NCBI RefSeq assembly: GCF_001697225.1
Contig: NZ_CP014671.1
Coordinates: forward strand, 1,426,001-1,490,000
DNA from: Immundisolibacter cernigliae
Lineage (GTDB): Bacteria > Pseudomonadota > Gammaproteobacteria > Immundisolibacterales > Immundisolibacteraceae
Length of the DNA: 64,000 bases
Direction of reading: 5' to 3'
The first letter of the stretch is position 1; each line of letters opens with the position of its first letter. Below the pieces are notes generated by a model. The model saw only the letters and a list, made by a program, of their open reading frames with translations, did not search any database and had not been told where the DNA came from. The position numbers and the translations under genes are program-made. This document shows positions 1-64,000 of this stretch, piece by piece.

Positions 1-1092
1 CTGCGGCGCCAGCGCTTTCAGCTCCGTGCGCAGCCGGCCGTTCTCGTCGAACAGCTCGTCGGGCCGGTAGCTCTTGAGCCAGCTTTCGAGCTGGCGCAGG
101 TGATCGGGATTCGTGTGCAGCTCGGCGAGCGGTACCTGGTGCGACCGGAAGTGGCCTTCAGTCTTTTTGCCGTCGACTTCCTTCGGCCCGGTCCAGCCCT
201 TGGGCGAGCGCAGCACGATCATCGGCCAGCGCGGGCGCTCGGTCGCAGCCTGCGTGCGCGCCTGCGCTTGTATCGCCCGGATCTCGGCGATGACCTCGTC
301 GAGCACGACGGCCATCTGCCGGTGCATCGCGGCCGGATCGTTGCCTTCGACGTAGCGCGGCGCGTAGCCGTAGCCGCGCAGCAGCGCATCCAGCTCCCGG
401 GGGTCGATGCGTGCGAGCAGCGTCGGATTGGCGATCTTGTAGCCGTTCAGGTGCAGGATCGGCAGCACCGCGCCGTCGCGCGCGGGATTCAGGAACTTGT
501 TCGAGTGCCAGGCCGTCGCCAGCGGCCCGGTCTCGGCTTCGCCGTCGCCGATGACGCAGGCGACGATCAGCTCCGGGTTGTCGAAGGCTGCGCCGAACGC
601 GTGCGACAGCGCGTAGCCGAGCTCGCCGCCCTCATGGATCGAGCCCGGCGTTTCGGCCGTGACATGGCTGCCGACGCCGCCCGGGAACGAGAACTGCCGA
701 AACAGCCTGCGCAGGCCGGCTTCGTCCTCGGTCACGTCCGGATAGAACTCGCTGTACGAGCCTTCGAGATACGTGTTCGCGACCAGCGCCGGCCCGCCGT
801 GGCCAGGACCGGCGACATAGATCATGTCGAGGTCCTGCGCCTTGATGACGCGGTTCAGGTGCACGTAGATGAAATTGAGCCCGGGCGAGGTGCCCCAGTG
901 CCCAAGCAGGCGCGGCTTGACGTGCCCGGGCTTGAGCGGCTCGCGCAGCAGCGGGTTGTCGAGCAGGTAGATCTGGCCGACCGACAGGTAGTTTGCTGCG
1001 CGCCAGTAGGCGTCGAGGTGCCCCAGTTCCTCGTCCGGCAACGGCGCGGGCGCGGCTGCGCCGCCGAGGGAAGGCGTGGCTTTCAGGTCCAT
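1..1092 (-). CDS. xfp: Phosphoketolase, N-terminal part (runs off the left edge)
   Basis: Thiamine-diphosphate enzyme cleaving xylulose-5-P (or fructose-6-P) with phosphate to acetyl phosphate and glyceraldehyde-3-P (or erythrose-4-P). The 364 visible residues contain family motifs [10 protein letters not shown] (65-74), GPGHGG (95-100), the ThDP/Mg motif [10 protein letters not shown] (181-190) and NGYKI (about 216). The family is usually near 800 aa, so over half is outside the window. The ATG at 1092 has GGGAG 8 nt upstream. It is the last visible gene of a long minus-strand run and follows the YHS gene by 32 nt. Its context with GAPDH, PEP synthase and glucan phosphorylase suggests a sugar-to-acetyl-phosphate route. 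Family assignment is secure; the C5/C6 preference cannot be read. Confidence 0.95.
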
Positions 1093-1124
1093 GCAGGTTT
1101 CTCCCGAATACGAAGGCGGGGCGC

Positions 1125-1520
1125 TCAGCAGCCGCCGCGCCGGCGCGGACGGTGCTCGGGCGGCGGTGCGGCCGTGGCATAGCGTTGCGGTTCGGCTTCG
1201 AAGCGCTTGCGCGTCTCTTCCGACTCGAAGTGGTAGGCGCGCCCGCCGAACACCGCGGTGAGCGCGCGGTCAGTGCGCACCGGATTGCCGCTGACCGGGT
1301 CCAGTGCCGCCGCAGCGGCCGCGTGCGGCCCGTCGCCGTCGCCGGGTTCCAGAACCCCGCCGGGCGCGTCGCGCCGCTCATCGCGCGAGCTGCCGTGATG
1401 GCCGCCGCCCATGCCGTGACCGAATCCGTGACCATGGCCGTGACCGCGGCCGCGCAGCAGGAACCAGACTGCGGCGACCGCCGCGAGCACCCAGATGATG
1501 TTCCCGTTCAACCAGTTCAT
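1125..1520 (-). CDS. Membrane-anchored YHS-domain-like protein
   Basis: 131 aa. One N-terminal membrane segment (about 5-22), a His/Gly-rich stretch (24-42) that could bind metal, an Ala/Asp linker, then a YHS-like domain (about 73-115: DPVSGNPV, then FGGRAYHF and [10 protein letters not shown]). YHS domains normally have DPVCG; here the metal-binding Cys is Ser, while the rest of the fold signature is kept. Start chosen at MNWLNG because it begins at the membrane segment and overlaps the preceding small frame by ATGA. Likely a metal-handling accessory of the copper island; the lost Cys makes direct Cu binding by this domain doubtful. Confidence 0.75.
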
Positions 1521-1606
1521 GTCCGATACTCCTTGTCCCGGCGCTGCGGCCAGATCAGCACCGCCAAGGCGGCGGCGTTCACGACATCCGTGATTGGCGT
1601 TGTCAT
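1517..1606 (-). CDS. Possible 29-aa leader peptide ORF
   Basis: Short frame MTTPITDVVNAAALAVLIWP plus a basic tail, overlapping the YHS gene start by ATGA and the upstream DUF6629 stop by 4 nt. Both junctions fit the translational-coupling pattern of this operon. The hydrophobic core is too short to be certain of a membrane segment. No family is recognised; it may be a remnant or chance frame. Confidence 0.3.
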   Translation of the reverse strand: MTTPITDVVNAAALAVLIWPQRRDKEYRT

Positions 1607-2253
1607 GAGCGAATCTCCACGAGTGCCGCGTTTCTCGCGGCAAAGTGCAGCCAGATGACCAGGCTCAGCCCCGCGGCGAAGAAGCACCACACCGAGATGA
1701 ACCAGCGCGCGTAGAACCACCAGGCCACCAGCGCGCCGGCCAGGGCCAGCGCGCCGAACAGCTTCATGACCCGGCGGCTGGACAGCAGCATGCTGCCCGT
1801 CGTCGCCGTCAGGTACAGCGTCATCACGACGGCGGCGTAGAAGTGCGGCGAGTCGTAGTCGATGTGATTGCCGACCGGACGCGCGAGGATCGGATTGGCG
1901 AACATGTTGTAGAGGAGGTAGGCGCCGACGGCGATGCCGCCGGCAGAAATCAGCGTCAGCGCGTGGCGCCGCGGCCCCCGCGGCTCCAGCGCCCACGCCG
2001 CCAGCGGCACGTACGCCGGCCACAGCACGTGCGAGAAGAACGAATAGAGCTGCGTCAGTACCGCGTTGAGCGCCGGCGTGTCCCAGCCGAAGCCGAGCCA
2101 GAGCACGCCTTCGGTGAGCTGCTGAATGCCGAACAGCAACGGAATCGCGGCGAACGGCCGCTCGCGCGGCTGTCGCGCCTTGTGCAGCGTGACGGCGCCG
2201 ATGCCCAGCAGCGCGGCGCTGGCGCTGAAGCTCGCGGTGGCGGAGAAGCACAT
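1603..2253 (-). CDS. DUF6629-type membrane protein
   Basis: 216 aa beginning MCFSATASFS, the characteristic opening of this uncharacterised integral membrane family, with about six to seven hydrophobic segments. The C-terminal signature YARWFISVWCFFA is found again in the truncated plus-strand paralogue at 38349-38705. Start is the internal ATG at 2253, two nt after the stop of the CarR-like gene; longer in-frame extensions only shadow that gene. Function unknown. Co-occurrence with a CarR-like protein in both modules implies a joint membrane role (inference). Confidence 0.8.
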   Translation of the reverse strand: MCFSATASFSASAALLGIGAVTLHKARQPRERPFAAIPLLFGIQQLTEGVLWLGFGWDTPALNAVLTQLYSFFSHVLWPAYVPLAAWALEPRGPRRHALTLISAGGIAVGAYLLYNMFANPILARPVGNHIDYDSPHFYAAVVMTLYLTATTGSMLLSSRRVMKLFGALALAGALVAWWFYARWFISVWCFFAAGLSLVIWLHFAARNAALVEIRS

Positions 2254-2255
2254 GG

Positions 2256-2999
2256 TCAGCGTGCCTCGCAGGGGCGCGCGTTGGGCGAATCCGGACGGCA
2301 CTGCCCGGACCGCACGAGGCGCGTCCAGGTGAAGTGTTCGTAGATCCCGGCCCAGTACGTGCCGAAGGCAAAACCGAAGAGCAGCTCTTCGATCGGGATG
2401 CCGGCGACGAGCAGCCCCGACAGCACCGGCAGGTTCCACACCCGCTCGATGTAGCCGGGCGTCGAAACGATCAGCAGGGTCATGAACACGGCGTACAGGG
2501 CCGCGAACAGCAGGCCGCCGAGCAGCGTGGCGCGCGCGAGGTCCGGGCGGCACAGCACGTTGGCGGCGCCGCCGACGGCCAGCCCCGCGATCGCCGGATA
2601 GATCGGATTCCACGGCAGCAGGTATAGCGGCGGGAAGACCAGCGCCGGTGCGGCGATCGCGAGGGTGTGAAAGCGGTGGCGCGCGCCGTGCTGCTCGGCC
2701 GGCGGCACGGCGCGCAGGGCGCGGCGCAGCAGCACGCGGTAGACGGCGGCGCCGATGCCACCGATGGCGAAGCTGAAGATCAGGCTTTCGATGTCGAAGC
2801 CGGTGCGCTGCGCCAGCTCGAACAGGCTCGGCGGATTCCAGTACTCCGGCACGAAGATCGGTTCGGTCAGGCCGAGCAGGCTGGTCAGCGCGCTGACGCG
2901 CAGCATCTCGCGGCGGAAGCTGCCGGCCGCGACGAACAGGATCGCCCACGGCCCCAGAAATGCCGCCGACCACAGCAGCCAGACGTAGTGGTAAGTCAT
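2256..2999 (-). CDS. Lycopene-cyclase-domain (CarR-like) membrane protein
   Basis: 247 aa, about seven hydrophobic segments. The end of the protein has GIPIEELLFGFAFGTYWAG, resembling the PxEE motif of the heterodimeric CarR/CrtYc lycopene cyclase domain. The N-terminal TEPIFVPEYWNPPSLFELAQ segment is shared with the paralogue at 35433. No carotenoid genes lie anywhere in the window, so a cyclase role is not supported; a membrane-lipid or isoprenoid substrate is equally possible. Starts 26 nt after glgP stops and is followed at once by DUF6629. Confidence 0.75.
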   Translation of the reverse strand: MTYHYVWLLWSAAFLGPWAILFVAAGSFRREMLRVSALTSLLGLTEPIFVPEYWNPPSLFELAQRTGFDIESLIFSFAIGGIGAAVYRVLLRRALRAVPPAEQHGARHRFHTLAIAAPALVFPPLYLLPWNPIYPAIAGLAVGGAANVLCRPDLARATLLGGLLFAALYAVFMTLLIVSTPGYIERVWNLPVLSGLLVAGIPIEELLFGFAFGTYWAGIYEHFTWTRLVRSGQCRPDSPNARPCEAR

Positions 3000-3025
3000 G
3001 GTGTCGGATCCATGTCGGCCCGCGC

Positions 3026-4731
3026 CTACAGGTAGGCTTCCGACGCGTAGCGCCGCATCATGCGGTGGCTGGTGAAGATCGAGCCGTTGTGCGAGATCGC
3101 ACTCTTCATGATGCGCAGCCAGGCGTCGCCGCGTTCGTGGTAGAGCGGCAGCACGGCGCCTTCAAGCTTGCTGTACAGCGATTCCGCATCGCCGTCGGAC
3201 GTGCTGTCGGGACCGTCGCCGATGGCCCAGCCGGTCACGCCTTCGACGCAGCCCTCGATCCACCAGCCGTCGAGCACCGACAGACTCGGCACGCCGTTGA
3301 GCGCCGCCTTCATGCCGCTGGTGCCGGAGGCTTCCAGCGGGCGCTGCGGCGTGTTGAGCCAGACGTCGACGCCGGGAATCAAGGTCTGCGCGAGCGCCAT
3401 GTTGTAGTCCGGCAAGAAGATGCCGCGGATGTCCGGTGCGAGCGCGCGCAGCGCCGCGTGCAAGTGCGCGATACGCTGCTTGCCCGGCTCGTCGCGCGGA
3501 TGCGCCTTGCCGGCGAGCACGATCTGGAACGGATACCGGCGGGCGATGGCACGCAGCCACTCCAGGTCGGTGAACAGCAGCTCGGGGCGCTTGTACGCGG
3601 TCATGCGGCGCGCAAAGCCGATCGTCGGTAGCTCGGGATCGAGAACGACGCCGGTCTGCTCGCGAACCTTGTCGACAAGATCGCGCTTGGCCACAGCGCG
3701 TGCCTGCCGCAGGTCTGCACCGCTCAGGCAGCAGTCCGCGCGCACCAGCATCTCCGGCTCGTTGCACCAGCCGGGCAGATGACGGTCGTAGAGTGCGGCC
3801 AGCGCCGGATGCGTCCAGGTGTGCGGATGCACGCCGTTGGTGACGGCACGCACCGTGTAGCCCGGATACAGGCGGCGCGAGATTTCCGCATGACGCTTGG
3901 CCACACCGTTGACGTAACCGGAAAGATTCAGCGCCAGCCGTGTCATGTCGAGCTGCGCATCGCCCGCCAGCCGGCGCAGCGTGCCGTGCTCGACGAAGTC
4001 GCCAAGCACCCGTTCGACCAGGCCGTAGTCGAATTGATCGTGACCGGCGCCGACCGGCGTGTGCGTCGTGAAGATGCAGCGCTCGCGCACGTCGGGCAGG
4101 TCGTACGGCGGTTCGCCGGGGCGCTGGTCGTCGGCCGGCACGGTCGCCTGGCGCAGCAACTCCAGCGCGAGCAGCGCCGCATGGCCCTCGTTCATGTGGT
4201 ACTTGCGGATACGGAAACCCAGCGCGCCGAGCATGCGCAGGCCGCCGATGCCGAGCACGATTTCCTGCTTGAGGCGGTAGGTGACGTCACCGCCGTAAAG
4301 CTGGTGCGTCAGCTCGCGGTCGGCAGCGTCGTTTTCCGGCAGATCGGTGTCGAGGAAAATCACCGGCGCGTGCCCGCCGACGTGACCTGCGACCGTGTAG
4401 AGCCAGGCGCCGACCCAGACGTCGCGGCCTTCGATCGGCACCACGACCTTTGCGCCCAGGCGCTGGAGCGTCGTGGCGGGATCCCAGGGATCGGGGGCTT
4501 CCGACTGCCAGCCCTCGGCGTCGAGCGCCTGCCGGAAGTAGCCGTTGCGGCTGACCAGACTCACGGCGACGACCGGCAGCTCCAGGTCCGCGGCCGCGCG
4601 GATGGTGTCGCCGGCGAGGATGCCGAGGCCGCCGCTGTAGGTGGGGATGTCGGCGCGCGCGGCGATCTCCATCGTGAAGTAGGCGATGCGCTCGGTTTGC
4701 GCGAAATGGGTCTGCACGGGAAGGGGAAGGC

Positions 4732-4735
<4 letters not shown>
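3026..4735 (-). CDS. glgP: Alpha-glucan family phosphorylase
   Basis: 569 aa. Releases glucose-1-phosphate from glycogen or maltodextrin with inorganic phosphate. Seen: IAYFTMEIAARADIPTYSGG near the N-terminus, HMNEGHAALLALELLR in the middle, and SGTSGMKAALNG with the PLP lysine near residue 476. The length fits the short alpha-glucan phosphorylase subfamily rather than the 800-aa glycogen phosphorylases. The start overlaps the ppsA stop by ATGA (4732-4735), so it is probably translated from the same message as type II GAPDH and PEP synthase. Confidence 0.93.
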
Positions 4736-7184
<2,449 letters not shown>

Positions 7185-7188
<4 letters not shown>

Positions 7189-8243
7189 GCGTCCGGCTCC
7201 CGGTCAGTGGCGGACAGGAAGTCCCGGACCAGGCCGAGCGTGCGATCGGTCTTGGCCATCGAGCGTTCGGCGTCGGTCTCGATACCGGACAGCGCACGGA
7301 TCGCGTCGATCGTCTCGGGGATGACGATCGCCTGGTTGAACACCTGGTAGCAGTAATAGAGCTGATTGCCATCGACCGTCAGCACGTCTTCCCACAGCGC
7401 GACTTCCCACATGTCGCCGCGGCGCCGGCCGAGATCGGCCATCAGCTCCACGGTGCTGTTGAGTGCGCTCAGGCCATCGTGCGTGCGCACGAAGGCGATG
7501 CGCGGCGCGGCGCGGAACGCGGCCAGCACCTCCTCGCGCGTGGCCTCGCGCGCGAGCTCCACCCACCAGGTGTGCAGATGGCTGGAGTTGTGCGCGGCCT
7601 TCACGGCGATCGTGACGACGTCCAGATCGGGATCGACCGTGCGCGCGTCCGGGCCCTGGTGGCTCGGGATCGACTTCTCCGGAACCACGGTGTTCATGAT
7701 GCCGTCCTGGTGCGCTTCCCACGGGTCCGAGGCGCGCCGGATCAGCGTGCCGCGCGCGCGCTTGAGCAGCTGCGCCTGCTTGAGCGCGCCCAGCGTGCGC
7801 AGGATCGAGGTCGTGTTGCACGACACCACGCGCGTGCTGTCGCGGCCGAGCGCGGTCGCGTAGTTGGCCTGGGCGACGAAGGAATGGCCGGTGAGCGTGT
7901 GTGATTCGCCGCCCTGGAAGATCGACTTGATGCGCAGCGCGTCGTACAGCTGCTTGTTGCCGGCGGCGACCTTCTTCGGTGTGCAGTCGACCACCACGTC
8001 GGCCTGGGCGAGCATCGCCTCGAGCTCGCCCGCCGGCGCGATCCCGGCGGCACGCATCCGGTCGGCGGCTTCCGCAGTCGCCGCGAACACCGGGACGCCG
8101 AGCAACGGGGCGGTCTTGATGCGGTAGTCGTCGACGACGTCGGCGACGCCGACGAGCGCCATGTCGTCCTGTGCCTTGACGGCGTCGGCGACGCGCTTGC
8201 CGATGACGCCGTAGCCATTGATGGCGACTTTGACGGAATTCAT
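7185..8243 (-). CDS. Type II (archaeal-type) glyceraldehyde-3-phosphate dehydrogenase
   Basis: 352 aa. Oxidative phosphorylation of GAP to 1,3-bisphosphoglycerate with NAD(P). The N-terminal Rossmann motif VAINGYGVIGKRVADAV and active-site motif VVSCNTTSILRTL (Cys about 142) are those of the archaeal class II enzyme, not the bacterial GapA with SCTTN. Also SIPSHQGPDA and AHNSSHLHTW. Full length. It is the first gene of a coupled trio with ppsA and glgP and starts 32 nt after the DUF2934 stop. Rare in bacteria, usually acquired laterally (established for the family in general); its company with another archaeal-type enzyme (MAT at 39515) fits transfer. Confidence 0.93.
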
Positions 8244-8275
8244 AAGCTACTCTCCGTGTGAGAGGTGGATGCGAA

Positions 8276-8533
8276 TCAGCGTGTCTGACTGTCGTCGCCG
8301 GGACTCGATGATTCCGGCTGTACTACCGTTGCCCGCGCGATCTGGGCTTCGGCTTCGAGCCAGTCGTTGAGCCGGTCATCGGCGTTTCCGCAGAACCCGC
8401 GGCGCTCCGCGCGGTAATAGGCCGCTTCGGCGATCATCGATTGGCGCATGTCGCCGCAGCACGTGGCGCCGGCTTGCGGCGGGGCCGTGATGGCCGTGTC
8501 CGGGGTCTTCCGGGATGTCCGTCGGGTCTTCAT
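8276..8533 (-). CDS. DUF2934 domain protein
   Basis: 85 aa. Contains MIAEAAYYRAERRGFCGNAD and DDRLNDWLEAEAQI, the DUF2934 signature of a short helical domain that often accompanies stress and carbon-storage genes. Two adjacent Cys (CCGD, about 25-28) precede it. Start ATG at 8533 overlaps the cfa stop by ATGA. Biochemical role unknown. Confidence 0.8.
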   Translation of the reverse strand: MKTRRTSRKTPDTAITAPPQAGATCCGDMRQSMIAEAAYYRAERRGFCGNADDRLNDWLEAEAQIARATVVQPESSSPGDDSQTR

Positions 8534-9768
8534 GTGGTGGCTCTCCGTTGCGAGGTGCGTCGTGGGGCCGCCGCGGAGCGGGCCGTGGCGGCCATGGGGT
8601 AGAGGTAGTCGCGGGTGACCGGCAGGCGGTCGAGCGTCTGCGTGAGCTGCAACTGGAACACCGCGAGATCGCCGTGCCGGAAGCAGGCCGCGCAGGCCTG
8701 CAGGTAGAACTCCCACATGCGGCAGAAGCGCTCGCCCATGTGCCCCGCGATGTCCGCGCGCGCCGCCTGGAAGCGGGCGTTCCAGTGTTCGAGCGTCAGC
8801 GCGTAGTGCAGGCGCCAGTACTCGAGGTCCGTGCCGATCAGGCCGGCCGCCTCGACGGCCGCCAGGACTTCGGAGGCCGCCGGAATGTAGCCGCCGGGAA
8901 AAATGTACTTGCGGATCCACGGATCCGAGCCGCCGCCGGCCGAGTAGCGCCCGATCGTGTGCAGCAGGGCGACGCCGTCGGGCTTGAGCAGCTCCCGCAC
9001 GCGGCGGAAGAACAGCGGGTACTGCGGGCGGCCGACGTGCTCGAACATGCCGACGCTGACGATCGCGTCGAACGCGCCGGTCGTGTCGCGGTAGTCCTGC
9101 AGGCGGAACTCGACGCGATCCTGCAGACCGCGTTCGCGAGCACGCTGCTGCGCGACCTTGAGCTGCTCCTGCGACAGCGTGATGCCGGTGCAGTGCACGC
9201 CGTGGCGCTCGGCCAAGTACATCGCCAGGCTGCCCCAGCCGCAGCCGATGTCGAGCACGCGCGCGCCCGGCTTGAGGTCGAGCTTGGCGGCGATGTGCGC
9301 GCACTTGGCCTGCTGCGCCGCTTCCAGCGAGTCGTCCGGGCTGCGGAAGTAGGCGCAGGAGTAGTGCAGGTCGCGGTCGAGGAAGCGCCGGTAGACCGCG
9401 TAGTCCACGTCGTAGTGATGGTGCACGTTCGCCAGCGCGCGGCGGCGCGTGTTCAGCTCGCCGAGCTGCGCGCGCAGCTTGTTGTACCAGCGGGCCGCTG
9501 CAGGCCCTGCGAGGCCGTCGAGGTTGCTGACGCACACGCGCAGGACCTCGGCCAGATTCCCGTTCAGCGGCTCCCAGTGGCCGTCCATGTAGGCCTCGGC
9601 AAAGGCCAAGCGCGGATTGCGCAGCATGCGCCACAGCACGGACGCGTCGCGCACGCGCACGGCGACGGGACTGCCGCTGCCCAGGCGCCAGCGGCGGCCG
9701 TCCGGCGCGACGAATTCCACGGCGCCGGCGCAGCAGCGCCGTCCGATCAGATCGAGGATTGCTTGCAT
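8530..9768 (-). CDS. cfa: Cyclopropane-fatty-acyl-phospholipid synthase (copy 1)
   Basis: 412 aa. Transfers a methylene from S-adenosylmethionine to the double bond of phospholipid acyl chains at the inner membrane face. SAM motif VLDIGCGWGSLAMYLAE at about 171-187, followed by GITLSQEQ and the family motifs SVGMFEHVG and KYIFPGGYIP. Full length. Starts 119 nt after the broken copB stop and is coupled to DUF2934. A divergent second copy lies at 34151. Both would draw on SAM, which the MAT at 39515 supplies. Membrane stiffening under metal or acid stress is the likely benefit (inference). Confidence 0.93.
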   Translation of the reverse strand: MQAILDLIGRRCCAGAVEFVAPDGRRWRLGSGSPVAVRVRDASVLWRMLRNPRLAFAEAYMDGHWEPLNGNLAEVLRVCVSNLDGLAGPAAARWYNKLRAQLGELNTRRRALANVHHHYDVDYAVYRRFLDRDLHYSCAYFRSPDDSLEAAQQAKCAHIAAKLDLKPGARVLDIGCGWGSLAMYLAERHGVHCTGITLSQEQLKVAQQRARERGLQDRVEFRLQDYRDTTGAFDAIVSVGMFEHVGRPQYPLFFRRVRELLKPDGVALLHTIGRYSAGGGSDPWIRKYIFPGGYIPAASEVLAAVEAAGLIGTDLEYWRLHYALTLEHWNARFQAARADIAGHMGERFCRMWEFYLQACAACFRHGDLAVFQLQLTQTLDRLPVTRDYLYPMAATARSAAAPRRTSQRRATT

Positions 9769-9997
9769 GGTTCAACGCCCTCCATTGAGGTGTGACAAGG
9801 GTTGGGTCATCGAACGGGTAACGACCAGGTGATGCGCGTCGGCCTTGCGGTCGTCCCAGATTCCAGCGGGTTCCTTCACGGTCATCGCTACCACCACAGG
9901 CGCACGCCTGCGACGAGGCGGTGCTCGTTGACCGGCTCGTCATCGGCGCGGGCGAAGTCGGCCGTATCACCGAATGATCGCTCCCAGACATAGCCGA

Positions 9998-10003
9998 TGT
10001 AGG
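9998..10003. repeat. Target-site duplication, left copy
   Basis: TGTAGG immediately outside the left end of the IS; the same six bases recur at the right end. A seventh base (A before TGTAGG on both sides) also matches, so the exact boundary is ambiguous by one base. Confidence 0.85.
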
Positions 10004-11083
10004 TGTTCCATCCCGGATCATCATATAGTTCCGTCTCGGTCCCCGCTGCTGCTGGCGCGCGAGGTGTTCCGGGAGCTGGCAGGGGACGGGAAAGCGGTTG
10101 ATCGGGAGGTGTCCGCATGCTGATTGCACTGCACAAACAAGCCCGCACCACGCCCCACGTGCGGGCGCAGATCGCGGCCAGTGATGAGCCGGTGGCGGTG
10201 CTGGCCCGCCGCTTTGGCGTCACCGAGCCGACGATCTACAAATGGAAGCGGCGCCCGGATGTCTACGACCGGCCGCACACCGCGCACCGCCTGCAAACGA
10301 CGTTGACCCCCGGCCAGGAGGCGATCGTGGTCTACCTGCGCCGGGCCCTGCTGCTGCCGCTGGACGACCTGCTGGCGGTGACGCGCGAGTTCCTGTGTCC
10401 GGACGTGTCCCGCTCCGGGCTGGACCGCTGCCTGCGCCGCCACGGCGTGGGCAACCTGCGCGCCCTGCGCCCGGCGCCGGACAAAGCGGTCAGCAAGACC
10501 TTCAAGACCTACGTGCCCGGCTTTGTGCACGTCGACGTGAAGTACCTGCCGCAGATGGCCGACGAGGACCGGCGCCGGTTCCTGTTCGTGGCCATCGATC
10601 GGGCCACCCGCTGGGTTTACGTGGCCCTGAAAGCCGACAAGAGCGCGCGCTCGGCGCGCGCCTTCCTCAGTGCCCTGGCCACGGCCTGCCCGGTGCGCAT
10701 CACGCGCCTGCTCACCGACAACGGCACCGAGTTCACGGACCGGCTGTTCGGGAGCCGGGCGCGGGCCCCGACCGGGACGCATGAGTTCGATCGCCTGTGC
10801 CAGGAACTGGGCATCGAGCACCGTCTGACGCCCCCGCGCCACCCGCAGACCAATGGCATGGTCGAGCGCTTCAACGGGCGCATCGCGGACCTGCTGCGCA
10901 CGCACCACTTCAGGTCCAGCGAGGACCTGGAGCAGACCCTGCACCGCTATGTCACGCTCTACAACCACCACTTGCCGCAGAAGGCACTGAACGCCCAGAC
11001 TCCGGCTCAAGCGCTTCAGCACTGGTACGCTTCAAAACCGGAGCTGTTTCATCGAAGGCCAAATAATCGGCCGGGACGTGACA
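10004..11083 (+). mobile_element. IS481-family insertion sequence inside copB
   Basis: 1080 bp bounded by TGT...ACA ends and a 6-bp duplication. Terminal inverted repeats are imperfect: left TGTTCCATCCCGGATCAT, right (inverted) TGTCACGTCCCGGCCGAT, 12 of 18 matching with the TCCCGG core conserved. It carries one DDE transposase gene in the opposite orientation to copB. The neat excision product in frame shows both ends are placed correctly. Confidence 0.9.
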
Positions 11084-11088
11084 TGTAG
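10117..11088 (+). CDS. IS481-type transposase
   Basis: 323 aa. N-terminal helix-turn-helix (about 22-46, ARRFGVTEPTIYKWKRR) followed by an rve integrase core with DDE residues D140 (VDVKYLPQM), D201 (TDNGTEF) and E250 (HPQTNGMVERFNGR). ATG at 10117 has GGGAGG upstream. The frame is open through the right end of the element; its TAG stop (11086-11088) lies in the duplicated target sequence, so the C-terminus depends on the insertion site. Looks intact and possibly active. Confidence 0.93.
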   Translation: MLIALHKQARTTPHVRAQIAASDEPVAVLARRFGVTEPTIYKWKRRPDVYDRPHTAHRLQTTLTPGQEAIVVYLRRALLLPLDDLLAVTREFLCPDVSRSGLDRCLRRHGVGNLRALRPAPDKAVSKTFKTYVPGFVHVDVKYLPQMADEDRRRFLFVAIDRATRWVYVALKADKSARSARAFLSALATACPVRITRLLTDNGTEFTDRLFGSRARAPTGTHEFDRLCQELGIEHRLTPPRHPQTNGMVERFNGRIADLLRTHHFRSSEDLEQTLHRYVTLYNHHLPQKALNAQTPAQALQHWYASKPELFHRRPNNRPGRDM

Positions 11089-11089
11089 G
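11084..11089. repeat. Target-site duplication, right copy
   Basis: TGTAGG directly after the ACA end of the IS, identical to 9998-10003. It also supplies the stop codon of the transposase. Confidence 0.85.
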
Positions 11090-11941
11090 GACCGAACTTC
11101 CGTCGTACCTCGTAGCGCAGACGCAGGCCGAACTCGACATTGCTGACGCCGCTGCCCAGGCCACGCTCGGGTTCCGACCGGCTGTAGGCGTTCGACTCGA
11201 AGCTGGGCGCCAGGATCAGGTGGTTGGTGAACAGCAGGTCGTAGGACGCCTTGAACCGTGCGGCCAGACGCCCGTCGTCGCCGACATAGCCGGTAGCCTG
11301 GATTTCGAACCAGTACGGCGCCAGACCCTCGACGCCGAAAGCCGCCCAGGTGTGAGCCCCGGTGCCGAAGTCCTGGCGCACGCCCATCACCGACCCCCAG
11401 AAGGGCGCGTATCCGCGCCACCAGAGCAGTTCGGCGGTGGTTTCGGAGTCGACCGGCTGCCCGCCGACCTTCAGGCCCTGGCTGCGCAGCCAGAACTTGT
11501 TCGTGTCCCCGCCGTAGGCGGCCTGCAGCGACCAGGCGCCGCCGTCGCCTTCGTTGCCGGAGACGAACTCGAACTCGTCGAGCAGAAACAGGCCGATCGC
11601 CATCTGGTCGGTCTGCTCGAAGCCGGGCATGCCGGTGTACTCGTAGCCGTCGGCCCAGGCGTTCGGATCGCGTGCGTCCGCCGGCGCGCGACCGCCCTGC
11701 ATGGCGCCCATGTCCATGTCCATGCCCTGGCTCATGGACCCGGCGCCATCGCGCAGTGGCTGATCGCCTTCCAGGTCATGCCCTTCTTCCACGCCGGCTT
11801 CCATCGGCATCGAGCCGTGCTCGTGCTGCTCCTGCTCCTGCGCAGGCGATGCCGCTTCGGGCTCCGCGGCCATGGTCGGCGAGGTGACCAGGAACAGGGC
11901 GCCGAGCAGCACGGCCGCCGGACGAATCGTGGTTGGCCTGT

Positions 11942-13699
11942 TCATGCGACCACCACCTCCCGGAACATGCCCGCGGCCATGTGATAGAGCAGGTGGCAGT
12001 GGAAGGCCCAGCGCCCCGGCGCGTCGGCGGTCACCGCGAAGCTGAGGCGCTGCGCCGGCTGCACCGAGACGGTGTGCTTGCGCACCTGGAAGCGGCCGTG
12101 CGGCGATTCGACCTCGCTCCACATGCCGTGCAGGTGCATCGGGTGCGCCATGGTCGAGTCGTTGACCAGCACGATGCGCAGCCGCTCGCCGTGACGGAAG
12201 TGGATCGGCTTGGCGTCGTTGAGCTTGACGCCGTCCAGCGACCACATGAAGCGTTCCATGTTGCCGGTCAGGTGCAGCTCCAGCTCGCGCTGTGGCGGGC
12301 GGTGATCGAGCGCACCGCCGGGTGTGCGCAGGTCGGCGTAGGTCAGCACGCGGCGGCCGTTGTTGCGCAGGCCTGCGCCGGGGTCGTCGAGATTGGCGCG
12401 CGGGTAGTCCACGCGCATGTCGGTGCCGGGGCCGTATTCGGTGCGCGCATGGCGCGCCTTGGCGGGCATCTCGACCATGCCGTGGCCGGCGTGGCCTTCG
12501 GGCATGCCGGACATCGCCGGCATCGCCACCATCGCGCCCATCATGTCCACCGGATCGAGCCAGACCCGCGGGTCCGGCGCCGGCACCTCGGCCTCCATGC
12601 CGGCGCGCGGCGCCAGCGTGCCGCGCGCGTAGCCGCTGCGGTCCATGGCCTGCGCGAAGATCGTGTAGGCGCGATCGTCCGGCAGGCGCACGATCACGTC
12701 GTAGGTCTCGCCGGGACCGATGCGGAACTCGTCCACCTCGACCGGCTCGACCGGCTGGCCGTCGGTACCCACGATCGTGAGCTTGAGGCCGGGGATGCGC
12801 ACGTCGAAGAAGGTCGCGGTGCCGGCGCCGATGAAGCGCAGGCGCACGCGCTCGCCCGGCTTGGCCAGCGCCGTCCAGTTGCCGGCCGGCGGCGCGCCGT
12901 TCATCAGGTAGGTGTAGGTGGCCGCGGATACGTCGCTGTAGTCCGTCGGATTCATGCGCGAGCGGTTCCACATGCGGCGCTTGTCGACGGCGGCGCGCAG
13001 GCCCAGCTGTTTCGCGTCGTCGAGGAAATCGCCGACGGTGGGCTGCGCGAAGTTGTAGTAGCCGCCCATCTTCTTCAGGTTCAGGAACACCTGCAGCGGG
13101 TTCTCGTCGGTCCAGTCCGCCAGGATCACCGGATAGTCGCGCTCGGCGACGACCGGGTCGGGCATCCGCGGCTCGACGATCAGCGCGCCGTAGAGACCGG
13201 TCTGCTCGTACAGCGTGTGCGCGTGATACCAGTAGGTGCCGCTCTGCTTCAGCGTGAACCGGTAGGTGAACGTCTCGCCCGGCGCGATGCCGGGGAAGCT
13301 GATGCCGGGTACACCGTCCATCTCCGGCGGCACGATCACGCCGTGCCAGTGGATCGTCGTCATCTCGGGCAGGCGGTTGGTGACGCGCAAGGTCACGGTG
13401 TCGCCTTCGCGAACCCGCAGCACCGGGCCGGGCAGCCGGCCGTTGACGACGGTGGCGCTGCGCGCCTGCCCGGTGAAGTTCACCGGCAGCTCGTCGACCG
13501 TCAGATCGAAATCGGTGCCGCGCAGTTCGGCCGGGCCGGCCGACGCGGCCAGCGCCCAGGCGTTGCGTACGTGGGCGCCTGCCGCAGCCAGCGCTGCCAG
13601 TGCCGTGAGGCCCTGCACGAAGCGTCGCCGGCTGGCCGAGGGCAGAGCGAGCGAATCGCTCACGCCAAGGCGTCGCGCCCGTTTATTCCTGTTCTTCAT
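11942..13699 (-). CDS. copA: Multicopper oxidase, copper-resistance CopA family
   Basis: 585 aa periplasmic cuproxidase that oxidises Cu(I). Tat signal SRRRFVQGLTALAALAAAG (about 23-41). Copper ligands in order: TTIHWHGVIV, GTYWYHAHTLYEQ, MAHPMHLHGMW, and FHCHLLYHMAAGMF (T1 site). A Met-rich loop (MMGAMVAMPAMSGMPEGHAG) sits before the last cupredoxin domain, as in PcoA/CopA. An in-frame ATG eight codons upstream (13723) is possible; neither has a strong Shine-Dalgarno. The chosen start overlaps the DUF1269 end by 17 nt and the stop overlaps copB by ATGA. Confidence 0.93.
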   Translation of the reverse strand: MKNRNKRARRLGVSDSLALPSASRRRFVQGLTALAALAAAGAHVRNAWALAASAGPAELRGTDFDLTVDELPVNFTGQARSATVVNGRLPGPVLRVREGDTVTLRVTNRLPEMTTIHWHGVIVPPEMDGVPGISFPGIAPGETFTYRFTLKQSGTYWYHAHTLYEQTGLYGALIVEPRMPDPVVAERDYPVILADWTDENPLQVFLNLKKMGGYYNFAQPTVGDFLDDAKQLGLRAAVDKRRMWNRSRMNPTDYSDVSAATYTYLMNGAPPAGNWTALAKPGERVRLRFIGAGTATFFDVRIPGLKLTIVGTDGQPVEPVEVDEFRIGPGETYDVIVRLPDDRAYTIFAQAMDRSGYARGTLAPRAGMEAEVPAPDPRVWLDPVDMMGAMVAMPAMSGMPEGHAGHGMVEMPAKARHARTEYGPGTDMRVDYPRANLDDPGAGLRNNGRRVLTYADLRTPGGALDHRPPQRELELHLTGNMERFMWSLDGVKLNDAKPIHFRHGERLRIVLVNDSTMAHPMHLHGMWSEVESPHGRFQVRKHTVSVQPAQRLSFAVTADAPGRWAFHCHLLYHMAAGMFREVVVA

Positions 13700-14216
13700 T
13701 GGATTGGGCGATGGCGGCCGCATTGGTCTGCACGGCCTGCTGCAGCCGCGCCTCGATGTCGGCCGGCAGCGAAGTCTTGATGATCTGCCCGCCCGTGCCT
13801 TCGAGCGCGGCGATCACCTTGTCGGTGGTCATCGAGCGGGCGAGCACGAACAGCGCCGAGCAGCAGGGCTCGACTTCCTTGCTCAGCGCGCGGATGAAGT
13901 CGTCGTTGATGCCGAAGTCGGCGAAATAGCCGCTCAGTGCGCCGATCCCGGCGCCGGCCGCGCCGCCCACGACCATCCCGAGCGGCCCGGCGAAGATGAG
14001 GCCGATCAGGATTCCCCAGAAGCTGCCGCCCCACGCGCCCGAAGCAGCGAGATTGACCGACTGCTGCAGGGTTAGCCTGCCCTTCTCGTTGCGGCGCACG
14101 ACGACGGCGTCGTCCAGGTCGATCAGATACTCCTCCTCCAGGTCACGCAGCCGATCCAGCGTCTTCGCGGCAGCGTCCGGCTGGTGCTTGTAGATCACGG
14201 CAATCAGGGTTTTCAT
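13683..14216 (-). CDS. DUF1269 domain protein
   Basis: 177 aa. A soluble N-terminal domain opening MKTLIAVIYKHQPDAA, then a Gly-rich double hydrophobic segment (about 60-95: WGGSFWGILIGLIFAGPLG onward), then a C-terminal domain with ALEGTGGQIIKTSLPADIE. This arrangement is the DUF1269 family, membrane proteins of unknown function often found with stress genes. ATGA overlap with the DUF5676 stop. Belongs to the copper operon by position. Confidence 0.85.
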   Translation of the reverse strand: MKTLIAVIYKHQPDAAAKTLDRLRDLEEEYLIDLDDAVVVRRNEKGRLTLQQSVNLAASGAWGGSFWGILIGLIFAGPLGMVVGGAAGAGIGALSGYFADFGINDDFIRALSKEVEPCCSALFVLARSMTTDKVIAALEGTGGQIIKTSLPADIEARLQQAVQTNAAAIAQSNEEQE

Positions 14217-14566
14217 GGCAGGGTTCCTCGGGTTGAATGAAGGGATGGGCGGCGCGGCTCCGGCCCATTGGCGGAGTGTTCGGAAGCGGAGTGCAGGTCA
14301 GGCATCGGCGCGCCCCCGTAGCGCCGGTGCAAGGCGTTGTGGATCGGGCAGTACACGAGCCCGGCGTAGGCGCCGTAGAGGAAGCTCTCGGCCAGGCCGA
14401 GCAGGAAGCCCCACCAGGTCAGCCAGCGGAACGCCGGCAGCAGCGCCTCCAGTACGGCTTTCATGTGCAGGCCCTCCGGCGCGACGAGACCCCAGATCAC
14501 GCAGACGACGAACGTGATCGCGGCGAACAGGCCCAGCGCCCAGCTCACGAGCTTGGTGTTCAACAT
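14213..14566 (-). CDS. DUF5676-like small membrane protein
   Basis: 117 aa with two or three hydrophobic segments; signature FRWLTWWGFLLGLAESFLYG then AYAGLVYCPIHNALHRRYGG. Start is the internal ATG at 14566 (MLNTKLVSWALGLF), ten nt after the DUF2933 stop. A truncated, frameshifted relative lies at 38787-39003 and keeps the same core. Family seen near copper ATPases; function unknown. Confidence 0.75.
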   Translation of the reverse strand: MLNTKLVSWALGLFAAITFVVCVIWGLVAPEGLHMKAVLEALLPAFRWLTWWGFLLGLAESFLYGAYAGLVYCPIHNALHRRYGGAPMPDLHSASEHSANGPEPRRPSLHSTRGTLP

Positions 14567-14576
14567 GGCGGGCGCC

Positions 14577-14738
14577 TCAGTGCTGGTGACCGGACGGCGG
14601 CGGGTCGTCGTCGCGGGGTCGGCGGCCTGCGCCGCCATGGCCACCATGACCGCCGTGGCCGCCATGCCCGAACAGGTGCATCGCGATGAACGCGACGAAG
14701 ATCAGGATCCAGAACCAGTTTTGCGTCAGCCATTCCAT
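14577..14738 (-). CDS. Small His/Gly-rich membrane peptide (DUF2933-like)
   Basis: 53 aa: one membrane helix (MEWLTQNWFWILIFVAFIAM) followed by repeated HGG units (about 24-36) and a polar tail. This is the DUF2933-type layout, a probable metal-buffering peptide of the inner membrane. Overlaps the upstream membrane protein by 13 nt. A longer relative begins the operon at 20828. Confidence 0.7.
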   Translation of the reverse strand: MEWLTQNWFWILIFVAFIAMHLFGHGGHGGHGGHGGAGRRPRDDDPPPSGHQH

Positions 14739-15220
14739 GAGGAAGCTCCTTTCAGGGGTTGCGGCTTGGGGGTGGCGCTCAGCCGCAGCGTCAGCGCGCG
14801 TGCCAGGCCGAAGCTCAGGGGAAACAGCAGGACCAGCTGCAGCACCGGCAGCAGCGAGACCGGCGTCGCCGGCAGTCGCGGCGCGCGCGCGGTGTAGCGC
14901 CACCAGTGCATCGCCAGCGCGTGCAGCTCGACCGCCACGCTGAGTGCGAGCGCCAGACCCAGCAGCGACAGCCAGACGCGCGGCGTCCAGCGCTGCAGCG
15001 GCCAGCGCGGGTTCCAGCTCACGAGCGCGGTGCCGAGCCAGGCGAGAGCGGTGAGCACGAGATCGCCCAGCGTTGCGCTCAGCATCGCGGCCATCGACGC
15101 CGGCGCACGCAGGTGTACGAAGAAGGCCTCGCACTGCACGTACTCCCAGATGAAGTGCAGCACGAAGCTGACCAGCGCCAGCGCCGGCCAGAAAACCCAC
15201 ATGGCGGATCGGCGGGACAT
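14726..15220 (-). CDS. Multi-pass membrane protein of unknown function
   Basis: 164 aa with about four to five hydrophobic segments (MWVFWPALALVSFVLHFIWE first). No conserved motif is recognised. Two nt separate it from the copper ATPase stop, and it overlaps the next small gene, so it is co-translated with copper genes. Possibly an ATPase accessory; nothing in the sequence shows which metal or substrate. Confidence 0.65.
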   Translation of the reverse strand: MSRRSAMWVFWPALALVSFVLHFIWEYVQCEAFFVHLRAPASMAAMLSATLGDLVLTALAWLGTALVSWNPRWPLQRWTPRVWLSLLGLALALSVAVELHALAMHWWRYTARAPRLPATPVSLLPVLQLVLLFPLSFGLARALTLRLSATPKPQPLKGASSWNG

Positions 15221-15222
15221 GA

Positions 15223-17601
15223 TCAGTGCGCCGCGACGGCGGACGGCGCGGACGGCGCCGGCGCATCGGCCTGCGCCAGCCGCAAGCGCTTCAGCAGGAG
15301 CGCGTTGACGGCGACCAGCACGGTGCTGCCGGACATCGACAGCGCGGCGATCTCCGGCGACAGCGTCAGCGGATACAGCACGCCGGCGGCGAGCGGAAAC
15401 GCGATGACGTTGTAGCCGGCGGCCCACCACAGGTTCTGGTGCATCTTGCGGTAGGTCGCGCGCGAGATCTCGATCGCCTTGACCACGTCGAGCGGGTCGC
15501 TCTTCATCAGCACCACGTCGGCGCTTTCCATCGCCACGTCGGTGCCGGCGCCGATCGCAAAGCCGACGTCGGCCTGCGTCAGCGCCGGTGCGTCGTTGAC
15601 GCCGTCCCCGACCATGCCGACCTTCTTGCCCTGCGCCTGCAGCTCCCTGACCTTGTCGGCCTTCTGCCCCGGCAGCACGTCGGCGAGCACGATGTCGATG
15701 CCCAGCTCCGCGGCGACGCGCTCGGCAGTGCCGCGGTTGTCGCCGGTGAGCATCGCCACCTGGACGCCGCGCTCGTGCAGGCGCGCGATCGTCGCCTTCG
15801 ATGTCGGCCGCGGCGCGTCGGCGATCGCGATCAGTCCGACGAGCGCGTTGCCGCGTGCGACGTGCACGACGGTGCGGCCGGCGCCCTGCAGTTCGCGCGC
15901 GCGATCGCCCAGCTCGCCGATGCCCACGTTCTCCGACTCCATGAGCTTGCGGTTGCCGATCAGCACGCGCTGGCCGCCGATGGTGGCGACCGCACCCATG
16001 CCGTCGTGATTGCGGAAGCCCTCGGGTCGGGTCAGCGGCAGGTTCTTCGCGCGTTCCAGAATCGCCCTGGCCAGCGGGTGCTCGGAGGATTGTTCCGCCG
16101 AGGCGGCCAGCGTCAGCAGCTCATCGGTCGTGACGCCGTCGGCGGGCACCACCGCGACGACGCGCGGCTCGCCCATCGTCAGCGTGCCGGTCTTGTCGAA
16201 GATGACGACGTTCAGTTTCGTCGCCTCCTCCAGCGCCGACGCGTTCTTGATCAGAATGCCGTGCCTGGCGCCCAGGCCGGTGCCGACCATCACCGCCATC
16301 GGCATCGCCAGGCCCAGCGCATCGGGGCAGGCGATCACGAGCACGGTGATGGTCAGCGTCATCGCCAGCAGCACGGTCTGGCCGATGACGAAAAACCAGA
16401 CGCCGAAGGTCAGCAGCGCGACGACGATCGCCGCCCACACCAGCCACTGCGCGGCGCGGTCGGCGAGCAGCTGCGCCGGCGCCTTCGAGTTCTGCGCCTC
16501 CTGCACCAGCTTGACGATCTGCGCCAGCGCCGTGTCGGCACCGACCTTGGTCGCCTTGAAGCGGAACGCGCCGCTCTTGTTGATGGTCGCGCCGATGACG
16601 GCGTCGCCGGGCTTCTTCTTCACCGGCATCGACTCGCCCGTCAGCATCGACTCGTCGACCTGCGACTCGCCTTCGAGCACGACACCGTCGACCGGAATCT
16701 TGCCGCCGGGCCGGACGATCACGGTCTCGCCCAGCAGCACCTCGGCCGTCGCAACCTCGACCTCGCGGCCGTCGCGCAGCACGACCGCCTTGGGCGGCGA
16801 CAGGTTGAGCAGCGCCTTGACCGCCTCGGAGGCGCCGGCGCGGGCGCGCATCTCCAGCCAGTGGCCGAGCAGGATGAATACCAGCAGCACGGCTGCGGCC
16901 TCGAAGAACTGCGGGCCCGGAAACAGAAAGGTCGCGCCGACGCTGTAGAGGTAGCCGGCGCCGACCGACAGCACGACCAGCGTCGACATGTTGACCGCGC
17001 CGTTGCGCAGCGCCCGCAGCGCGTCGGTCACGAACGGCCAGGCCGGCCACAGGATTGCGCCGCTGGCCAGCACGAACAGGAACAGGTTCAGGTTCATGCC
17101 CAGGGGCGGCTTCAGCGTCGGCAAGTCCATGCCCATCGGGGCGGCGAGGAAGATCGGCACGCTGAACAGCAGGCAGACGAGGAAGCGGTTGCGCAGGTCG
17201 CGCACCATCGCCTGCATGTCGCCGCCGCCGTGGTGCATGCCCTCATGACCGGCGTGTTCCGGCGCGACGGCGTGCTTCGCCGGTTCGTGCGCCGCATGCT
17301 TTGCCTGGGCGTGCTCTGCGTGAGCGTGCGTGGCGTGCGCATGTGCCGCGCGCGCCGGTAGCTCGTGATCGCAGACGTGCTCGGGCACCGACTCGCCGCG
17401 GCAGTGGTGGCCGCAGGCACGGATGACGTCCGCCAGCGCAGCGGCGCTGGTGCTGGCTTCGTCGTAGCGCACGGTCGCGCTGCCGCTGACCGCATTGACG
17501 TGTGCTTCGGCGACGCCGGGGACGCGATTGAGCTGTTTTTCGACGCCCAGACCGCTCATCGCGCCGAGCAGGCCGGATACTTCCAGCGTGGTGGTTTTCA
17601 T
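15223..17601 (-). CDS. Copper-type P1B ATPase with CPD motif
   Basis: 792 aa heavy-metal exporter of the inner membrane. N-terminal HMA-like domain (1-70) lacks the CxxC pair ([11 protein letters not shown] where GMTCxxC is expected). A His-rich linker follows (about 85-125), then eight predicted helices. The transmembrane metal motif is [10 protein letters not shown] (C425-P-D427) rather than CPC or CPH. Phosphorylation site DKTGTLT (D469), nucleotide-domain SEHPLARA, hinge [10 protein letters not shown]. All catalytic parts are intact. Start ATG at 17601 overlaps the chimera stop by ATGA. Copper is inferred from the CopA/CopB neighbours; the altered motifs leave the metal or oxidation state open. 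Confidence 0.93.
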
Positions 17602-18020
17602 GAAGTGCTCCTGAGCGAAGATGCAGTCGGCGCCAACAGCTCGCGCACGGCGTCGGCGATGCGCGGATGCAAGTCGATGACGAGCAGCGGGCTGCGGTCG
17701 CGCCAGCGCTCGACCTGCGGCACTGAAACCTCGCCCTCGCGGTCGCCGTGACGCTGCTTGTCGACAACGGCGAACGGGCAGCACGCGAGACGCGCGACCC
17801 ATTGCGCGGACTCCGAGTCCGGACCCAGCAGCAGCGGCGCGTCGACGTTCGCGGCGATCCACTCGACGGTGGAAGCTGCGGCCGCGACGCCCCGCGATTG
17901 CGCCGCGAAGCCTTCGAAACGGCAGATGGCGCAGTCCGCGTGCATGTAGATCATCGGCTCCTGGTAGGTGTCGATGCCCAGGCGTCTGAGCGCGAGCTGC
18001 GGATGAGACGGTGCGTTCAT
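17598..18020 (-). CDS. Chimeric remnant: DeoA-like N-terminus fused to PRPP-synthetase pieces
   Basis: 140 aa. Residues 1-43 ([20 protein letters not shown], then [14 protein letters not shown]) match the start of the bacterial/archaeal thymidine (AMP) phosphorylase family. Residues about 50-113 ([46 protein letters not shown]) match the middle of ribose-phosphate pyrophosphokinase, and 114-130 ([16 protein letters not shown]) look like its C-terminus. Both catalytic centres are absent, including the PRPP loop that should follow PLLV. Frames join without a stop, so a stable protein could exist, but it is best read as a product of two deletions across adjacent deoA and prs genes. ATGA overlaps on both sides keep it in the operon. 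Confidence 0.75.
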
Positions 18021-19390
18021 CGCGTGCTCCCGGCGAGCTCGACCTGCTCGCGGTAGTCGGGCACGCGGCAGCGCCAGCCCAGCGTCTCCTCGATGTGCAC
18101 GCGCATCGCGTCGGCGGCGCCGGGTTCGCCGTGGGTGATGAAGGTCCGCTTGGGCGGCGTCCTGAAGCCGCGCAGCCAGTCGAGCGTCTCGGCGTAGTCG
18201 GCGTGTGCCGACAGATTGCTGATCTGCGCGATCTCGGCGCGCACGGCGACGTACTCGCCGAAGACCTTGATCGACTCGGCGCCCGCGAGCATCGCTGCAC
18301 CGCGTGTGCCGCCAGCCTGGAAGCCGGCGAACACGATCGTGTTCTTCGCGTCCGGTGCGAACGCGCGCAGGTGATGCACGACGCGCCCGCCGGTGGCCAT
18401 GCCGCTGCCGGCGATGATGACCATCGGTCCCTCACGGCGATTCAGCGCCTTGGAGTCCTCGACCGAATTGACGTAGCTAGCGGCGTGGCACATCGCCTGG
18501 CACTCGTCCGGACTCAGCCGGTGCTCGACGCGATGGCGGTGGTAGACCGCGGTTACGTCCTGCGCCATAGGGCTGTTGAGATACACCGGCAGCGTAGCCG
18601 GGATCGTGCCTTCGCTCTTGAGGCGGTGGATGCACCACAGCAGATGTTGGGTGCGGCCGACGGCGAAGGAGGGGATGACGACGACGCCGTCGCGCGCGAT
18701 CGTGCGCACAATGACCTCGCCCAGCTCGCGGTGCGCGTCGGTCGGTTCGTGCAGCCGGTTGCCGTAGGTGGACTCGACGACCAGGTAGTCCGCCTGCTCC
18801 ACGGCTTCCGGCGCGTGCATGATCGGGTCGTGAGGCCGGCCGAGGTCGCCGGTGAACAGCAGCGACGACGTGCCGTCGTCGATGTGCACGAAGCTGCTGC
18901 CGAGGATGTGCCCCGCCTTGTACAGACGCAGGCTCAGGCCGGGCGCCGGCGAGAAGTCGTGGTGCAGCGCAACCGGTTCGAAGTGTTCGAGCGCCCTGAG
19001 CGCGTCCTTCTCGGTGTACAGCGGCAGCGCCGGCTTGTGCTTGCTGTAGGCGCGGCGGTTGGCGCGCTCCGCGTCCTCCTCCTGCAGCCGCCCGCTGTCC
19101 GGCAGCAGGATCTTGCACAGATCGTAAGTCGCTTCGGTGCAGTGGACCGGCCCGGCATAGCCGTTGCGGATCAGCAGCGGCAGGTAGCCGCTGTGATCCA
19201 GGTGCGCGTGCGTCAGCACGACGGCGTCGAGTGCCCGTCCTTCGAACGGCAGCGGCGACCAGTTGCGCAGGCGCAGCTGCTTGTAGCCCTGGAACAGGCC
19301 GCAATCGACCAGCACGCTCGCCTTCTCCGTGCGCACCAGATACTTCGAGCCGGTGACGGTGCCGGTGGCGCCATGGAATCCGAGTCTCAT
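18017..19390 (-). CDS. MBL-fold / beta-CASP RNA-processing-type hydrolase
   Basis: 457 aa. Metallo-beta-lactamase motif [12 protein letters not shown] (His/Asp zinc ligands 61-66), later FTGDLGRP, beta-CASP domain, and the C-terminal RNA-specificity motif [15 protein letters not shown] with [13 protein letters not shown]. This is the CPSF-like family of ribonucleases common in bacteria beside phosphoketolase and nucleotide-salvage genes. One nt after the exported-protein stop; coupled to the chimera. RNA substrate unknown. Confidence 0.9.
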
Positions 19391-19391
19391 G

Positions 19392-19856
19392 TCACGCGCC
19401 CGTCAGCGGATAGTCGAAGGTGACGACGGCGGTCTTGCCTTGCCCCGGACGCGTGATCTCGATGCGGATCTGCCGGCTGCCGGTTCCCGCCAGCGGCAGG
19501 TAGTTGCCGTAGCTGGTCGCGCCCGCCACCGTCATCCGTTCGAGCGCGCGTGCCGGCGCGGCGCTGCCGACCACGCGCGCCGACACCGTGGCGTCGGTGA
19601 TGCGTGCGCCGGTTGCGGCATCGAACAGCGCGATGACCACGTGTTTCTCGCCCGGGCTTTCGTGCCCGCGCCCGTGCATCTGCGACTCGGGGTGCGCGAG
19701 CGGATGTCCGCGCACCACTTCGGCGGGCATGACGCCGAAGTACACGACGAGACCCTCGGCGTAGCGCACGTAGGGATCGGCAGCGGCCTGCGCCGAAGCC
19801 ACCAGAGCCATCAGCTGCAGCGCCGCGGCCAGCATCCAGTGGTATCGCCGTTTCAT
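19392..19856 (-). CDS. Exported protein of unknown function (copy 1)
   Basis: 154 aa with a Sec signal peptide (about 1-25, cleaved after AQA). Mature part is beta-rich: VYFGVMPAEVVRGHPLAHPE, then VIALFDAATGARITDATVSA, resembling small periplasmic immunoglobulin-like domains. Contains two HP motifs and HGRGHE that could bind metal. A paralogue with the same signatures is at 37793. Overlaps the methyltransferase gene by ATGA. No family name can be given with confidence. Confidence 0.75.
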   Translation of the reverse strand: MKRRYHWMLAAALQLMALVASAQAAADPYVRYAEGLVVYFGVMPAEVVRGHPLAHPESQMHGRGHESPGEKHVVIALFDAATGARITDATVSARVVGSAAPARALERMTVAGATSYGNYLPLAGTGSRQIRIEITRPGQGKTAVVTFDYPLTGA

Positions 19857-20527
19857 GGCGCGTCTGGATGCCGGCGCTGCGCTGGTGCAGATCCCTTGCG
19901 CAGCCGGGGGAAGAACGCCGGCACGGCAGCCGCGTAGCGCTCGTACTCGGCGCCGAACTCGCGTCGGGCGTCAGCCTCCTCGCGGCGCGCGAGGCGCACA
20001 TACATGTAGACCAGGATCGGGTACATCAGCAGCGTCAGGATCGTCGGCCACTGCAGCAGAAAGCCGGTCATGACCAGCACGAAGCCGACGTACTGCGGAT
20101 GACGCAGGCGCGCGTAGGCGCCGGTCGTGGCCAGTTTTCCCGCCTTCTGTGCCGCGTGCAGCACGCGCCAGGCGGACGCGACGATCCAGAAGCCGGCGAT
20201 GATCAGCACGTTGCTGACGACGTGGAACGGGCCGAAGTGGGGGTTTCCTTTCCAGCCGAACAGCATCTCCAGCAGGTGTCCGGAGTCATGCGCGAGCCAG
20301 TCGATCTGCGGGAAGCGCGACGTCAGCCAGCCGGACAGGAAGTAGATCGTCAGCGGAAAGCCGTACATCTCGGTGAACAGCGCGAGGATGAACGCCGAGA
20401 ACGCGCCCAGGCTGCGCCAGTCGCGCGAAGTCTTCGGCGGCGCGAAGCTGAACGCGAAGTAGATGAACAGCGCCGAGTTGATCGCCACCAGCAGCCACAG
20501 GCCGTAGGCGGAGGCTTGTTCGTGCAT
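19853..20527 (-). CDS. Isoprenylcysteine carboxylmethyltransferase-family membrane protein
   Basis: 224 aa, about five hydrophobic segments. Its C-terminal half has the ICMT/phospholipid-methyltransferase signature: TTGAYARLRHPQYVGFVLVM and, later, ARREEADARREFGAEYERYA. Likely a SAM-dependent methyltransferase of the inner membrane; substrate unknown. One nt after the DUF2933 stop, second gene of the copper operon. One of three SAM-using lipid-type enzymes in the island. Confidence 0.85.
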   Translation of the reverse strand: MHEQASAYGLWLLVAINSALFIYFAFSFAPPKTSRDWRSLGAFSAFILALFTEMYGFPLTIYFLSGWLTSRFPQIDWLAHDSGHLLEMLFGWKGNPHFGPFHVVSNVLIIAGFWIVASAWRVLHAAQKAGKLATTGAYARLRHPQYVGFVLVMTGFLLQWPTILTLLMYPILVYMYVRLARREEADARREFGAEYERYAAAVPAFFPRLRKGSAPAQRRHPDAP

Positions 20528-20528
20528 G

Positions 20529-20828
20529 TTAGTTCTCCTGCTTTGGAGTGCCGGCATGCCCGGAGTGGTCCGGCGGCGTACGCTCGTCAGGGTGGCGGTG
20601 GTCGTCATGACCGCCGTGGCTGCCGTGCATGAAGAAATGCATCAGCGGGCAGGCCAGCAGCAGGCCCCAGATCAGGATGCTGCCCAGATGCGCGCGGTGT
20701 TCTGTCCAGAGGAAGTACGCGCCGATGCCGAGCAGCCCGGCGAGTCCGATGTTGAAAGCGACGCCGCCCGGCCTGGGCAGCCCGCGAGGACGATCGCCAG
20801 CGGATTGATGGTGACTGTCGTGATTCAT
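20529..20828 (-). CDS. DUF2933-like His-rich membrane protein, first gene of the copper operon
   Basis: 99 aa. Two hydrophobic segments (VAFNIGLAGLLGIGAYFLW; ILIWGLLLACPLMHFFMHG) followed by a His/Asp-rich tail (HGSHGGHDDHRH). N-terminus MNHDSHHQ. ATG at 20828 has GGAG upstream. Probable metal-binding membrane peptide. It follows the CueR-type promoter by about 130 nt. Confidence 0.75.
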   Translation of the reverse strand: MNHDSHHQSAGDRPRGLPRPGGVAFNIGLAGLLGIGAYFLWTEHRAHLGSILIWGLLLACPLMHFFMHGSHGGHDDHRHPDERTPPDHSGHAGTPKQEN

Positions 20829-20943
20829 GTGACCCTCCTGCGGCGTGGCTCGCACGCCGGGTTTCGTAAGGGGAGCTGCGGACTCGGGCACACGCTGCAG
20901 GGGAAGCGCGGAGAGCAGCGACGGAAGCGTCTCCTGCGGCAAC

Positions 20944-21034
20944 TTCCTTGTGTTGCGGTGCAGCCTAAACCTGCGCGCAGCGCACAGGTCAAGCGTTCGG
21001 GTCCCGGCGCTCGAACCCATGTTCCGGCCCTACC
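20944..21034. repeat. Copy A of a 91-bp promoter-bearing repeat
   Basis: Matches 29536-29626 with no gaps and about 10 differences (about 89%). It carries the MerR-type promoter of the copper operon, while the other copy serves merR itself. So one promoter region was copied to control a distant operon, or both derive from one ancestral divergent region. Confidence 0.85.
20962..20992 (-). promoter_or_regulatory. CueR-type promoter and operator of the copper operon
   Basis: On the minus strand: -35 TTGACC (20987-20992), a 19-bp spacer, -10 TAGGCT (20962-20967). The over-long 19-bp spacer is the hallmark of MerR-family activated promoters. A 21-bp dyad (20969-20989) lies inside it: half-sites ACCTGTGCGC and GCGCGCAGGT differ from perfect symmetry at one position. 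ACCT...AGGT ends are typical of CueR/HmrR copper sensors. Predicted activator is the MerR protein at 29014. Confidence 0.85.
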
Positions 21035-21110
21035 GCAAGACGACAGGTTGGCCGATCGCCTCGGCGGTGTCCGTTGCCCCTCCACACGCCCGCACGTCCG
21101 AATCCCATCG

Positions 21111-22151
21111 CTATGCCTCGACGATCACCTTGAGCGCATGGGTGCTCGCTGCCCGACCAAAGGTGTCGTAGGCATCGAGGATCTGATCGAGCTTGAAGCG
21201 ATGGGTGATGAGCTGCTTGGGATCGATCTTCCGAGACTGCACGGTCTTGAGCAGCATAGGCGTGGTGACGGTATCGACCAGCCGCGTGGTGATGGTGATG
21301 TTCCGCGACCACAAGCGTTCCAGGTGCAGATCCACCTTGGCGCCATGCACGCCGACATTGGCGATGGTGCCGCCTGGCGCGACGATGTCCTCGCACGTAA
21401 CGAAGCTCGCCGGCACCCCCACCGCTTCGATGGCCGTATCGACACCGCGTCCGCCGGTCATCTTCATCACCGTTTCGGCCGCCTCGCCGCCAGCAGCATT
21501 GACCGTTGCCGTCGCACCGAAGCGCTTTGCCATCTGCAGACGATTGTCGTCCAGGTCGATCATGATGATCTCGGCCGGCGAATAGAACTGCGCCGTGAGC
21601 AGCGCCGCAAGACCGATCGGGCCGCCGCCGACGATGGCGACCGTGCTGCCCGGCTCGACCCTGCCGTTGAGCACGCCGCACTCGAAGCCGGTCGGCAGGA
21701 TATCGCTCAGCATCACGAGCGCCTCTTCGTCGGCGCCCGCTGGGATCGGATAGAGGCTGGTGTCGGCATGCGGGATCCGCACGTATTCGGCCTGGGTCCC
21801 GTCGATTTCGTTGCCGAGGATCCAGCCGCCGGTGGTGCAGTGCGAGTACATCCCGCGTCGGCAATATTCGCATTTGCCGCACGCCGAGATGCAGGAGATG
21901 AGAACGCGGTCTCCCGGACGGAACGCGGTGACGCCCGGGCCGGTCTTCTCGACCATGCCGACACCCTCGTGCCCGAGAATGCGGCCAGGGCTGCAGGTCG
22001 GGACGTCACCCTTGAGAATATGCAGGTCGGTGCCGCAAATCGTCGTCTTGACGATCTTCACGACGGCGTCGGTCGGCGCTTTGACTTCGGGGATCGGCCG
22101 ATCCTCCAGCGCCTTCTTGCCCGGCCCTTGATAAACGAGTGCTTTCATCAT
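21111..22151 (-). CDS. Zinc-dependent alcohol dehydrogenase
   Basis: 346 aa medium-chain dehydrogenase. Catalytic zinc ligands C39 (TICGTDLH), H61-E62 (GHEGVG); structural zinc cysteines 91, 94, 97, 105 (CGKCEYCRRGMYSHC). NAD(P)-binding VAIVGGGPIGLAALL. Resembles the bacterial secondary-alcohol/threonine-dehydrogenase-like branch. ATG ATG at the start; the second (22148) is also possible. 227 nt downstream of the DHOD-like gene, so it may be the last gene of the nifJ operon or have its own promoter. Likely re-oxidises NAD(P)H in fermentation (inference). Confidence 0.9.
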   Translation of the reverse strand: MMKALVYQGPGKKALEDRPIPEVKAPTDAVVKIVKTTICGTDLHILKGDVPTCSPGRILGHEGVGMVEKTGPGVTAFRPGDRVLISCISACGKCEYCRRGMYSHCTTGGWILGNEIDGTQAEYVRIPHADTSLYPIPAGADEEALVMLSDILPTGFECGVLNGRVEPGSTVAIVGGGPIGLAALLTAQFYSPAEIIMIDLDDNRLQMAKRFGATATVNAAGGEAAETVMKMTGGRGVDTAIEAVGVPASFVTCEDIVAPGGTIANVGVHGAKVDLHLERLWSRNITITTRLVDTVTTPMLLKTVQSRKIDPKQLITHRFKLDQILDAYDTFGRAASTHALKVIVEA

Positions 22152-22378
22152 CGTCCTCCTCTACCTGCATGGAGCCCGCACGGCCTGCTTGTGCCTGGAT
22201 GCGGTGGCGCTCGACGGCTCGCCGACGCAGGCAGTCCACGACATGCCCGGGGCCTCGGAAATACTTGGAACTTCCGGTCTGCTGCGGCGAAAGGCGAAGG
22301 ACTCCCACGCGCGCATGGGCGTCCATCCGGGATTCGCTGCTTCTCTGCCAATTTCGGCATCTCCCTTACGTCCTTACG

Positions 22379-23443
22379 TCAGCCTGCGAGATGCCGGACA
22401 CGCTGCGCGGACGATGGCTTGCACTCCGGCGAAGCCTTCCTACTGATCTGGCATGGGCACTCCAGAAGCAATGTCCGGGTAGGCTGCGCGCGCAGCAGCA
22501 GCTCGCGATGCGCGAGCCGATGGGCGCTCATGCGCCCGCGGATTTCCGCCACCGACGCGGCGCCGTGCCCTTCCAACCACTCGGTGAGTCCACCGACCAG
22601 ATGCGTCAGATGTCCAGGCCCATGCCGCAGCAGCGCCGAGACGGTCAGCACCGCGTCGGCGCCGGCGAGCAGGTATTTCGCCACCTCGGCGGCTTCCTCC
22701 ACTCCCCCCGAAGCGCCAAGACTGAGCGGCACCTTTCCGGCCAGCAAGGCCATCCACATCAGTGGGAGCCGAATGTCTTCCCGCGTCGACGACTCCAGCG
22801 TGGGGCGAAACGTCGTCGTCTCCAGATCGATGTCAGGCTCGTAGAACCGGTTGAACAGGACGAGGCCTTCAGCCCCCGCTTCGGCGAGTGCATGGGCCAG
22901 GTGGACCGGCGCTGTGAAATGCGGCCCGAGCTTCACGGCGACCGGGACGGTCACGCTCGCGCATACTTCGCGCACGGTCTCGAGCAGCTGCTGCTCGATG
23001 TGCGTGGACGTCTCGGCGGGGTCGGTCGGAACACGGTGGAGATTGAGCTCGAGCGCCGCGACGCCCGCGGCTTCGAGCTCCGCCGCCATGCGGGTCCAGC
23101 CCTCTTGCGTGCTCGCGTTGAGGCTCGCGATCAGCGGCACCGAGACGCTCTCTGCAGCGCGTCGGACCGTCTCGACATGCGCCGCGCGCGGGTTGCGATA
23201 CCCGCGCAGCGGCGGCAGATAGCTCGTCACCTCCGGATGGCTTTCCGCCCCGACCACAGCGACCGCCTCCAGCGCCTCTTCTTGGGCGACGAGCTCCTCT
23301 TCGTAAAGCGTGGCAGTCACGATGGCCGCCGCACCGGCGTCCTCGAGCCGCCGGATGCCGTCGAGCGTGGCCGACAGGGGCGAGGCGCCCGCAATGATGG
23401 GGTGGGCGAGAGTGAGACCGAGATAGGTGGTTTCGAGTGTCAT
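22379..23443 (-). CDS. Dihydroorotate-dehydrogenase-like protein
   Basis: 354 aa TIM-barrel FMN protein of the DHOD-like family that accompanies nifJ in many anaerobic gene sets. Seen: GLTLAHPIIAGASPLSATLD, IASLNASTQEGWTRMAAELE, VPVAVKLGPHFT and SLGASGGVEEAAEVAKYLLA. The final 25 residues (CPCQISRKASPECKPSS) do not resemble the usual ending and may be a read-through tail. ATGA overlap with nifJ. Not expected to make pyrimidines; probably an oxidoreductase partner of NifJ (inference). Confidence 0.85.
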   Translation of the reverse strand: MTLETTYLGLTLAHPIIAGASPLSATLDGIRRLEDAGAAAIVTATLYEEELVAQEEALEAVAVVGAESHPEVTSYLPPLRGYRNPRAAHVETVRRAAESVSVPLIASLNASTQEGWTRMAAELEAAGVAALELNLHRVPTDPAETSTHIEQQLLETVREVCASVTVPVAVKLGPHFTAPVHLAHALAEAGAEGLVLFNRFYEPDIDLETTTFRPTLESSTREDIRLPLMWMALLAGKVPLSLGASGGVEEAAEVAKYLLAGADAVLTVSALLRHGPGHLTHLVGGLTEWLEGHGAASVAEIRGRMSAHRLAHRELLLRAQPTRTLLLECPCQISRKASPECKPSSAQRVRHLAG

Positions 23444-26400
23444 TGCGTGGCTTCCCTGGCTTTGGTCGCCGAACCCTCGACAGCTCCTTCTTCCTGCCAG
23501 AAGGGATGGAAACGCGTTCCTTCTCGCGCCGCCAGGTCCTCGTAGATCCGGTAGCGCTCATCGACTGCCGCCTGGGCCTGGCGCAGCAGCATCTGCGCCT
23601 CTTCGGGCCGGGTTTGCGTGAGCATGCGGTAACGCAGCTCCTGGTAGGTGAAGTCCTCCAGCGGCAGCCGCGGCCGGGTGCTGTCGAGCCGGAACGGGTT
23701 CATACCGGCGCGCCGCATCCGTGGATCGTAGCGGAAGAGCGGCCAGTAGCCACTCGCCACCGCCCGGCGCTGCTGCTTCATGCCGTCCCGCAGGTTGAGC
23801 TTCAGCCCATGCGCGATGCACTGGCTGTAGGCGAGGACGAGCGACGGTCCCTCGTACGCCTCCGCGTCGCGCAGCGCCTGGATCGTCTGCTCCGGGCTGC
23901 CGGCGAGCGCGATCTGCGCGACGTAGACGTATCCCGAGGCGATCGCCTGCAGCGCCAGGTCCTTGCGCGGCGTGCGCTTGCCGGCAGCCGCGAACTTCGC
24001 CGCGGCCCCGAGCGGTGTCGCCTTCGACGCCTGGCCGCCGGTGTTGGAATAGACCTCCGTGTCCAGCACCAGGACATTGACATCGCGGTCTTGGGCCAGG
24101 ACATGGTCCAGGCCACCGGCGCCGATGTCGTACGCCCATCCGTCGCCGCCCACGATCCAGAGGCTCCGGCGCACCAGATACTCCGCGAGCGCGTCGAGAT
24201 CCTGCGCCGGGCCGTCGGCCGCCCCGGCCAGCGCGCGCCGCAGCGCCTCGACCCGCGCCCGCTGGGCCACGATCTGGCTGTCGGTGCGCTGCGGCGCGTC
24301 GAGGATCTCCTCGGCAAGCCGCGGCCCGAGGCGATCGGCGAGCGTGCGGACCAGCGCCCGCGCCATCGCGACCTGCTGGTCGACCGCAAGACGCATGCCG
24401 AAGCCGAACTCGGCGTTGTCCTCGAACAGGCTGTTGTTCCAGGCAGGGCCGCGCCCGTCGGGGCCGGGCCGCCACGGCAGCGCCGGCAGGTTGCCGCCAT
24501 AGATCGACGTGCAGCCGGTGGCGTTGGCGATCTGCAGGCGATCGCCGAACAGTTGCGACAGGAGCTTGAGATACGGGGTCTCGCCACAGCCGGCGCAGGC
24601 GCCGGAGAACTCGAACAGCGGCCGCACGAACTGCAGCCCGCGCGCGAGATGCAGATCCACATGCTCGCGGGCGTGTTCCGGTAGGGTCTCGAAGAAGGCG
24701 AGGTTGCGCCGTCCCGACTCGATCTGCGGTCGCCGGTCGCTGAGGTTGATGGCCTTGACGCCCGGATCGAGCGGGTCGTGGGCCGGGCAGTGATCGACGC
24801 AGAGGCCGCAACCGGTGCAGTCCTCGACCGCGATCTGCAGCGTGAAGCGCTGGTCCGGGTAGCCGCGCGCATTGACCGGTGTCGCGAGAAAACCTTCCGG
24901 CGCCCCGTCCAGCAGGACGGCGTCGAAGGACTTGGCGCGGATGACGCTATGCGGGCAGACGATGCCGCATTGGCCGCACTGGATGCAGAGTTCCGGCTTC
25001 CAGACCGGCACCTCGAAGGCGATGTTGCGCTTTTCGTACTGCGTCGTGCCGCCGGCGTAGCTGCCGTCCGCCGGAAGGGCGCTGACCGGAATCTCGTCGC
25101 CCCGGCCGGCGAATTGCAGGGCCGCGATGCGCCTCATCGGGTCCGGCGCGTCCGGCGGCACGAACACGCGCAGCTCTTCCGTCGAGGTGACGGAATCGGG
25201 CAGGACGACCTCGTGCAAGTGGTCGAGCGCAGCGTCCACGGCGGCAAAGTTCTTGTCCAGGATCGCGCGGCCCTTGTCGGCGTAGCTCTGCTCGATCGCC
25301 TTGCGGATGCGGAGGACGCCTTCCTCGCGCGGCAGTACGCCGCTGATCGTGAAGAAGCAGGTCTGCAGGATCGTGTTCACCCGCGGCCCCAGCCCCAGGC
25401 GCTGCGCCACCCCGCTTGCGTCGATGACGAACAGCCGCAGCCGCTTGTCCAGGATGTGCCGCTGCACCGGCCGGCGCAGATGGTTCCAGACGTCGGCCGG
25501 ATCGTAAGGCGCGTTGAGGAGGACGGTTGCGCCGTCGCGGGCGTGGCGCAAGACATCCAGCTTGTCGAGGAACTCGAATCGGTGCACGCCGATGAATTCG
25601 GCTGAGGCAACAAGATAAGGCGCCGCGATCGGCGTATTGCCGAAGCGCAGATGGCTGATCGTCTCGGCGCCGGATTTGTGGCTGTCATAGACGAAATACC
25701 CCTGCGCATAGCGCTCCGGGTCCTCCGCCAGGATCTTCACGCTGTTCTTGTTCGCTCCGACCGTCCCGTCCGAGCCGAGGCCGAAGAAGAGGGCTCGCGT
25801 TGTGCCCGGCGGCTCGATCTCGAAGCCAGGCTCTACGGCCAAGCTGGTGCCGCAGACGTCGTCGGTGATGCCGACGGTGAAGCCGGCGCGAGGCTGGTCG
25901 TTCCTGAGGTGGTCGAACACGGCCTTGGCCATCGCCGGCGTGAAGTCCTTGGATCCCAGACCGTAGCGGCCGCCGACCACCAGCGGCAGATTCGGGCGCG
26001 CGCCGCGCGCGGCGGCATCCGCCAGCGTCTGCGCCACGTCGAGGCAGAGCGGTTCGGCCGGCGCCCCCGGCTCCTTGGTACGGTCGAGCACCGCGACCCG
26101 GCGCACGCTTGCCGGCAGCGCGTCGAGAAAGTCCTTTGCCGACCAGGGGCGGTAGAGCAGCACCTGCAGCACACCCACGCGCTCGCCCCGGCCTGCCAGG
26201 TGGGCGGCCGTCGCCCGCAGGGTCTCGGCCGCCGAGCCCATTGCCACGACCACGCGCTCGGGCTCTGCGTGGCCGTCATAGCGGAACAGGCGGTAGCGCC
26301 GGCCGCTCAGTTCCGCCAGCCGGTCCATGGCGCGCTGCACGATGGCCGGCGTTGCAAGGTAGAACGGGTTCACCGTCTCGCGGGCCTGGAAAAACGTGTC

Positions 26401-27060
26401 CGGGTTGTGCGCCGTGCCACGCGTCACGGGGCGCTCGGGGCTCAGCGCCCGCTGACGGTGGGCGCGCACCCGCTCGTCGTCGATCATGGCGCGGATCTGC
26501 GCGTCCGACAGCATCGCGACCGTGTTGACCTCGTGCGAGGTGCGGAAGCCGTCCATGAAATGGACGAACGGCACGCGCGCTTCGAGCGTCGCCGCCTGCG
26601 CCACCAGCGCAAGATCGTGCGCCTCCTGCACCGATCCGGCGCCGAGCAGGGCAAAGCCGGTGCTGCGCACCGCCATGACGTCGGAATGGTCGCCGAAGAT
26701 CGAAAGAGCCTGGGTCGCGAGCGAACGGGCCGCCACGTGGAAGACACAGGGCGTGAGCTCGCCCGCGATCTTGAACATGTTCGGCATCATCAACAGCAGG
26801 CCTTGGGAGGCGGTGAAGGTGGTGGTCAGCGCGCCCGCCTGCAGCGAACCGTGCACCGCGCCCGCGGCGCCGCCTTCCGCCTGCATCTGCTGGACGATCG
26901 GCACCGCGCCCCAGAGGTTGGTCCGGCCCTCCGCCGACCATTCGTCGGCGAGCTCGGCCATCGGCGAGGACGGCGTAATGGGATAGATCGCGCAGACGTC
27001 GTTGACGCGATAGGCGACGTGCGCGACGGCCGCATTGCCGTCCAGGGTCGTGCGCTCCAT
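23440..27060 (-). CDS. nifJ: Pyruvate:ferredoxin (flavodoxin) oxidoreductase
   Basis: 1206 aa single-chain PFOR: pyruvate + CoA to acetyl-CoA + CO2 with reduced ferredoxin or flavodoxin. N-terminal AYRVNDVCAIYPITPSSPMA; two 4Fe-4S clusters (CIQCGQCGIVCPHSVI and CTGCGLCVDHCPAHDP); CAGCGETPYLKLL; ThDP site GGDGWAYDIGAGGLDHVLA and DTEVYSNTGGQASKAT. Start taken at ATG 27060 with AAGGAG 10 nt upstream; a GTG at 27090 overlapping the upstream stop is possible. Oxygen-sensitive enzyme, in keeping with the FNR-type site ahead of the operon. Confidence 0.96.
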   Translation of the reverse strand: MERTTLDGNAAVAHVAYRVNDVCAIYPITPSSPMAELADEWSAEGRTNLWGAVPIVQQMQAEGGAAGAVHGSLQAGALTTTFTASQGLLLMMPNMFKIAGELTPCVFHVAARSLATQALSIFGDHSDVMAVRSTGFALLGAGSVQEAHDLALVAQAATLEARVPFVHFMDGFRTSHEVNTVAMLSDAQIRAMIDDERVRAHRQRALSPERPVTRGTAHNPDTFFQARETVNPFYLATPAIVQRAMDRLAELSGRRYRLFRYDGHAEPERVVVAMGSAAETLRATAAHLAGRGERVGVLQVLLYRPWSAKDFLDALPASVRRVAVLDRTKEPGAPAEPLCLDVAQTLADAAARGARPNLPLVVGGRYGLGSKDFTPAMAKAVFDHLRNDQPRAGFTVGITDDVCGTSLAVEPGFEIEPPGTTRALFFGLGSDGTVGANKNSVKILAEDPERYAQGYFVYDSHKSGAETISHLRFGNTPIAAPYLVASAEFIGVHRFEFLDKLDVLRHARDGATVLLNAPYDPADVWNHLRRPVQRHILDKRLRLFVIDASGVAQRLGLGPRVNTILQTCFFTISGVLPREEGVLRIRKAIEQSYADKGRAILDKNFAAVDAALDHLHEVVLPDSVTSTEELRVFVPPDAPDPMRRIAALQFAGRGDEIPVSALPADGSYAGGTTQYEKRNIAFEVPVWKPELCIQCGQCGIVCPHSVIRAKSFDAVLLDGAPEGFLATPVNARGYPDQRFTLQIAVEDCTGCGLCVDHCPAHDPLDPGVKAINLSDRRPQIESGRRNLAFFETLPEHAREHVDLHLARGLQFVRPLFEFSGACAGCGETPYLKLLSQLFGDRLQIANATGCTSIYGGNLPALPWRPGPDGRGPAWNNSLFEDNAEFGFGMRLAVDQQVAMARALVRTLADRLGPRLAEEILDAPQRTDSQIVAQRARVEALRRALAGAADGPAQDLDALAEYLVRRSLWIVGGDGWAYDIGAGGLDHVLAQDRDVNVLVLDTEVYSNTGGQASKATPLGAAAKFAAAGKRTPRKDLALQAIASGYVYVAQIALAGSPEQTIQALRDAEAYEGPSLVLAYSQCIAHGLKLNLRDGMKQQRRAVASGYWPLFRYDPRMRRAGMNPFRLDSTRPRLPLEDFTYQELRYRMLTQTRPEEAQMLLRQAQAAVDERYRIYEDLAAREGTRFHPFWQEEGAVEGSATKAREATQ

Positions 27061-27086
27061 GACTCGCGTTCTCCTTGCCGCGTCCG

Positions 27087-28772
27087 TCACTCCCGGAGCC
27101 GGAAACGCTGCGGCGCAATGGGTTCACCCAGCGATCCGAGCGGTGCCGCAGCGGGTATGGCATCGGGCTTCATCTCGATGGCGTGGCAGGGGCACTGCTC
27201 GAAGCAGATGCCACAGCCGGTGCACAGCTCGGGCTCGACCCGGTAGCCGCGCCCGCGCCCGAGACGGGCGATCGCCTGCTCGGGACAGGCGGCGAAGCAG
27301 TTGTCGCATTCGAAGCAGTTGCCGCACGACAGGCACCGGCCCGCTTCGAACCGCGCCTCCGCCTCGCTGAGGCCCTGCACGACCTCGGCGAAGGATGTCC
27401 GTGCCGCCGACGGCAGTTCCGGCTCGCTGCGCCGGGCCGCTTCCAGGAATACCGGCAGGTCGAGCATGTCGAAGGTCACCGGCGGATGCTTGGGCGGCCG
27501 CCGATAGGTCGCGCCATGGAGCCACGCATCGATATGTCGGGCCGCGCGCTTGCCGTGGCCGACCGCGACGGTGACCGTGCGCTCGCTCGGCACCATGTCG
27601 CCGCCAGCGAAGATGCCGGGATGGCCGGTCATCATGTCCGGGCCGACGACCACCATGCCGTCCGACTTGAACTCGACGCCCGGCACGCGCTTGAGGAAAC
27701 CGCTGTCGGTCTGCTGGCCGAGCGCCAGCACGACCGCGTCGGCCTCAAGCGTTTCGATCCGCCCGGTCGGATGTGGCCTGCCATCGGCATCGAGTTCCAT
27801 GACTTCCACCGTCAGCGACGGGCCCGCCACTTCCTTGATGCTCGTCAGCCACTGGATCTTGACGCCCTCCGCGAGCGCCTCGTCGGCCTCGAAGGCGTGG
27901 GCCGGCATCTGGGTGCGGTCCCGGTGATAGACGATCAGCGCCTCCTCGGCGCCGAGACGCTTCGCCGTTCGTGCGGCGTCCATCGCCGTATTGCCGCCGC
28001 CGTAGATCACGACACGCCGTCCGAGGCGCGGACGCTCGCCGGTGCTGACCCCGCGCAGAAAGTCCACCGCGTCCAGCATGCGCGCGGCGTCCCGCGCCGG
28101 GATGTCGACATGTTTCGCGACATGGGCCCCGATCGCGACGAATGCGGCGTCGAAGCCGCCGGCTGCTTTCTCCACCAGCAGATCCTCGACCCTGTGGTTG
28201 AGGATGATGCGGACGCCCATTTGCTCGATCCGGCGGATCTCCTTCAAGAGGTCTGCGCGCGGCAAACGGTACGCCGGGATGCCGAAATGCATCATGCCGC
28301 CGGGGAGCGGTCCCGCCTCGTGGATTTCCACGGCATGGCCGAGGCGCGTGAGGTGATAGGCGGCCGACAGCCCGCTCGGGCCCGCGCCGACGACAAGCAC
28401 CCGCTTGCCGCTCGGTTTCGCATCAACCGGGAGCGTCCAGCCCTCCGTTGCCGCCAAGTCGCCGAGGAAGCGCTCGACCGCATGGATGCTCACCGCCGCG
28501 TCGAGTTCGGTACGGTTACAGCTCGTCTCGCACGGGTGGTAACAGACCCGTCCATGCACGGCCGGCAACGGGTTGTCGCGCACCAGCGCTTCCCAGGCCG
28601 CCCGGTACTTGCCCGCCTGTGCGAGATCGAGCCAGGCCTGGATGTTCTCGCCCGCGGGGCACGCCGCGTTGCAGGGCGGCAGATGATCGATCCAATGCGG
28701 GAGTTGTCGCCGCATGGCGCCCGTTCCGGCGGCGACGGCGTGGTTGCGGGTGGCATCCGCTGGCTTCAGCAT
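27087..28772 (-). CDS. FAD/NAD(P)-dependent oxidoreductase with two 4Fe-4S motifs
   Basis: 561 aa, related to the small subunit of glutamate synthase. N-terminal Cys-rich domain (PPCNAACPAGENIQAWLDLA; CYHPCETSC), FAD Rossmann VLVVGAGPSGLSAAYHL, NAD(P) Rossmann VVIYGGGNTAMDAART, and a C-terminal ferredoxin-like part CLSCGNCFECDNCFAACP and CTGCGICFEQCPCHAIEM. Start ATG 28772 with GGAGG 8 nt upstream. Probably moves electrons between NifJ-reduced ferredoxin and NAD(P) (inference from context). First gene of the nifJ operon. Confidence 0.9.
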   Translation of the reverse strand: MLKPADATRNHAVAAGTGAMRRQLPHWIDHLPPCNAACPAGENIQAWLDLAQAGKYRAAWEALVRDNPLPAVHGRVCYHPCETSCNRTELDAAVSIHAVERFLGDLAATEGWTLPVDAKPSGKRVLVVGAGPSGLSAAYHLTRLGHAVEIHEAGPLPGGMMHFGIPAYRLPRADLLKEIRRIEQMGVRIILNHRVEDLLVEKAAGGFDAAFVAIGAHVAKHVDIPARDAARMLDAVDFLRGVSTGERPRLGRRVVIYGGGNTAMDAARTAKRLGAEEALIVYHRDRTQMPAHAFEADEALAEGVKIQWLTSIKEVAGPSLTVEVMELDADGRPHPTGRIETLEADAVVLALGQQTDSGFLKRVPGVEFKSDGMVVVGPDMMTGHPGIFAGGDMVPSERTVTVAVGHGKRAARHIDAWLHGATYRRPPKHPPVTFDMLDLPVFLEAARRSEPELPSAARTSFAEVVQGLSEAEARFEAGRCLSCGNCFECDNCFAACPEQAIARLGRGRGYRVEPELCTGCGICFEQCPCHAIEMKPDAIPAAAPLGSLGEPIAPQRFRLRE

Positions 28773-28957
28773 CGGCGGATCCTCCGGTCTTTGCCTCGGG
28801 TCATCGGCTGCTCTCCACCGGTTGGCTTGCGGCGGCCGTAGCCACGCGGCTCGCGCGCCGGGTTTCCAAGCTGCATTGAATGACGACTCCACATCCCTGC
28901 AGCGCACGGAGCCGGTGAGCATGCCGGCAGGATGAAGCGGGAGCAGGCCCGCGTGCA

Positions 28958-28971
28958 TTGACCCGCGTCAA
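28958..28971. promoter_or_regulatory. FNR/ANR-type box ahead of the nifJ operon
   Basis: TTGACCCGCGTCAA, a perfect 5-4-5 palindrome close to the FNR consensus TTGAT-N4-ATCAA (C/G at the fifth positions). It lies about 190 nt upstream of the first gene start. 28773-29013 otherwise holds no gene. Suggests low-oxygen activation. Confidence 0.7.
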
Positions 28972-29013
28972 TTGTTCCCGTTTTACCGGCACCTCGCCTC
29001 CAGCATGAGAGCC

Positions 29014-29529
29014 TCATCGCGGCTGGGAGCGCGCCTTGGGGTGCCGTCGCGCACGGCCAGGCTGCATGTTCGCGGAGTGGTCGCTCGGCCAACTGCCGGC
29101 GACCGCAGTGATCAGGTGGCAGATATCGTTGCCGGTTGGCACTGCGTCGGGCAGGTCGTTCCACAGCGCGACGGCGTGTTGCATGCGCTCCAGCATGACC
29201 TGCAGATCGTCGAGCTCCCGGCGGGTCTCGTCGAGGCGCGACTGGATCGTCGAGCGCACGATGGGGCACGGGCTTTCTCTTTTGTGCCCGAGACGGACGA
29301 TTTCGCCGATCTCGGCGAGCGTGAAGCCGAGGCGCTGGGCGATGCGGATGAAGCGCAGGCGCTCGGCATCGTCCTCGTCGAACAACTGGTAGCCGGCGCT
29401 GGTGCGGCGCGAAGCACGCAGCAGGCCCCGTCGCAGGTACAGCCGGACGACGTGTACCGACAGACCGGCGCGTTCGGCGAGCGAGGAGACGGTCAACAGG
29501 GTCTTCGGTGTGCGGCGCTCGCTGGACAC
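29014..29529 (-). CDS. MerR-family transcriptional regulator (probable copper sensor)
   Basis: 171 aa. N-terminal winged helix (TVSSLAERAGLSVHVVRLYL, about 13-32), a coiled-coil dimerisation helix (RLDETRRELDDLQVMLERMQ), and two Cys, one in ESPCPIV (about 88) and one in NDICHLI (about 137), not the CueR-type C-x7-C loop. GTG start 29529 with AAGGA upstream. The CueR-like operators at 20969, 29561 and 30624 make copper likely, but the Cys arrangement differs from CueR, so metal identity is uncertain. Autoregulated by position: an operator lies 32 nt upstream. Confidence 0.85.
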   Translation of the reverse strand: MSSERRTPKTLLTVSSLAERAGLSVHVVRLYLRRGLLRASRRTSAGYQLFDEDDAERLRFIRIAQRLGFTLAEIGEIVRLGHKRESPCPIVRSTIQSRLDETRRELDDLQVMLERMQHAVALWNDLPDAVPTGNDICHLITAVAGSWPSDHSANMQPGRARRHPKARSQPR

Positions 29530-29535
29530 GTCTCG

Positions 29536-29626
29536 TTCCTTCTGTTGCGGTGCAGCCTAAACCTGTGCGCAGGGCAAAGGTCAAGCGTTCGGGTCCGGGT
29601 GCTTGAACCTATGTTCTGGACCTACC
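29536..29626. repeat. Copy B of the 91-bp promoter repeat
   Basis: Gapless match to 20944-21034. This copy is next to merR and also includes a plus-strand promoter-like pair that is mutated in copy A. Confidence 0.85.
29554..29584 (-). promoter_or_regulatory. CueR-type promoter and operator of merR
   Basis: Minus strand: -35 TTGACC (29579-29584), 19-bp spacer, -10 TAGGCT (29554-29559). Operator dyad 29561-29581 has half-sites ACCTTTGCCC and GCGCACAGGT, less symmetric than the copper-operon site. Transcription would start about 18 nt before the GTG of merR. Confidence 0.8.
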
Positions 29627-29633
29627 TTAGACT
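29603..29633 (+). promoter_or_regulatory. Possible plus-strand 19-bp-spacer promoter towards ftsH
   Basis: TTGAAC (29603-29608), 19-bp gap, TAGACT (29628-29633). It has the MerR-type spacing but no clear dyad in the spacer. In copy A the -35 is TCGAAC and the -10 is lost. Weak call. Confidence 0.35.
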
Positions 29634-29661
29634 GACCTTAGGTTCGGATGGGCGCCGCGCA

Positions 29662-29727
29662 TTGATTCGTGTCAGCCATGTGGTCTTTGCGCGCGGGCGA
29701 CGGGCGTAGCCGATTGACCGAGGTCAG
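29662..29727. promoter_or_regulatory. Two FNR-like boxes upstream of the truncated ftsH
   Basis: TTGATTCGTGTCAG (29662-29675) and TTGACCGAGGTCAG (29714-29727), each one base from a full 5-4-5 palindrome (final A is G). The same paired arrangement precedes the second ftsH remnant at 46183 and 46249, where both boxes are complete. Confidence 0.5.
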
Positions 29728-29787
29728 TGACAGGACCGTCGCCTTGGGGCACCTTTGGTCGAACTCGTCCGGCAAAGGCCGCAATCG

Positions 29788-30587
29788 ATGCACCCGAAAC
29801 ACCGCATCAATCTGCTTTACCTGGTGGCAGCGGTCTTCGGCATTCTGCTGATGCAGAGCATGCTCGCCGGCGTCGGCCACGTGCGTAGCGTGCCGTACAG
29901 CGAATTCGAGCAGATGCTCAAGGACGGCGAGATCGAGGAAGTGGCGATCACCAATGGCAGCCTGCGCGGCACGCTGGCGGGCTCGACCGCGGACCAGCCG
30001 CAGCACGTCGTCGCCGCGAATGTCGACCCGGCCCAGGCCGAGCGCCTCGAACGCTATGGCGTGCGCTTCTTCGCCGTGAAGGAAAACACCTGGCTGCGCG
30101 ACATCCTGTCCTGGGTTGTGCCGATGCTGCTGTTCTTCGGCCTGTGGATGTTCGTGTTCCGGCGCCTGGCCGAGAAGCAGGGCATGGGCGGCGGCATGAT
30201 GGCGATCGGCAAGAGCAAGGCCAAGGTCTACGTCGAGAATGACACCAAGGTGAGCTTCGCCGACGTCGCCGGTGTCGACGAAGCCAAGGCCGAGCTGCAG
30301 GAGATCGTGACCTTCCTGAAGAATCCGGCGCCGTACGGACGCCTGGGTGCGCGCCTGCCCAAGGGCATCCTGCTCGTCGGTCCGCCCGGCACCGGCAAGA
30401 CGCTGCTGGCGCGCGCAGTGGCCGGCTAAGCCGGCGTACCGTTCTTCTTGATCAGCGGCGCCGAGTTCGTCGAGATGTTCGTCGGCATCAGCCCCATCAC
30501 TACGATCCGCTCCATCAGCAATTTGGGTCCTGCGAAGGTCGTTCTGGCATTCTTGTGGCTGCGTCGCGGCGCCCTGCTTCGCCGGTA
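29788..30587 (+). pseudogene. ftsH: FtsH protease, N-terminal remnant with nonsense mutation
   Basis: From ATG 29788: N-terminal membrane helix ([20 protein letters not shown]), periplasmic domain, second helix ([19 protein letters not shown]), start of the AAA domain ([19 protein letters not shown]) and Walker [21 protein letters not shown] (30427-30429) then replaces the usual GAA Glu codon; the frame continues AGVPFFLISGAEFVEMFVG before diverging from FtsH into unrelated sequence to a stop at 30585-30587. The rest of the ATPase and the zinc protease domain are absent, so both a point mutation and a deletion occurred. The 213-aa product would keep only the membrane part and Walker A. Confidence 0.88.
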
Positions 30588-30588
30588 G

Positions 30589-30602
30589 TTGATCCCGATC
30601 AA
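30589..30602. promoter_or_regulatory. Perfect FNR/ANR box upstream of the plus-strand copper module
   Basis: TTGATCCCGATCAA matches the FNR consensus in all ten specified positions. Its centre is about 62 nt before the start expected from the CueR-type promoter at 30621-30651, the class I activator spacing. 30588-30890 otherwise has no gene. Confidence 0.75.
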
Positions 30603-30620
30603 ATGCGATCGGTTCCTGCC

Positions 30621-30651
30621 TAGACCTGTGCCCGGGACACAGGTTCTAAAT
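30621..30651 (+). promoter_or_regulatory. Third CueR-type promoter/operator
   Basis: Plus strand: -35 TAGACC (30621-30626), 19-bp spacer, -10 CTAAAT (30646-30651). The 21-bp dyad at 30624-30644 has half-sites ACCTGTGCCC and GGACACAGGT with a single asymmetric pair. The weak -35 is expected where a MerR regulator remodels the promoter. Drives the EF-hand gene and probably the second copper ATPase. Confidence 0.8.
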
Positions 30652-30860
30652 TGCGCAACACGACCTTGAAGACCGTCCGTCCGCCAATGCTTTTGCGCAG
30701 TGCCGGGCTTGCGCCGGACAGTTTCGGGCTGCCTGCGGTTTTCTTGAAAAGAAGGTCTGGGTAAGGTGACGCATCCGGTCGGGTCGGCGCAAGCCGCACC
30801 CGTGGTCACGTGGCTGGGCAAGGCGGGTGCCGGTACCGCTTTGGTACGTTGGTAAATCGA

Positions 30861-30876
30861 CGGGGCCTCGGCCCCG
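30861..30876 (+). other. GC hairpin just ahead of the EF-hand ribosome site
   Basis: CGGGGCC-TC-GGCCCCG, a 7-bp stem with a 2-nt loop, ending two nt before the AGGAG of the 30891 gene. Could affect translation; no known riboswitch is recognised. Confidence 0.35.
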
Positions 30877-30890
30877 CAGGAGTGATTGCA

Positions 30891-31238
30891 ATGAGCGCAC
30901 GACGTTTGGTATGGACCCTGACGGCCGCCCTGGCATTCTCGGGCAGCGCCTTGGCGCAGGGCATGATGGGGATGGGCATGCACGGGATGATGATGGGCGA
31001 GGGCGACCAGAAGGTGAGCAAGGAGGAGTTCCTCAAGCACGCCGAGGCGCGCTTCGCCCGCATGGACGCCAACAAGGACGGCGTGATCGACGCCACCGAC
31101 CGCGCCGCCATGCGCAAGCGCATGCAGGACTGCATGGGCATGATGGACGGCGGCATGGGCGGGATGGATGGCGGTATGAAGGGCGGGGCCGCCGGCGGGG
31201 CCGGCCAGGACCACGAGGCGCATCACCCCAAACCGTGA
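30891..31238 (+). CDS. Periplasmic EF-hand, Met/Gly-rich protein
   Basis: 115 aa. Signal peptide 1-23 (cleaved after ALA), a Met-rich start to the mature protein (MMGMGMHGMMMGEGD), an EF-hand loop DANKDGVIDATD (about 59-70), then another Met/Gly-rich tail (MQDCMGMMDGGMGGMDGG) and HEAHH. AGGAG 9 nt before the ATG. The Met clusters resemble Cu(I)-binding sites of periplasmic copper chaperones. Likely copper buffering, with a calcium-type loop of unknown purpose. Confidence 0.85.
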   Translation: MSARRLVWTLTAALAFSGSALAQGMMGMGMHGMMMGEGDQKVSKEEFLKHAEARFARMDANKDGVIDATDRAAMRKRMQDCMGMMDGGMGGMDGGMKGGAAGGAGQDHEAHHPKP

Positions 31239-31243
31239 CCGGG

Positions 31244-31270
31244 CGGGGCCGCGCCGTCTGGTGCGGCCCT
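31244..31270 (+). terminator. Rho-independent-type terminator after the EF-hand gene
   Basis: Stem GGGCCGCGCC / GGTGCGGCCC with loop GTCT (one G-U pair), then TTT and a G. Short T run, so possibly partial, allowing some read-through to the ATPase. Confidence 0.55.
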
Positions 31271-31351
31271 TTGCCGGCGCCGGCGACGAGGCGGGGGCTG
31301 CCACGAACAGGCTCCGCGTCTGGGCATTCGTTGGTGCCGCGGCGGTGGTCC

Positions 31352-31585
31352 ATGGGGAGTGCGCTGGCGGTCTGGCTATCGCCGGCGGGTAAGGTGGTGT
31401 TCCTGAACGCCTGCGTGCACGGCCTGAATCTCGCGCCGTTGCTGCCCGAAAGTGGCAAACCGCTCACTTGGACCGGCTTCTTCTACGGTCTGGGCGGCAC
31501 GACGGCGACGGCTTCTGTTGGCGCAGCACTGCTCGCGTTTTTCTACAACCGGCTGGCGGCCTGCGGCCGGGCGGGCGGGACATAA
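31352..31585 (+). CDS. Small membrane protein, possibly 5'-truncated by frameshift
   Basis: 77 aa with two hydrophobic segments and the motif FLNACVHGLNLAPLLPESGK then WTGFFYGLGGTTATASVGA, a conserved small membrane family of copper clusters. The expected N-terminal helix (RLRVWAFVGAAAVVHG) is present just upstream in another frame (about 31306-31353), so a frameshift may have shortened it. 24 nt before the ATPase start. Confidence 0.5.
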   Translation: MGSALAVWLSPAGKVVFLNACVHGLNLAPLLPESGKPLTWTGFFYGLGGTTATASVGAALLAFFYNRLAACGRAGGT

Positions 31586-31609
31586 CGACCTCACGACACG
31601 GAGACCGAC

Positions 31610-33966
31610 ATGGCGAAAGACCCGGTATGCGGCATGCAGGTGGCGGAGGACCGGGCGGCCGGCCGTGCCGAGCACGACGGCCGCACCTATTACTTCTGCT
31701 CGACCGGGTGTCTGGAAAAATTCCGCGCTGACCCGGTGGCCTACGCGACCGCAGACGCTGCACGCGTCGCGCCGGCCGATGCCCACCACGGCCAGGCCCA
31801 CGCGGGCCACGCCCACCCGGGTCGCCCTGCCGCTGCGCCGGCGTCACCGGGGGCGATCTGGACCTGCCCCATGCACCCCGAGGTGCGCCAGGATCACCCC
31901 GGCGACTGCCCCATCTGCGGCATGGCGCTGGAGCCGGTAACGGTCGGCGCCGAGCCGGAGGACAACCCCGAACTGCGCGACATGGCCCGGCGCTTCTGGG
32001 TCGCCGCGGTGCTCACCGTCCCACGGTGCTGCTGGCCATGGGCGGGCTCATCCCCGGGGTGGCGCTGGAAACCCTGATTCCGCACTCGGTGGGCATGTGG
32101 GCGGAGTTGGGGCTGGCCACTCCGGTGGTGCTGTGGAGCGGCTGGCCGTTCTTCGTGCGCGCGTACCGCTCGGTGCGCACCTGGAAGCTCAACATGTTCA
32201 CGCTGATCGGCCTGGGCGTCGGCGTGGCCTATGCCTACAGCCTCGTCGCCACCCTGGCGCCGGGCATCTTTCCGGACTCGTTCCGCGATCAGAGTGGACG
32301 GGTCGCGGTGTACTTCGAGGCGGCGGCGGTCATCGTCGCCCTGGTGCTGCTCGGCCAGGTCATGGAGCTGCGCGCGCGCAGCTCGACCAACGCCGCCATC
32401 CGCTCGCTGCTGAGTCTGGCGCCCAAGACCGCGCGGCGCATCGCGCCCGACGGCAGCGAATCCGACGTGCCGCTCGAAGCCGTGCAGGTCGGCGACCGCC
32501 TGCGGGTGCGGCCGGGCGAGAAGGTGCCGGTGGACGGCGTGGTGCTGGAAGGTCACAGCGCCGTCGACGAATCCATGATCTCCGGCGAGCCGATCCCGGT
32601 CGAGAAGGCGGCGGGTGACGGCGTGATCGGAGCCACCGTCAACGGTACCGGATCGCTGGTGATCGAGGCCCGCCGGGTGGGCAGCGACACCCTGCTCGCG
32701 CAGATCGTGCAGATGGTGGCCGAGGCCAGCCGCTCGCGCGCCCCGATCCAGAACCTGGTGGACGTGGTGGCCGCCTACTTCGTCCAGGTCGTGGTCGGGA
32801 TTGCCATCCTCACCTTCATCGTCTGGAGCCTCTGGGGCCCACCGCCGGCCATGGCCTACGCGCTCATCAACGCGGTGGCCGTGCTGATCATCGCCTGCCC
32901 CTGCGCGCTGGGGCTGGCGACACCCATGTCGATCATGGTGGCGAGCGGCAAGGGCGCCTCCATGGGCGTCCTGTTCAAGAACGCCGAGGCCATCCAGACC
33001 CTGCGTGAGGTCGACACCCTGGTGATCGACAAGACCGGCACCCTCACCGAGGGTCGGCCGCAGCTGCAGGACGTGGTGGTCGCCGAAGGCGTCGACGAAA
33101 GCGGGGTCCTGCGTCTGGCGGCGACCCTGGAGCGCGGCAGCGAGCACCCGCTGGCCGCCGCCATCGTTGCCGGTGCGCAGGCGCGCGGTGTGGAACCGGG
33201 CAGCTACGAGGATTTCGAGTCCGTCACCGGCCAAGGCGTGCGCGGGCGCATCGGCGGCCGGGACGTGGCGCTCGGCAATCGGGCGCTGATGGACGCGCTC
33301 GGCGTGGACATCAGCGCGCTCGCGCAGCGCGCCGAGGCGCTGCGCACCGAGGGCAAGACCGCCATGTTCGTGGCGGTGGACGGTCGGCCCGCCGGGCTGG
33401 TGGCGGTGGCCGACCCGGTCAAGGAGACCACCCCTGATGCCATCCGCGCCCTGCACGCCGAAGGCATCCGCATCGTCATGCTCACCGGCGACAGCGCCAC
33501 CACCGCCCGCGCGGTGGCGCAGCGCCTGGGCATCGACGAGGTGCTGGCCGAGGTGCAGCCGGGGGAGAAGGCGCAGAAGATCAAGGAACTGCAAGCCCAG
33601 GGCCGCTTCGTGGCCATGGCCGGCGACGGCATCAACGACGCCCCGGCGCTGGCCCAGGCGCAGGTCGGCATCGCCATGGGCACCGGCACCGACGTGGCCA
33701 TGGAGAGCGCCGGCGTGACGCTGGTCAAGGGCGACCTGCGGGGCATCGTCCGCGCACGCCACGTGTCGCGCGCCACCATGCGCAACATTCGCCAGAACCT
33801 TTTCTTTGCTTTCGTCTACAACGCCCTCGGCGTGCCGATCGCCGCCGGTGTTCTGTACCCGGTGTTCGGTCTCCTGCTGTCGCCGATCATCGCAGCGGCG
33901 GCTATGTCTCTCAGTTCGGTCTCGGTGGTCGGCAATGCGCTGCGGCTGAACCGGGCGCACGTATGA
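31610..33966 (+). pseudogene. Copper P1B ATPase (CPC type) with YHS domain, single-base frameshift
   Basis: Frame 1 (31610-32077) encodes a YHS domain (DPVCGMQV, YYFCSTGCLEKF) and the heavy-metal-binding motif [23 protein letters not shown]. The reading frame then changes near 32019-32024 (a missing C would restore [16 protein letters not shown]). Frame 2 continues from 32026 to 33966 with [31 protein letters not shown] and [10 protein letters not shown]. Repaired, the protein is 785 aa and complete. This is a one-base deletion or an assembly error; if real, only the second frame (from ATG 32026, lacking the metal-binding head) could be made. Confidence 0.88.
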
Positions 33967-34154
33967 GTCCGGCGAGTAGATGCAGCCATGGCGCTGACGG
34001 ACCACCCGTCCAGCGTGCTCCGGTGATCGCAGCGTCGAAGCTTCCACTACCTCTCATTGCCGCGTTGGTGGCTAGCTCGCGCCCGTCGGTGATCGTCAAC
34101 CCGGTGCTGCTGCGGCGTTTGCGAATGCCGGCGAGCAGCCCGATGTCCGGGTGA
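33963..34154 (+). CDS. Possible 63-aa coupled ORF of unknown function
   Basis: Starts ATGA over the ATPase stop and ends GTGA over the start of the next cfa, which fits translational coupling. The product ([20 protein letters not shown] in the middle) has a weak hydrophobic stretch and no recognisable motif. May simply be a leader between two genes. Confidence 0.3.
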
Positions 34155-35440
34155 CGGCCGTGGCGGCGGCACCGCAAGGGGAGGCACCTGCCGCGCGCCG
34201 CGCCGATCGAGCCGCGGCGCATATCGTGCAGTGCCTGCTGCACGGGCATCCGGGCGGTCTTGCGGTGCGCCTGTGGAACGGCCGGGTGCTGGGGGCGGCG
34301 GATGCCGCCTGCTCGCTGGTGTTGCACGACGCGGCGGTGCTGCGCGATCTGGTTCTGCGGCGCGACCCGCTGCGTCTCGCGGAGGCCTTCTTTCGCGGGC
34401 AGGTGGATATCGAGGGCGATCTGTACGCCGCCCTCGGTCTGCGCTCGCAGCTCGGGGGTCTGCGCCTGAGGTGGCGCGAACGGTTCGGGCTCGCGTGGCA
34501 GGCACTGGCCCTGCGCGGCCCGGCCCGCGCCGGCGCAGAACTGCGCGTGGCGCGCGGCCGGCGGCGCGACGCCCGTCGCGCCATCGGCTTTCACTACGAC
34601 GTCTCGAACGACTTCTACCGGCTGTGGCTGGACCGGGAGATGGTCTACTCCTGCGCCTATTTCGAGGACGCGGCGCACGACCTCGACCGGGCGCAGCAGG
34701 CCAAGCTCGAACACCTGTGCCGCAAGCTGCGCCTGGCACCGGGACAGCGCCTGCTCGACATCGGTTGCGGTTGGGGCGCCCTGATCGTTCACGCCGCCCG
34801 GCACCACGGCGTGAGCGCCCACGGCATCACCTTGAGCCGCAACCAGTACGAGCACGTGCAGGCGCGGATCGCGCAGGGGGGGCTCGCCGGCCGCGTCACG
34901 GTGGCGCTCAAGGACTACGCCGAACTCGACGGCACCGCGGTTTACGACCGCATCGTCAGCGTCGGCATGTTCGAGCACGTGGGCCTAGAGCGCCTGCCGC
35001 GCTACTTCGACGCCGCGCGCCGGCTGCTTGCGCCCGGCGGGGTGTTCCTGAACCACGGCATCACCCAGAACGGCGAAGGCTGGGGCCGCACCGTCGGCAC
35101 CTCCTTCATCAACCGCTACGTGTTCCCGGGCGGGGAGCTCGACAGCGTGAGCAATGTCCAGCGGGTGATGGAGCGCCGCGGCTTCGAGATCCTGGACGTC
35201 GAGGCGCTGCGCCCGCATTACGCGCTCACGCTGCGCGCGTGGGTGAGCCGCCTGCAGGCCGCCGAGGCCGAGGCGCTGCGCCTCGTATCGCCGGCGGTGT
35301 ACCGGGTGTGGTGCCTGTACATGGCGGCGTGCGCGCGCGCCTTCGAGGCCGGCGACGTCGGCGTGTACCAGATCCTCGCCGCGCCGCGCGGCGACGGGCG
35401 CTGGCCGGTGCCGATGACGCGCCGGGATCTGTATGTCTGA
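34151..35440 (+). CDS. cfa: Cyclopropane-fatty-acyl-phospholipid synthase (copy 2)
   Basis: 429 aa, GTG start at 34151. SAM-binding LLDIGCGWGALIVHAAR with GITLSRNQYEHVQ, then FHYDVSNDFYRLWLDREMVY, SVGMFEHVG and NRYVFPGGELDSV. Differs from copy 1 in its longer N-terminal region, so it is a paralogue rather than a recent duplicate. Overlaps the CarR-like gene by 8 nt. Same reaction as copy 1. Confidence 0.92.
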   Translation: MTAVAAAPQGEAPAARRADRAAAHIVQCLLHGHPGGLAVRLWNGRVLGAADAACSLVLHDAAVLRDLVLRRDPLRLAEAFFRGQVDIEGDLYAALGLRSQLGGLRLRWRERFGLAWQALALRGPARAGAELRVARGRRRDARRAIGFHYDVSNDFYRLWLDREMVYSCAYFEDAAHDLDRAQQAKLEHLCRKLRLAPGQRLLDIGCGWGALIVHAARHHGVSAHGITLSRNQYEHVQARIAQGGLAGRVTVALKDYAELDGTAVYDRIVSVGMFEHVGLERLPRYFDAARRLLAPGGVFLNHGITQNGEGWGRTVGTSFINRYVFPGGELDSVSNVQRVMERRGFEILDVEALRPHYALTLRAWVSRLQAAEAEALRLVSPAVYRVWCLYMAACARAFEAGDVGVYQILAAPRGDGRWPVPMTRRDLYV

Positions 35441-36215
35441 GTTGAGCCAGAGCATGGTCGAACCGTACCGGTACGTGTGGCTGGTCTGGGCGAGCGCCTT
35501 CCTCACCGTATGGGCGCTGCTGTACGCGCTCTTCCCGCGCCAGCGCCGGGCGATGCGCTGGGCGAGCCTGTACACAACCCCGTTCGGCCTCGCCGAGCCG
35601 CTGTTCGTGCCGGCTTACTGGAACCCGCCCAGCTTGTTCGATCTGGCGCAGCGCACCGGCTTCGACCTCGAGAGCCTGATCTTCTGCTTCGCGATCGGCG
35701 GCGTCGGCTCGGTGCTCTACAACATCGTCACCGGAGCACGCCTGGAAGCCGTGTCCGCGGCGCAGCGTCACCACCACCGCCACCGCTGGCACCGCGCCGC
35801 GCTGCTGACGCCCTTTGTGGTGCTCCCGGTGCTGCTCCCGTTGCGGTGGAACCCGATCTACCCCGCCATGCTCGCGCTTGGCGCCGGTGCGCTCGCCACG
35901 GTGACTTGCCGGCCGGACCTCACGCTCAAAACGCTCGCCGGTGCGGTGCTTTTCTTCGGCTACTACTTCGTGTTCATGCTCGCGCTCGATGCCTTCGCCC
36001 CCGGCTACATCGGGCAGGTGTGGAACCTGCCCGCCCTTTCGGGCCTGCGCGTGCTCGAAGTCCCGGTCGAGGAGCTGGGCTTCGGTCTTGCGTTTGGCGC
36101 CTACTGGGCGGGGGTGTACGAGCACATCCGCTGGCAGCGCGTGGCCGCCCCGCCGGCGCGCGACGACGGCCGGCCCGGAGGACCCGCATGTACGGCGCGT
36201 ACCGCGCAGTCGTGA
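35433..36215 (+). CDS. Lycopene-cyclase-domain (CarR-like) membrane protein, copy 2
   Basis: 260 aa. Paralogue of the protein at 2256: shares YVWLVWASAFL, AEPLFVPAYWNPPSLFDLAQ and RTGFDLESLIFCFAIGGVGS. C-terminal VPVEELGFGLAFGAYWAGVY is the CarR-like PxEE motif. About seven hydrophobic segments. In both copies the gene is near cfa and DUF6629. No carotenoid genes accompany it. Confidence 0.78.
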   Translation: MSELSQSMVEPYRYVWLVWASAFLTVWALLYALFPRQRRAMRWASLYTTPFGLAEPLFVPAYWNPPSLFDLAQRTGFDLESLIFCFAIGGVGSVLYNIVTGARLEAVSAAQRHHHRHRWHRAALLTPFVVLPVLLPLRWNPIYPAMLALGAGALATVTCRPDLTLKTLAGAVLFFGYYFVFMLALDAFAPGYIGQVWNLPALSGLRVLEVPVEELGFGLAFGAYWAGVYEHIRWQRVAAPPARDDGRPGGPACTARTAQS

Positions 36216-37780
36216 TCCTGCTCGCGGCGGCCGGGTATCTGGGCTGGTACGCCGCGGTGCGGGCGCGGCTGCTGCGGCCCCGCCACACGCCCGCGGAGCG
36301 GCTCGGCCGCACGCTGGAGCGGCTCGGGACGACCTTCGTCAAGCTCGGCCAGGGCCTCGGCCTGCACCGTCACCTGCTGCCGGACGCCTACGTGCGCGCG
36401 CTCGAGGGCTTGCAGGACCGCGTGGCACCGTTCCCGGGCGCGCTGGCCCGGCGCGAGGTGGAACGCGCTTTCGGCCGCCCGGTCGCAGCGCTGTTCGCCA
36501 CCTTCGACGAGGCGCCACTCGCCGCCGCCTCGATCGCCCAGGTGCACGTGGCGCGCATGACCGACGGGCGCGAGGTGATCGTGAAGGTGCGCCGGCCCGG
36601 CATCCGCGGCCGCATCGTCACCGACCTGCGCCTGCTGCGGGCGCTGCTGCGGGTGGTCCTGCCGTTCTGGCCGGCGCTGCGCCGCCTGGCGCCGCTCGCG
36701 CTGGTGGACGAGATCCGCGCCAACCTGCTGCGCGAAATAGACCTGCGCGCGGAGGCGCGCGCGGTGCAGCGCTTCGCCGCGGCCTTCGCCGGCTCGCCGG
36801 CGATCTACGTGCCGCCCATCGTGGACGAGCTCTACGCCGAGACGGTGCTGGTGCAGGTGCACAGCGGCGGGCTGCGGGTGGACGACCCGGCGGTGGCGGA
36901 CGGCCGGCGCCTCGCCGCCGCCCTGGTGGACGCCTATCTCGAGCAGGTCTTCGTGCTCGGCGTCTACCACGCCGACCCGCACCCCGGAAACCTCTTCATC
37001 CGCCCGGACGGGCGCATCTGCCTGCACGACTTCGGCATCGTCGGCCGGCTCGACCGGCTCACCCGCCAGCACCTCGCCGCCTTTCTGCTGGCCTTCGTGG
37101 ACCTCGACAGCGACTGGCTGCTCGATGCCTCGCTGGCGCTCGGGCTGGTGGCCGAAGACCTGGACCGGCGCCAGGCGCTGCGCGATCTCGACGCGCTGCT
37201 GGACGGCTACGCGAGCCGTCCGCTCGCCGAGTGGTCGGTGGCGGAGACGCTCATGGAGGTGATGCGTCTGGGCGGCAGCGCGCACCTGCGCGTGCCCCAG
37301 CACCTGCTGGTGCTGATGCGCGCGATGTTCGAGCTCGAATCCACCGTTCGCCATCTCGACCCCGCCTTCGAGCTGCTGGCCGGACTGCGCGCGCGGGCCG
37401 AAGAGGTGCTGCGCCGCGCCGGGCGCGCGCCCGGCCGGCACGATGCCCTGGCGCGGCTGCGCTTCGAGGCCGGCGTGACCGCGGGGGAGCTGCCGGCGCT
37501 CGCCGGCCGGATGCTGCGCCGGCTCGCCGGCCCCGGGCCGGGCCTGCGCCTGGAGCATGCCGGGCTCGAGGAGCTCGAGGCGCACCTGGACCGCGCCGGC
37601 AATCGCCTGGCGGTCGCGCTGCTGGCGCTGGGGCTCTACGTGGCGGGATCGCTGCTCATGCTCGCCAGCGTCGGGCCGCACTACCGCGGCACGCCGCTGT
37701 TCGCGCTCGCGGCCTATGGGCTCGCGCTGTGGTTCACGCTGCGCCTGGCCTGGGGGATCGCCCGCTCGGGGCGGCTGTAA
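36188..37780 (+). CDS. UbiB/AarF/ABC1-family atypical kinase
   Basis: 530 aa. The conserved KLGQ (FVKLGQGL, about 42-49), Ala-rich loop AAASIAQVHVARM, ion-pair Lys in VIVKVRRPG, catalytic HADPHPGNLFIRPDG and metal-binding HDFGIVGRL are present. Two C-terminal membrane helices (LAVALLALGLYVAGSLLMLA and FALAAYGLALWFTLRLAW). Start ATG 36188 with GGAGG 7 nt upstream, overlapping the previous gene by 28 nt. Family members control membrane isoprenoid lipids such as ubiquinone; here the partner may be the CarR-like or CFA product. Separate from the coq7 chromosome locus. Confidence 0.9.
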   Translation: MYGAYRAVVILLAAAGYLGWYAAVRARLLRPRHTPAERLGRTLERLGTTFVKLGQGLGLHRHLLPDAYVRALEGLQDRVAPFPGALARREVERAFGRPVAALFATFDEAPLAAASIAQVHVARMTDGREVIVKVRRPGIRGRIVTDLRLLRALLRVVLPFWPALRRLAPLALVDEIRANLLREIDLRAEARAVQRFAAAFAGSPAIYVPPIVDELYAETVLVQVHSGGLRVDDPAVADGRRLAAALVDAYLEQVFVLGVYHADPHPGNLFIRPDGRICLHDFGIVGRLDRLTRQHLAAFLLAFVDLDSDWLLDASLALGLVAEDLDRRQALRDLDALLDGYASRPLAEWSVAETLMEVMRLGGSAHLRVPQHLLVLMRAMFELESTVRHLDPAFELLAGLRARAEEVLRRAGRAPGRHDALARLRFEAGVTAGELPALAGRMLRRLAGPGPGLRLEHAGLEELEAHLDRAGNRLAVALLALGLYVAGSLLMLASVGPHYRGTPLFALAAYGLALWFTLRLAWGIARSGRL

Positions 37781-37792
37781 GGAGGGTTGGAC

Positions 37793-38269
37793 ATGCACAT
37801 GAGTTCGGTCGTGTTTGGGGCATTCCTGTTGCTGGCGGGCGCCGGCGTATCGGCAGGGCCGGCGGTGCCGGCCGGCCAGCCGCAGACGGTGGACGGCATG
37901 AGGGTCTACGTCGGCGTGCTGCCGGCGGCGATGGTCGAGGGCCACCCGCCGGGGCACCCGGAGGCGGCCATGCACGGCGGCCCGCCGCGCGGCAGGCACA
38001 GGTTCCACGTGCTCGTTGCGCTGTTCGACGCCGGCAGCGGCGAGCGAATTGCCGGCGCCGAGATCGAGGCTGGCGTGGCCGAGGTCGGACTCGCCGGCAC
38101 GCAACGCCGCCTCGAGCCGATGGTGATCGCCGGCACCGAGACCTACGGCGGCTATTTCAAGCTCGACGGCGACAACCCGTTTCGCATCACGCTCGACATC
38201 CGCCGTCCCGGCGCGCAGCGGGCGAGCCGTGCCGAGTTCGAGTACCGCCACCCCTGGGTGGCGCGTTGA
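37793..38269 (+). CDS. Exported protein of unknown function (copy 2)
   Basis: 158 aa, signal peptide about 1-22. Paralogue of the 19392 protein: VYVGVLPAAMVEGHPPGHPE, HVLVALFDAGSGERIAGAEI, GTETYGGYFKLDG. ATG 37793 follows AAGGAGG by 7 nt; a TTG two codons earlier is less likely. Shares with copy 1 the HP-rich motif. Confidence 0.75.
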   Translation: MHMSSVVFGAFLLLAGAGVSAGPAVPAGQPQTVDGMRVYVGVLPAAMVEGHPPGHPEAAMHGGPPRGRHRFHVLVALFDAGSGERIAGAEIEAGVAEVGLAGTQRRLEPMVIAGTETYGGYFKLDGDNPFRITLDIRRPGAQRASRAEFEYRHPWVAR

Positions 38270-38283
38270 GAGGCTGCGATAGC

Positions 38284-38303
38284 AGGGCGTTGAAAAACGC
38301 CCT
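38284..38303. repeat. Perfect 8-bp hairpin
   Basis: AGGGCGTT-GAAA-AACGCCCT, an 8-bp stem with a GAAA tetraloop, 15 nt after the exported-protein stop. May be an RNA end or a REP-like unit. Confidence 0.5.
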
Positions 38304-38332
38304 GTTAAGCGCCGCAGGGATGCGCCGCATCG

Positions 38333-38360
38333 AAAATCAAACGCGCAAGTGTTTGATTTT
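38333..38360 (+). terminator. Perfect 10-bp hairpin, terminator-like
   Basis: AAAATCAAAC and GTTTGATTTT, separated by 8 nt, with TTTT at the end of the stem. It could stop transcription after the exported-protein gene, or be the end of a lost element since DUF6629 sequence resumes right after. Confidence 0.5.
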
Positions 38361-38705
38361 TGGAGCGAGCTGCGGACATGTGCCGCAGCGATGGTTCGGT
38401 TTCCGATCAGCGCCGACGCGGCCGGCGGGCACATCCGCTATCTCGCCCCGCATCTTTATGTCCCCTGGGTGATGGCGGCGTACCTCGCGGCGACCACCGC
38501 GAGCCTGTGCCTTTCCAGCCACCGGGCCGTGGTGGGCTTCGGCGTGCTCGCGTTCACCGCCGCGCTCGCCGCCTATGCGGCCTACGCGGTGTGGTTCATC
38601 TCCGTGTGGTGCTTCTTCGCCGCGCTGCTGAGCGCCGTGGTCTGGCTGCATTTTGGACGACGCAGACCCGCGGCGCCGGGGGCCACCCCGGCGGGCGGAA
38701 CCTGA
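38349..38705 (+). pseudogene. DUF6629 remnant (C-terminal half)
   Basis: Keeps the second half of the protein at 1603-2253: HIRYLAPHLYVPWVMAAYLA, AYAVWFISVWCFFAALLSAV and VWLHFGRR. The N-terminal MCFSATASF part is missing. A frame opens at 38349 inside the hairpin, giving 118 aa; the first 20 residues are unrelated. Its last 34 codons fall in the 181-bp repeat. Confidence 0.75.
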
Positions 38706-38783
38706 GCCGCCGGCCCGGTGTCCGACCTGCGCCTCGAAGTCCGCCCCGCGCCGCGCCCGCTGCTCGCGCAGCGCGGCTTCGAG
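38603..38783 (+). repeat. 181-bp direct repeat, copy A
   Basis: Covers the DUF6629 tail (from CFFAALLSAVVWLHF) and the first 23 codons of a second, truncated MAT start. Same length as copy B (39400-39580), with scattered substitutions and no gaps. Confidence 0.85.
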
Positions 38784-38786
38784 TCG

Positions 38787-39003
38787 TCTGCGTGATCTAC
38801 GGGCTAGTGACGCCGCAGGAGCCTGGGCATGCAGCAGTTCCTCGAAATCTCGAAATGGCGCTGCCGGCCTTCAAGTGGCTCACTTGGTGGGGATTCCTGC
38901 TGGGCCTCGTCGAGCGCTTCCTTCCTGTACGGCGCGTATGCCGGCCTAGTATTCTGCCCGATCTACAACGTCCTTCACCGGCGGTGGCGCGAGAATATCT
39001 GAC
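38787..39003 (+). pseudogene. DUF5676-like remnant
   Basis: Resumes as VVCVIYGLV then PAFKWLTWWGFLLGLVERF, matching the 14213 protein. A frameshift in CTTCCTTCCTG is followed by YGAYAGLVFCPIYNVLHRRW and a TGA at 39001-39003. The N-terminus is cut where the 181-bp repeat ends, so the truncation is a recombination joint. Confidence 0.75.
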
Positions 39004-39005
39004 CC

Positions 39006-39359
39006 ATGCACGAGCTGCTCGTTCAATGGATAGGTTACGTCGTGCCCGGGATCGAGGTTCTCGGGATTGTCATGGTGTTGTGGTCCATCCTGGAGGCACT
39101 CGCACGTTTGGCGCAGCGCGGCTGGTCCCTGTTGACCCAACCCGCGACGCGCAACGACCTGACCGTCATCCGCCTCGCCATGGGCGAGAAGATGGTCTTG
39201 GGCCTCGAATTCTTCCTGGCTGGCGACATCGTCCAAACCATTGTCGTGCCGACCTGGGAGTCGCTGGCGATCCTGGGCGGCATCGTCGTGATCCGCACGG
39301 TGCTCGTCTTTTTCCTGAATATGGAGTTGAGGCAGGGAACGAAGCACGCCGGCGCATGA
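39006..39359 (+). CDS. DUF1622 membrane protein
   Basis: 117 aa with three hydrophobic segments. Signature VIRLAMGEKMVLGLEFFLAG then DIVQTIVVPTWESLAILG and VVIRTVLVFFLNMELRQ. Intact inside the 616-bp insert between two direct repeats. Family of unknown function, common in bacteria. Confidence 0.85.
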   Translation: MHELLVQWIGYVVPGIEVLGIVMVLWSILEALARLAQRGWSLLTQPATRNDLTVIRLAMGEKMVLGLEFFLAGDIVQTIVVPTWESLAILGGIVVIRTVLVFFLNMELRQGTKHAGA

Positions 39360-39399
39360 TCCGAGCAGCAGCATATTCGCGGAAAGACGCGCCTCAGCT

Positions 39400-39580
39400 C
39401 GTGTGGTGCTTCTTCGCCGCGCTGCTGAGCGCCGTGGTCTGGCTGCATTTCGGGCGGCGCAAACCCGCGGCGCCGAGGGCCATCCCGGCGGGCGGAACCT
39501 GAGCCACCGGCCCGATGCCCGACCTGCGCGTCGAAGTCCGCCCAGCGCCGCGCCCGCCCCTTGCCGAGCGCGACTTCGAG
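39400..39580 (+). repeat. 181-bp direct repeat, copy B
   Basis: Second copy of 38603-38783, here leading into the full MAT gene. The 616 bp between the copies hold the DUF5676 remnant and DUF1622. Confidence 0.85.
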
Positions 39581-40690
39581 CTGTGCGAGCACAAGGGCGT
39601 CGGCCACCCGGACAGCATCGCCGATGGCGCCTGCGAGGCCGCCGCCGTGGCGCTCGCCGGCGCTCACCTTGCGCACGTCCGCCGCGTGGGCCACTTCAAC
39701 GTGGACAAGGGCCTGCTGATTGCGGGCCGCAGCCGGGTGCGCTTTGGCGGCGGGGGAGATCATCGAGCCGATGCGGCTCATCGTCTGCGGGCGGGCGACG
39801 AGCCGGGGCGCGATGCCGGTGCCATCGTCGCGAATGCAGCGCACGACTATCTCGCGCGCAGTCTGCGCGCCGGGGTGGCGCACTTCCTGATCGAGCCGCG
39901 CGTGCGCGAAGGCAGCGCGAGCCTTGCACAGGTGTGCAAGAACGGCCCTGAGCGTGCCAATGACACCTCGTTCGGCGTCGGCTATGCGCCGCTCTCGCCG
40001 CTCGAGACGCGCGTGCTGGCGCTCGCCGGCACGCTGCGCTCGGCGGCGTTCCGGCAGGCGTTTCCCGCCGTCGGGGATGATTTCAAGATCATGGGGGTGC
40101 GCCGGGGCGAGCGGTTCGACTTTACCGTCGCGCTCGCGCTGAGCGCTCGTCACATTGAAAGCGCCAGCGCGTACTTCGCCAGCAAGGCCATCATGGAGGC
40201 GCACCTGCTCGGCACGCTCGGGGCGGATTGCACGCTGCGCCTCAATGCGCTCGACGACCCGGCGGCCCGCGATGAGACCGGGCTGCACCTCACCGTGACG
40301 GGCCTGAGCGCCGAGATGGGCGACGACGGCCAGGTCGGCCGCGGCAACCGCGTGAACGGCCTCATCACGCCGGGCCGGCCGATGTCGCTCGAAGCGGCGG
40401 CAGGCAAGAACCCGATGCGGCACGTCGGCAAGATCTACAACGTGCTTGCCGGTGAAACCGCGCGCGCAATATGTGCGGCACTGCCCGAACTGCGCGAGGT
40501 GCAGGTGTACCTGCTCGGCACCATCGGCGCGCCGCTCGTCGAGCCCGCGCTGGCGGTGGTCGAGGTGGCCGCGCATGGCCGCCTGACGGCCGCACTGGCG
40601 CGGCGGACCAGGGCTGCCGCCGAGGCACGAATCGCCGCCGCCGAGAGCCTGACGCAGCGGCTGGCGCGCGGCGGGATCGCGGTCTTCTAG
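39515..40690 (+). CDS. Archaeal-type methionine adenosyltransferase, with local frame excursion
   Basis: 391 aa. Makes SAM from methionine and ATP. Family motifs: [61 protein letters not shown] and [15 protein letters not shown]. Between about 39752 and 39828 the expected [20 protein letters not shown] appears in another frame: one extra G in the GGGGG run (39752-39756) and a compensating loss near 39825. About 24 residues are therefore scrambled, including the conserved GGGE. This could be sequencing error or a damaged gene; the rest is clean. Unlike bacterial MetK, and placed beside two CFA synthases and an ICMT-like enzyme, all SAM users. Confidence 0.88.
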
Positions 40691-40709
40691 CGCTACTGTG
40701 CGGTCTTGG

Positions 40710-41825
40710 TCACCCGAACTCGCGCCGGAACACCGCCCAGGCGGCGGCGAACAGCACGGCGCCGATGACGAGCAGGGCGAGCGCCTGCGGCCACAGCTCG
40801 GCGAGGCCGGCGCCCTTGAGGAAGATGCCGAGGATCACGTCCATGTAGTGGCGCAGCGGGCTCACCACCGAGGCCTGCTGCAGGACCTCCGGCATGCTCT
40901 CCACCGGCGCGATGGTGCCGGACAGGAATAGCAGCGGAAACAGCCCGAAGAAGGCCAGTAGCAGGGCCTGCTGGAGCGTGCGGGCGATGGCCGCCACCAG
41001 CACGCCGAGGCCGATGGCGGAGAACAGGAACAGGCCGGTCAGGGCCAGGAACAGTCCCAGACTGCCGGCCAGCGGCACCTCGAACAGGCGCGCGATCACC
41101 AGGCTCGGCAGCACCGACACCAGGCCCATGAACAGCGTCGGCAGGGTCTTGGCGACGAACAGGTCGGCGCTGCCGATGGGCGTCACGCGCAGTTGTTCAA
41201 GGGTGCCGGTCTCGCGCTCGCGCACGATGGAGGCGGCCGGGTGGATCACCCCGACGATGAACCCGGCCAGCGCGATCATGGACAGCACGGTGAAGCGCCG
41301 CGAGTTCTGGTCGGGGTTGTACCAGGCCCGCACCACCGCCTGTACCTGCGGCTGCGCCGGCAGGGCGGTGCGCGCCTGGCTGCCCGGAGGCGGCGCGAAG
41401 CCCTGCAGCGCGGCGAGGGCGAAGCCGCGCGCCTGGGCGGCGACGTTGCTGTCGGCGCCGTCGAGCAGGAGCTGCACCGGCGCGGGGACGCCGCGGGCGA
41501 GATCGCGCGCAAAGGTCTCGGGAATCACCAGCGCGGCCCGGGCGCTGCCGGCCTGGAGTGCGCTCATCGCCTGGGCTTCGCTGCGCGGGTGGCCGGCGGG
41601 ACGGAAGGCGTCGCCGGCGAGGAAGGCATCGGCGAGCGCCCGGCTGGCCGGGCTGCGGTCCAGATCGACCACCGCGAGCGGCAGGTTCTGCGCCTCCAGC
41701 GACAGCGAGCGGGTGCACATGATGACCTCGCCGGTGTACAGCCACAGGATCATCACCAGCATCACCGGATCGCGCAGGAACTGCAGCAGCTCCTTGATCA
41801 GCAGCCCGCCCAGGCGAATGCCCAT
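40710..41825 (-). CDS. ABC-2 type transporter permease (YbhR-like)
   Basis: 371 aa. N-terminal membrane helix, a large periplasmic domain (about 40-170), then five helices with VRERETGTLEQLRVTPIGSA, the ABC-2 permease coupling motif. Last gene of the exporter operon; ATGA overlap with the first permease. Ends 19 nt from the convergent MAT gene. Confidence 0.93.
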   Translation of the reverse strand: MGIRLGGLLIKELLQFLRDPVMLVMILWLYTGEVIMCTRSLSLEAQNLPLAVVDLDRSPASRALADAFLAGDAFRPAGHPRSEAQAMSALQAGSARAALVIPETFARDLARGVPAPVQLLLDGADSNVAAQARGFALAALQGFAPPPGSQARTALPAQPQVQAVVRAWYNPDQNSRRFTVLSMIALAGFIVGVIHPAASIVRERETGTLEQLRVTPIGSADLFVAKTLPTLFMGLVSVLPSLVIARLFEVPLAGSLGLFLALTGLFLFSAIGLGVLVAAIARTLQQALLLAFFGLFPLLFLSGTIAPVESMPEVLQQASVVSPLRHYMDVILGIFLKGAGLAELWPQALALLVIGAVLFAAAWAVFRREFG

Positions 41826-42916
41826 CAGGCCACCTTCTTGCGAAAGCGCCAGGCGGCGAGCGCGAACACGGCCAGCGTGTAGGCGGCGAGCAGCGCCAGG
41901 TTCGGCCACAGCTCGGCGAGCCCCGCGCCCTTGAGCGTCACCGCGCGCGAGAACTCGATGAAATAGCGTGCCGGGAACACCGCCGAGTAGAGCTGGGTGG
42001 TGTAGGGCATGGCGAAGATCGGGAACAGGAAGCCCGAGAACAGGAAGGACGGCATCAGGGTGACGATCAGCGCGAGCAGCATGGCGGCGAGCTGCGTGCG
42101 CGTCAGGGTGGACACCAGCAGCCCGATGCCGACCGTGCAGAACACGTACAGCAGGCCGGCGCCGATCAGCAACGACAGGCTGCCGCGCAGCGGCGCCTGA
42201 AACCAGGCGAAGCCCACCGCCAGCACCGTCAGAAACTCCAGGAACGCGATCAACCCGTAGGGGATCAGTTTGCCGGTGAGGTATTCGGCGCCCGACAGCG
42301 GCGAGACGAACACCTGCTGGACCGAGCCGGTCTCCCGCTCGCGCACGATGGCGAGCGCGGTGAGCAGTGGCGGAAAGGCCATCAGGATGACGCCGAACAG
42401 GCCCGGGATCACGAAGTTCGCGCTGCGCAGCTCCGGGTTGTACCAGATGCGGGTCTCCAGCCGGACCGGCTCCGGGGCGGGGGCGCTGGCGGCCACGATG
42501 GCGGTGGCATAGCCCACCACCAGGCGGGCGGTGGCGGCGTAGGTGCCGTCCACCAGCGCCTGGACCTGCACCGGTTCGGCGCGGACGCGGGCGCGTGCGA
42601 AGTCCGGCGGAATCACCAGGGCCAGCCGCACCTGGCCGCGGCGCAGCGCCGCCTCCACCTCGCGCAGGTCGTCGAAGGCGGCGGCGTGGCGGAAATACCC
42701 GCTCGCCGCGAAGCGGTCGGCCAGCGCCCGACTGGCCGGGCTGCGGTCGTGGTCGAGCACGCCGAGCGGCACGTCGCGCACGTCCAGTGACACCGCGTAG
42801 CCGAACAGCAGCAGCATCACCAGCGGCATGGCGAGCGCCACGCCCAGCGTGATCGGATCGCGCAAGATTTCGCGCACCTCCTTGGCCACCACGGCGGCGA
42901 TGCGGCGCGCGTTCAT
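41825..42916 (-). CDS. ABC-2 type transporter permease (YbhS-like)
   Basis: 363 aa, same layout as its neighbour: first helix LGVALAMPLVMLLLFGYAVS, periplasmic domain, then VRERETGSVQQVFVSPLSGA and C-terminal helices. ATGA overlaps with the ATPase and the second permease. The two permeases would form the heterodimeric channel of a YbhGFSR-like exporter. Confidence 0.93.
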   Translation of the reverse strand: MNARRIAAVVAKEVREILRDPITLGVALAMPLVMLLLFGYAVSLDVRDVPLGVLDHDRSPASRALADRFAASGYFRHAAAFDDLREVEAALRRGQVRLALVIPPDFARARVRAEPVQVQALVDGTYAATARLVVGYATAIVAASAPAPEPVRLETRIWYNPELRSANFVIPGLFGVILMAFPPLLTALAIVRERETGSVQQVFVSPLSGAEYLTGKLIPYGLIAFLEFLTVLAVGFAWFQAPLRGSLSLLIGAGLLYVFCTVGIGLLVSTLTRTQLAAMLLALIVTLMPSFLFSGFLFPIFAMPYTTQLYSAVFPARYFIEFSRAVTLKGAGLAELWPNLALLAAYTLAVFALAAWRFRKKVA

Positions 42917-44652
42917 GCGGCCGCCGCCAGGTGGGCGAGGAACAGGTCCTCGACGCTGGCGCCGGGTTCCAGGCCCGCCTGGGCGCGCAGCGCCGGCGGC
43001 GTGCCGCTGGCGATCAGCCGGCCCCGGTGCATCAGGCCGAGGCGGTCGCAGAACGCGGCCTCGGCGAGATAGTGGGTGGTGACCACAGTGGTCATGCCGC
43101 TGGCCGCGAAGCTGCGGATCAGCGCCCAGAAGCGGCTGCGCGACAGCGGGTCCACGCCCGAGGTCGGCTCGTCCAGGAACAGCACCCGCGGCCGGTGCAG
43201 CGCGGCGCAGGCCAGCGCGAGGCGCTGGCGCAGGGCGCCGGACAGCGCGCCCGTCAGGCGCCGGTCGGCGCCGTCGAGGGCGGTGGCGGCGCAGGCCGCC
43301 GCGATCGCGGTACGCGCCCGGTGGCCGGCCAGCCCCTGGGCACGGGCGAAGAAGCGCAGGTTCTCGGCGACCGTGAGGTCCGGGTAGAGCGAAAAACGCT
43401 GCGACATGTAGCCGACCGCCCCGTGCAGGTGGCCGCGGGCGCCGTCGACGGCGACGCCGGCCACCGTGGCGCTGCCGCCGCTGGGCCGTTCCAGGCCGCA
43501 CAGCAGGCGGATCAGGGTGGTCTTGCCGGCGCCGTTGGCGCCGAGCAGGCCATAGATCTCACCCGCGGCGATGTCGAACGAGACCGCGTCCACGGCGGTG
43601 AAGGTGCCGTAGCGGCGGCTGAGCTGCCGGGCCTGGATGCCGCCCGGCCGGGGGTCGCGCCCGGTGGGCACCGCAGCGGCCGGGGCGGCTTCCGGCGCCG
43701 GCGTGGCGAGCAGGCCGAACACGTCCTCGAGACTGGGCGCTGCGGGCAGGGCCGGGCCCAGGGCCGCGAGCGCGCGCAGCGCGTCGGGCGCGCCCGCGCG
43801 GTCGGCGCCTGCCCCGTACTCCGATACGGGGTCGAGCTGCACGCGCAGGCGATCGGGCAGCGGGGTCAGGGCGCGCACCCCGGGGGGTGGCGCACCGGGC
43901 AGGCCGGCCCCGGCGATCTCGAACACCGTGCCGGCGGCCCGCGCCCGCAGCGCCGCCGGCGTATCCAGGGCCAGCAGCCGGCCGCGGTCGAGAAAGGCCA
44001 CCTGGTCGCAGCGCTCGGCCTCGTCCATGTAGGAGGTCGCCAGCAGCAGGGTGACGCCCTGCGCGCGCAGGCCGTCCAGCATCCGCCACAGCTCGCGGCG
44101 TGACAGCGGGTCCACGCCCAGCCCCGGCTCGTCGAGCAGCAGCAGTGGCGGGCGGTGGATCAGGCAGGTGCACAGGGCGAGCTTCTTGCGCATGCCGCCC
44201 GACAGCTCGCGCTCGCGCCGTCCGGCGAAGGCCGTGAGGCCGGCCATGTCCAGCAGTTCGGCGCGCCGGGCCTTGAAGGTGGCGCCGGTGACGCCGCGCA
44301 CCCGGGCGGCGAAGGCGAGGTTCTCATCCACCGACAGGCGCGGGTAGAGGGTGAAGCCCTGCGCCATGTAGCCGATCCGGGCTTGTATCTTCGCCGCCTC
44401 GCGTACCGTATCGAAGCCGAGCACCCGGCAGCGCCCGGCGCCGGGGTCGAGCAGCGCCGCGCACAGTTGCAGCAGAGTGGTCTTGCCGGCGCCGTCGGGG
44501 CCGACCAGGCCCAGCCACTCGCCGGGGGCGACGCTGAGCCCGAGGTCGGTGAGCGCCGCGGTCCCGCCGAAGCGCCGTCCGAGGCCCAGCGCCTCGATCG
44601 CGGGCGCCGCCGCCGGTGGCGAGTCGCCGGGCGCAGTCAGCGGGGGATCCAC
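42913..44652 (-). CDS. Duplicated ABC ATPase (YbhF-like)
   Basis: 579 aa with two nucleotide-binding domains. Domain 1: Walker A GPDGAGKTT, signature LSGGMRKKLAL, Walker B LLLLDEPGLGVDP. Domain 2: GANGAGKTT, an altered signature LSGALRQRLAL, and VLFLDEPTSGVDP. GTG start at 44652 overlaps the membrane-fusion gene by 16 nt. Substrate unknown; homologous systems export drugs or metals. Confidence 0.92.
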   Translation of the reverse strand: MDPPLTAPGDSPPAAAPAIEALGLGRRFGGTAALTDLGLSVAPGEWLGLVGPDGAGKTTLLQLCAALLDPGAGRCRVLGFDTVREAAKIQARIGYMAQGFTLYPRLSVDENLAFAARVRGVTGATFKARRAELLDMAGLTAFAGRRERELSGGMRKKLALCTCLIHRPPLLLLDEPGLGVDPLSRRELWRMLDGLRAQGVTLLLATSYMDEAERCDQVAFLDRGRLLALDTPAALRARAAGTVFEIAGAGLPGAPPPGVRALTPLPDRLRVQLDPVSEYGAGADRAGAPDALRALAALGPALPAAPSLEDVFGLLATPAPEAAPAAAVPTGRDPRPGGIQARQLSRRYGTFTAVDAVSFDIAAGEIYGLLGANGAGKTTLIRLLCGLERPSGGSATVAGVAVDGARGHLHGAVGYMSQRFSLYPDLTVAENLRFFARAQGLAGHRARTAIAAACAATALDGADRRLTGALSGALRQRLALACAALHRPRVLFLDEPTSGVDPLSRSRFWALIRSFAASGMTTVVTTHYLAEAAFCDRLGLMHRGRLIASGTPPALRAQAGLEPGASVEDLFLAHLAAAA

Positions 44653-45596
44653 AGCGGCTCCGGCCAGGGGGTGTCCGGATTCCAGCGGATCCAGGCGTCG
44701 GCGGGCATGCCGGGCTTGAGCGCACCGTCCGGGTTGGTGACGTTCAGCGTGACGCCGAACACCGTGAGGACCCGTTCCTCTGGCATATGCACCTCGCGCG
44801 GGGTGAACTGGGCGCGCTGGTCGATGCGCTCGATGCGGGCCTCGAAGTAGCGCTCGGGGAAGGCGTCCACCCGCACCCGGGCGGGGGCGCCGAGGCGGAG
44901 CCTGCCCAGCTCGCGCTCGGGCACGTAAACGGTCAGTTCGAGGTCGGTGAGGTCCACCAGCATGGCCAGCGTCTGCCCCGGCTGCGCCAGCTCGCCGGGC
45001 TCGATCGCCTTGACCAGCACGGTGGCCGCGCGCGGGGCGCGCACCTCGGTCCTGGCGAGCTGCGACTCGGCCAGCGCGCGGCGCGCCGCGGCGGCCTCCT
45101 GGCGCGCCCGGTTGGCGGCGAGGCGGGCCTCCAGCGCGTCGACCCGGCCGCGCGCCTCGCGCTCGCGGTCGGTCGCCTCCTCCAGGCGCTGCGGGCTGAC
45201 CGAGCCCTGCGCGCCCAGCCGGCGGTAGCGCTCGAGCTCGCGCGCGGCGCTCGCCAGGTGATGGCGCCAGGTGGCGATCTCGTCCCCGATGCCGCGCGCC
45301 TCGGCGTCGAGGGTCAGCAGGTCGGCCCGCGCCTGCTTGAGCGCGATCTCGTAGTCGGCCGGATCGATGCGCACCAGCGGCGCCCCCGCCCCCACCGGCT
45401 CGCCCTCCACCAGGGCGCTGTCCACCACCCGCCCGCCGACCTCGGCGGCGACGCGCACCTCGGTGCCCTCGACATGCCCGTTGGCGTAGAGGATGCCCTC
45501 GGGCAGGGGGGTCGGCGCCAGATAGCGGTAGAGCGCATAGGCGCCGACGCCGAGCAGCGCCACCGCGAGCCCGGTCCACAGCCAGGCGCGGTTCAT
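44637..45596 (-). CDS. HlyD-family membrane-fusion protein (YbhG-like)
   Basis: 319 aa. N-terminal membrane anchor (AWLWTGLAVALLGVGAYALY), biotinyl-lipoyl-like half-motif GTEVRVAAEVGGRVVDSALV, a long helical hairpin (about 90-190, ARRALAESQLARTEVRAPRA at its end) and beta-barrel. Links the ABC exporter to the outer membrane. ATGA with the small gene upstream. Confidence 0.93.
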   Translation of the reverse strand: MNRAWLWTGLAVALLGVGAYALYRYLAPTPLPEGILYANGHVEGTEVRVAAEVGGRVVDSALVEGEPVGAGAPLVRIDPADYEIALKQARADLLTLDAEARGIGDEIATWRHHLASAARELERYRRLGAQGSVSPQRLEEATDREREARGRVDALEARLAANRARQEAAAARRALAESQLARTEVRAPRAATVLVKAIEPGELAQPGQTLAMLVDLTDLELTVYVPERELGRLRLGAPARVRVDAFPERYFEARIERIDQRAQFTPREVHMPEERVLTVFGVTLNVTNPDGALKPGMPADAWIRWNPDTPWPEPLWIPR

Positions 45597-45796
45597 CGCC
45601 CGGCCTGCTCGGGCAGCGCCGGCCAGCGCGAAAAGGCCACCACGTAGAGCACGATCAGGTTGGCGAGCGGGATCAGTACCAGGAGTGACAGCCAGGGCGA
45701 GAAGCCGGCCTTGGCGAAGATTTTCCAGAACGGCGGCAGGATCAGGGCGATCCAGACCAGCAGCCACAGCCCGTGGCCGAAATAGAACTCGTGCAT
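45593..45796 (-). CDS. 67-aa membrane protein heading the exporter operon
   Basis: Two hydrophobic segments (HGLWLLVWIALILPPFWKIF; SLLVLIPLANLIVLYVVAFS). No family recognised beyond a general small inner-membrane type. ATG 45796 preferred over an in-frame extension because the helix starts there. Coupled to the HlyD gene. Confidence 0.6.
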   Translation of the reverse strand: MHEFYFGHGLWLLVWIALILPPFWKIFAKAGFSPWLSLLVLIPLANLIVLYVVAFSRWPALPEQAGR

Positions 45797-46095
45797 CCCG
45801 GTGCGCTCCCTCCCGTGGTTTGCGGCCAACCCTACCACCGGAAATTGCCGTGCCAAAGTTTCGCGTCAAAGAACGCCAAGCCCGGGCTGGACGCCATGTC
45901 GGGCTAAAGGCAGTGACGTTCGTTTTGGAGCTGCAGGGCAGACGCAGTCGCTGACCGGCGAGGCCGCCCATCGCTGCGGGGTGATCCTGCAGACGATTTG
46001 CCATTGCGAGCGCAGCGACCAGCTGAAAAATTCCGGGGCCGGGTCTTTCAGCGTTTCCCCGGCGGGCTTGGGCGCGGGGCGGGCGCAAGGAGCGA

Positions 46096-46125
46096 TGGTG
46101 CCCGGGAAGAGAATCGAACCTCCGA
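46096..46125 (-). other. tRNA 3'-end fragment (possible attachment-site core)
   Basis: Read on the minus strand: GGTTCGATTCTCTTCCCGGG followed by CACCA, i.e. T-loop, acceptor strand and CCA of a tRNA, probably Leu type. The matching 5' half is not present in the following 80 bases and the T stem pairs poorly. Such fragments are left as att sites by tRNA-targeting integrases. It lies near the boundary between the island and the ICE-like block. Confidence 0.4.
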
Positions 46126-46182
46126 CCTACTGTTTACGTGACACGATGCCTGAGTCGCAGGATCGCTCCTCGCTGGTGCGCA

Positions 46183-46262
46183 TTGATCTGGGTCAAGCGG
46201 TCGCAATCTGCAGTCAAGCCCCACGCCTGCGTTGGATGCACTGCGCGATTGACCGATATCAA
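46183..46262. promoter_or_regulatory. Two FNR/ANR boxes upstream of the second ftsH remnant
   Basis: TTGATCTGGGTCAA (46183-46196) and TTGACCGATATCAA (46249-46262), both with intact 5-4-5 arms. No intact gene follows: only the degenerate ftsH start. Between 45797 and 46684 no other gene is seen. Confidence 0.6.
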
Positions 46263-46321
46263 TGCCCGGCCGCCTCGCTCGCGTCATCGCTGAGGCTTGT
46301 CAGGTCAACGCAGGCGCATCC

Positions 46322-46518
46322 ATGGACCCCCAGGACTCGCATCAATCTGATCTACCTGATCTACATCGTGGCCGCCGTGTTCGGGGTGTTGCGGATGCAG
46401 AGCATGTTCGCCGGCGGGCCACGTCCGCACAGTGCCGCACAGCGAGTTCGAACAGATGCTCAAGAACGGCGAGATCGAGGAGGTCGCGATCGTCGGCCAT
46501 GGGAGCGACTCGCTGTGA
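46322..46518 (+). pseudogene. ftsH: Second FtsH remnant, N-terminus only
   Basis: In shifting frames: RINLIYLIYIVAAVFGVL, RMQSMFAG, then [19 protein letters not shown], matching the start of the 29788 copy. At least two frameshifts and a stop at 46516-46518. About 60 residues survive. Confidence 0.75.
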
Positions 46519-46562
46519 AGGGGCGAGTCACCAGCATCCGCACGGCCGGAAGGCCGTCAGTC

Positions 46563-46595
46563 AACAAACCGCAATCGGCGTGCGCCCGGTTTGTT
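46563..46595. repeat. Inverted repeat downstream of the RES gene
   Basis: AACAAACCG and CGGTTTGTT, perfect 9-bp arms 15 nt apart. It could end transcription of the toxin-antitoxin operon arriving from the right. A second palindrome TATCCCC-T-GGGGATA is at 46622-46636. Confidence 0.45.
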
Positions 46596-46684
46596 CCGCA
46601 CGGAAGGCCGTGTGTGCCGGCTATCCCCTGGGGATAAGGTTCCGACTAGCACGGGGGGCCGACAGGTGAGATGGCGTTGCGTTG

Positions 46685-47213
46685 TCAGCGGTTCCAGCTG
46701 GATTGGTCGCGGGGCAGTCGCCCGCCGGGGTCATTGACCTCGACCGAATTGCCGTCCCTTAGCCGATCCACGTACACCACGGCATTGGTGGCGCCGTCGT
46801 TCGCCTGGCTGGGGAACAGGATGCCGGTGTGGCCCTGGGCCAGCACCATGTCGCCTAGCACCCAGGTGGGCGGCTCGATGTGCAGATCGAATTTCAGATG
46901 GCGCCAGCCCTCGCGCCAATCGTGCCACAGCGCGTCCCAAGGCTCGCCGCGGCGCAGCTGCCGCAGATCGACCAGCCCGCGCAATGCCACGGTATACGAG
47001 CACATCGTGCGGGGGCGGCAGGAAGGGCGAGGTCTGCTGGTACTCGCGCAATGCGGTCACCTCATCCAGCGACAGATACAGCGCCTCGACGCCCTCCCGG
47101 TTGAAGCGCCCGCCCTTGGCCGCCGCACCGGCGCCGCTGGTGGGCCGACTGGCCCACTGCGGGGTATGCGCGCGATACGGCGTGGTGCCGGGCGGCAGGT
47201 CGAGGAGGATCAT
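46685..47213 (-). pseudogene. RES-domain NAD+ phosphorylase toxin, frameshifted
   Basis: The 5' frame (47213 to about 47000) gives YRAHTPQWASRPTSG, GGRFNREGVEALYLS and TALREYQQ, the RES catalytic Arg/Tyr/Ser region. The 3' part (VALRGLVDLRQLRRG, FPSQANDGATNAVVY) continues in another frame to 46685. The shift is near 46990-47003 in a segment encoding HDVLVY. Repaired size is about 175 aa. Either inactivated toxin or a base error. ATGA overlap with the antitoxin. Confidence 0.85.
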
Positions 47214-47581
47214 CCGGTGAACCCTGCACCGATCGACTCCAGGTAGTCGATCGCATCGTCGGTGCGTCCTTCCTGCACCAACTGCAGCAGGGTCTTGTGG
47301 TGGAACGCCGGTATGGGCTCGTTCTTGACCATGAAGAATGCACGCGCGGTATCCGGCTCCACCGCCGTGGCGGCCGACAGCACCCGCATCAGGTCACGCA
47401 GCGCGGCCTGGAGTCGCGGTGACTCCGGGTGGGTGCGCAGGGTGTTGCGGTGCACCCCAGCCAGCGTGGCCAGTTCCTGGTACTGCAGGCCCGAGGCATC
47501 GGCGATGTTCGTGGCGGAAAAGCGGGACGTGCCGGCTTCACGCACCGATTCGAGCACATTCGCGAAACCGGTAGAGGGCAT
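47210..47581 (-). CDS. Xre/MbcA/ParS-type antitoxin partner of RES
   Basis: 123 aa. N-terminal helix-turn-helix (LQYQELATLAGVHRNTLRTH) and a C-terminal toxin-binding domain (FFMVKNEPIPAFHHKTLLQL). Start taken at ATG 47581 (MPSTGFANVL). Neutralises the RES toxin and represses the operon in characterised systems. Retained although the toxin is broken. Confidence 0.85.
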   Translation of the reverse strand: MPSTGFANVLESVREAGTSRFSATNIADASGLQYQELATLAGVHRNTLRTHPESPRLQAALRDLMRVLSAATAVEPDTARAFFMVKNEPIPAFHHKTLLQLVQEGRTDDAIDYLESIGAGFTG

Positions 47582-47696
47582 TGCCGTTGCTCCCAAGGGC
47601 GAGGAATCGTCTGCACATTGCATGCACAGTCCGAGCATAATTCCACGCGGCGTCCTGCCAGGAGGCTCCCTGTCCCAGTCATCCCCCGGGGATGGC

Positions 47697-48890
47697 TCAG
47701 GGCTCGCGCAAGGCTGAACGCAGCCGCGCGAGGCAGGCGCGCGCCACCTCGGGGTCGGCCGAGCGGGAAGCCGAAGGCGACGACGATGGCGCCGGCCCCG
47801 CAGCTCGCGGCGCGGGCGGCGCTGCTGCGTCGGTGCCTGCCCACGCCTTGAACTCCCCGCGGATCGCCTTCTGGATGATGCCGAACAGATAGCCGGCCGG
47901 GTTGCGTACCGCGCTGTTGCGGCAGCGCGCCGCCCACTCGTCGAGCACGGCCTGCCGCTGGGCCTCGTCTACCTGCTGCAGCGCCACCAGCGCGCCGGCC
48001 TGCTGCTCGTCCTTCAGGCGCAGGAAACCCTCGGGCAGCCGCAGGTTCTGCAAGGCCCTCGCGCGCGGTACTGTACGTACTTCACTTATACGATCATTAC
48101 GTACTGTACGGTCCTCCTTCGGAATCCGAAGAGGGCCGTCCGGCGCGGGTTTCGGCCCTGCTTCGGATTCCGAAGACGGGCGCGCGCCATTCCGAAGCGG
48201 GGCCTCCTGGCCTTCTTCGGATTCGTGGTCCGCACCCTCCTGTGGAGAACCTTGCGTCGTCCAGCCATGCCGCGCCATGCGCTGCGCCAGCACTTGCAGA
48301 CGGGTCGGCAGCGTGCGCCCGCTGAGCAGCGGGTCTTCGGTGATCTCCCGCAGCGTGTTCATGCCCACGACCTGCACCGCCTTCGCGGCGTGCGCGAGCG
48401 CCTGACTCACCAGGCCCAGGTAGTCCGGGTCGAGCTGCATCGCCTCGAAGGGCGACAGCGGTTCGTCGTGCAGCACGTAGAGGTTGCCCTGGATGCGGCC
48501 GGTCTTGGGATCGCGCCGCCGCCGCACCAGGCTGAGCCAGCGCGTCAGCCGCAGCAGCGTCAGGGCGCGCGCCACGGTCTCGTGCGAGGCTTGCGCCGCA
48601 CAGGGCATGGACGCCAGATAGGGGCGGAGTTGGTCGTAAGTGGGAAAGGCGGTCACGCCGTCGTCGTTGAGCTGCAGGCGGAACACCTGCCAGGCATTGC
48701 GCTCCAGCGGCGTCAGGCGCCGGTCGAGGAACAGCCTGCGCGGGACGCTCTCATGGCGGTTGCCGCTGTAGAGGAAACCGTCGGCGGCCGGTGCCGTTCC
48801 CTGCGCTGGCTGCAGCTGCCGCAGCGCCTCGTCGAAAAGCGCGGACAGCGCAACGGGGCCTTTACGCCGTGGTGCGCCGTCCGTGGTCAT
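47697..48890 (-). CDS. STY4528-family ICE replication-type protein
   Basis: 397 aa. Rich in Arg and Ala with a winged-helix-like region (TYDQLRPYLASMP; ASHETVARALTLLRLTRWLS) as in the STY4528 family encoded by SPI-7/PFGI-1-type elements. Long linker (about 210-275). The C-terminus EWAARCRNSAVRNPAGYLFG resembles other replication proteins of plasmids and ICEs. Three nt after DUF2857. Confidence 0.8.
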   Translation of the reverse strand: MTTDGAPRRKGPVALSALFDEALRQLQPAQGTAPAADGFLYSGNRHESVPRRLFLDRRLTPLERNAWQVFRLQLNDDGVTAFPTYDQLRPYLASMPCAAQASHETVARALTLLRLTRWLSLVRRRRDPKTGRIQGNLYVLHDEPLSPFEAMQLDPDYLGLVSQALAHAAKAVQVVGMNTLREITEDPLLSGRTLPTRLQVLAQRMARHGWTTQGSPQEGADHESEEGQEAPLRNGARPSSESEAGPKPAPDGPLRIPKEDRTVRNDRISEVRTVPRARALQNLRLPEGFLRLKDEQQAGALVALQQVDEAQRQAVLDEWAARCRNSAVRNPAGYLFGIIQKAIRGEFKAWAGTDAAAPPAPRAAGPAPSSSPSASRSADPEVARACLARLRSALREP

Positions 48891-48893
48891 GGC

Positions 48894-49454
48894 CTACACC
48901 AGCCCCTGGTCGATCCAGTTGCGTATCGCCGCCCACACCACCGACATCGGCAGGCTCAGCGCCTCGGCCAGGTCCATGGTCAGTGCCAGCATCGCCATGT
49001 CGTCGTTCAGGGCGATATGGCGCTCGGCGACGCCGGCCTTCCAGCGCTCCCACAAGGCCACGTCCTGCGCCTCGTCGAGCACCGGATGCCGGCCCTTGCG
49101 CTTGGGCAGCCCAAGGATGTCGCGGCGCAGCGCCACTTCCTGATGCGTGAGGCCGTAGAACTTGCCGACCATCTCCGTGCTCGCCCCCAGGCGCAGCATG
49201 CGGTCCACCGTGGCGATCTCCCGCGCCACGTCGTGCACCTGGCTCAGCAGCCGCTTCAGCACCTCCCGGTTCACCGACACCGAACACCACGACACCGTGG
49301 CATTCACCAGCATGCTCACGAGTTCGGGATGCTTCAGCGCGTCCAGCTCCTCCTCGCCGAAGCCCATGGCCTTGCAGCGTCGCAGTTGGCCGTTGCGCAA
49401 GTCATGCAGGGCCTGGGCGATCACGGCCTGGTTGAGCGGGTGCGGCGCCGACAT
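48894..49454 (-). CDS. DUF2857 ICE protein
   Basis: 186 aa. Helical; HPELVSMLVNATVSWCSVSV, MVGKFYGLTHQEVALRRDIL (an HTH-like segment) and AEALSLPMSVVWAAIRNWID. Standard neighbour of ParB in this ICE family; probably a regulator of transfer (known in related elements as FlhC-like). ATG 49454. Confidence 0.8.
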   Translation of the reverse strand: MSAPHPLNQAVIAQALHDLRNGQLRRCKAMGFGEEELDALKHPELVSMLVNATVSWCSVSVNREVLKRLLSQVHDVAREIATVDRMLRLGASTEMVGKFYGLTHQEVALRRDILGLPKRKGRHPVLDEAQDVALWERWKAGVAERHIALNDDMAMLALTMDLAEALSLPMSVVWAAIRNWIDQGLV

Positions 49455-49471
49455 GGGAGGCTCCTGCGCGT

Positions 49472-51142
49472 TCAGGACTCGCGGCCCGGGTCGCCGGCTT
49501 CCAGGTCCAGCAGCCGGCGCGCCAGGCGCAGCAGACGGAACAGCTTCACCAGCCCGGCATCGCTCAGGCGCGTGGCCGAGCCGCCGTGCCCATGCAGCAG
49601 CGCCCCCAGGTCGTCGGCCAGCCGCGCGCGGTCCAATCCGTTCGCGGCGGGCGGCGCGGCACTCAGCGCATGCAGCAGGGTCAGCACCGCCCGCGCGAAC
49701 GCCGGCAGCGCCTTCGCTTGGTCCACCGCCGGCGCCATGCAGACGAAGCCGATGCCGCCGGCGCTGGCCTCGATGTGGTCGGCGACTGCCGCTTCCCCGG
49801 CGATCTCGCGCGCGAACTGCGCGATGTGCACCCGCAGGCGATCCGGCGCGTCCAGCCCCGGCTCGATGTACCAGACGTCCGAGATGGGATAGAGCCCGCC
49901 GGCTTGCACAGGGACTGCGCGCAGCGCATCGGCCTCGAAGTCGGGCCGCTGGTCGCCGAGCCGGTCCGCGACCATCCGCTGGATGGACTGCAGGCGCTCG
50001 GTGGTCGCTGCCGGTGTCACGATGTGCCCCTGCAGGCGCTCGTCGCGTTGCTCGTCCTGCTCGCTCGGCACGGGGGTAGTGTCTGCGTCCTCTCCGCTGC
50101 CCGAGTCGGGTGGTGCAATGGGCGGCGCGGGTGGGGTAGCGGCCGGGGGCGCGGTTGGCGTGGTGTCCTGCAACGCGGGATCGGTGGGTGGCCGTCGAGT
50201 CGCGGGAACCGCCGCTGCAGCGGGCACTGGCCCCGCCGGTTCGCTGGTCAGCGCATGCTGGCGGCTTTCGCTGTCGTTGATCTCCAATGCCAGCGTGTCG
50301 TAGTCGGCCTCCAGCAGCTCGGCCATCTGGCCCACCAGCTCGTCCTGCACCCGCTGCGGCGAGAAGTCGTCCGGCCTTGTGTCGAACTGCGCCAGCACGT
50401 CCTGAAACAAGGTGGCGAAGTCCACGGCCACGGTGCGGCTCAGCGCACGCCGCTCCCAGGTGCGCTCGCACGCCTTGCGCAGCACTGCGAGCCGGTCCAC
50501 CTGATGCCGGCCCAGCCCGCCGTACAGCAGCGTCGGGATCGCCGGCAGCAGATAGCGCACCGCATCATTCATGCGGCTGATGTGTGACTGCGGCACCGGA
50601 TAGCCGTCGGCCGTCAGCCGCCGCGCGAGTTCGCTCTGCGACAGCGCCTGGCCGCTTTCCTGCTCGTAGAACGCGCGCGCCTTCTCGATGCCCAGGGCCC
50701 GCTCGATGAAGGTCAGCCCGCCGCGCAGCTCGTTCTCGGCCAGATGCCCGGTCAGCGCCACGATTTCGCCGCGCGCCGGCCACGGGCGAAACAGGCACGC
50801 AATGCGGAAGAAGCGCTCCTCCCTGGTCTCGCTCCACAACTCGCGCAGGATCGCCAGCCGCGTGTTGCCGCCGTTGCGAATGATGTAGTGCGCCTCGCCC
50901 GGCCTGCGCGTGATCGCGGGGGGCGCATCCAGCCCGCGTTCGCGGATGGAGACCTTGATCTCCGCATAGGCCGGGTTGCGCGTCAGGCGCGGGTCGTGGT
51001 CGTAGGGCCGCAACTGGTCCAGCGTCACCACCATCGGCGTGTCGGCGATGGGATCGCTCAAGGTCGCGGCCGAAGCGCCGCTGCGCTGGAAGCCGGTGGC
51101 CAGCAGCTTGGCAGCCATGTCCTGCGGCGTCAGCTCAGCCAC
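49472..51142 (-). CDS. parB: ParB-family partition protein of an ICE
   Basis: 556 aa, GTG start 51142. N-terminal ParB/Srx domain with PYDHDPRLTRNPAYAEIKVS, RNGGNTRLAILREL and ENELRGGLTFIERALGIEKA, then an HTH (LSQSELARRLTADGYPVPQS). A Pro-rich linker (about 325-375) leads to a C-terminal domain specific to the ICE ParB group. Overlaps the small upstream gene by 8 nt. Confidence 0.9.
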   Translation of the reverse strand: MAELTPQDMAAKLLATGFQRSGASAATLSDPIADTPMVVTLDQLRPYDHDPRLTRNPAYAEIKVSIRERGLDAPPAITRRPGEAHYIIRNGGNTRLAILRELWSETREERFFRIACLFRPWPARGEIVALTGHLAENELRGGLTFIERALGIEKARAFYEQESGQALSQSELARRLTADGYPVPQSHISRMNDAVRYLLPAIPTLLYGGLGRHQVDRLAVLRKACERTWERRALSRTVAVDFATLFQDVLAQFDTRPDDFSPQRVQDELVGQMAELLEADYDTLALEINDSESRQHALTSEPAGPVPAAAAVPATRRPPTDPALQDTTPTAPPAATPPAPPIAPPDSGSGEDADTTPVPSEQDEQRDERLQGHIVTPAATTERLQSIQRMVADRLGDQRPDFEADALRAVPVQAGGLYPISDVWYIEPGLDAPDRLRVHIAQFAREIAGEAAVADHIEASAGGIGFVCMAPAVDQAKALPAFARAVLTLLHALSAAPPAANGLDRARLADDLGALLHGHGGSATRLSDAGLVKLFRLLRLARRLLDLEAGDPGRES

Positions 51143-51371
51143 GGCCGCTCTCCTGCGCCTGCCGGTTGGCGCGGCGAAGCTGCGCACGGGCATTGCGGTC
51201 GGCACGGTGGTCGCTCGCAGTCGAGCTGGTGTAGATCGACGCGCAGCCTTGTTTTGTGAACTTCAGGTGTCCGCCGGACGTGCGCGCCACGCGCCAGCCT
51301 TCGCCCAGCGCGAACTCGATCAGCGCACGCAGCCGTTCACGGCCGCGCGCCAGTTCATGCGCGCTCGCCAC
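51135..51371 (-). CDS. Small HicA-like protein between parA and parB
   Basis: 78 aa, GTG start. GEGWRVARTSGGHLKFTKQG resembles the dsRNA-binding fold of HicA toxins, including the GGHLKF core with its His. Overlaps parA by 17 nt and parB by 8 nt. Often found in this position of ICE partition modules; no antitoxin gene accompanies it. Confidence 0.6.
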   Translation of the reverse strand: MASAHELARGRERLRALIEFALGEGWRVARTSGGHLKFTKQGCASIYTSSTASDHRADRNARAQLRRANRQAQESGRG

Positions 51372-52221
51372 GGCCGGCCCCTCGCGCGTCGCCCCGGCCG
51401 GTGACCCACGCGAAGCGCTCCCGCCACGCGGGGAACAGCTCGCCGGCCAGCGTGCGCATGGTGTCCAGCGCCGCGGGCGCCAAGCGCCCGGCCGGCCGCC
51501 GGCACTCCAGCCGATGCACCGGCAAGCCTCGTGTCGCGGCGCGCGGATAGGCTTCGATGGCCGGCACGTCGGTGCCCAGCACCTGCACGCCGGGCTGTTC
51601 CTGGAACACCTGTCGCAGCGCCTGCTGGACCAGCCGCGCGTTCGACGACACCGGATGCACACGGTTGATGAGCAGGCGCAGCGGCGGCGGCTCGATGCCC
51701 AGGTGCCGATACGGCGCGATGTCCTCGATCAGTTGCAGGGTGCCGCGGCGCAGCTCGCGCGCCGCGAGGATTTCCGGCGTCACCGGCGACAGTGCCAGGT
51801 CGGACGCCAGCACCGCCATCTCCAGCAGCACGCTGCGCGCGCCCTGGGTGTCGATCAGCAGCAAGTCGTAGTGCGTGCGAAAGACGGGCAGCAGGTGGCG
51901 CAGCCGCAGGCGCCCATCCGGTGCGTGCAGCAGCAGCGTGTTCAGTTCGCCGCGGTCGTCGTTAGAGAGCACCAGGTCCAGGCCCGCGATCGCGGTGCGC
52001 GACACCAGTTGCTCGATGCGCCGCTCGTTGAAGGCCAGCATCTGGTAGATGCCGGCGGGCGCGCGCACGTCCAGCGTGAAGTAGCTCGACAGCGTGGGCT
52101 GCACGTCCAGGTCCAGCAGCAGCACGCGCAGCCCGGCGTCGGCGATGAAGCCGCCCAGGTTGGCCGCCGTCGTGGTCTTGCCCACGCCGCCCTTGGTCGA
52201 AATGATGGACACCACCTGCAC
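51355..52221 (-). CDS. parA: ParA-family ATPase
   Basis: 288 aa. Deviant Walker A KGGVGKTTTAANLGG (about 10-24), VLLLDLDVQPTLSSYFTLD, Walker B LLLIDTQGARS. Partitions the excised element together with ParB. Complete. 40 nt after alpA. Confidence 0.93.
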   Translation of the reverse strand: MQVVSIISTKGGVGKTTTAANLGGFIADAGLRVLLLDLDVQPTLSSYFTLDVRAPAGIYQMLAFNERRIEQLVSRTAIAGLDLVLSNDDRGELNTLLLHAPDGRLRLRHLLPVFRTHYDLLLIDTQGARSVLLEMAVLASDLALSPVTPEILAARELRRGTLQLIEDIAPYRHLGIEPPPLRLLINRVHPVSSNARLVQQALRQVFQEQPGVQVLGTDVPAIEAYPRAATRGLPVHRLECRRPAGRLAPAALDTMRTLAGELFPAWRERFAWVTGRGDARGAGRGERA

Positions 52222-52261
52222 GGGCTTCTCCTGGTCGAATGGCTGGAACCGAGAAGAAGCG

Positions 52262-52480
52262 TCAGGCGCGTTGCTTGAGGCGATCGGCGATCCACTGGTC
52301 GATCTCCACCGAGTCCCAGCCCACCGCGCGCACGCCCAGGCGCAGCGCCCTGGGGAACCTGCCTTTCTTCATCAGGCTATAGATGTGCGCGCGCTTGAAG
52401 CCGGTCTTGGCTTCGACCTCGGCGCGGCGCAGGATGCGGTGCTCGGTCGGTGCCGCCGGGGCGGGGGTCTGCGAAGACAT
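52262..52480 (-). CDS. AlpA-family regulator
   Basis: 72 aa. HRILRRAEVEAKTGFKRAHI, SLMKKGRFPRALRLGVRAVG and VEIDQWIADRL define the AlpA/Xis-like DNA-binding fold. First of the partition operon; in related elements it acts on excision or transfer genes. Confidence 0.9.
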   Translation of the reverse strand: MSSQTPAPAAPTEHRILRRAEVEAKTGFKRAHIYSLMKKGRFPRALRLGVRAVGWDSVEIDQWIADRLKQRA

Positions 52481-52554
52481 GACGGTCACTCCTTGACGCT
52501 CAGTGGCGCTGATTGGCGTGACCCGAATTAAGAACGCCGCGTCGCGGAAAGACA

Positions 52555-52585
52555 CCGCAAATGCGGTATCCGCAACCGCAGATAC
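52555..52585. promoter_or_regulatory. Paired palindromes upstream of alpA
   Basis: CCGCAAATGCGG (52555-52566) adjoins GTATCCGCAACCGCAGATAC (52566-52585), a 20-bp near-palindrome with one mismatched pair and loop AACC. They sit between the 258-aa gene and alpA, a likely operator for this operon or for ParA/AlpA autoregulation. Confidence 0.4.
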
Positions 52586-52598
52586 GGCCTGGCATCGC

Positions 52599-53375
52599 TC
52601 AGGAAGCCGTGCTGTGCAGATTGCGCCGAGCCAGGGCGAACTTGGCCTGCAGGGTGCGCTCGGTGATGCCCATCGCCTTGCCGTGGTGCGCCACCATCGC
52701 GCTGATGATGGCCTCCTGCGTCAGGAAGCTGGAGTACGGCGTGCCGCTGGGCGACTTGCCCAGCAGCAGCGTCAGTAGCCCCCCAACGATGTTCAGGTAG
52801 GTCGATTCGCTGCGCGGCCCCGGCGTGTTCGCACGCGCCGCGTCGGCCGCGCAGGCGGCGTGCGCCTTCAGCAGCGCCGCGTGCTCGGCGCGCAGCGTCT
52901 CGTGCACGCCCAGGTGTTCCGCCAGCCGCGCCTTGATCGCTTCCCGCTCGGCCAGCAAAGCGCCCACGGTGTCCAGGCTGATCGCCGGGTGAAGCGCACG
53001 CTCGATCGCATCGAACAGAAACGCCGGTCTCTCGCCGGGGTAGTAGTGCGCCATCCAGGCTTTCAGATCGACGTGCCGTACCGTCAGTGACGGGTCGTCC
53101 ATCGCCAGGCACTGCGTGTCCCGCACCAGGCCCTCCTTACCGTACGGCATCTCGCCGTGAGCCAGCGCGTCGAAGATCCTTTCGGCGTTCAACCGCAGCA
53201 TCGGCCAGCGCGGAAACTGCGTTGCCTCCGGCACAGGCCGCTGGCCCAAGGTCCCCAGGATGCGCCGCTCGAAGCGCAGCAGTCCGCTCCAGCGGATTGC
53301 CGCCTCGATCGGGCGGTAGTAGGTCTTGGCGCCTTTGGCCAGGCTGCTCGCCTTCGGCATATCGCGCGCCTCCAT
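52599..53375 (-). CDS. ICE-associated hypothetical protein
   Basis: 258 aa. No domain recognised. Seen: GAKTYYRPIEAAIRWSGLLR near the N-terminus, a central helical region (LLAEREAIKARLAEHLGVHE) and a C-terminal SFLTQEAIISAMVAHHGKAM. The homologues I recall are in ICE partition regions beside alpA. A start at 53360 (MPKASS) is equally possible. Confidence 0.65.
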   Translation of the reverse strand: MEARDMPKASSLAKGAKTYYRPIEAAIRWSGLLRFERRILGTLGQRPVPEATQFPRWPMLRLNAERIFDALAHGEMPYGKEGLVRDTQCLAMDDPSLTVRHVDLKAWMAHYYPGERPAFLFDAIERALHPAISLDTVGALLAEREAIKARLAEHLGVHETLRAEHAALLKAHAACAADAARANTPGPRSESTYLNIVGGLLTLLLGKSPSGTPYSSFLTQEAIISAMVAHHGKAMGITERTLQAKFALARRNLHSTAS

Positions 53376-53889
53376 CCCTCATCGCACCGAGTCCACGCCG
53401 TGCACCCGCCGTACCGGCGGGGTGCGTGGCGGTCCTGGAATCTCCGGGAGAAACGCGTGGCTGGCGAAGCGGCGAAGACCAGGGCAGCGGCGATGCCGCC
53501 GGTTTGTTGCGGGATGGGCGCCTTGCCCCGCATGGCCCCAACGCTCACGATTCACAAGCCGCGAAACAGGCTGTCACCCCGCATCGTTCGCGGGCGTCGT
53601 GCCTCACCCGGATGACCGAGCCGGAGTCTCTGCAGGGCAAAATGCCCAGTAAAGCGCGATCGGCTCGACACCCCAGAGCCGATGCGCATACGGCAAGCAC
53701 GGTTGCGCCGCGCGTCTTCGCTGTGACGCGCACGATGGGCACGCGAGTTTCAGCGCAGGATGCCGACCGCAGCCGCGAACCACGCCGCAGTCCGGCGCGC
53801 CCATGCACTGCGGGAACGGGATTCCGCCATGGCAAAACAGGTCTGGCGACTTGACCAAAATGGCATCGGCCAACCCGCCTGAACCAGCC
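53376..53889. other. Gene-free interval between ICE block and LysR gene
   Basis: 514 bp. Frames in all directions are short, Arg/Pro/Ser-rich and without motifs. No tRNA, repeat or integrase remnant is recognised. It may contain the promoter for the 258-aa gene. Confidence 0.6.
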
Positions 53890-54801
53890 TCATGCGGACC
53901 GTTGCACATCCAGCGGCATTTGGCCGACACGCTGCGCACGGTCGATGAAGTGGCGCAGCGGCTCCGACATCGCGCCCTCCGGATGCAGCAGGTAGGTCGT
54001 CAACGCCGCCGAGTCTTCATCCAGCGGCCGGACGATCACGTCTGCCTGCCGGCATGCCATCACGTGCGCCGCGGTGGAAAATCCCACGCCATAGCCGGCC
54101 GCCACCAGGGCCAGCATCAGCGAGTGGGTCGTTACGTACTCGGCCACGACCGGCGGCGTCTCCACCAGGCGCAGCAGACGTGCGCATTGCCGGCCGCACT
54201 CCTCACACACCTGCGGGTGGCACAGCACCAGCGGATAGCCCACCACCTCGTCCAGCGGTACCCGCTTGTGCACCAGCAAGGGGTGTCGCGTGGGTATGGC
54301 CACCACGAGCGGGTCTTGCCACACCGGTATGGCGACCAGTCCGGCCTGCATCTCGCCGGCCATCGCAAAGGCGGCGTCGTACAGGCCGTTGCCCAGCCCG
54401 CCCACCACCTGCGACAGCGGCGCCTCGAACAGCCGGATGCCCACTTCCGGCGCCTCCTCCCGGCACAGGGCGAGCAGTGCCGACAGGCGGGCCGGCCCGA
54501 CGCCGCCGGCCAGGGCGATGCGCAGGGTGTCCCGGTGTCCCGCCGCGACCGCACGCGCCTTGGTCCGGGCGTGCTCAAAGGCCAGCAGCACGCGCCGGGC
54601 CTCCTCCAGGAACGCCTGCCCGGCCGGAGTCAGGCGCATGGTCCGCGACCTGCGCTCCAGCAGCGCTACGCCCAGGTCCGCCTCCAGTTGGCGAATCGTG
54701 CGCGACAGGGGCGACTGCTCCACATGCAGTCGCCGCGCCGCCCGGCCGAAGTGCAACTCCTCGGCTACGGCGATGAAACAGCGAAGATGGCGTAAGTTCA
54801 T
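53890..54801 (-). CDS. LysR-family regulator 1
   Basis: 303 aa. HTH: MNLRHLRCFIAVAEELHFGR, then RLHVEQSPLSRTIRQLEADL. Effector domain with AGYGVGFSTAAHV. Resembles the LysR pair carried by some ICEs, and is homologous to its divergent neighbour. ATG 54801. Confidence 0.92.
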   Translation of the reverse strand: MNLRHLRCFIAVAEELHFGRAARRLHVEQSPLSRTIRQLEADLGVALLERRSRTMRLTPAGQAFLEEARRVLLAFEHARTKARAVAAGHRDTLRIALAGGVGPARLSALLALCREEAPEVGIRLFEAPLSQVVGGLGNGLYDAAFAMAGEMQAGLVAIPVWQDPLVVAIPTRHPLLVHKRVPLDEVVGYPLVLCHPQVCEECGRQCARLLRLVETPPVVAEYVTTHSLMLALVAAGYGVGFSTAAHVMACRQADVIVRPLDEDSAALTTYLLHPEGAMSEPLRHFIDRAQRVGQMPLDVQRSA

Positions 54802-54990
54802 GTATTTCCCCCAAACGTACGGAGTCCATTCCTCTGACTGTAGGGAACTGCATGGGTGCTTCCCGGCGGCGATGCCGGTCACAGAGGCTTGGCAATCGCC
54901 GCCCTCCGGCCTTGTGTCGTCGGCACGGGGGGGCGACTGTCCAACGCAAGGCCGGTTGTCCATTCCGTGTAGCCTTGGCGGATAATTGCG

Positions 54991-55005
54991 AATAATTCCA
55001 TTATT
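54991..55005. promoter_or_regulatory. AT palindrome between divergent LysR genes
   Basis: AATAAT-TCC-ATTATT in a GC-rich 582-bp gap (54802-55383). AT-rich dyads are typical LysR operators, so either neighbour may bind it. No gene is seen in the rest of the gap. Confidence 0.4.
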
Positions 55006-55383
55006 GTCTTCGTCCAAGCGAGGTAAGCGCGGTGGGCTGCACCGATCGCGACACCAGCGATGTTCGTGCGCAGTGCCCGGCACATCGACGGATTTTTCGG
55101 CGTCGCGGATGCGGCATCGTCTTCGTAGCCCCGATTCGCAGGGAAGGCCTGTGCCACGTTGCTTGGCTGCCTGTCCCGGCATGGTATGGCAGCAGCACCG
55201 GGACCTTGGGCATTCAATGCCCGGGGTTGGTGCGCCGGCCTGTCACACGAGCGTCGGCGACGAGCCCGTTCCCGACGGGGATGACTGCTTCGACGCGATG
55301 CAAACGAAGGAGGTGCTGACGGGAATGTAGATGGAGATGTGGCGCCCGAGGCCGAAGGAGAAAAAGACAGACAGGAGGCGGCC

Positions 55384-56280
55384 GTGGATTTCAGATTGCT
55401 GCGTTACTTCGTCGCAGTTGCGGAAGAACTGCATCTGGCCCGTGCAGCCGAGCGCCTGGGCATCGCACAATCGCCTCTGTCGCGTGCGATGCGCGATCTG
55501 GAAAGCCAGCTTGGCGTGCAGCTGTTCGACCGCGGCACCCGCCGGACGCGGCTGACCTGGGCGGGCCAGGTGTTCCTCGGCGAATGCCGGCGCGTGCAGG
55601 CCGCCGTGGAGCAGGCGGTCAGGAGCGCCAAGGCGGCGGCGCAGGGCTACCAAGCCCATCTGCGCATCGGCTTCTGCGACAGCTTGGCGCAGCCCCGCAT
55701 CGCCACCTTGCTGGCGCGCAGCCGCGAGGATGATCCCGAGCTGGAGATTCGCGTCTTCGACCTGCCGTTCGCGCAGCAACTGAACGTGCTGCGCAACGAT
55801 CTGCTGGACATCGGCTTTGCGTTGTCAAACGCGGTGCATGACGGCCTCGTCGCCGAGCCGGTGTGGACCGATCCGCTGTCGGTGATCCTGCCCGCACGCC
55901 ACCCCTTGCTGGCATACGTGCAGGTCCCGCTGGTCGAAGCCCTGAAATTCCCGCTGGTTCTGTGCCATGCCGAATCAGGATCGGGCTGCCGCAATCAGAT
56001 CCAGGCGGTGCTGCAGGACGCGGGCCCGCCGCTCAGGGTGGTCGATGAGGTGACCAGCCTGGGCTTGCTGTTGACCCTGGTCGGCGCCGGCTACGGTATC
56101 GGCTTCGCCATCGCCTCGCACGTGCAGACGCTGCAGCGGCCGGACATCTCCATTCGTCCCCTGGCCGGTACGCCACCGATGCTCTCTACCTACCTGCTGC
56201 GCCGCCAAGGGGAACCCTCGGAGCCCATGAAGCGGTTCATGGAGCGAGTGATGGCCATGACCGCGCGGTCGGAGGAGTGA
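55384..56280 (+). CDS. LysR-family regulator 2
   Basis: 298 aa, GTG start with AGGAGG 6 nt upstream (an ATG at 55339 would add 15 residues lacking LysR character). HTH: FRLLRYFVAVAEELHLARAA, ERLGIAQSPLSRAMRDLESQ. Effector domain ends VGAGYGIGFAIASHV. Similar to regulator 1 over its whole length, so they probably arose by duplication. Confidence 0.92.
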   Translation: MDFRLLRYFVAVAEELHLARAAERLGIAQSPLSRAMRDLESQLGVQLFDRGTRRTRLTWAGQVFLGECRRVQAAVEQAVRSAKAAAQGYQAHLRIGFCDSLAQPRIATLLARSREDDPELEIRVFDLPFAQQLNVLRNDLLDIGFALSNAVHDGLVAEPVWTDPLSVILPARHPLLAYVQVPLVEALKFPLVLCHAESGSGCRNQIQAVLQDAGPPLRVVDEVTSLGLLLTLVGAGYGIGFAIASHVQTLQRPDISIRPLAGTPPMLSTYLLRRQGEPSEPMKRFMERVMAMTARSEE

Positions 56281-56526
56281 GCCGTTTTCGTGATGGTCGC
56301 AGGCGCCAACGAGGCAAGCGCAGGACGTGCTACTACGGTAGACGGCTAGCAGGAGGTCCGTGGTAAAACGCGATGCGGTGTTGCTTCCTGTGCGGGCTGC
56401 CGCTGGTTGCGGCGGTATTTTCGGCGCTTGTTCCACTGGAATCTGGCGCCAATGTGTATAACGATGTGAGTAATATGCGCCATATAGACGAATATTTAAT
56501 TTATAGATCAATAGATTACATGTAAT
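56281..56526. other. AT-rich leader before trpG
   Basis: 246 bp. The last 70 bases are AT-rich (TTTAATTTATAGATC and neighbours) amid GC-rich DNA, so the trp promoter probably lies there. ATATGCGCCATAT (about 56474) is a short dyad. No trp leader peptide or attenuator is evident. Confidence 0.5.
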
Positions 56527-57116
<590 letters not shown>

Positions 57117-57120
<4 letters not shown>

Positions 57121-58142
57121 ACGTGCAGGCGGCGCTGGCCCGCGTGGTGGCGGGCGCGGATCTCGATCTTGCCCAGATGACGGCCGCCATGCGGTCGATC
57201 ATGAATGGCGAGGCGACGCCGGCGCAGATCGGCGGCCTGCTGGTGGCGCTGCGCATGAAGGGCGAGACGGTGATTGAAATCGCCGCCGCCGCGCAGGTCA
57301 TGCGCGAGTTCGCCTTGCCGGTCGAGGTGGCGCCGCAGCACCTGGTCGATACCTGCGGCACCGGTGGCGACGGTGCTGGCCTGTTCAATGTGTCGACCGC
57401 CGCCGGCTTCGTGGTGGCGGCGGCCGGCGGGCGGGTGGCCAAGCACGGCAATCGCTCGGTATCGAGTTCCAGCGGCAGCGCCGATGTGCTGGAGGCGCTG
57501 GGCGTGCGTATCGATCTGTCGCCGCCGGCCATCGCCCGCTGCATCGACGAGGTCGGCTTTGGCTTCATGTTCGCGCCGGCTCATCACGGCGCCACGCGCC
57601 ATGCGCTGGGACCACGGCGCGAGATCGCCATCCGCACCTTGTTCAACCTGCTCGGGCCCCTGACCAATCCGGCCCGACCGCTGGGCCAGGTGGTGGGTGT
57701 GTACGACGCCGCGCTGGTCGAGCCGATCGCGCAGGTGCTGGCACGCCTGGGCAGCCGCCACGTGCTGGTGGTGCATGCCGACGATGGCCTGGACGAGATC
57801 AGCCTGGGCGCCGCCACGCAGGTGGCGGAACTGCGGGACGGCGCCGTGCGCAGCTACCGCATCGAGCCGGAGCAATTCGGCTTTGCGCGGGTGGCCAGCG
57901 AGCGCCTGGCGGTAGCCGACGTGACCGCCAGCGTGGCTCTGCTGCGGGAAGCCCTGGCCGGCACGCCGGGGCCGGCGCGCGACATCGTGGCCCTGAACGC
58001 CGGCGCGGCGCTGTATGTGGCGGGTCTGGCCGCCACGCTTGCGGGCGGCGTGCAGCGAGCCGGCGAGGTGCTGGAAAGCGGCGCCGCGCTGCATCGGGTG
58101 GGTGCCCTGGCGGCCCTGTCGCAGCGTCTGGAGGCGGCATGA
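57117..58142 (+). CDS. trpD: Anthranilate phosphoribosyltransferase
   Basis: 341 aa, GTG start at 57117. Joins PRPP to anthranilate. Motifs [36 protein letters not shown], and [13 protein letters not shown]. Complete. ATGA with trpC. Confidence 0.96.
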
Positions 58143-58942
58143 ACACGCCGGATGTGCTGAAGAAAATCCTCGCCGCCAAGGCCGACGAGGTGGCCGCTGC
58201 GCGCCGCGTAAAGCCTTTGCCGGAACTGCGGCGCGAGGCCGAGGCCATGCCCCCGGCACGCGGCTTTGCCGCGGCGCTTGCCACGCGGGTCGGCGCCGGT
58301 CAGGTGGCGGTGATTGCCGAAATCAAGCGCGCTTCGCCCAGCAAGGGCCTGCTGCGGGCCGAGTTCGACCCGCCCGCCTTGGCCCGCAGTTACCTGGCCG
58401 GCGGCGCCGCGTGTCTGTCGGTGCTCACCGACGCGCCGTTCTTCCAGGGCAGCCTGAACGATCTGCGCGCCGTGCGCGCGGCGGTGGCCCTGCCGCTGCT
58501 GCGCAAGGATTTTTTGCTCGACGCGTACCAGATATACGAGGCGCGCGCGGCCGGCGCCGATTGCATCCTGCTGATCGTGGCGGCGCTCGACGACGCGCGA
58601 CTGCGCGATTTCGCGGCGCTGGCGCACGAGCTCGGGCTCGACATGCTGGTCGAGGTGCACGACGAGGCGGAGCTGGATCGCGCCGCCCGGCTGGAGCCGA
58701 CGCTGCTTGGCGTCAACAACCGCAACCTGCACACCTTCGAGACCACGCTGGATACCACCGTGCGTCTGGCGCGTCGGGCGCCGGCCGGCTGCCTGCTGGT
58801 GGCGGAAAGCGGCATTCACAGCCGTGACGATGTGGCATTGATCCGCGCCGCGGACGTGCATGCCTTCCTGGTCGGCGAGGCGTTCATGCGCGCGCCGGAT
58901 CCAGGCGCCCGCCTGCGCGAACTGTTCCACACCGAGGGCTGA
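58139..58942 (+). CDS. trpC: Indole-3-glycerol-phosphate synthase
   Basis: 267 aa TIM barrel. [53 protein letters not shown] and [12 protein letters not shown]. Closes the indole ring of the tryptophan pathway. Free-standing, without the fused TrpF domain. Confidence 0.97.
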
Positions 58943-58945
58943 ACC

Positions 58946-59356
58946 ATGTCGCCACGCCCTCCCGCTCACGCCGGCCTGCGCCACGTGGCCCTGTTCGTGG
59001 AGCCCTTCGAGGCCTGCGAACGCTTCTATGTCGATCTGCTGGGGATGCACGTGGAGTGGCGGCCGGACCCCGATAACGTTTACCTGAGCTCCGGCCACGA
59101 CAACCTGGCCCTGCACCGGGGGCCGCCGCCGGCCGCCCAGGGCCAGCGCCTGGATCACATCGGCTTTCTGCTGGCGCGCATCGAGGATGTCGACCCCTGG
59201 CACGAATTTCTGCGCGACAATGGCGTCCCCATCGCCGCCGCGCCGCGCACCCATCGCGACGGCGCGCGCAGCTTCTACTGCCTGGACCCGGCCGGCAACC
59301 GGGTACAAATCATCTTTCACCCCCCCTTGGCCGGTGCGCTGCGCCCGCTGCGGTAA
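58946..59356 (+). CDS. VOC-family (glyoxalase-like) protein
   Basis: 136 aa. One vicinal-oxygen-chelate domain: [53 protein letters not shown] and [14 protein letters not shown]. Likely metal-dependent lyase or dioxygenase of unknown substrate. Three nt after trpC and 5 nt before speD, so co-transcribed. Confidence 0.88.
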
Positions 59357-59361
59357 TTCTG

Positions 59362-60156
59362 ATGTCCGAATTCGACGACAAGCTCAAGCTGCACGGTTTC
59401 AACAACCTGACCAAGACGCTGAGCTTCAACATCTACGACATTTCCTACGCGCTGACGCGCGAGGCCCAGCAGCAGTACATCGAGTACATCGACGAGACCT
59501 ACAACGCCGAGCGCCTGACGCGCATCCTGAGCGAGGTGGCCGACATCATCGGCGCCACCATCCTGAACATCGCCCGCCAGGACTACGACCCGCAGGGCGC
59601 CAGCGTGACCATGCTGATCTCCGAGGGCGGCCATTCGGAAGGCAGTTCAGGCGAGGGCCCCGGCCCGCGGCCGGACGCCGTGGTGGGGCATCTGGACAAG
59701 AGCCACGTCACGGTCCACACCTACCCCGAGCAGCACCCCGACAACGGCATCAGCACCTTCCGGGCAGACATCGACGTGTCGACCTGTGGCCACATCTCGC
59801 CGCTGCGGGCGCTGAACTTCCTGATCCACAGCTTCGAATCGGACATCGTGATCCTGGATTACCGGGTGCGCGGCTTCACCCGCGACGTGCGCGGGCGCAA
59901 GCACTACATCGACCACACCATCCATTCCATCCAGAACTACATCGACGCCGAAACCCTGGCGCGTTTCCACGCCGTGGACGTGAACGTCTACCCGGAAAAC
60001 ATCTTCCACACCAAGCTGCGGGTGCGCGATTTCGACCTGGACACCTACCTGTTCGGCGTCAATGCGGCCGACCTGCCGGCGCAGGAACGCGCTGCCACGG
60101 CGGCCCGCCTGGAGCGGGAAATCCAGGAAATCTTCTACGCCACCAACATGAAGTAG
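59362..60156 (+). CDS. speD: S-adenosylmethionine decarboxylase proenzyme
   Basis: 264 aa, E. coli class. Autocleavage at [13 protein letters not shown] (Ser about 114) creates the pyruvoyl group; [16 protein letters not shown] follows. Provides decarboxylated SAM for spermidine. Complete. Confidence 0.95.
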
Positions 60157-60173
60157 GTCGCGCGCCGGTCGGC

Positions 60174-60818
60174 TTACACCCGGTAGGCGGTGGTAGTCAT
60201 CACCCGCGACGCCAGACGCATCAGGCCGCGCACGGGCGCCGGCAGCTCGCGGCCACCGGCCCGGCGTGCGTCCTCGCCATGGCGCACCTCGTCGCGGCGC
60301 ATCTGTTCCAGCACCGCGCGACTGCGCTGATCGCCCGCCGGCAGGCGCCGCAGGTGTCCGTCCAGGTGCGCCTCGACCTGGCGCTCGGTTTCGGCGATGA
60401 AGCCAAGGCTCCAGTCGTCCCCCGCCAGCCCGGCCAGCGTACCGATGGCCAGCGCACCACCGAACCAGGCCGGATCGAGCAGGCTGCGCCGGCCGCCGAG
60501 CGCCCGCAGGCGGGCACGACACCAATCGACATGGGCCGCTTCCTCGTTCCCGGCGGATCGCAGTCGACTGAGCGTTTGCGGTGACCGCGCGGCCAGCGAC
60601 TGCCCCAGATACAGGCCCTGCGCGGCCAGTTCCCCGGCATGATTGACGCGCATCAGCGCCGCGGCCTTCTGCCGCTCGGCGGCCGTCAGGTCGGCCGCCT
60701 CCGGCAGCTCGTCGGCCGGGTTATGGGAGGCAGGCGCGGGCGCGCCGGGCAGCAGGCGCAGCAGGCGGTCCACAGACAGCAGCAGGCGATCGAACGGGCG
60801 AAAACGGATCTCGGACAT
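60174..60818 (-). CDS. coq7: Demethoxyubiquinone hydroxylase
   Basis: 214 aa ferritin-like di-iron protein. Ligand motifs VNHAGELAAQGLY, NEEAAHVDW, ETERQVEAHL and DEVRHGEDA. Carries out the penultimate hydroxylation of ubiquinone synthesis. Convergent with speD, divergent from the hydrolase gene. Confidence 0.95.
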   Translation of the reverse strand: MSEIRFRPFDRLLLSVDRLLRLLPGAPAPASHNPADELPEAADLTAAERQKAAALMRVNHAGELAAQGLYLGQSLAARSPQTLSRLRSAGNEEAAHVDWCRARLRALGGRRSLLDPAWFGGALAIGTLAGLAGDDWSLGFIAETERQVEAHLDGHLRRLPAGDQRSRAVLEQMRRDEVRHGEDARRAGGRELPAPVRGLMRLASRVMTTTAYRV

Positions 60819-60891
60819 CGATGGAGCCGGGTGGTGGCTGGAGCCCGAAGTCTATACTCGCGGCTCACCCCCGCCTTGATTTCGAGTGCCC

Positions 60892-61566
60892 ATGACGACC
60901 CCGCCCGCCCCCAAGCAGCGTATCCAGATCGCCGGCCCGGCAGGACCGCTCGAGGTACTGGTCGAAGCCGCACAGAACCCGGGCGCAGCGCTGTGCGTCG
61001 TCTGCCATCCGCATCCGCAGTACGGCGGCACGCTCGATAACAAGGTGGTCTATACCCTGGCGCGGGCCGCCAACGAACTGGGCGCGATCGCGGTGCGCTT
61101 CAATTTTCGCGGCGTAGGCCACAGCGCGGGGGCCTTCGACCACGGCGTGGGCGAGCTGGATGATCTGCTGGCGGTCGTGGCCTGGGCGCGCGCCGCCTAC
61201 CCGGATCGGTCGCTGCATCTGGCCGGTTTCTCCTTCGGCGCCGCGGTGGCGCTGCGTGGCCATGTCGCAGCCGACGCGACCAGCCTGTTGCTGGTGGCAC
61301 CCCCGGCGGGGATGGGCTATCTGGACGAGGCCATCGCGCCGCGACGGCCCTGGCACGTCATCCACGGCAGTCGTGACGAGTTGATCGGGCTGGATGTGCT
61401 GCGGCGCTGGCTGGCGACCGTGGCCGGGGCCACGCCGCCACTGACCGTGATCGACGACGCAGATCATTTCTTTCACGGTCGTCTGACGCCTCTGCGCGAG
61501 GCGGCACGCGCGTTCTGGAGCCAGCAGATGCCGGCTTGCCTTGACACCACGGGCGGCGCTGACTAG
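60892..61566 (+). CDS. Alpha/beta hydrolase
   Basis: 224 aa. [20 protein letters not shown], the nucleophile elbow [10 protein letters not shown], the acid Asp in HGSRDELIG and the His in DDADHFFHG. Cytoplasmic; substrate unknown, though this family is common near ribosomal genes. A GTG six nt upstream is an alternative start. Confidence 0.9.
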
Positions 61567-61604
61567 GATGCACGGCCTTTTTGGCAGGCCACCGCGATCC
61601 GGGC

Positions 61605-62036
61605 ATGAAGACGACTGTTAGCGCTACGCCGCAGACAATACGGCAGGACTGGTTTCTCGTAGACGCCGACGGCAAGACGCTCGGGCGCCTGGCGTCGGAG
61701 ATTGCCCGTCGCCTGCGTGGCAAGCACAAGCCGCTGTACACGCCGCACATGGACACCGGCGATTACATCGTCGTGGTCAATGCCGAGAAGGTGCGTGTGA
61801 CCGGCCGCAAGCTGACCGACAAGCTGTATCAGCATCACACCGGCTACATCGGCGGGCTGCGTACCGAAACCTTTGCCGATCGCATCGCGCGCCGGCCGAC
61901 GCTGGTGCTGGAGCAGGCGGTCAAGGGCATGCTGCCCAAGAACCCGCTCGGCCGGGCCATGTTCAGCAAGCTCAAGGTCTACGCCGGCGCCGAGCATCCC
62001 CATACCGCCCAGCAGCCGCAGGCGCTGGACATCTGA
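61605..62036 (+). CDS. rplM: Ribosomal protein L13
   Basis: 143 aa. [60 protein letters not shown]. Standard length. ATG 61605. First of the usual rplM-rpsI pair. Confidence 0.97.
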
Positions 62037-62058
62037 TTCACGCAGTTCGGACTCCGTC

Positions 62059-62454
62059 ATGCCAGTAGTGCAGAACAAGATCTCGGTTGGCCGCCGCAAG
62101 TCGGCCTCGGCGCGCGTCATCCTGCGCCTGGGCAAGGGCGCCATCTCCATCAACGGCCGCAGCCTGGACGACTATTTCGGTCGTCCGACCTCGCGCATGC
62201 TGGTCCGCCAGCCGCTGGAGCTGGTCGGCAGGCCGGAGAGCTTCGACCTGCGCATTACCGTCCAGGGCGGTGGGCCCAACGGACAGGCCGGCGCCATCCG
62301 GCACGGCATCACCCGCGCCCTGATCGAGTTCGACGAAACCTTCCGCCCGGCCCTGCGCAAGGCCGGTTACGTGACGCGCGACGCGCGCGAGGTCGAGCGC
62401 AAGAAGGTCGGCCTGCACAAGGCGCGGCGCGCGCCCCAGTTCTCCAAGCGTTGA
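62059..62454 (+). CDS. rpsI: Ribosomal protein S9
   Basis: 131 aa. [39 protein letters not shown] and the basic C-terminus RRAPQFSKR that reaches the decoding centre. 22 nt after rplM. Confidence 0.97.
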
Positions 62455-62475
62455 TCGGCGCCGGGGGATTCCGGG

Positions 62476-62549
62476 TGGGGGATCGTCCAACGGTAGGACA
62501 ACGGACTCTGACTCCGTCAATCTAGGTTCGAATCCTAGTCCCCCAGCCA
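62476..62549 (+). tRNA. tRNA-Gln (CTG anticodon)
   Basis: Complete cloverleaf with encoded CCA: acceptor TGGGGGA/TCCCCCA, anticodon loop CTCTGAC giving CTG (reads CAG), and T loop GGTTCGAATCC. 74 nt. 21 nt after rpsI. Confidence 0.93.
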
Positions 62550-62562
62550 CTACGCTTTTCCG

Positions 62563-62597
62563 AAAAGCCCGGCCTGCTCGTCATGCCGGGCTTTTTT
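62563..62597 (+). terminator. Rho-independent terminator after tRNA-Gln
   Basis: AAAAGCCCGGC stem with GCCGGGCTTTTTT; 11-nt loop, followed by a T run. Textbook form, ending the rplM-rpsI-tRNA transcript. Confidence 0.9.
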
Positions 62598-62654
62598 GTT
62601 GTGCACAGGGTTTAGGTCTACCTTTGCCGGACAGGCAAGGACGGGGGATCGATC

Positions 62655-63686
62655 ATGATCAAAGTGGCAATCGTCGGCGGTACCGGCTACACCGGGGTCG
62701 AACTGCTGCGTCTGTTGGTACAGCATCCGCAGGTGGAGCTGGCCGTCATCACCTCCCGCGGCGAAGCGGGTCGGCCGGTCAGCGATCTGTTTCCAAGCCT
62801 GTCCGGACGGCTCGATCTTGCATTCCGCGAGGTCGATGTGCGGGCACTTGCCACCTGCGATGTGGTGTTTTTTGCCACGCCCAACGGCGTTGCCATGCAG
62901 CAGGTGCCGACGCTGCTGGATGCCGGTGCGCGGGTCATCGATCTGGCGGCCGACTTTCGCCTGCGCGATCCGGCCGTCTGGGAGCGCTGGTACGGCATGC
63001 CGCACGCCTGTCCGCAGTTTCTGGAAGAAGCCGTCTACGGTCTGCCGGAACTGAACCGCGAGCGCATCGCCGGCGCCCGCCTGATCGCCAATCCGGGCTG
63101 TTATCCGACGGCGGTGACGCTCGGCCTGTTGCCGCTGCTCGAAGCCGGCCTCGTCGATCCTGGCGAGCTGGTGGCGGATTGCAAGTCCGGCGTCAGTGGC
63201 GCTGGGCGGCACGCGCGCGCCGACCTGTCGTTCTGCGAGACCAATGAGAATTTCAAGGCCTATGGCGTGTTTGCCCACCGCCACCAGCCGGAAATCGTGC
63301 AGAACCTCGGTACGGTAACGACCGGCGCGGCGCTGGACCTGACCTTCGTGCCGCATCTGTTGCCGCTGAACCGCGGTATCCACGCCACGCTGTATGCCCG
63401 CCTGCACGCCGGTGCGGCAACCGACCTGCAGGCGCTGTATGAATCCCGCTACCGGGACGAGCCGTTCGTGCGCGTGTTGTCGGCCGGCAGCCACCCGCAG
63501 CTGAGCGAAGTGCGCGCCGGCAACGATTGCGCAATCGCCGTGCACGTGTCCGGCAAGCGCGTGGTGGTGCTGTCGGTGATCGACAATCTGGTCAAGGGCG
63601 CCGCCGGCCAGGCGATCCAGAACATGAACCTGATGTTTGGACTCGACGAGACGCTGGGTCTGCGCCAGCCGGCCCTGGCGCCTTGA
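62655..63686 (+). CDS. argC: N-acetyl-gamma-glutamyl-phosphate reductase
   Basis: 343 aa. Arginine biosynthesis, third step. NAD(P) motif [18 protein letters not shown], catalytic Cys149 in NPGCYPTAV, and HRHQPEIVQ. Complete. Confidence 0.96.
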
Positions 63687-64000
63687 TGGCCCGTTCGCCG
63701 CCATGGGTGTGGCGGTGCGTGGCAAGTCTGCTCGTTGGAATATTGCTCGCGACGGTGGGCGCGCGCCTGCTTGATCGGCGGGTGCCGCAAAAGCCCCCGG
63801 CCCAGCCGACCGACATGGCGCTGCGCGAACAGAATGCGGCGCTTCGGCAGCTGCAGGTGGTGGACCGCGAGGCGCAGGCAATGCTGCGTGAACAGATTGC
63901 CAGACTCAGCGCGCAAAACAGTGAACTCAGCCGGCGTCTTGCCCTGCTGCGTGGGGTGTTGGCGCCTGACGGGCAGGCGCCGGAACTGGGCGTCGCCGAT
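63686..64000 (+). CDS. Membrane-anchored coiled-coil protein, 5' part (DUF6776-like)
   Basis: 105 visible residues. N-terminal helix VASLLVGILLATVGARLL, then a heptad-rich segment (LREQNAALRQLQVVDREAQA and MLREQIARLSAQNSELSRRL). Start overlaps the argC stop by one nt. In gammaproteobacteria argC is commonly followed by such a gene and then a bactofilin. Continues past the window. Confidence 0.7.
   Translation, partial: MARSPPWVWRCVASLLVGILLATVGARLLDRRVPQKPPAQPTDMALREQNAALRQLQVVDREAQAMLREQIARLSAQNSELSRRLALLRGVLAPDGQAPELGVAD

Follow-up and report, generated by a model that had tools for sequence, protein, structure and literature searches.

A candidate composite promoter pairing an FNR box with a MerR-type promoter upstream of copA in Immundisolibacter cernigliae

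The CueR-copA systems of E. coli, Rhizobium and Burkholderiales share their metal-sensor logic, over-long promoter spacer and copA target with the locus described here, and some CueR promoters of Rhizobium and Burkholderiales likewise have an FNR-type box whose distance to the downstream -35 element is 18-21 nt. However, CueR is characterized by ACCTTCC-type operator arms, Ser77 and C112/C120, whereas the present system has ACCTGTG arms, a Cys at the Ser77 position and no C112. The mobile merR-copA copper-resistance clusters of Alteromonas macleodii and other bacteria (PMC8478169) resemble the locus in their two-Cys MerR protein and Cu P-type ATPase, in an ACCTGTG/ACCTATG dyad with a 19-20 bp spacer, and in the DUF2933 and isoprenylcysteine methyltransferase genes of the regulon. 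In those clusters merR and copA constitute one operon and an FNR box is not found nearby, whereas the copA gene studied here has a promoter of its own with an FNR box, and is preceded by an EF-hand gene. FNR class I promoters share the perfect TTGATN4ATCAA site centred near -61.5, but the core promoter in our case is MerR-type with a 19-bp spacer and not an ordinary sigma-70 promoter.

Cu(I) is the more toxic form of copper and prevails without oxygen, and oxygen sensing is connected to copper export, as far as is known, in indirect ways. The closest cases described are Salmonella cueP, controlled by CueR and CpxR (PMC13201067), and a merR-family gene of Vibrio that FNR activates (PMC9662190). 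As proposed for the present copA, a MerR-family activator is joined at the copper gene cueP by another stress regulator, but the second input there is envelope stress, whereas the one predicted here is oxygen. The open-licence literature on FNR with CueR or copA, FixK with copA, and FNR with MerR copper genes described no such promoter; the pairing of FNR and MerR sites ahead of a copper-export gene combines known parts in a new way.

The locus lies in a window of 64,000 nucleotides, the whole stretch of I. cernigliae DNA that was analysed. A DNA search identified a paralogue in the same genome at 2,779,401 (86% identity) and an orthologous locus in a sister species, G001 (88% identity). The window contains the following features:

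30589 to 30602, forward strand: palindromic FNR/ANR box TTGATCCCGATCAA, centred at 30595.5, about -61.5 from the predicted start
30621 to 30626, forward strand: -35 element TAGACC, assigned by sequence pattern (TGGACC in the paralogue and G001)
30624 to 30644, forward strand: MerR-family operator ACCTGTG-CCCGGGA-CACAGGT, a perfect 7-7-7 dyad
30646 to 30651, forward strand: -10 element CTAAAT, separated from the -35 element by a 19-bp spacer
30658 to 30890, forward strand: untranslated leader, about 233 nt long and almost the same in all three copies over its 3' half
30891 to 31238, forward strand: gene of a small Met-rich, secreted-looking EF-hand protein, the first gene of the conserved unit (EF-hand match below the Pfam cut-off)
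31610 to 33966, forward strand: copA, encoding a P1B ATPase of the Cu type whose N-terminus carries YHS and HMBD domains
29014 to 29529, reverse strand: MerR-family regulator, the likely cognate activator, with Cys in SPCP and CHLI and without a CueR-type C112
29561 to 29581, reverse strand: the same dyad in the promoter of the merR gene, ACCTTTGCCCTGCGCACAGGT, with a TTGACC -35 element
20969 to 20989, reverse strand: third dyad, ACCTGTGCGCTGCGCGCAGGT, with a TTGACC -35 element, before a DUF2933 - ICMT-type methyltransferase - MBL operon

Judged from its sequence, the region from 30589 to 30651 is probably a composite promoter that places a small copper-export unit under joint control of FNR and a MerR-family regulator. 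The original prediction of a perfect FNR box at 30589-30602 was confirmed, as TTGATCCCGATCAA matches TTGATN4ATCAA without exception and is the sole zero-mismatch FNR match in the window. A first-order Markov model of the window predicts 0.007 perfect boxes per window and 0.36 per 3.24-Mb genome; for a distance of up to 150 bp from a given dyad, the figure drops to 1.7e-5. The 3.24-Mb genome contains three perfect boxes, two of which lie at the two copies of the dyad promoter, and a genome scan with the reversed pattern as control returned 0 matches. The third perfect box is found at G000:C1:1258024-1258037. The window box ends 18 nt upstream of the -35 element of the MerR-type promoter. With a start predicted from sequence at about 30657, its centre falls at about -61.5, which agrees with the class I distance of about 62 nt that had been proposed. 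This is the textbook class I activating position for FNR, upstream of all core promoter contacts. A class II arrangement at -41.5 was rejected by sequence reading, since no acceptable -10 element occurs at the required place.

Two Fnr-family proteins encoded in the genome exceed the NCBIfam Fnr cut-off, and both carry CX2CX5C plus a later Cys and an ExxSR-type recognition helix (ETVSR). The other Crp/Fnr-family proteins were discarded as binders of the box because they contain neither the Cys motif nor an ExxSR helix. Further FNR-like sites occur in the window. One of them, TTGACCCGCGTCAA at 28958-28971, lies upstream of an operon encoding GltD-like and pyruvate:ferredoxin oxidoreductase proteins and suggests a wider low-oxygen regulon in the island. 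Two decayed ftsH fragments (29755-30429 and about 46320-46500) are each preceded by FNR-like sites, at 29662 and at 46183 and 46249, respectively.

The same prediction had assigned a CueR-type promoter to 30621-30651. A MerR-family promoter at this position is real, with the dyad located between the -35 and -10 elements across a 19-bp spacer as in MerR-activated metal-efflux promoters, but its assignment to CueR is contradicted by the operator arms and by the regulator. This perfect 7-7-7 dyad is expected 0.005 times per genome. Its arms are ACCTGTG/CACAGGT, not the ACCTTCC type of the CueR regulon. By the criteria used here, dyads of this kind occur in the window only at the copA, merR and DUF2933-ICMT-MBL promoters, and a scan of 30540-34300 for sigma-70 promoters returned no such promoter. 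The MerR protein encoded at 29014-29529 reached 66.7 bits where the CueR cut-off is 147.4, and lay far below the curated cut-offs for CueR, MerR, ZntR and CadR. It belongs to a distinct subfamily in which alignment revealed two Cys residues, in SPCP at CueR's Ser77 position and in CHLI, together with a conserved Trp. The signature of the merR-copA clusters (SPCP, W..PD.P....CHLI, the same dyad and a Cu P1B ATPase target) was recovered from the alignment and the loci. None of the seven MerR_1 matches in the genome combined Ser77 with C112/C120, that is, no CueR orthologue was found. CueR as the regulator of this promoter was ruled out by score, residues and operator arms.

Homologues of the window MerR that share its Cys pattern, with 35-46% identity to it, stand next to this dyad and to copA or multicopper oxidase genes in G050, G028 and G016 and, on plasmids, in Alteromonas, Vibrio and Methylophaga. 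PMC8478169 lists the HOT1A3 locus of Alteromonas and reports that copper induces two plasmid merR-copA clusters of this kind, from strains CUKW and KCC02. Since these relatives sit beside copA and copper induction is reported for the Alteromonas clusters, the copA promoter likely gives a copper-type response through a non-CueR MerR. In the sister species G001 the composite promoter is present, yet the best match to the window MerR reaches 36% and is not a close orthologue; another MerR must therefore act there, or none. The nearest MerR proteins of G001 (36-37%) are counterparts of two I. cernigliae (G000) genes behind RND-type efflux genes, which were identified as such in G000 by reading the upstream sequence.

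The window, the paralogue and G001 are identical in the FNR box (14/14) and from the dyad through the -10 element, with unchanged spacing. Outside these elements, the copies differ at four of the 18 linker positions, at one base of the -35 element and in the flank shortly downstream; the leader is conserved in its 3' half to the same degree as the sites. The three copies are related by descent and do not constitute independent evidence. Immediately before the ribosome site, the leader contains a GGGGCC/GGCCCC hairpin; together with a 29-codon open frame it falls in a segment (30760-30890) that is nearly identical in all three copies. No coding role is ascribed to the frame, as the differences between copies are mostly non-synonymous, and an Rfam search of the leader yielded no element above threshold.

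The ATPase exceeds the TIGR01511 cut-off. Its frame in the window is broken by a one-base difference near 32030-32045 into ORFs 31610-32077 and 32026-33966, which may reflect a real frameshift or an assembly error; in both the paralogue and G001, copA runs through as one intact ORF. DNA similarity to these two copies stops at copA and different genes come after it there, so the cyclopropane synthase, lycopene-cyclase-like and ABC1 genes of the window do not belong to the conserved part. By this sequence comparison, the predicted target is the EF-hand protein gene plus copA, to the exclusion of the lipid genes. The module of copper and lipid enzymes originally envisaged thus retained its copper component, copA, while the lipid genes are absent after the other two copies. 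On an Acidovorax plasmid, a cyclopropane synthase gene adjoins a relative of the window MerR.

A strict pattern scan of 85,000 genomes returned 82 matches, mostly chance; most were set aside as such because they fell in AT-rich genomes or inside ORFs. In a Rhizobium clade, TTGACCGCCGTCAA precedes copA with a gap of 18 nt to TTGACC, and a CueR gene lies downstream; a sample of 249 genomes from the Rhizobium family contained no match besides the query genome. Two Burkholderiales/Pseudomonadota MAGs carry the pair before copA, and in one of them a perfect TTGATGTTGATCAA is situated, with a gap of 19 nt, between divergent cueR and copA promoters. Pairs of an FNR-type box and a CueR promoter also precede copA or copZ in a betaproteobacterial family (4 of 64 genomes; gaps of 19, 21 and 34 nt). 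Among 369 genomes of the window's own gammaproteobacterial class, matches were confined to this genus and G154, and strict composites were found in one other genus among the 272 gammaproteobacterial genera sampled. The association of FNR boxes with copper MerR-type promoters is recurrent, rare and without fixed spacing. The gaps elsewhere vary (18, 19, 21 and 34 nt), two of these values, 21 and 34 nt, depart from classical class I spacing, and the -61.5 position is therefore not universal. The copA promoter of G154 (L172:6975-7013) shows a looser version of the composite, with TTGATCCGGGTCAA 21 nt before TGGACC. A Variovorax plasmid island that carries the same genes has FNR boxes before merR and one other gene (L174:5893-5906 and 9437-9450), possibly another link of oxygen to the MerR regulon.

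Three other readings of the box were considered. It may be functional but independent of the MerR promoter, with FNR as the older input, the MerR promoter added within the genus, and control either additive or exerted mainly by FNR. The EF-hand-copA operon of G007, which belongs to the same order, has an FNR-like TTGACGAAGGTCAA exactly 18 nt before a TTGACG -35 element, thus the same box and spacing, at an ordinary promoter with 17-bp-spaced -35/-10 elements and no MerR dyad. In G002, of the same genus, the EF-hand-copA genes are without the dyad, and upstream of copA lies a phosphorylase gene in the same orientation that is itself preceded by an FNR box, TTGACTGTGATCAA. These boxes without a dyad imply that the FNR input at EF-hand-copA may predate the MerR input. 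In the window, however, no promoter other than the MerR-type one lies at the right distance from the box; with its 19-bp spacer it should respond poorly to FNR alone, and the sigma-70 scan found no substitute for it. Independent action is regarded as unlikely.

That the box is a chance or relic match, leaving the metal sensor to act alone, is more improbable still. The homologous merR-copA promoters of Alteromonas, Vibrio, Methylophaga and G050 have the dyad and no FNR box nearby, and the region is in flux, with its decayed ftsH fragments and duplications; but the expectation for a perfect box so near to a dyad is minute, and the paralogue and G001 carry the identical box. We give least credence to a repressing or blocking FNR, which would lower anaerobic basal expression or insulate the unit from upstream transcription. 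The position of a site does not by itself prove activation, and comparable sites elsewhere, at gaps of 21 and 34 nt, are off the classical class I positions, whereas the window box occupies the activating position, clear of the core promoter contacts.

Joint copper and oxygen control, as originally proposed, was supported by the placement and rarity of the sites, their identity in three copies, the two FNR proteins and the G007 box, but not in its CueR and lipid components. From the sites, spacing, rarity, three-copy identity, FNR proteins and the association of the MerR subfamily with the dyad and copA, we infer binding, metal identity, and the direction and logic of control as follows. The neighbouring 29014-29529 protein, most likely, would bind the dyad in the over-long 19-bp spacer and, with a thiophilic metal, probably Cu(I), realign the promoter. 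When oxygen is absent, FNR with its 4Fe-4S cluster would bind the box at about -61.5 and raise output through the C-terminal domain of the RNA polymerase alpha subunit, as in class I activation. As FNR alone would not correct the spacer, it is expected to amplify or gate the metal response, and the outcome would be more export when Cu(I) is favoured. More tentatively, and somewhat short of probable, FNR could be a class I co-activator of a MerR-type promoter that requires metal and low oxygen together, an arrangement that arose more than once (in this genus, some Burkholderiales and a Rhizobium clade) and that pre-arms or amplifies copper export as Cu(I) becomes dominant. If FNR does act directly on a MerR-type copA promoter, one DNA element would integrate both signals, which raises the mechanistic question of whether a class I activator can help a promoter whose spacer a MerR protein must untwist.

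Furthermore, a carbohydrate phosphorylase gene is located at 3026-4735 of the window, and its relatives neighbour merR or copA in G001, G002, G050, G043 and Methylophaga. This gene neighbourhood points to a possible conserved link between glucan metabolism and copper genes.
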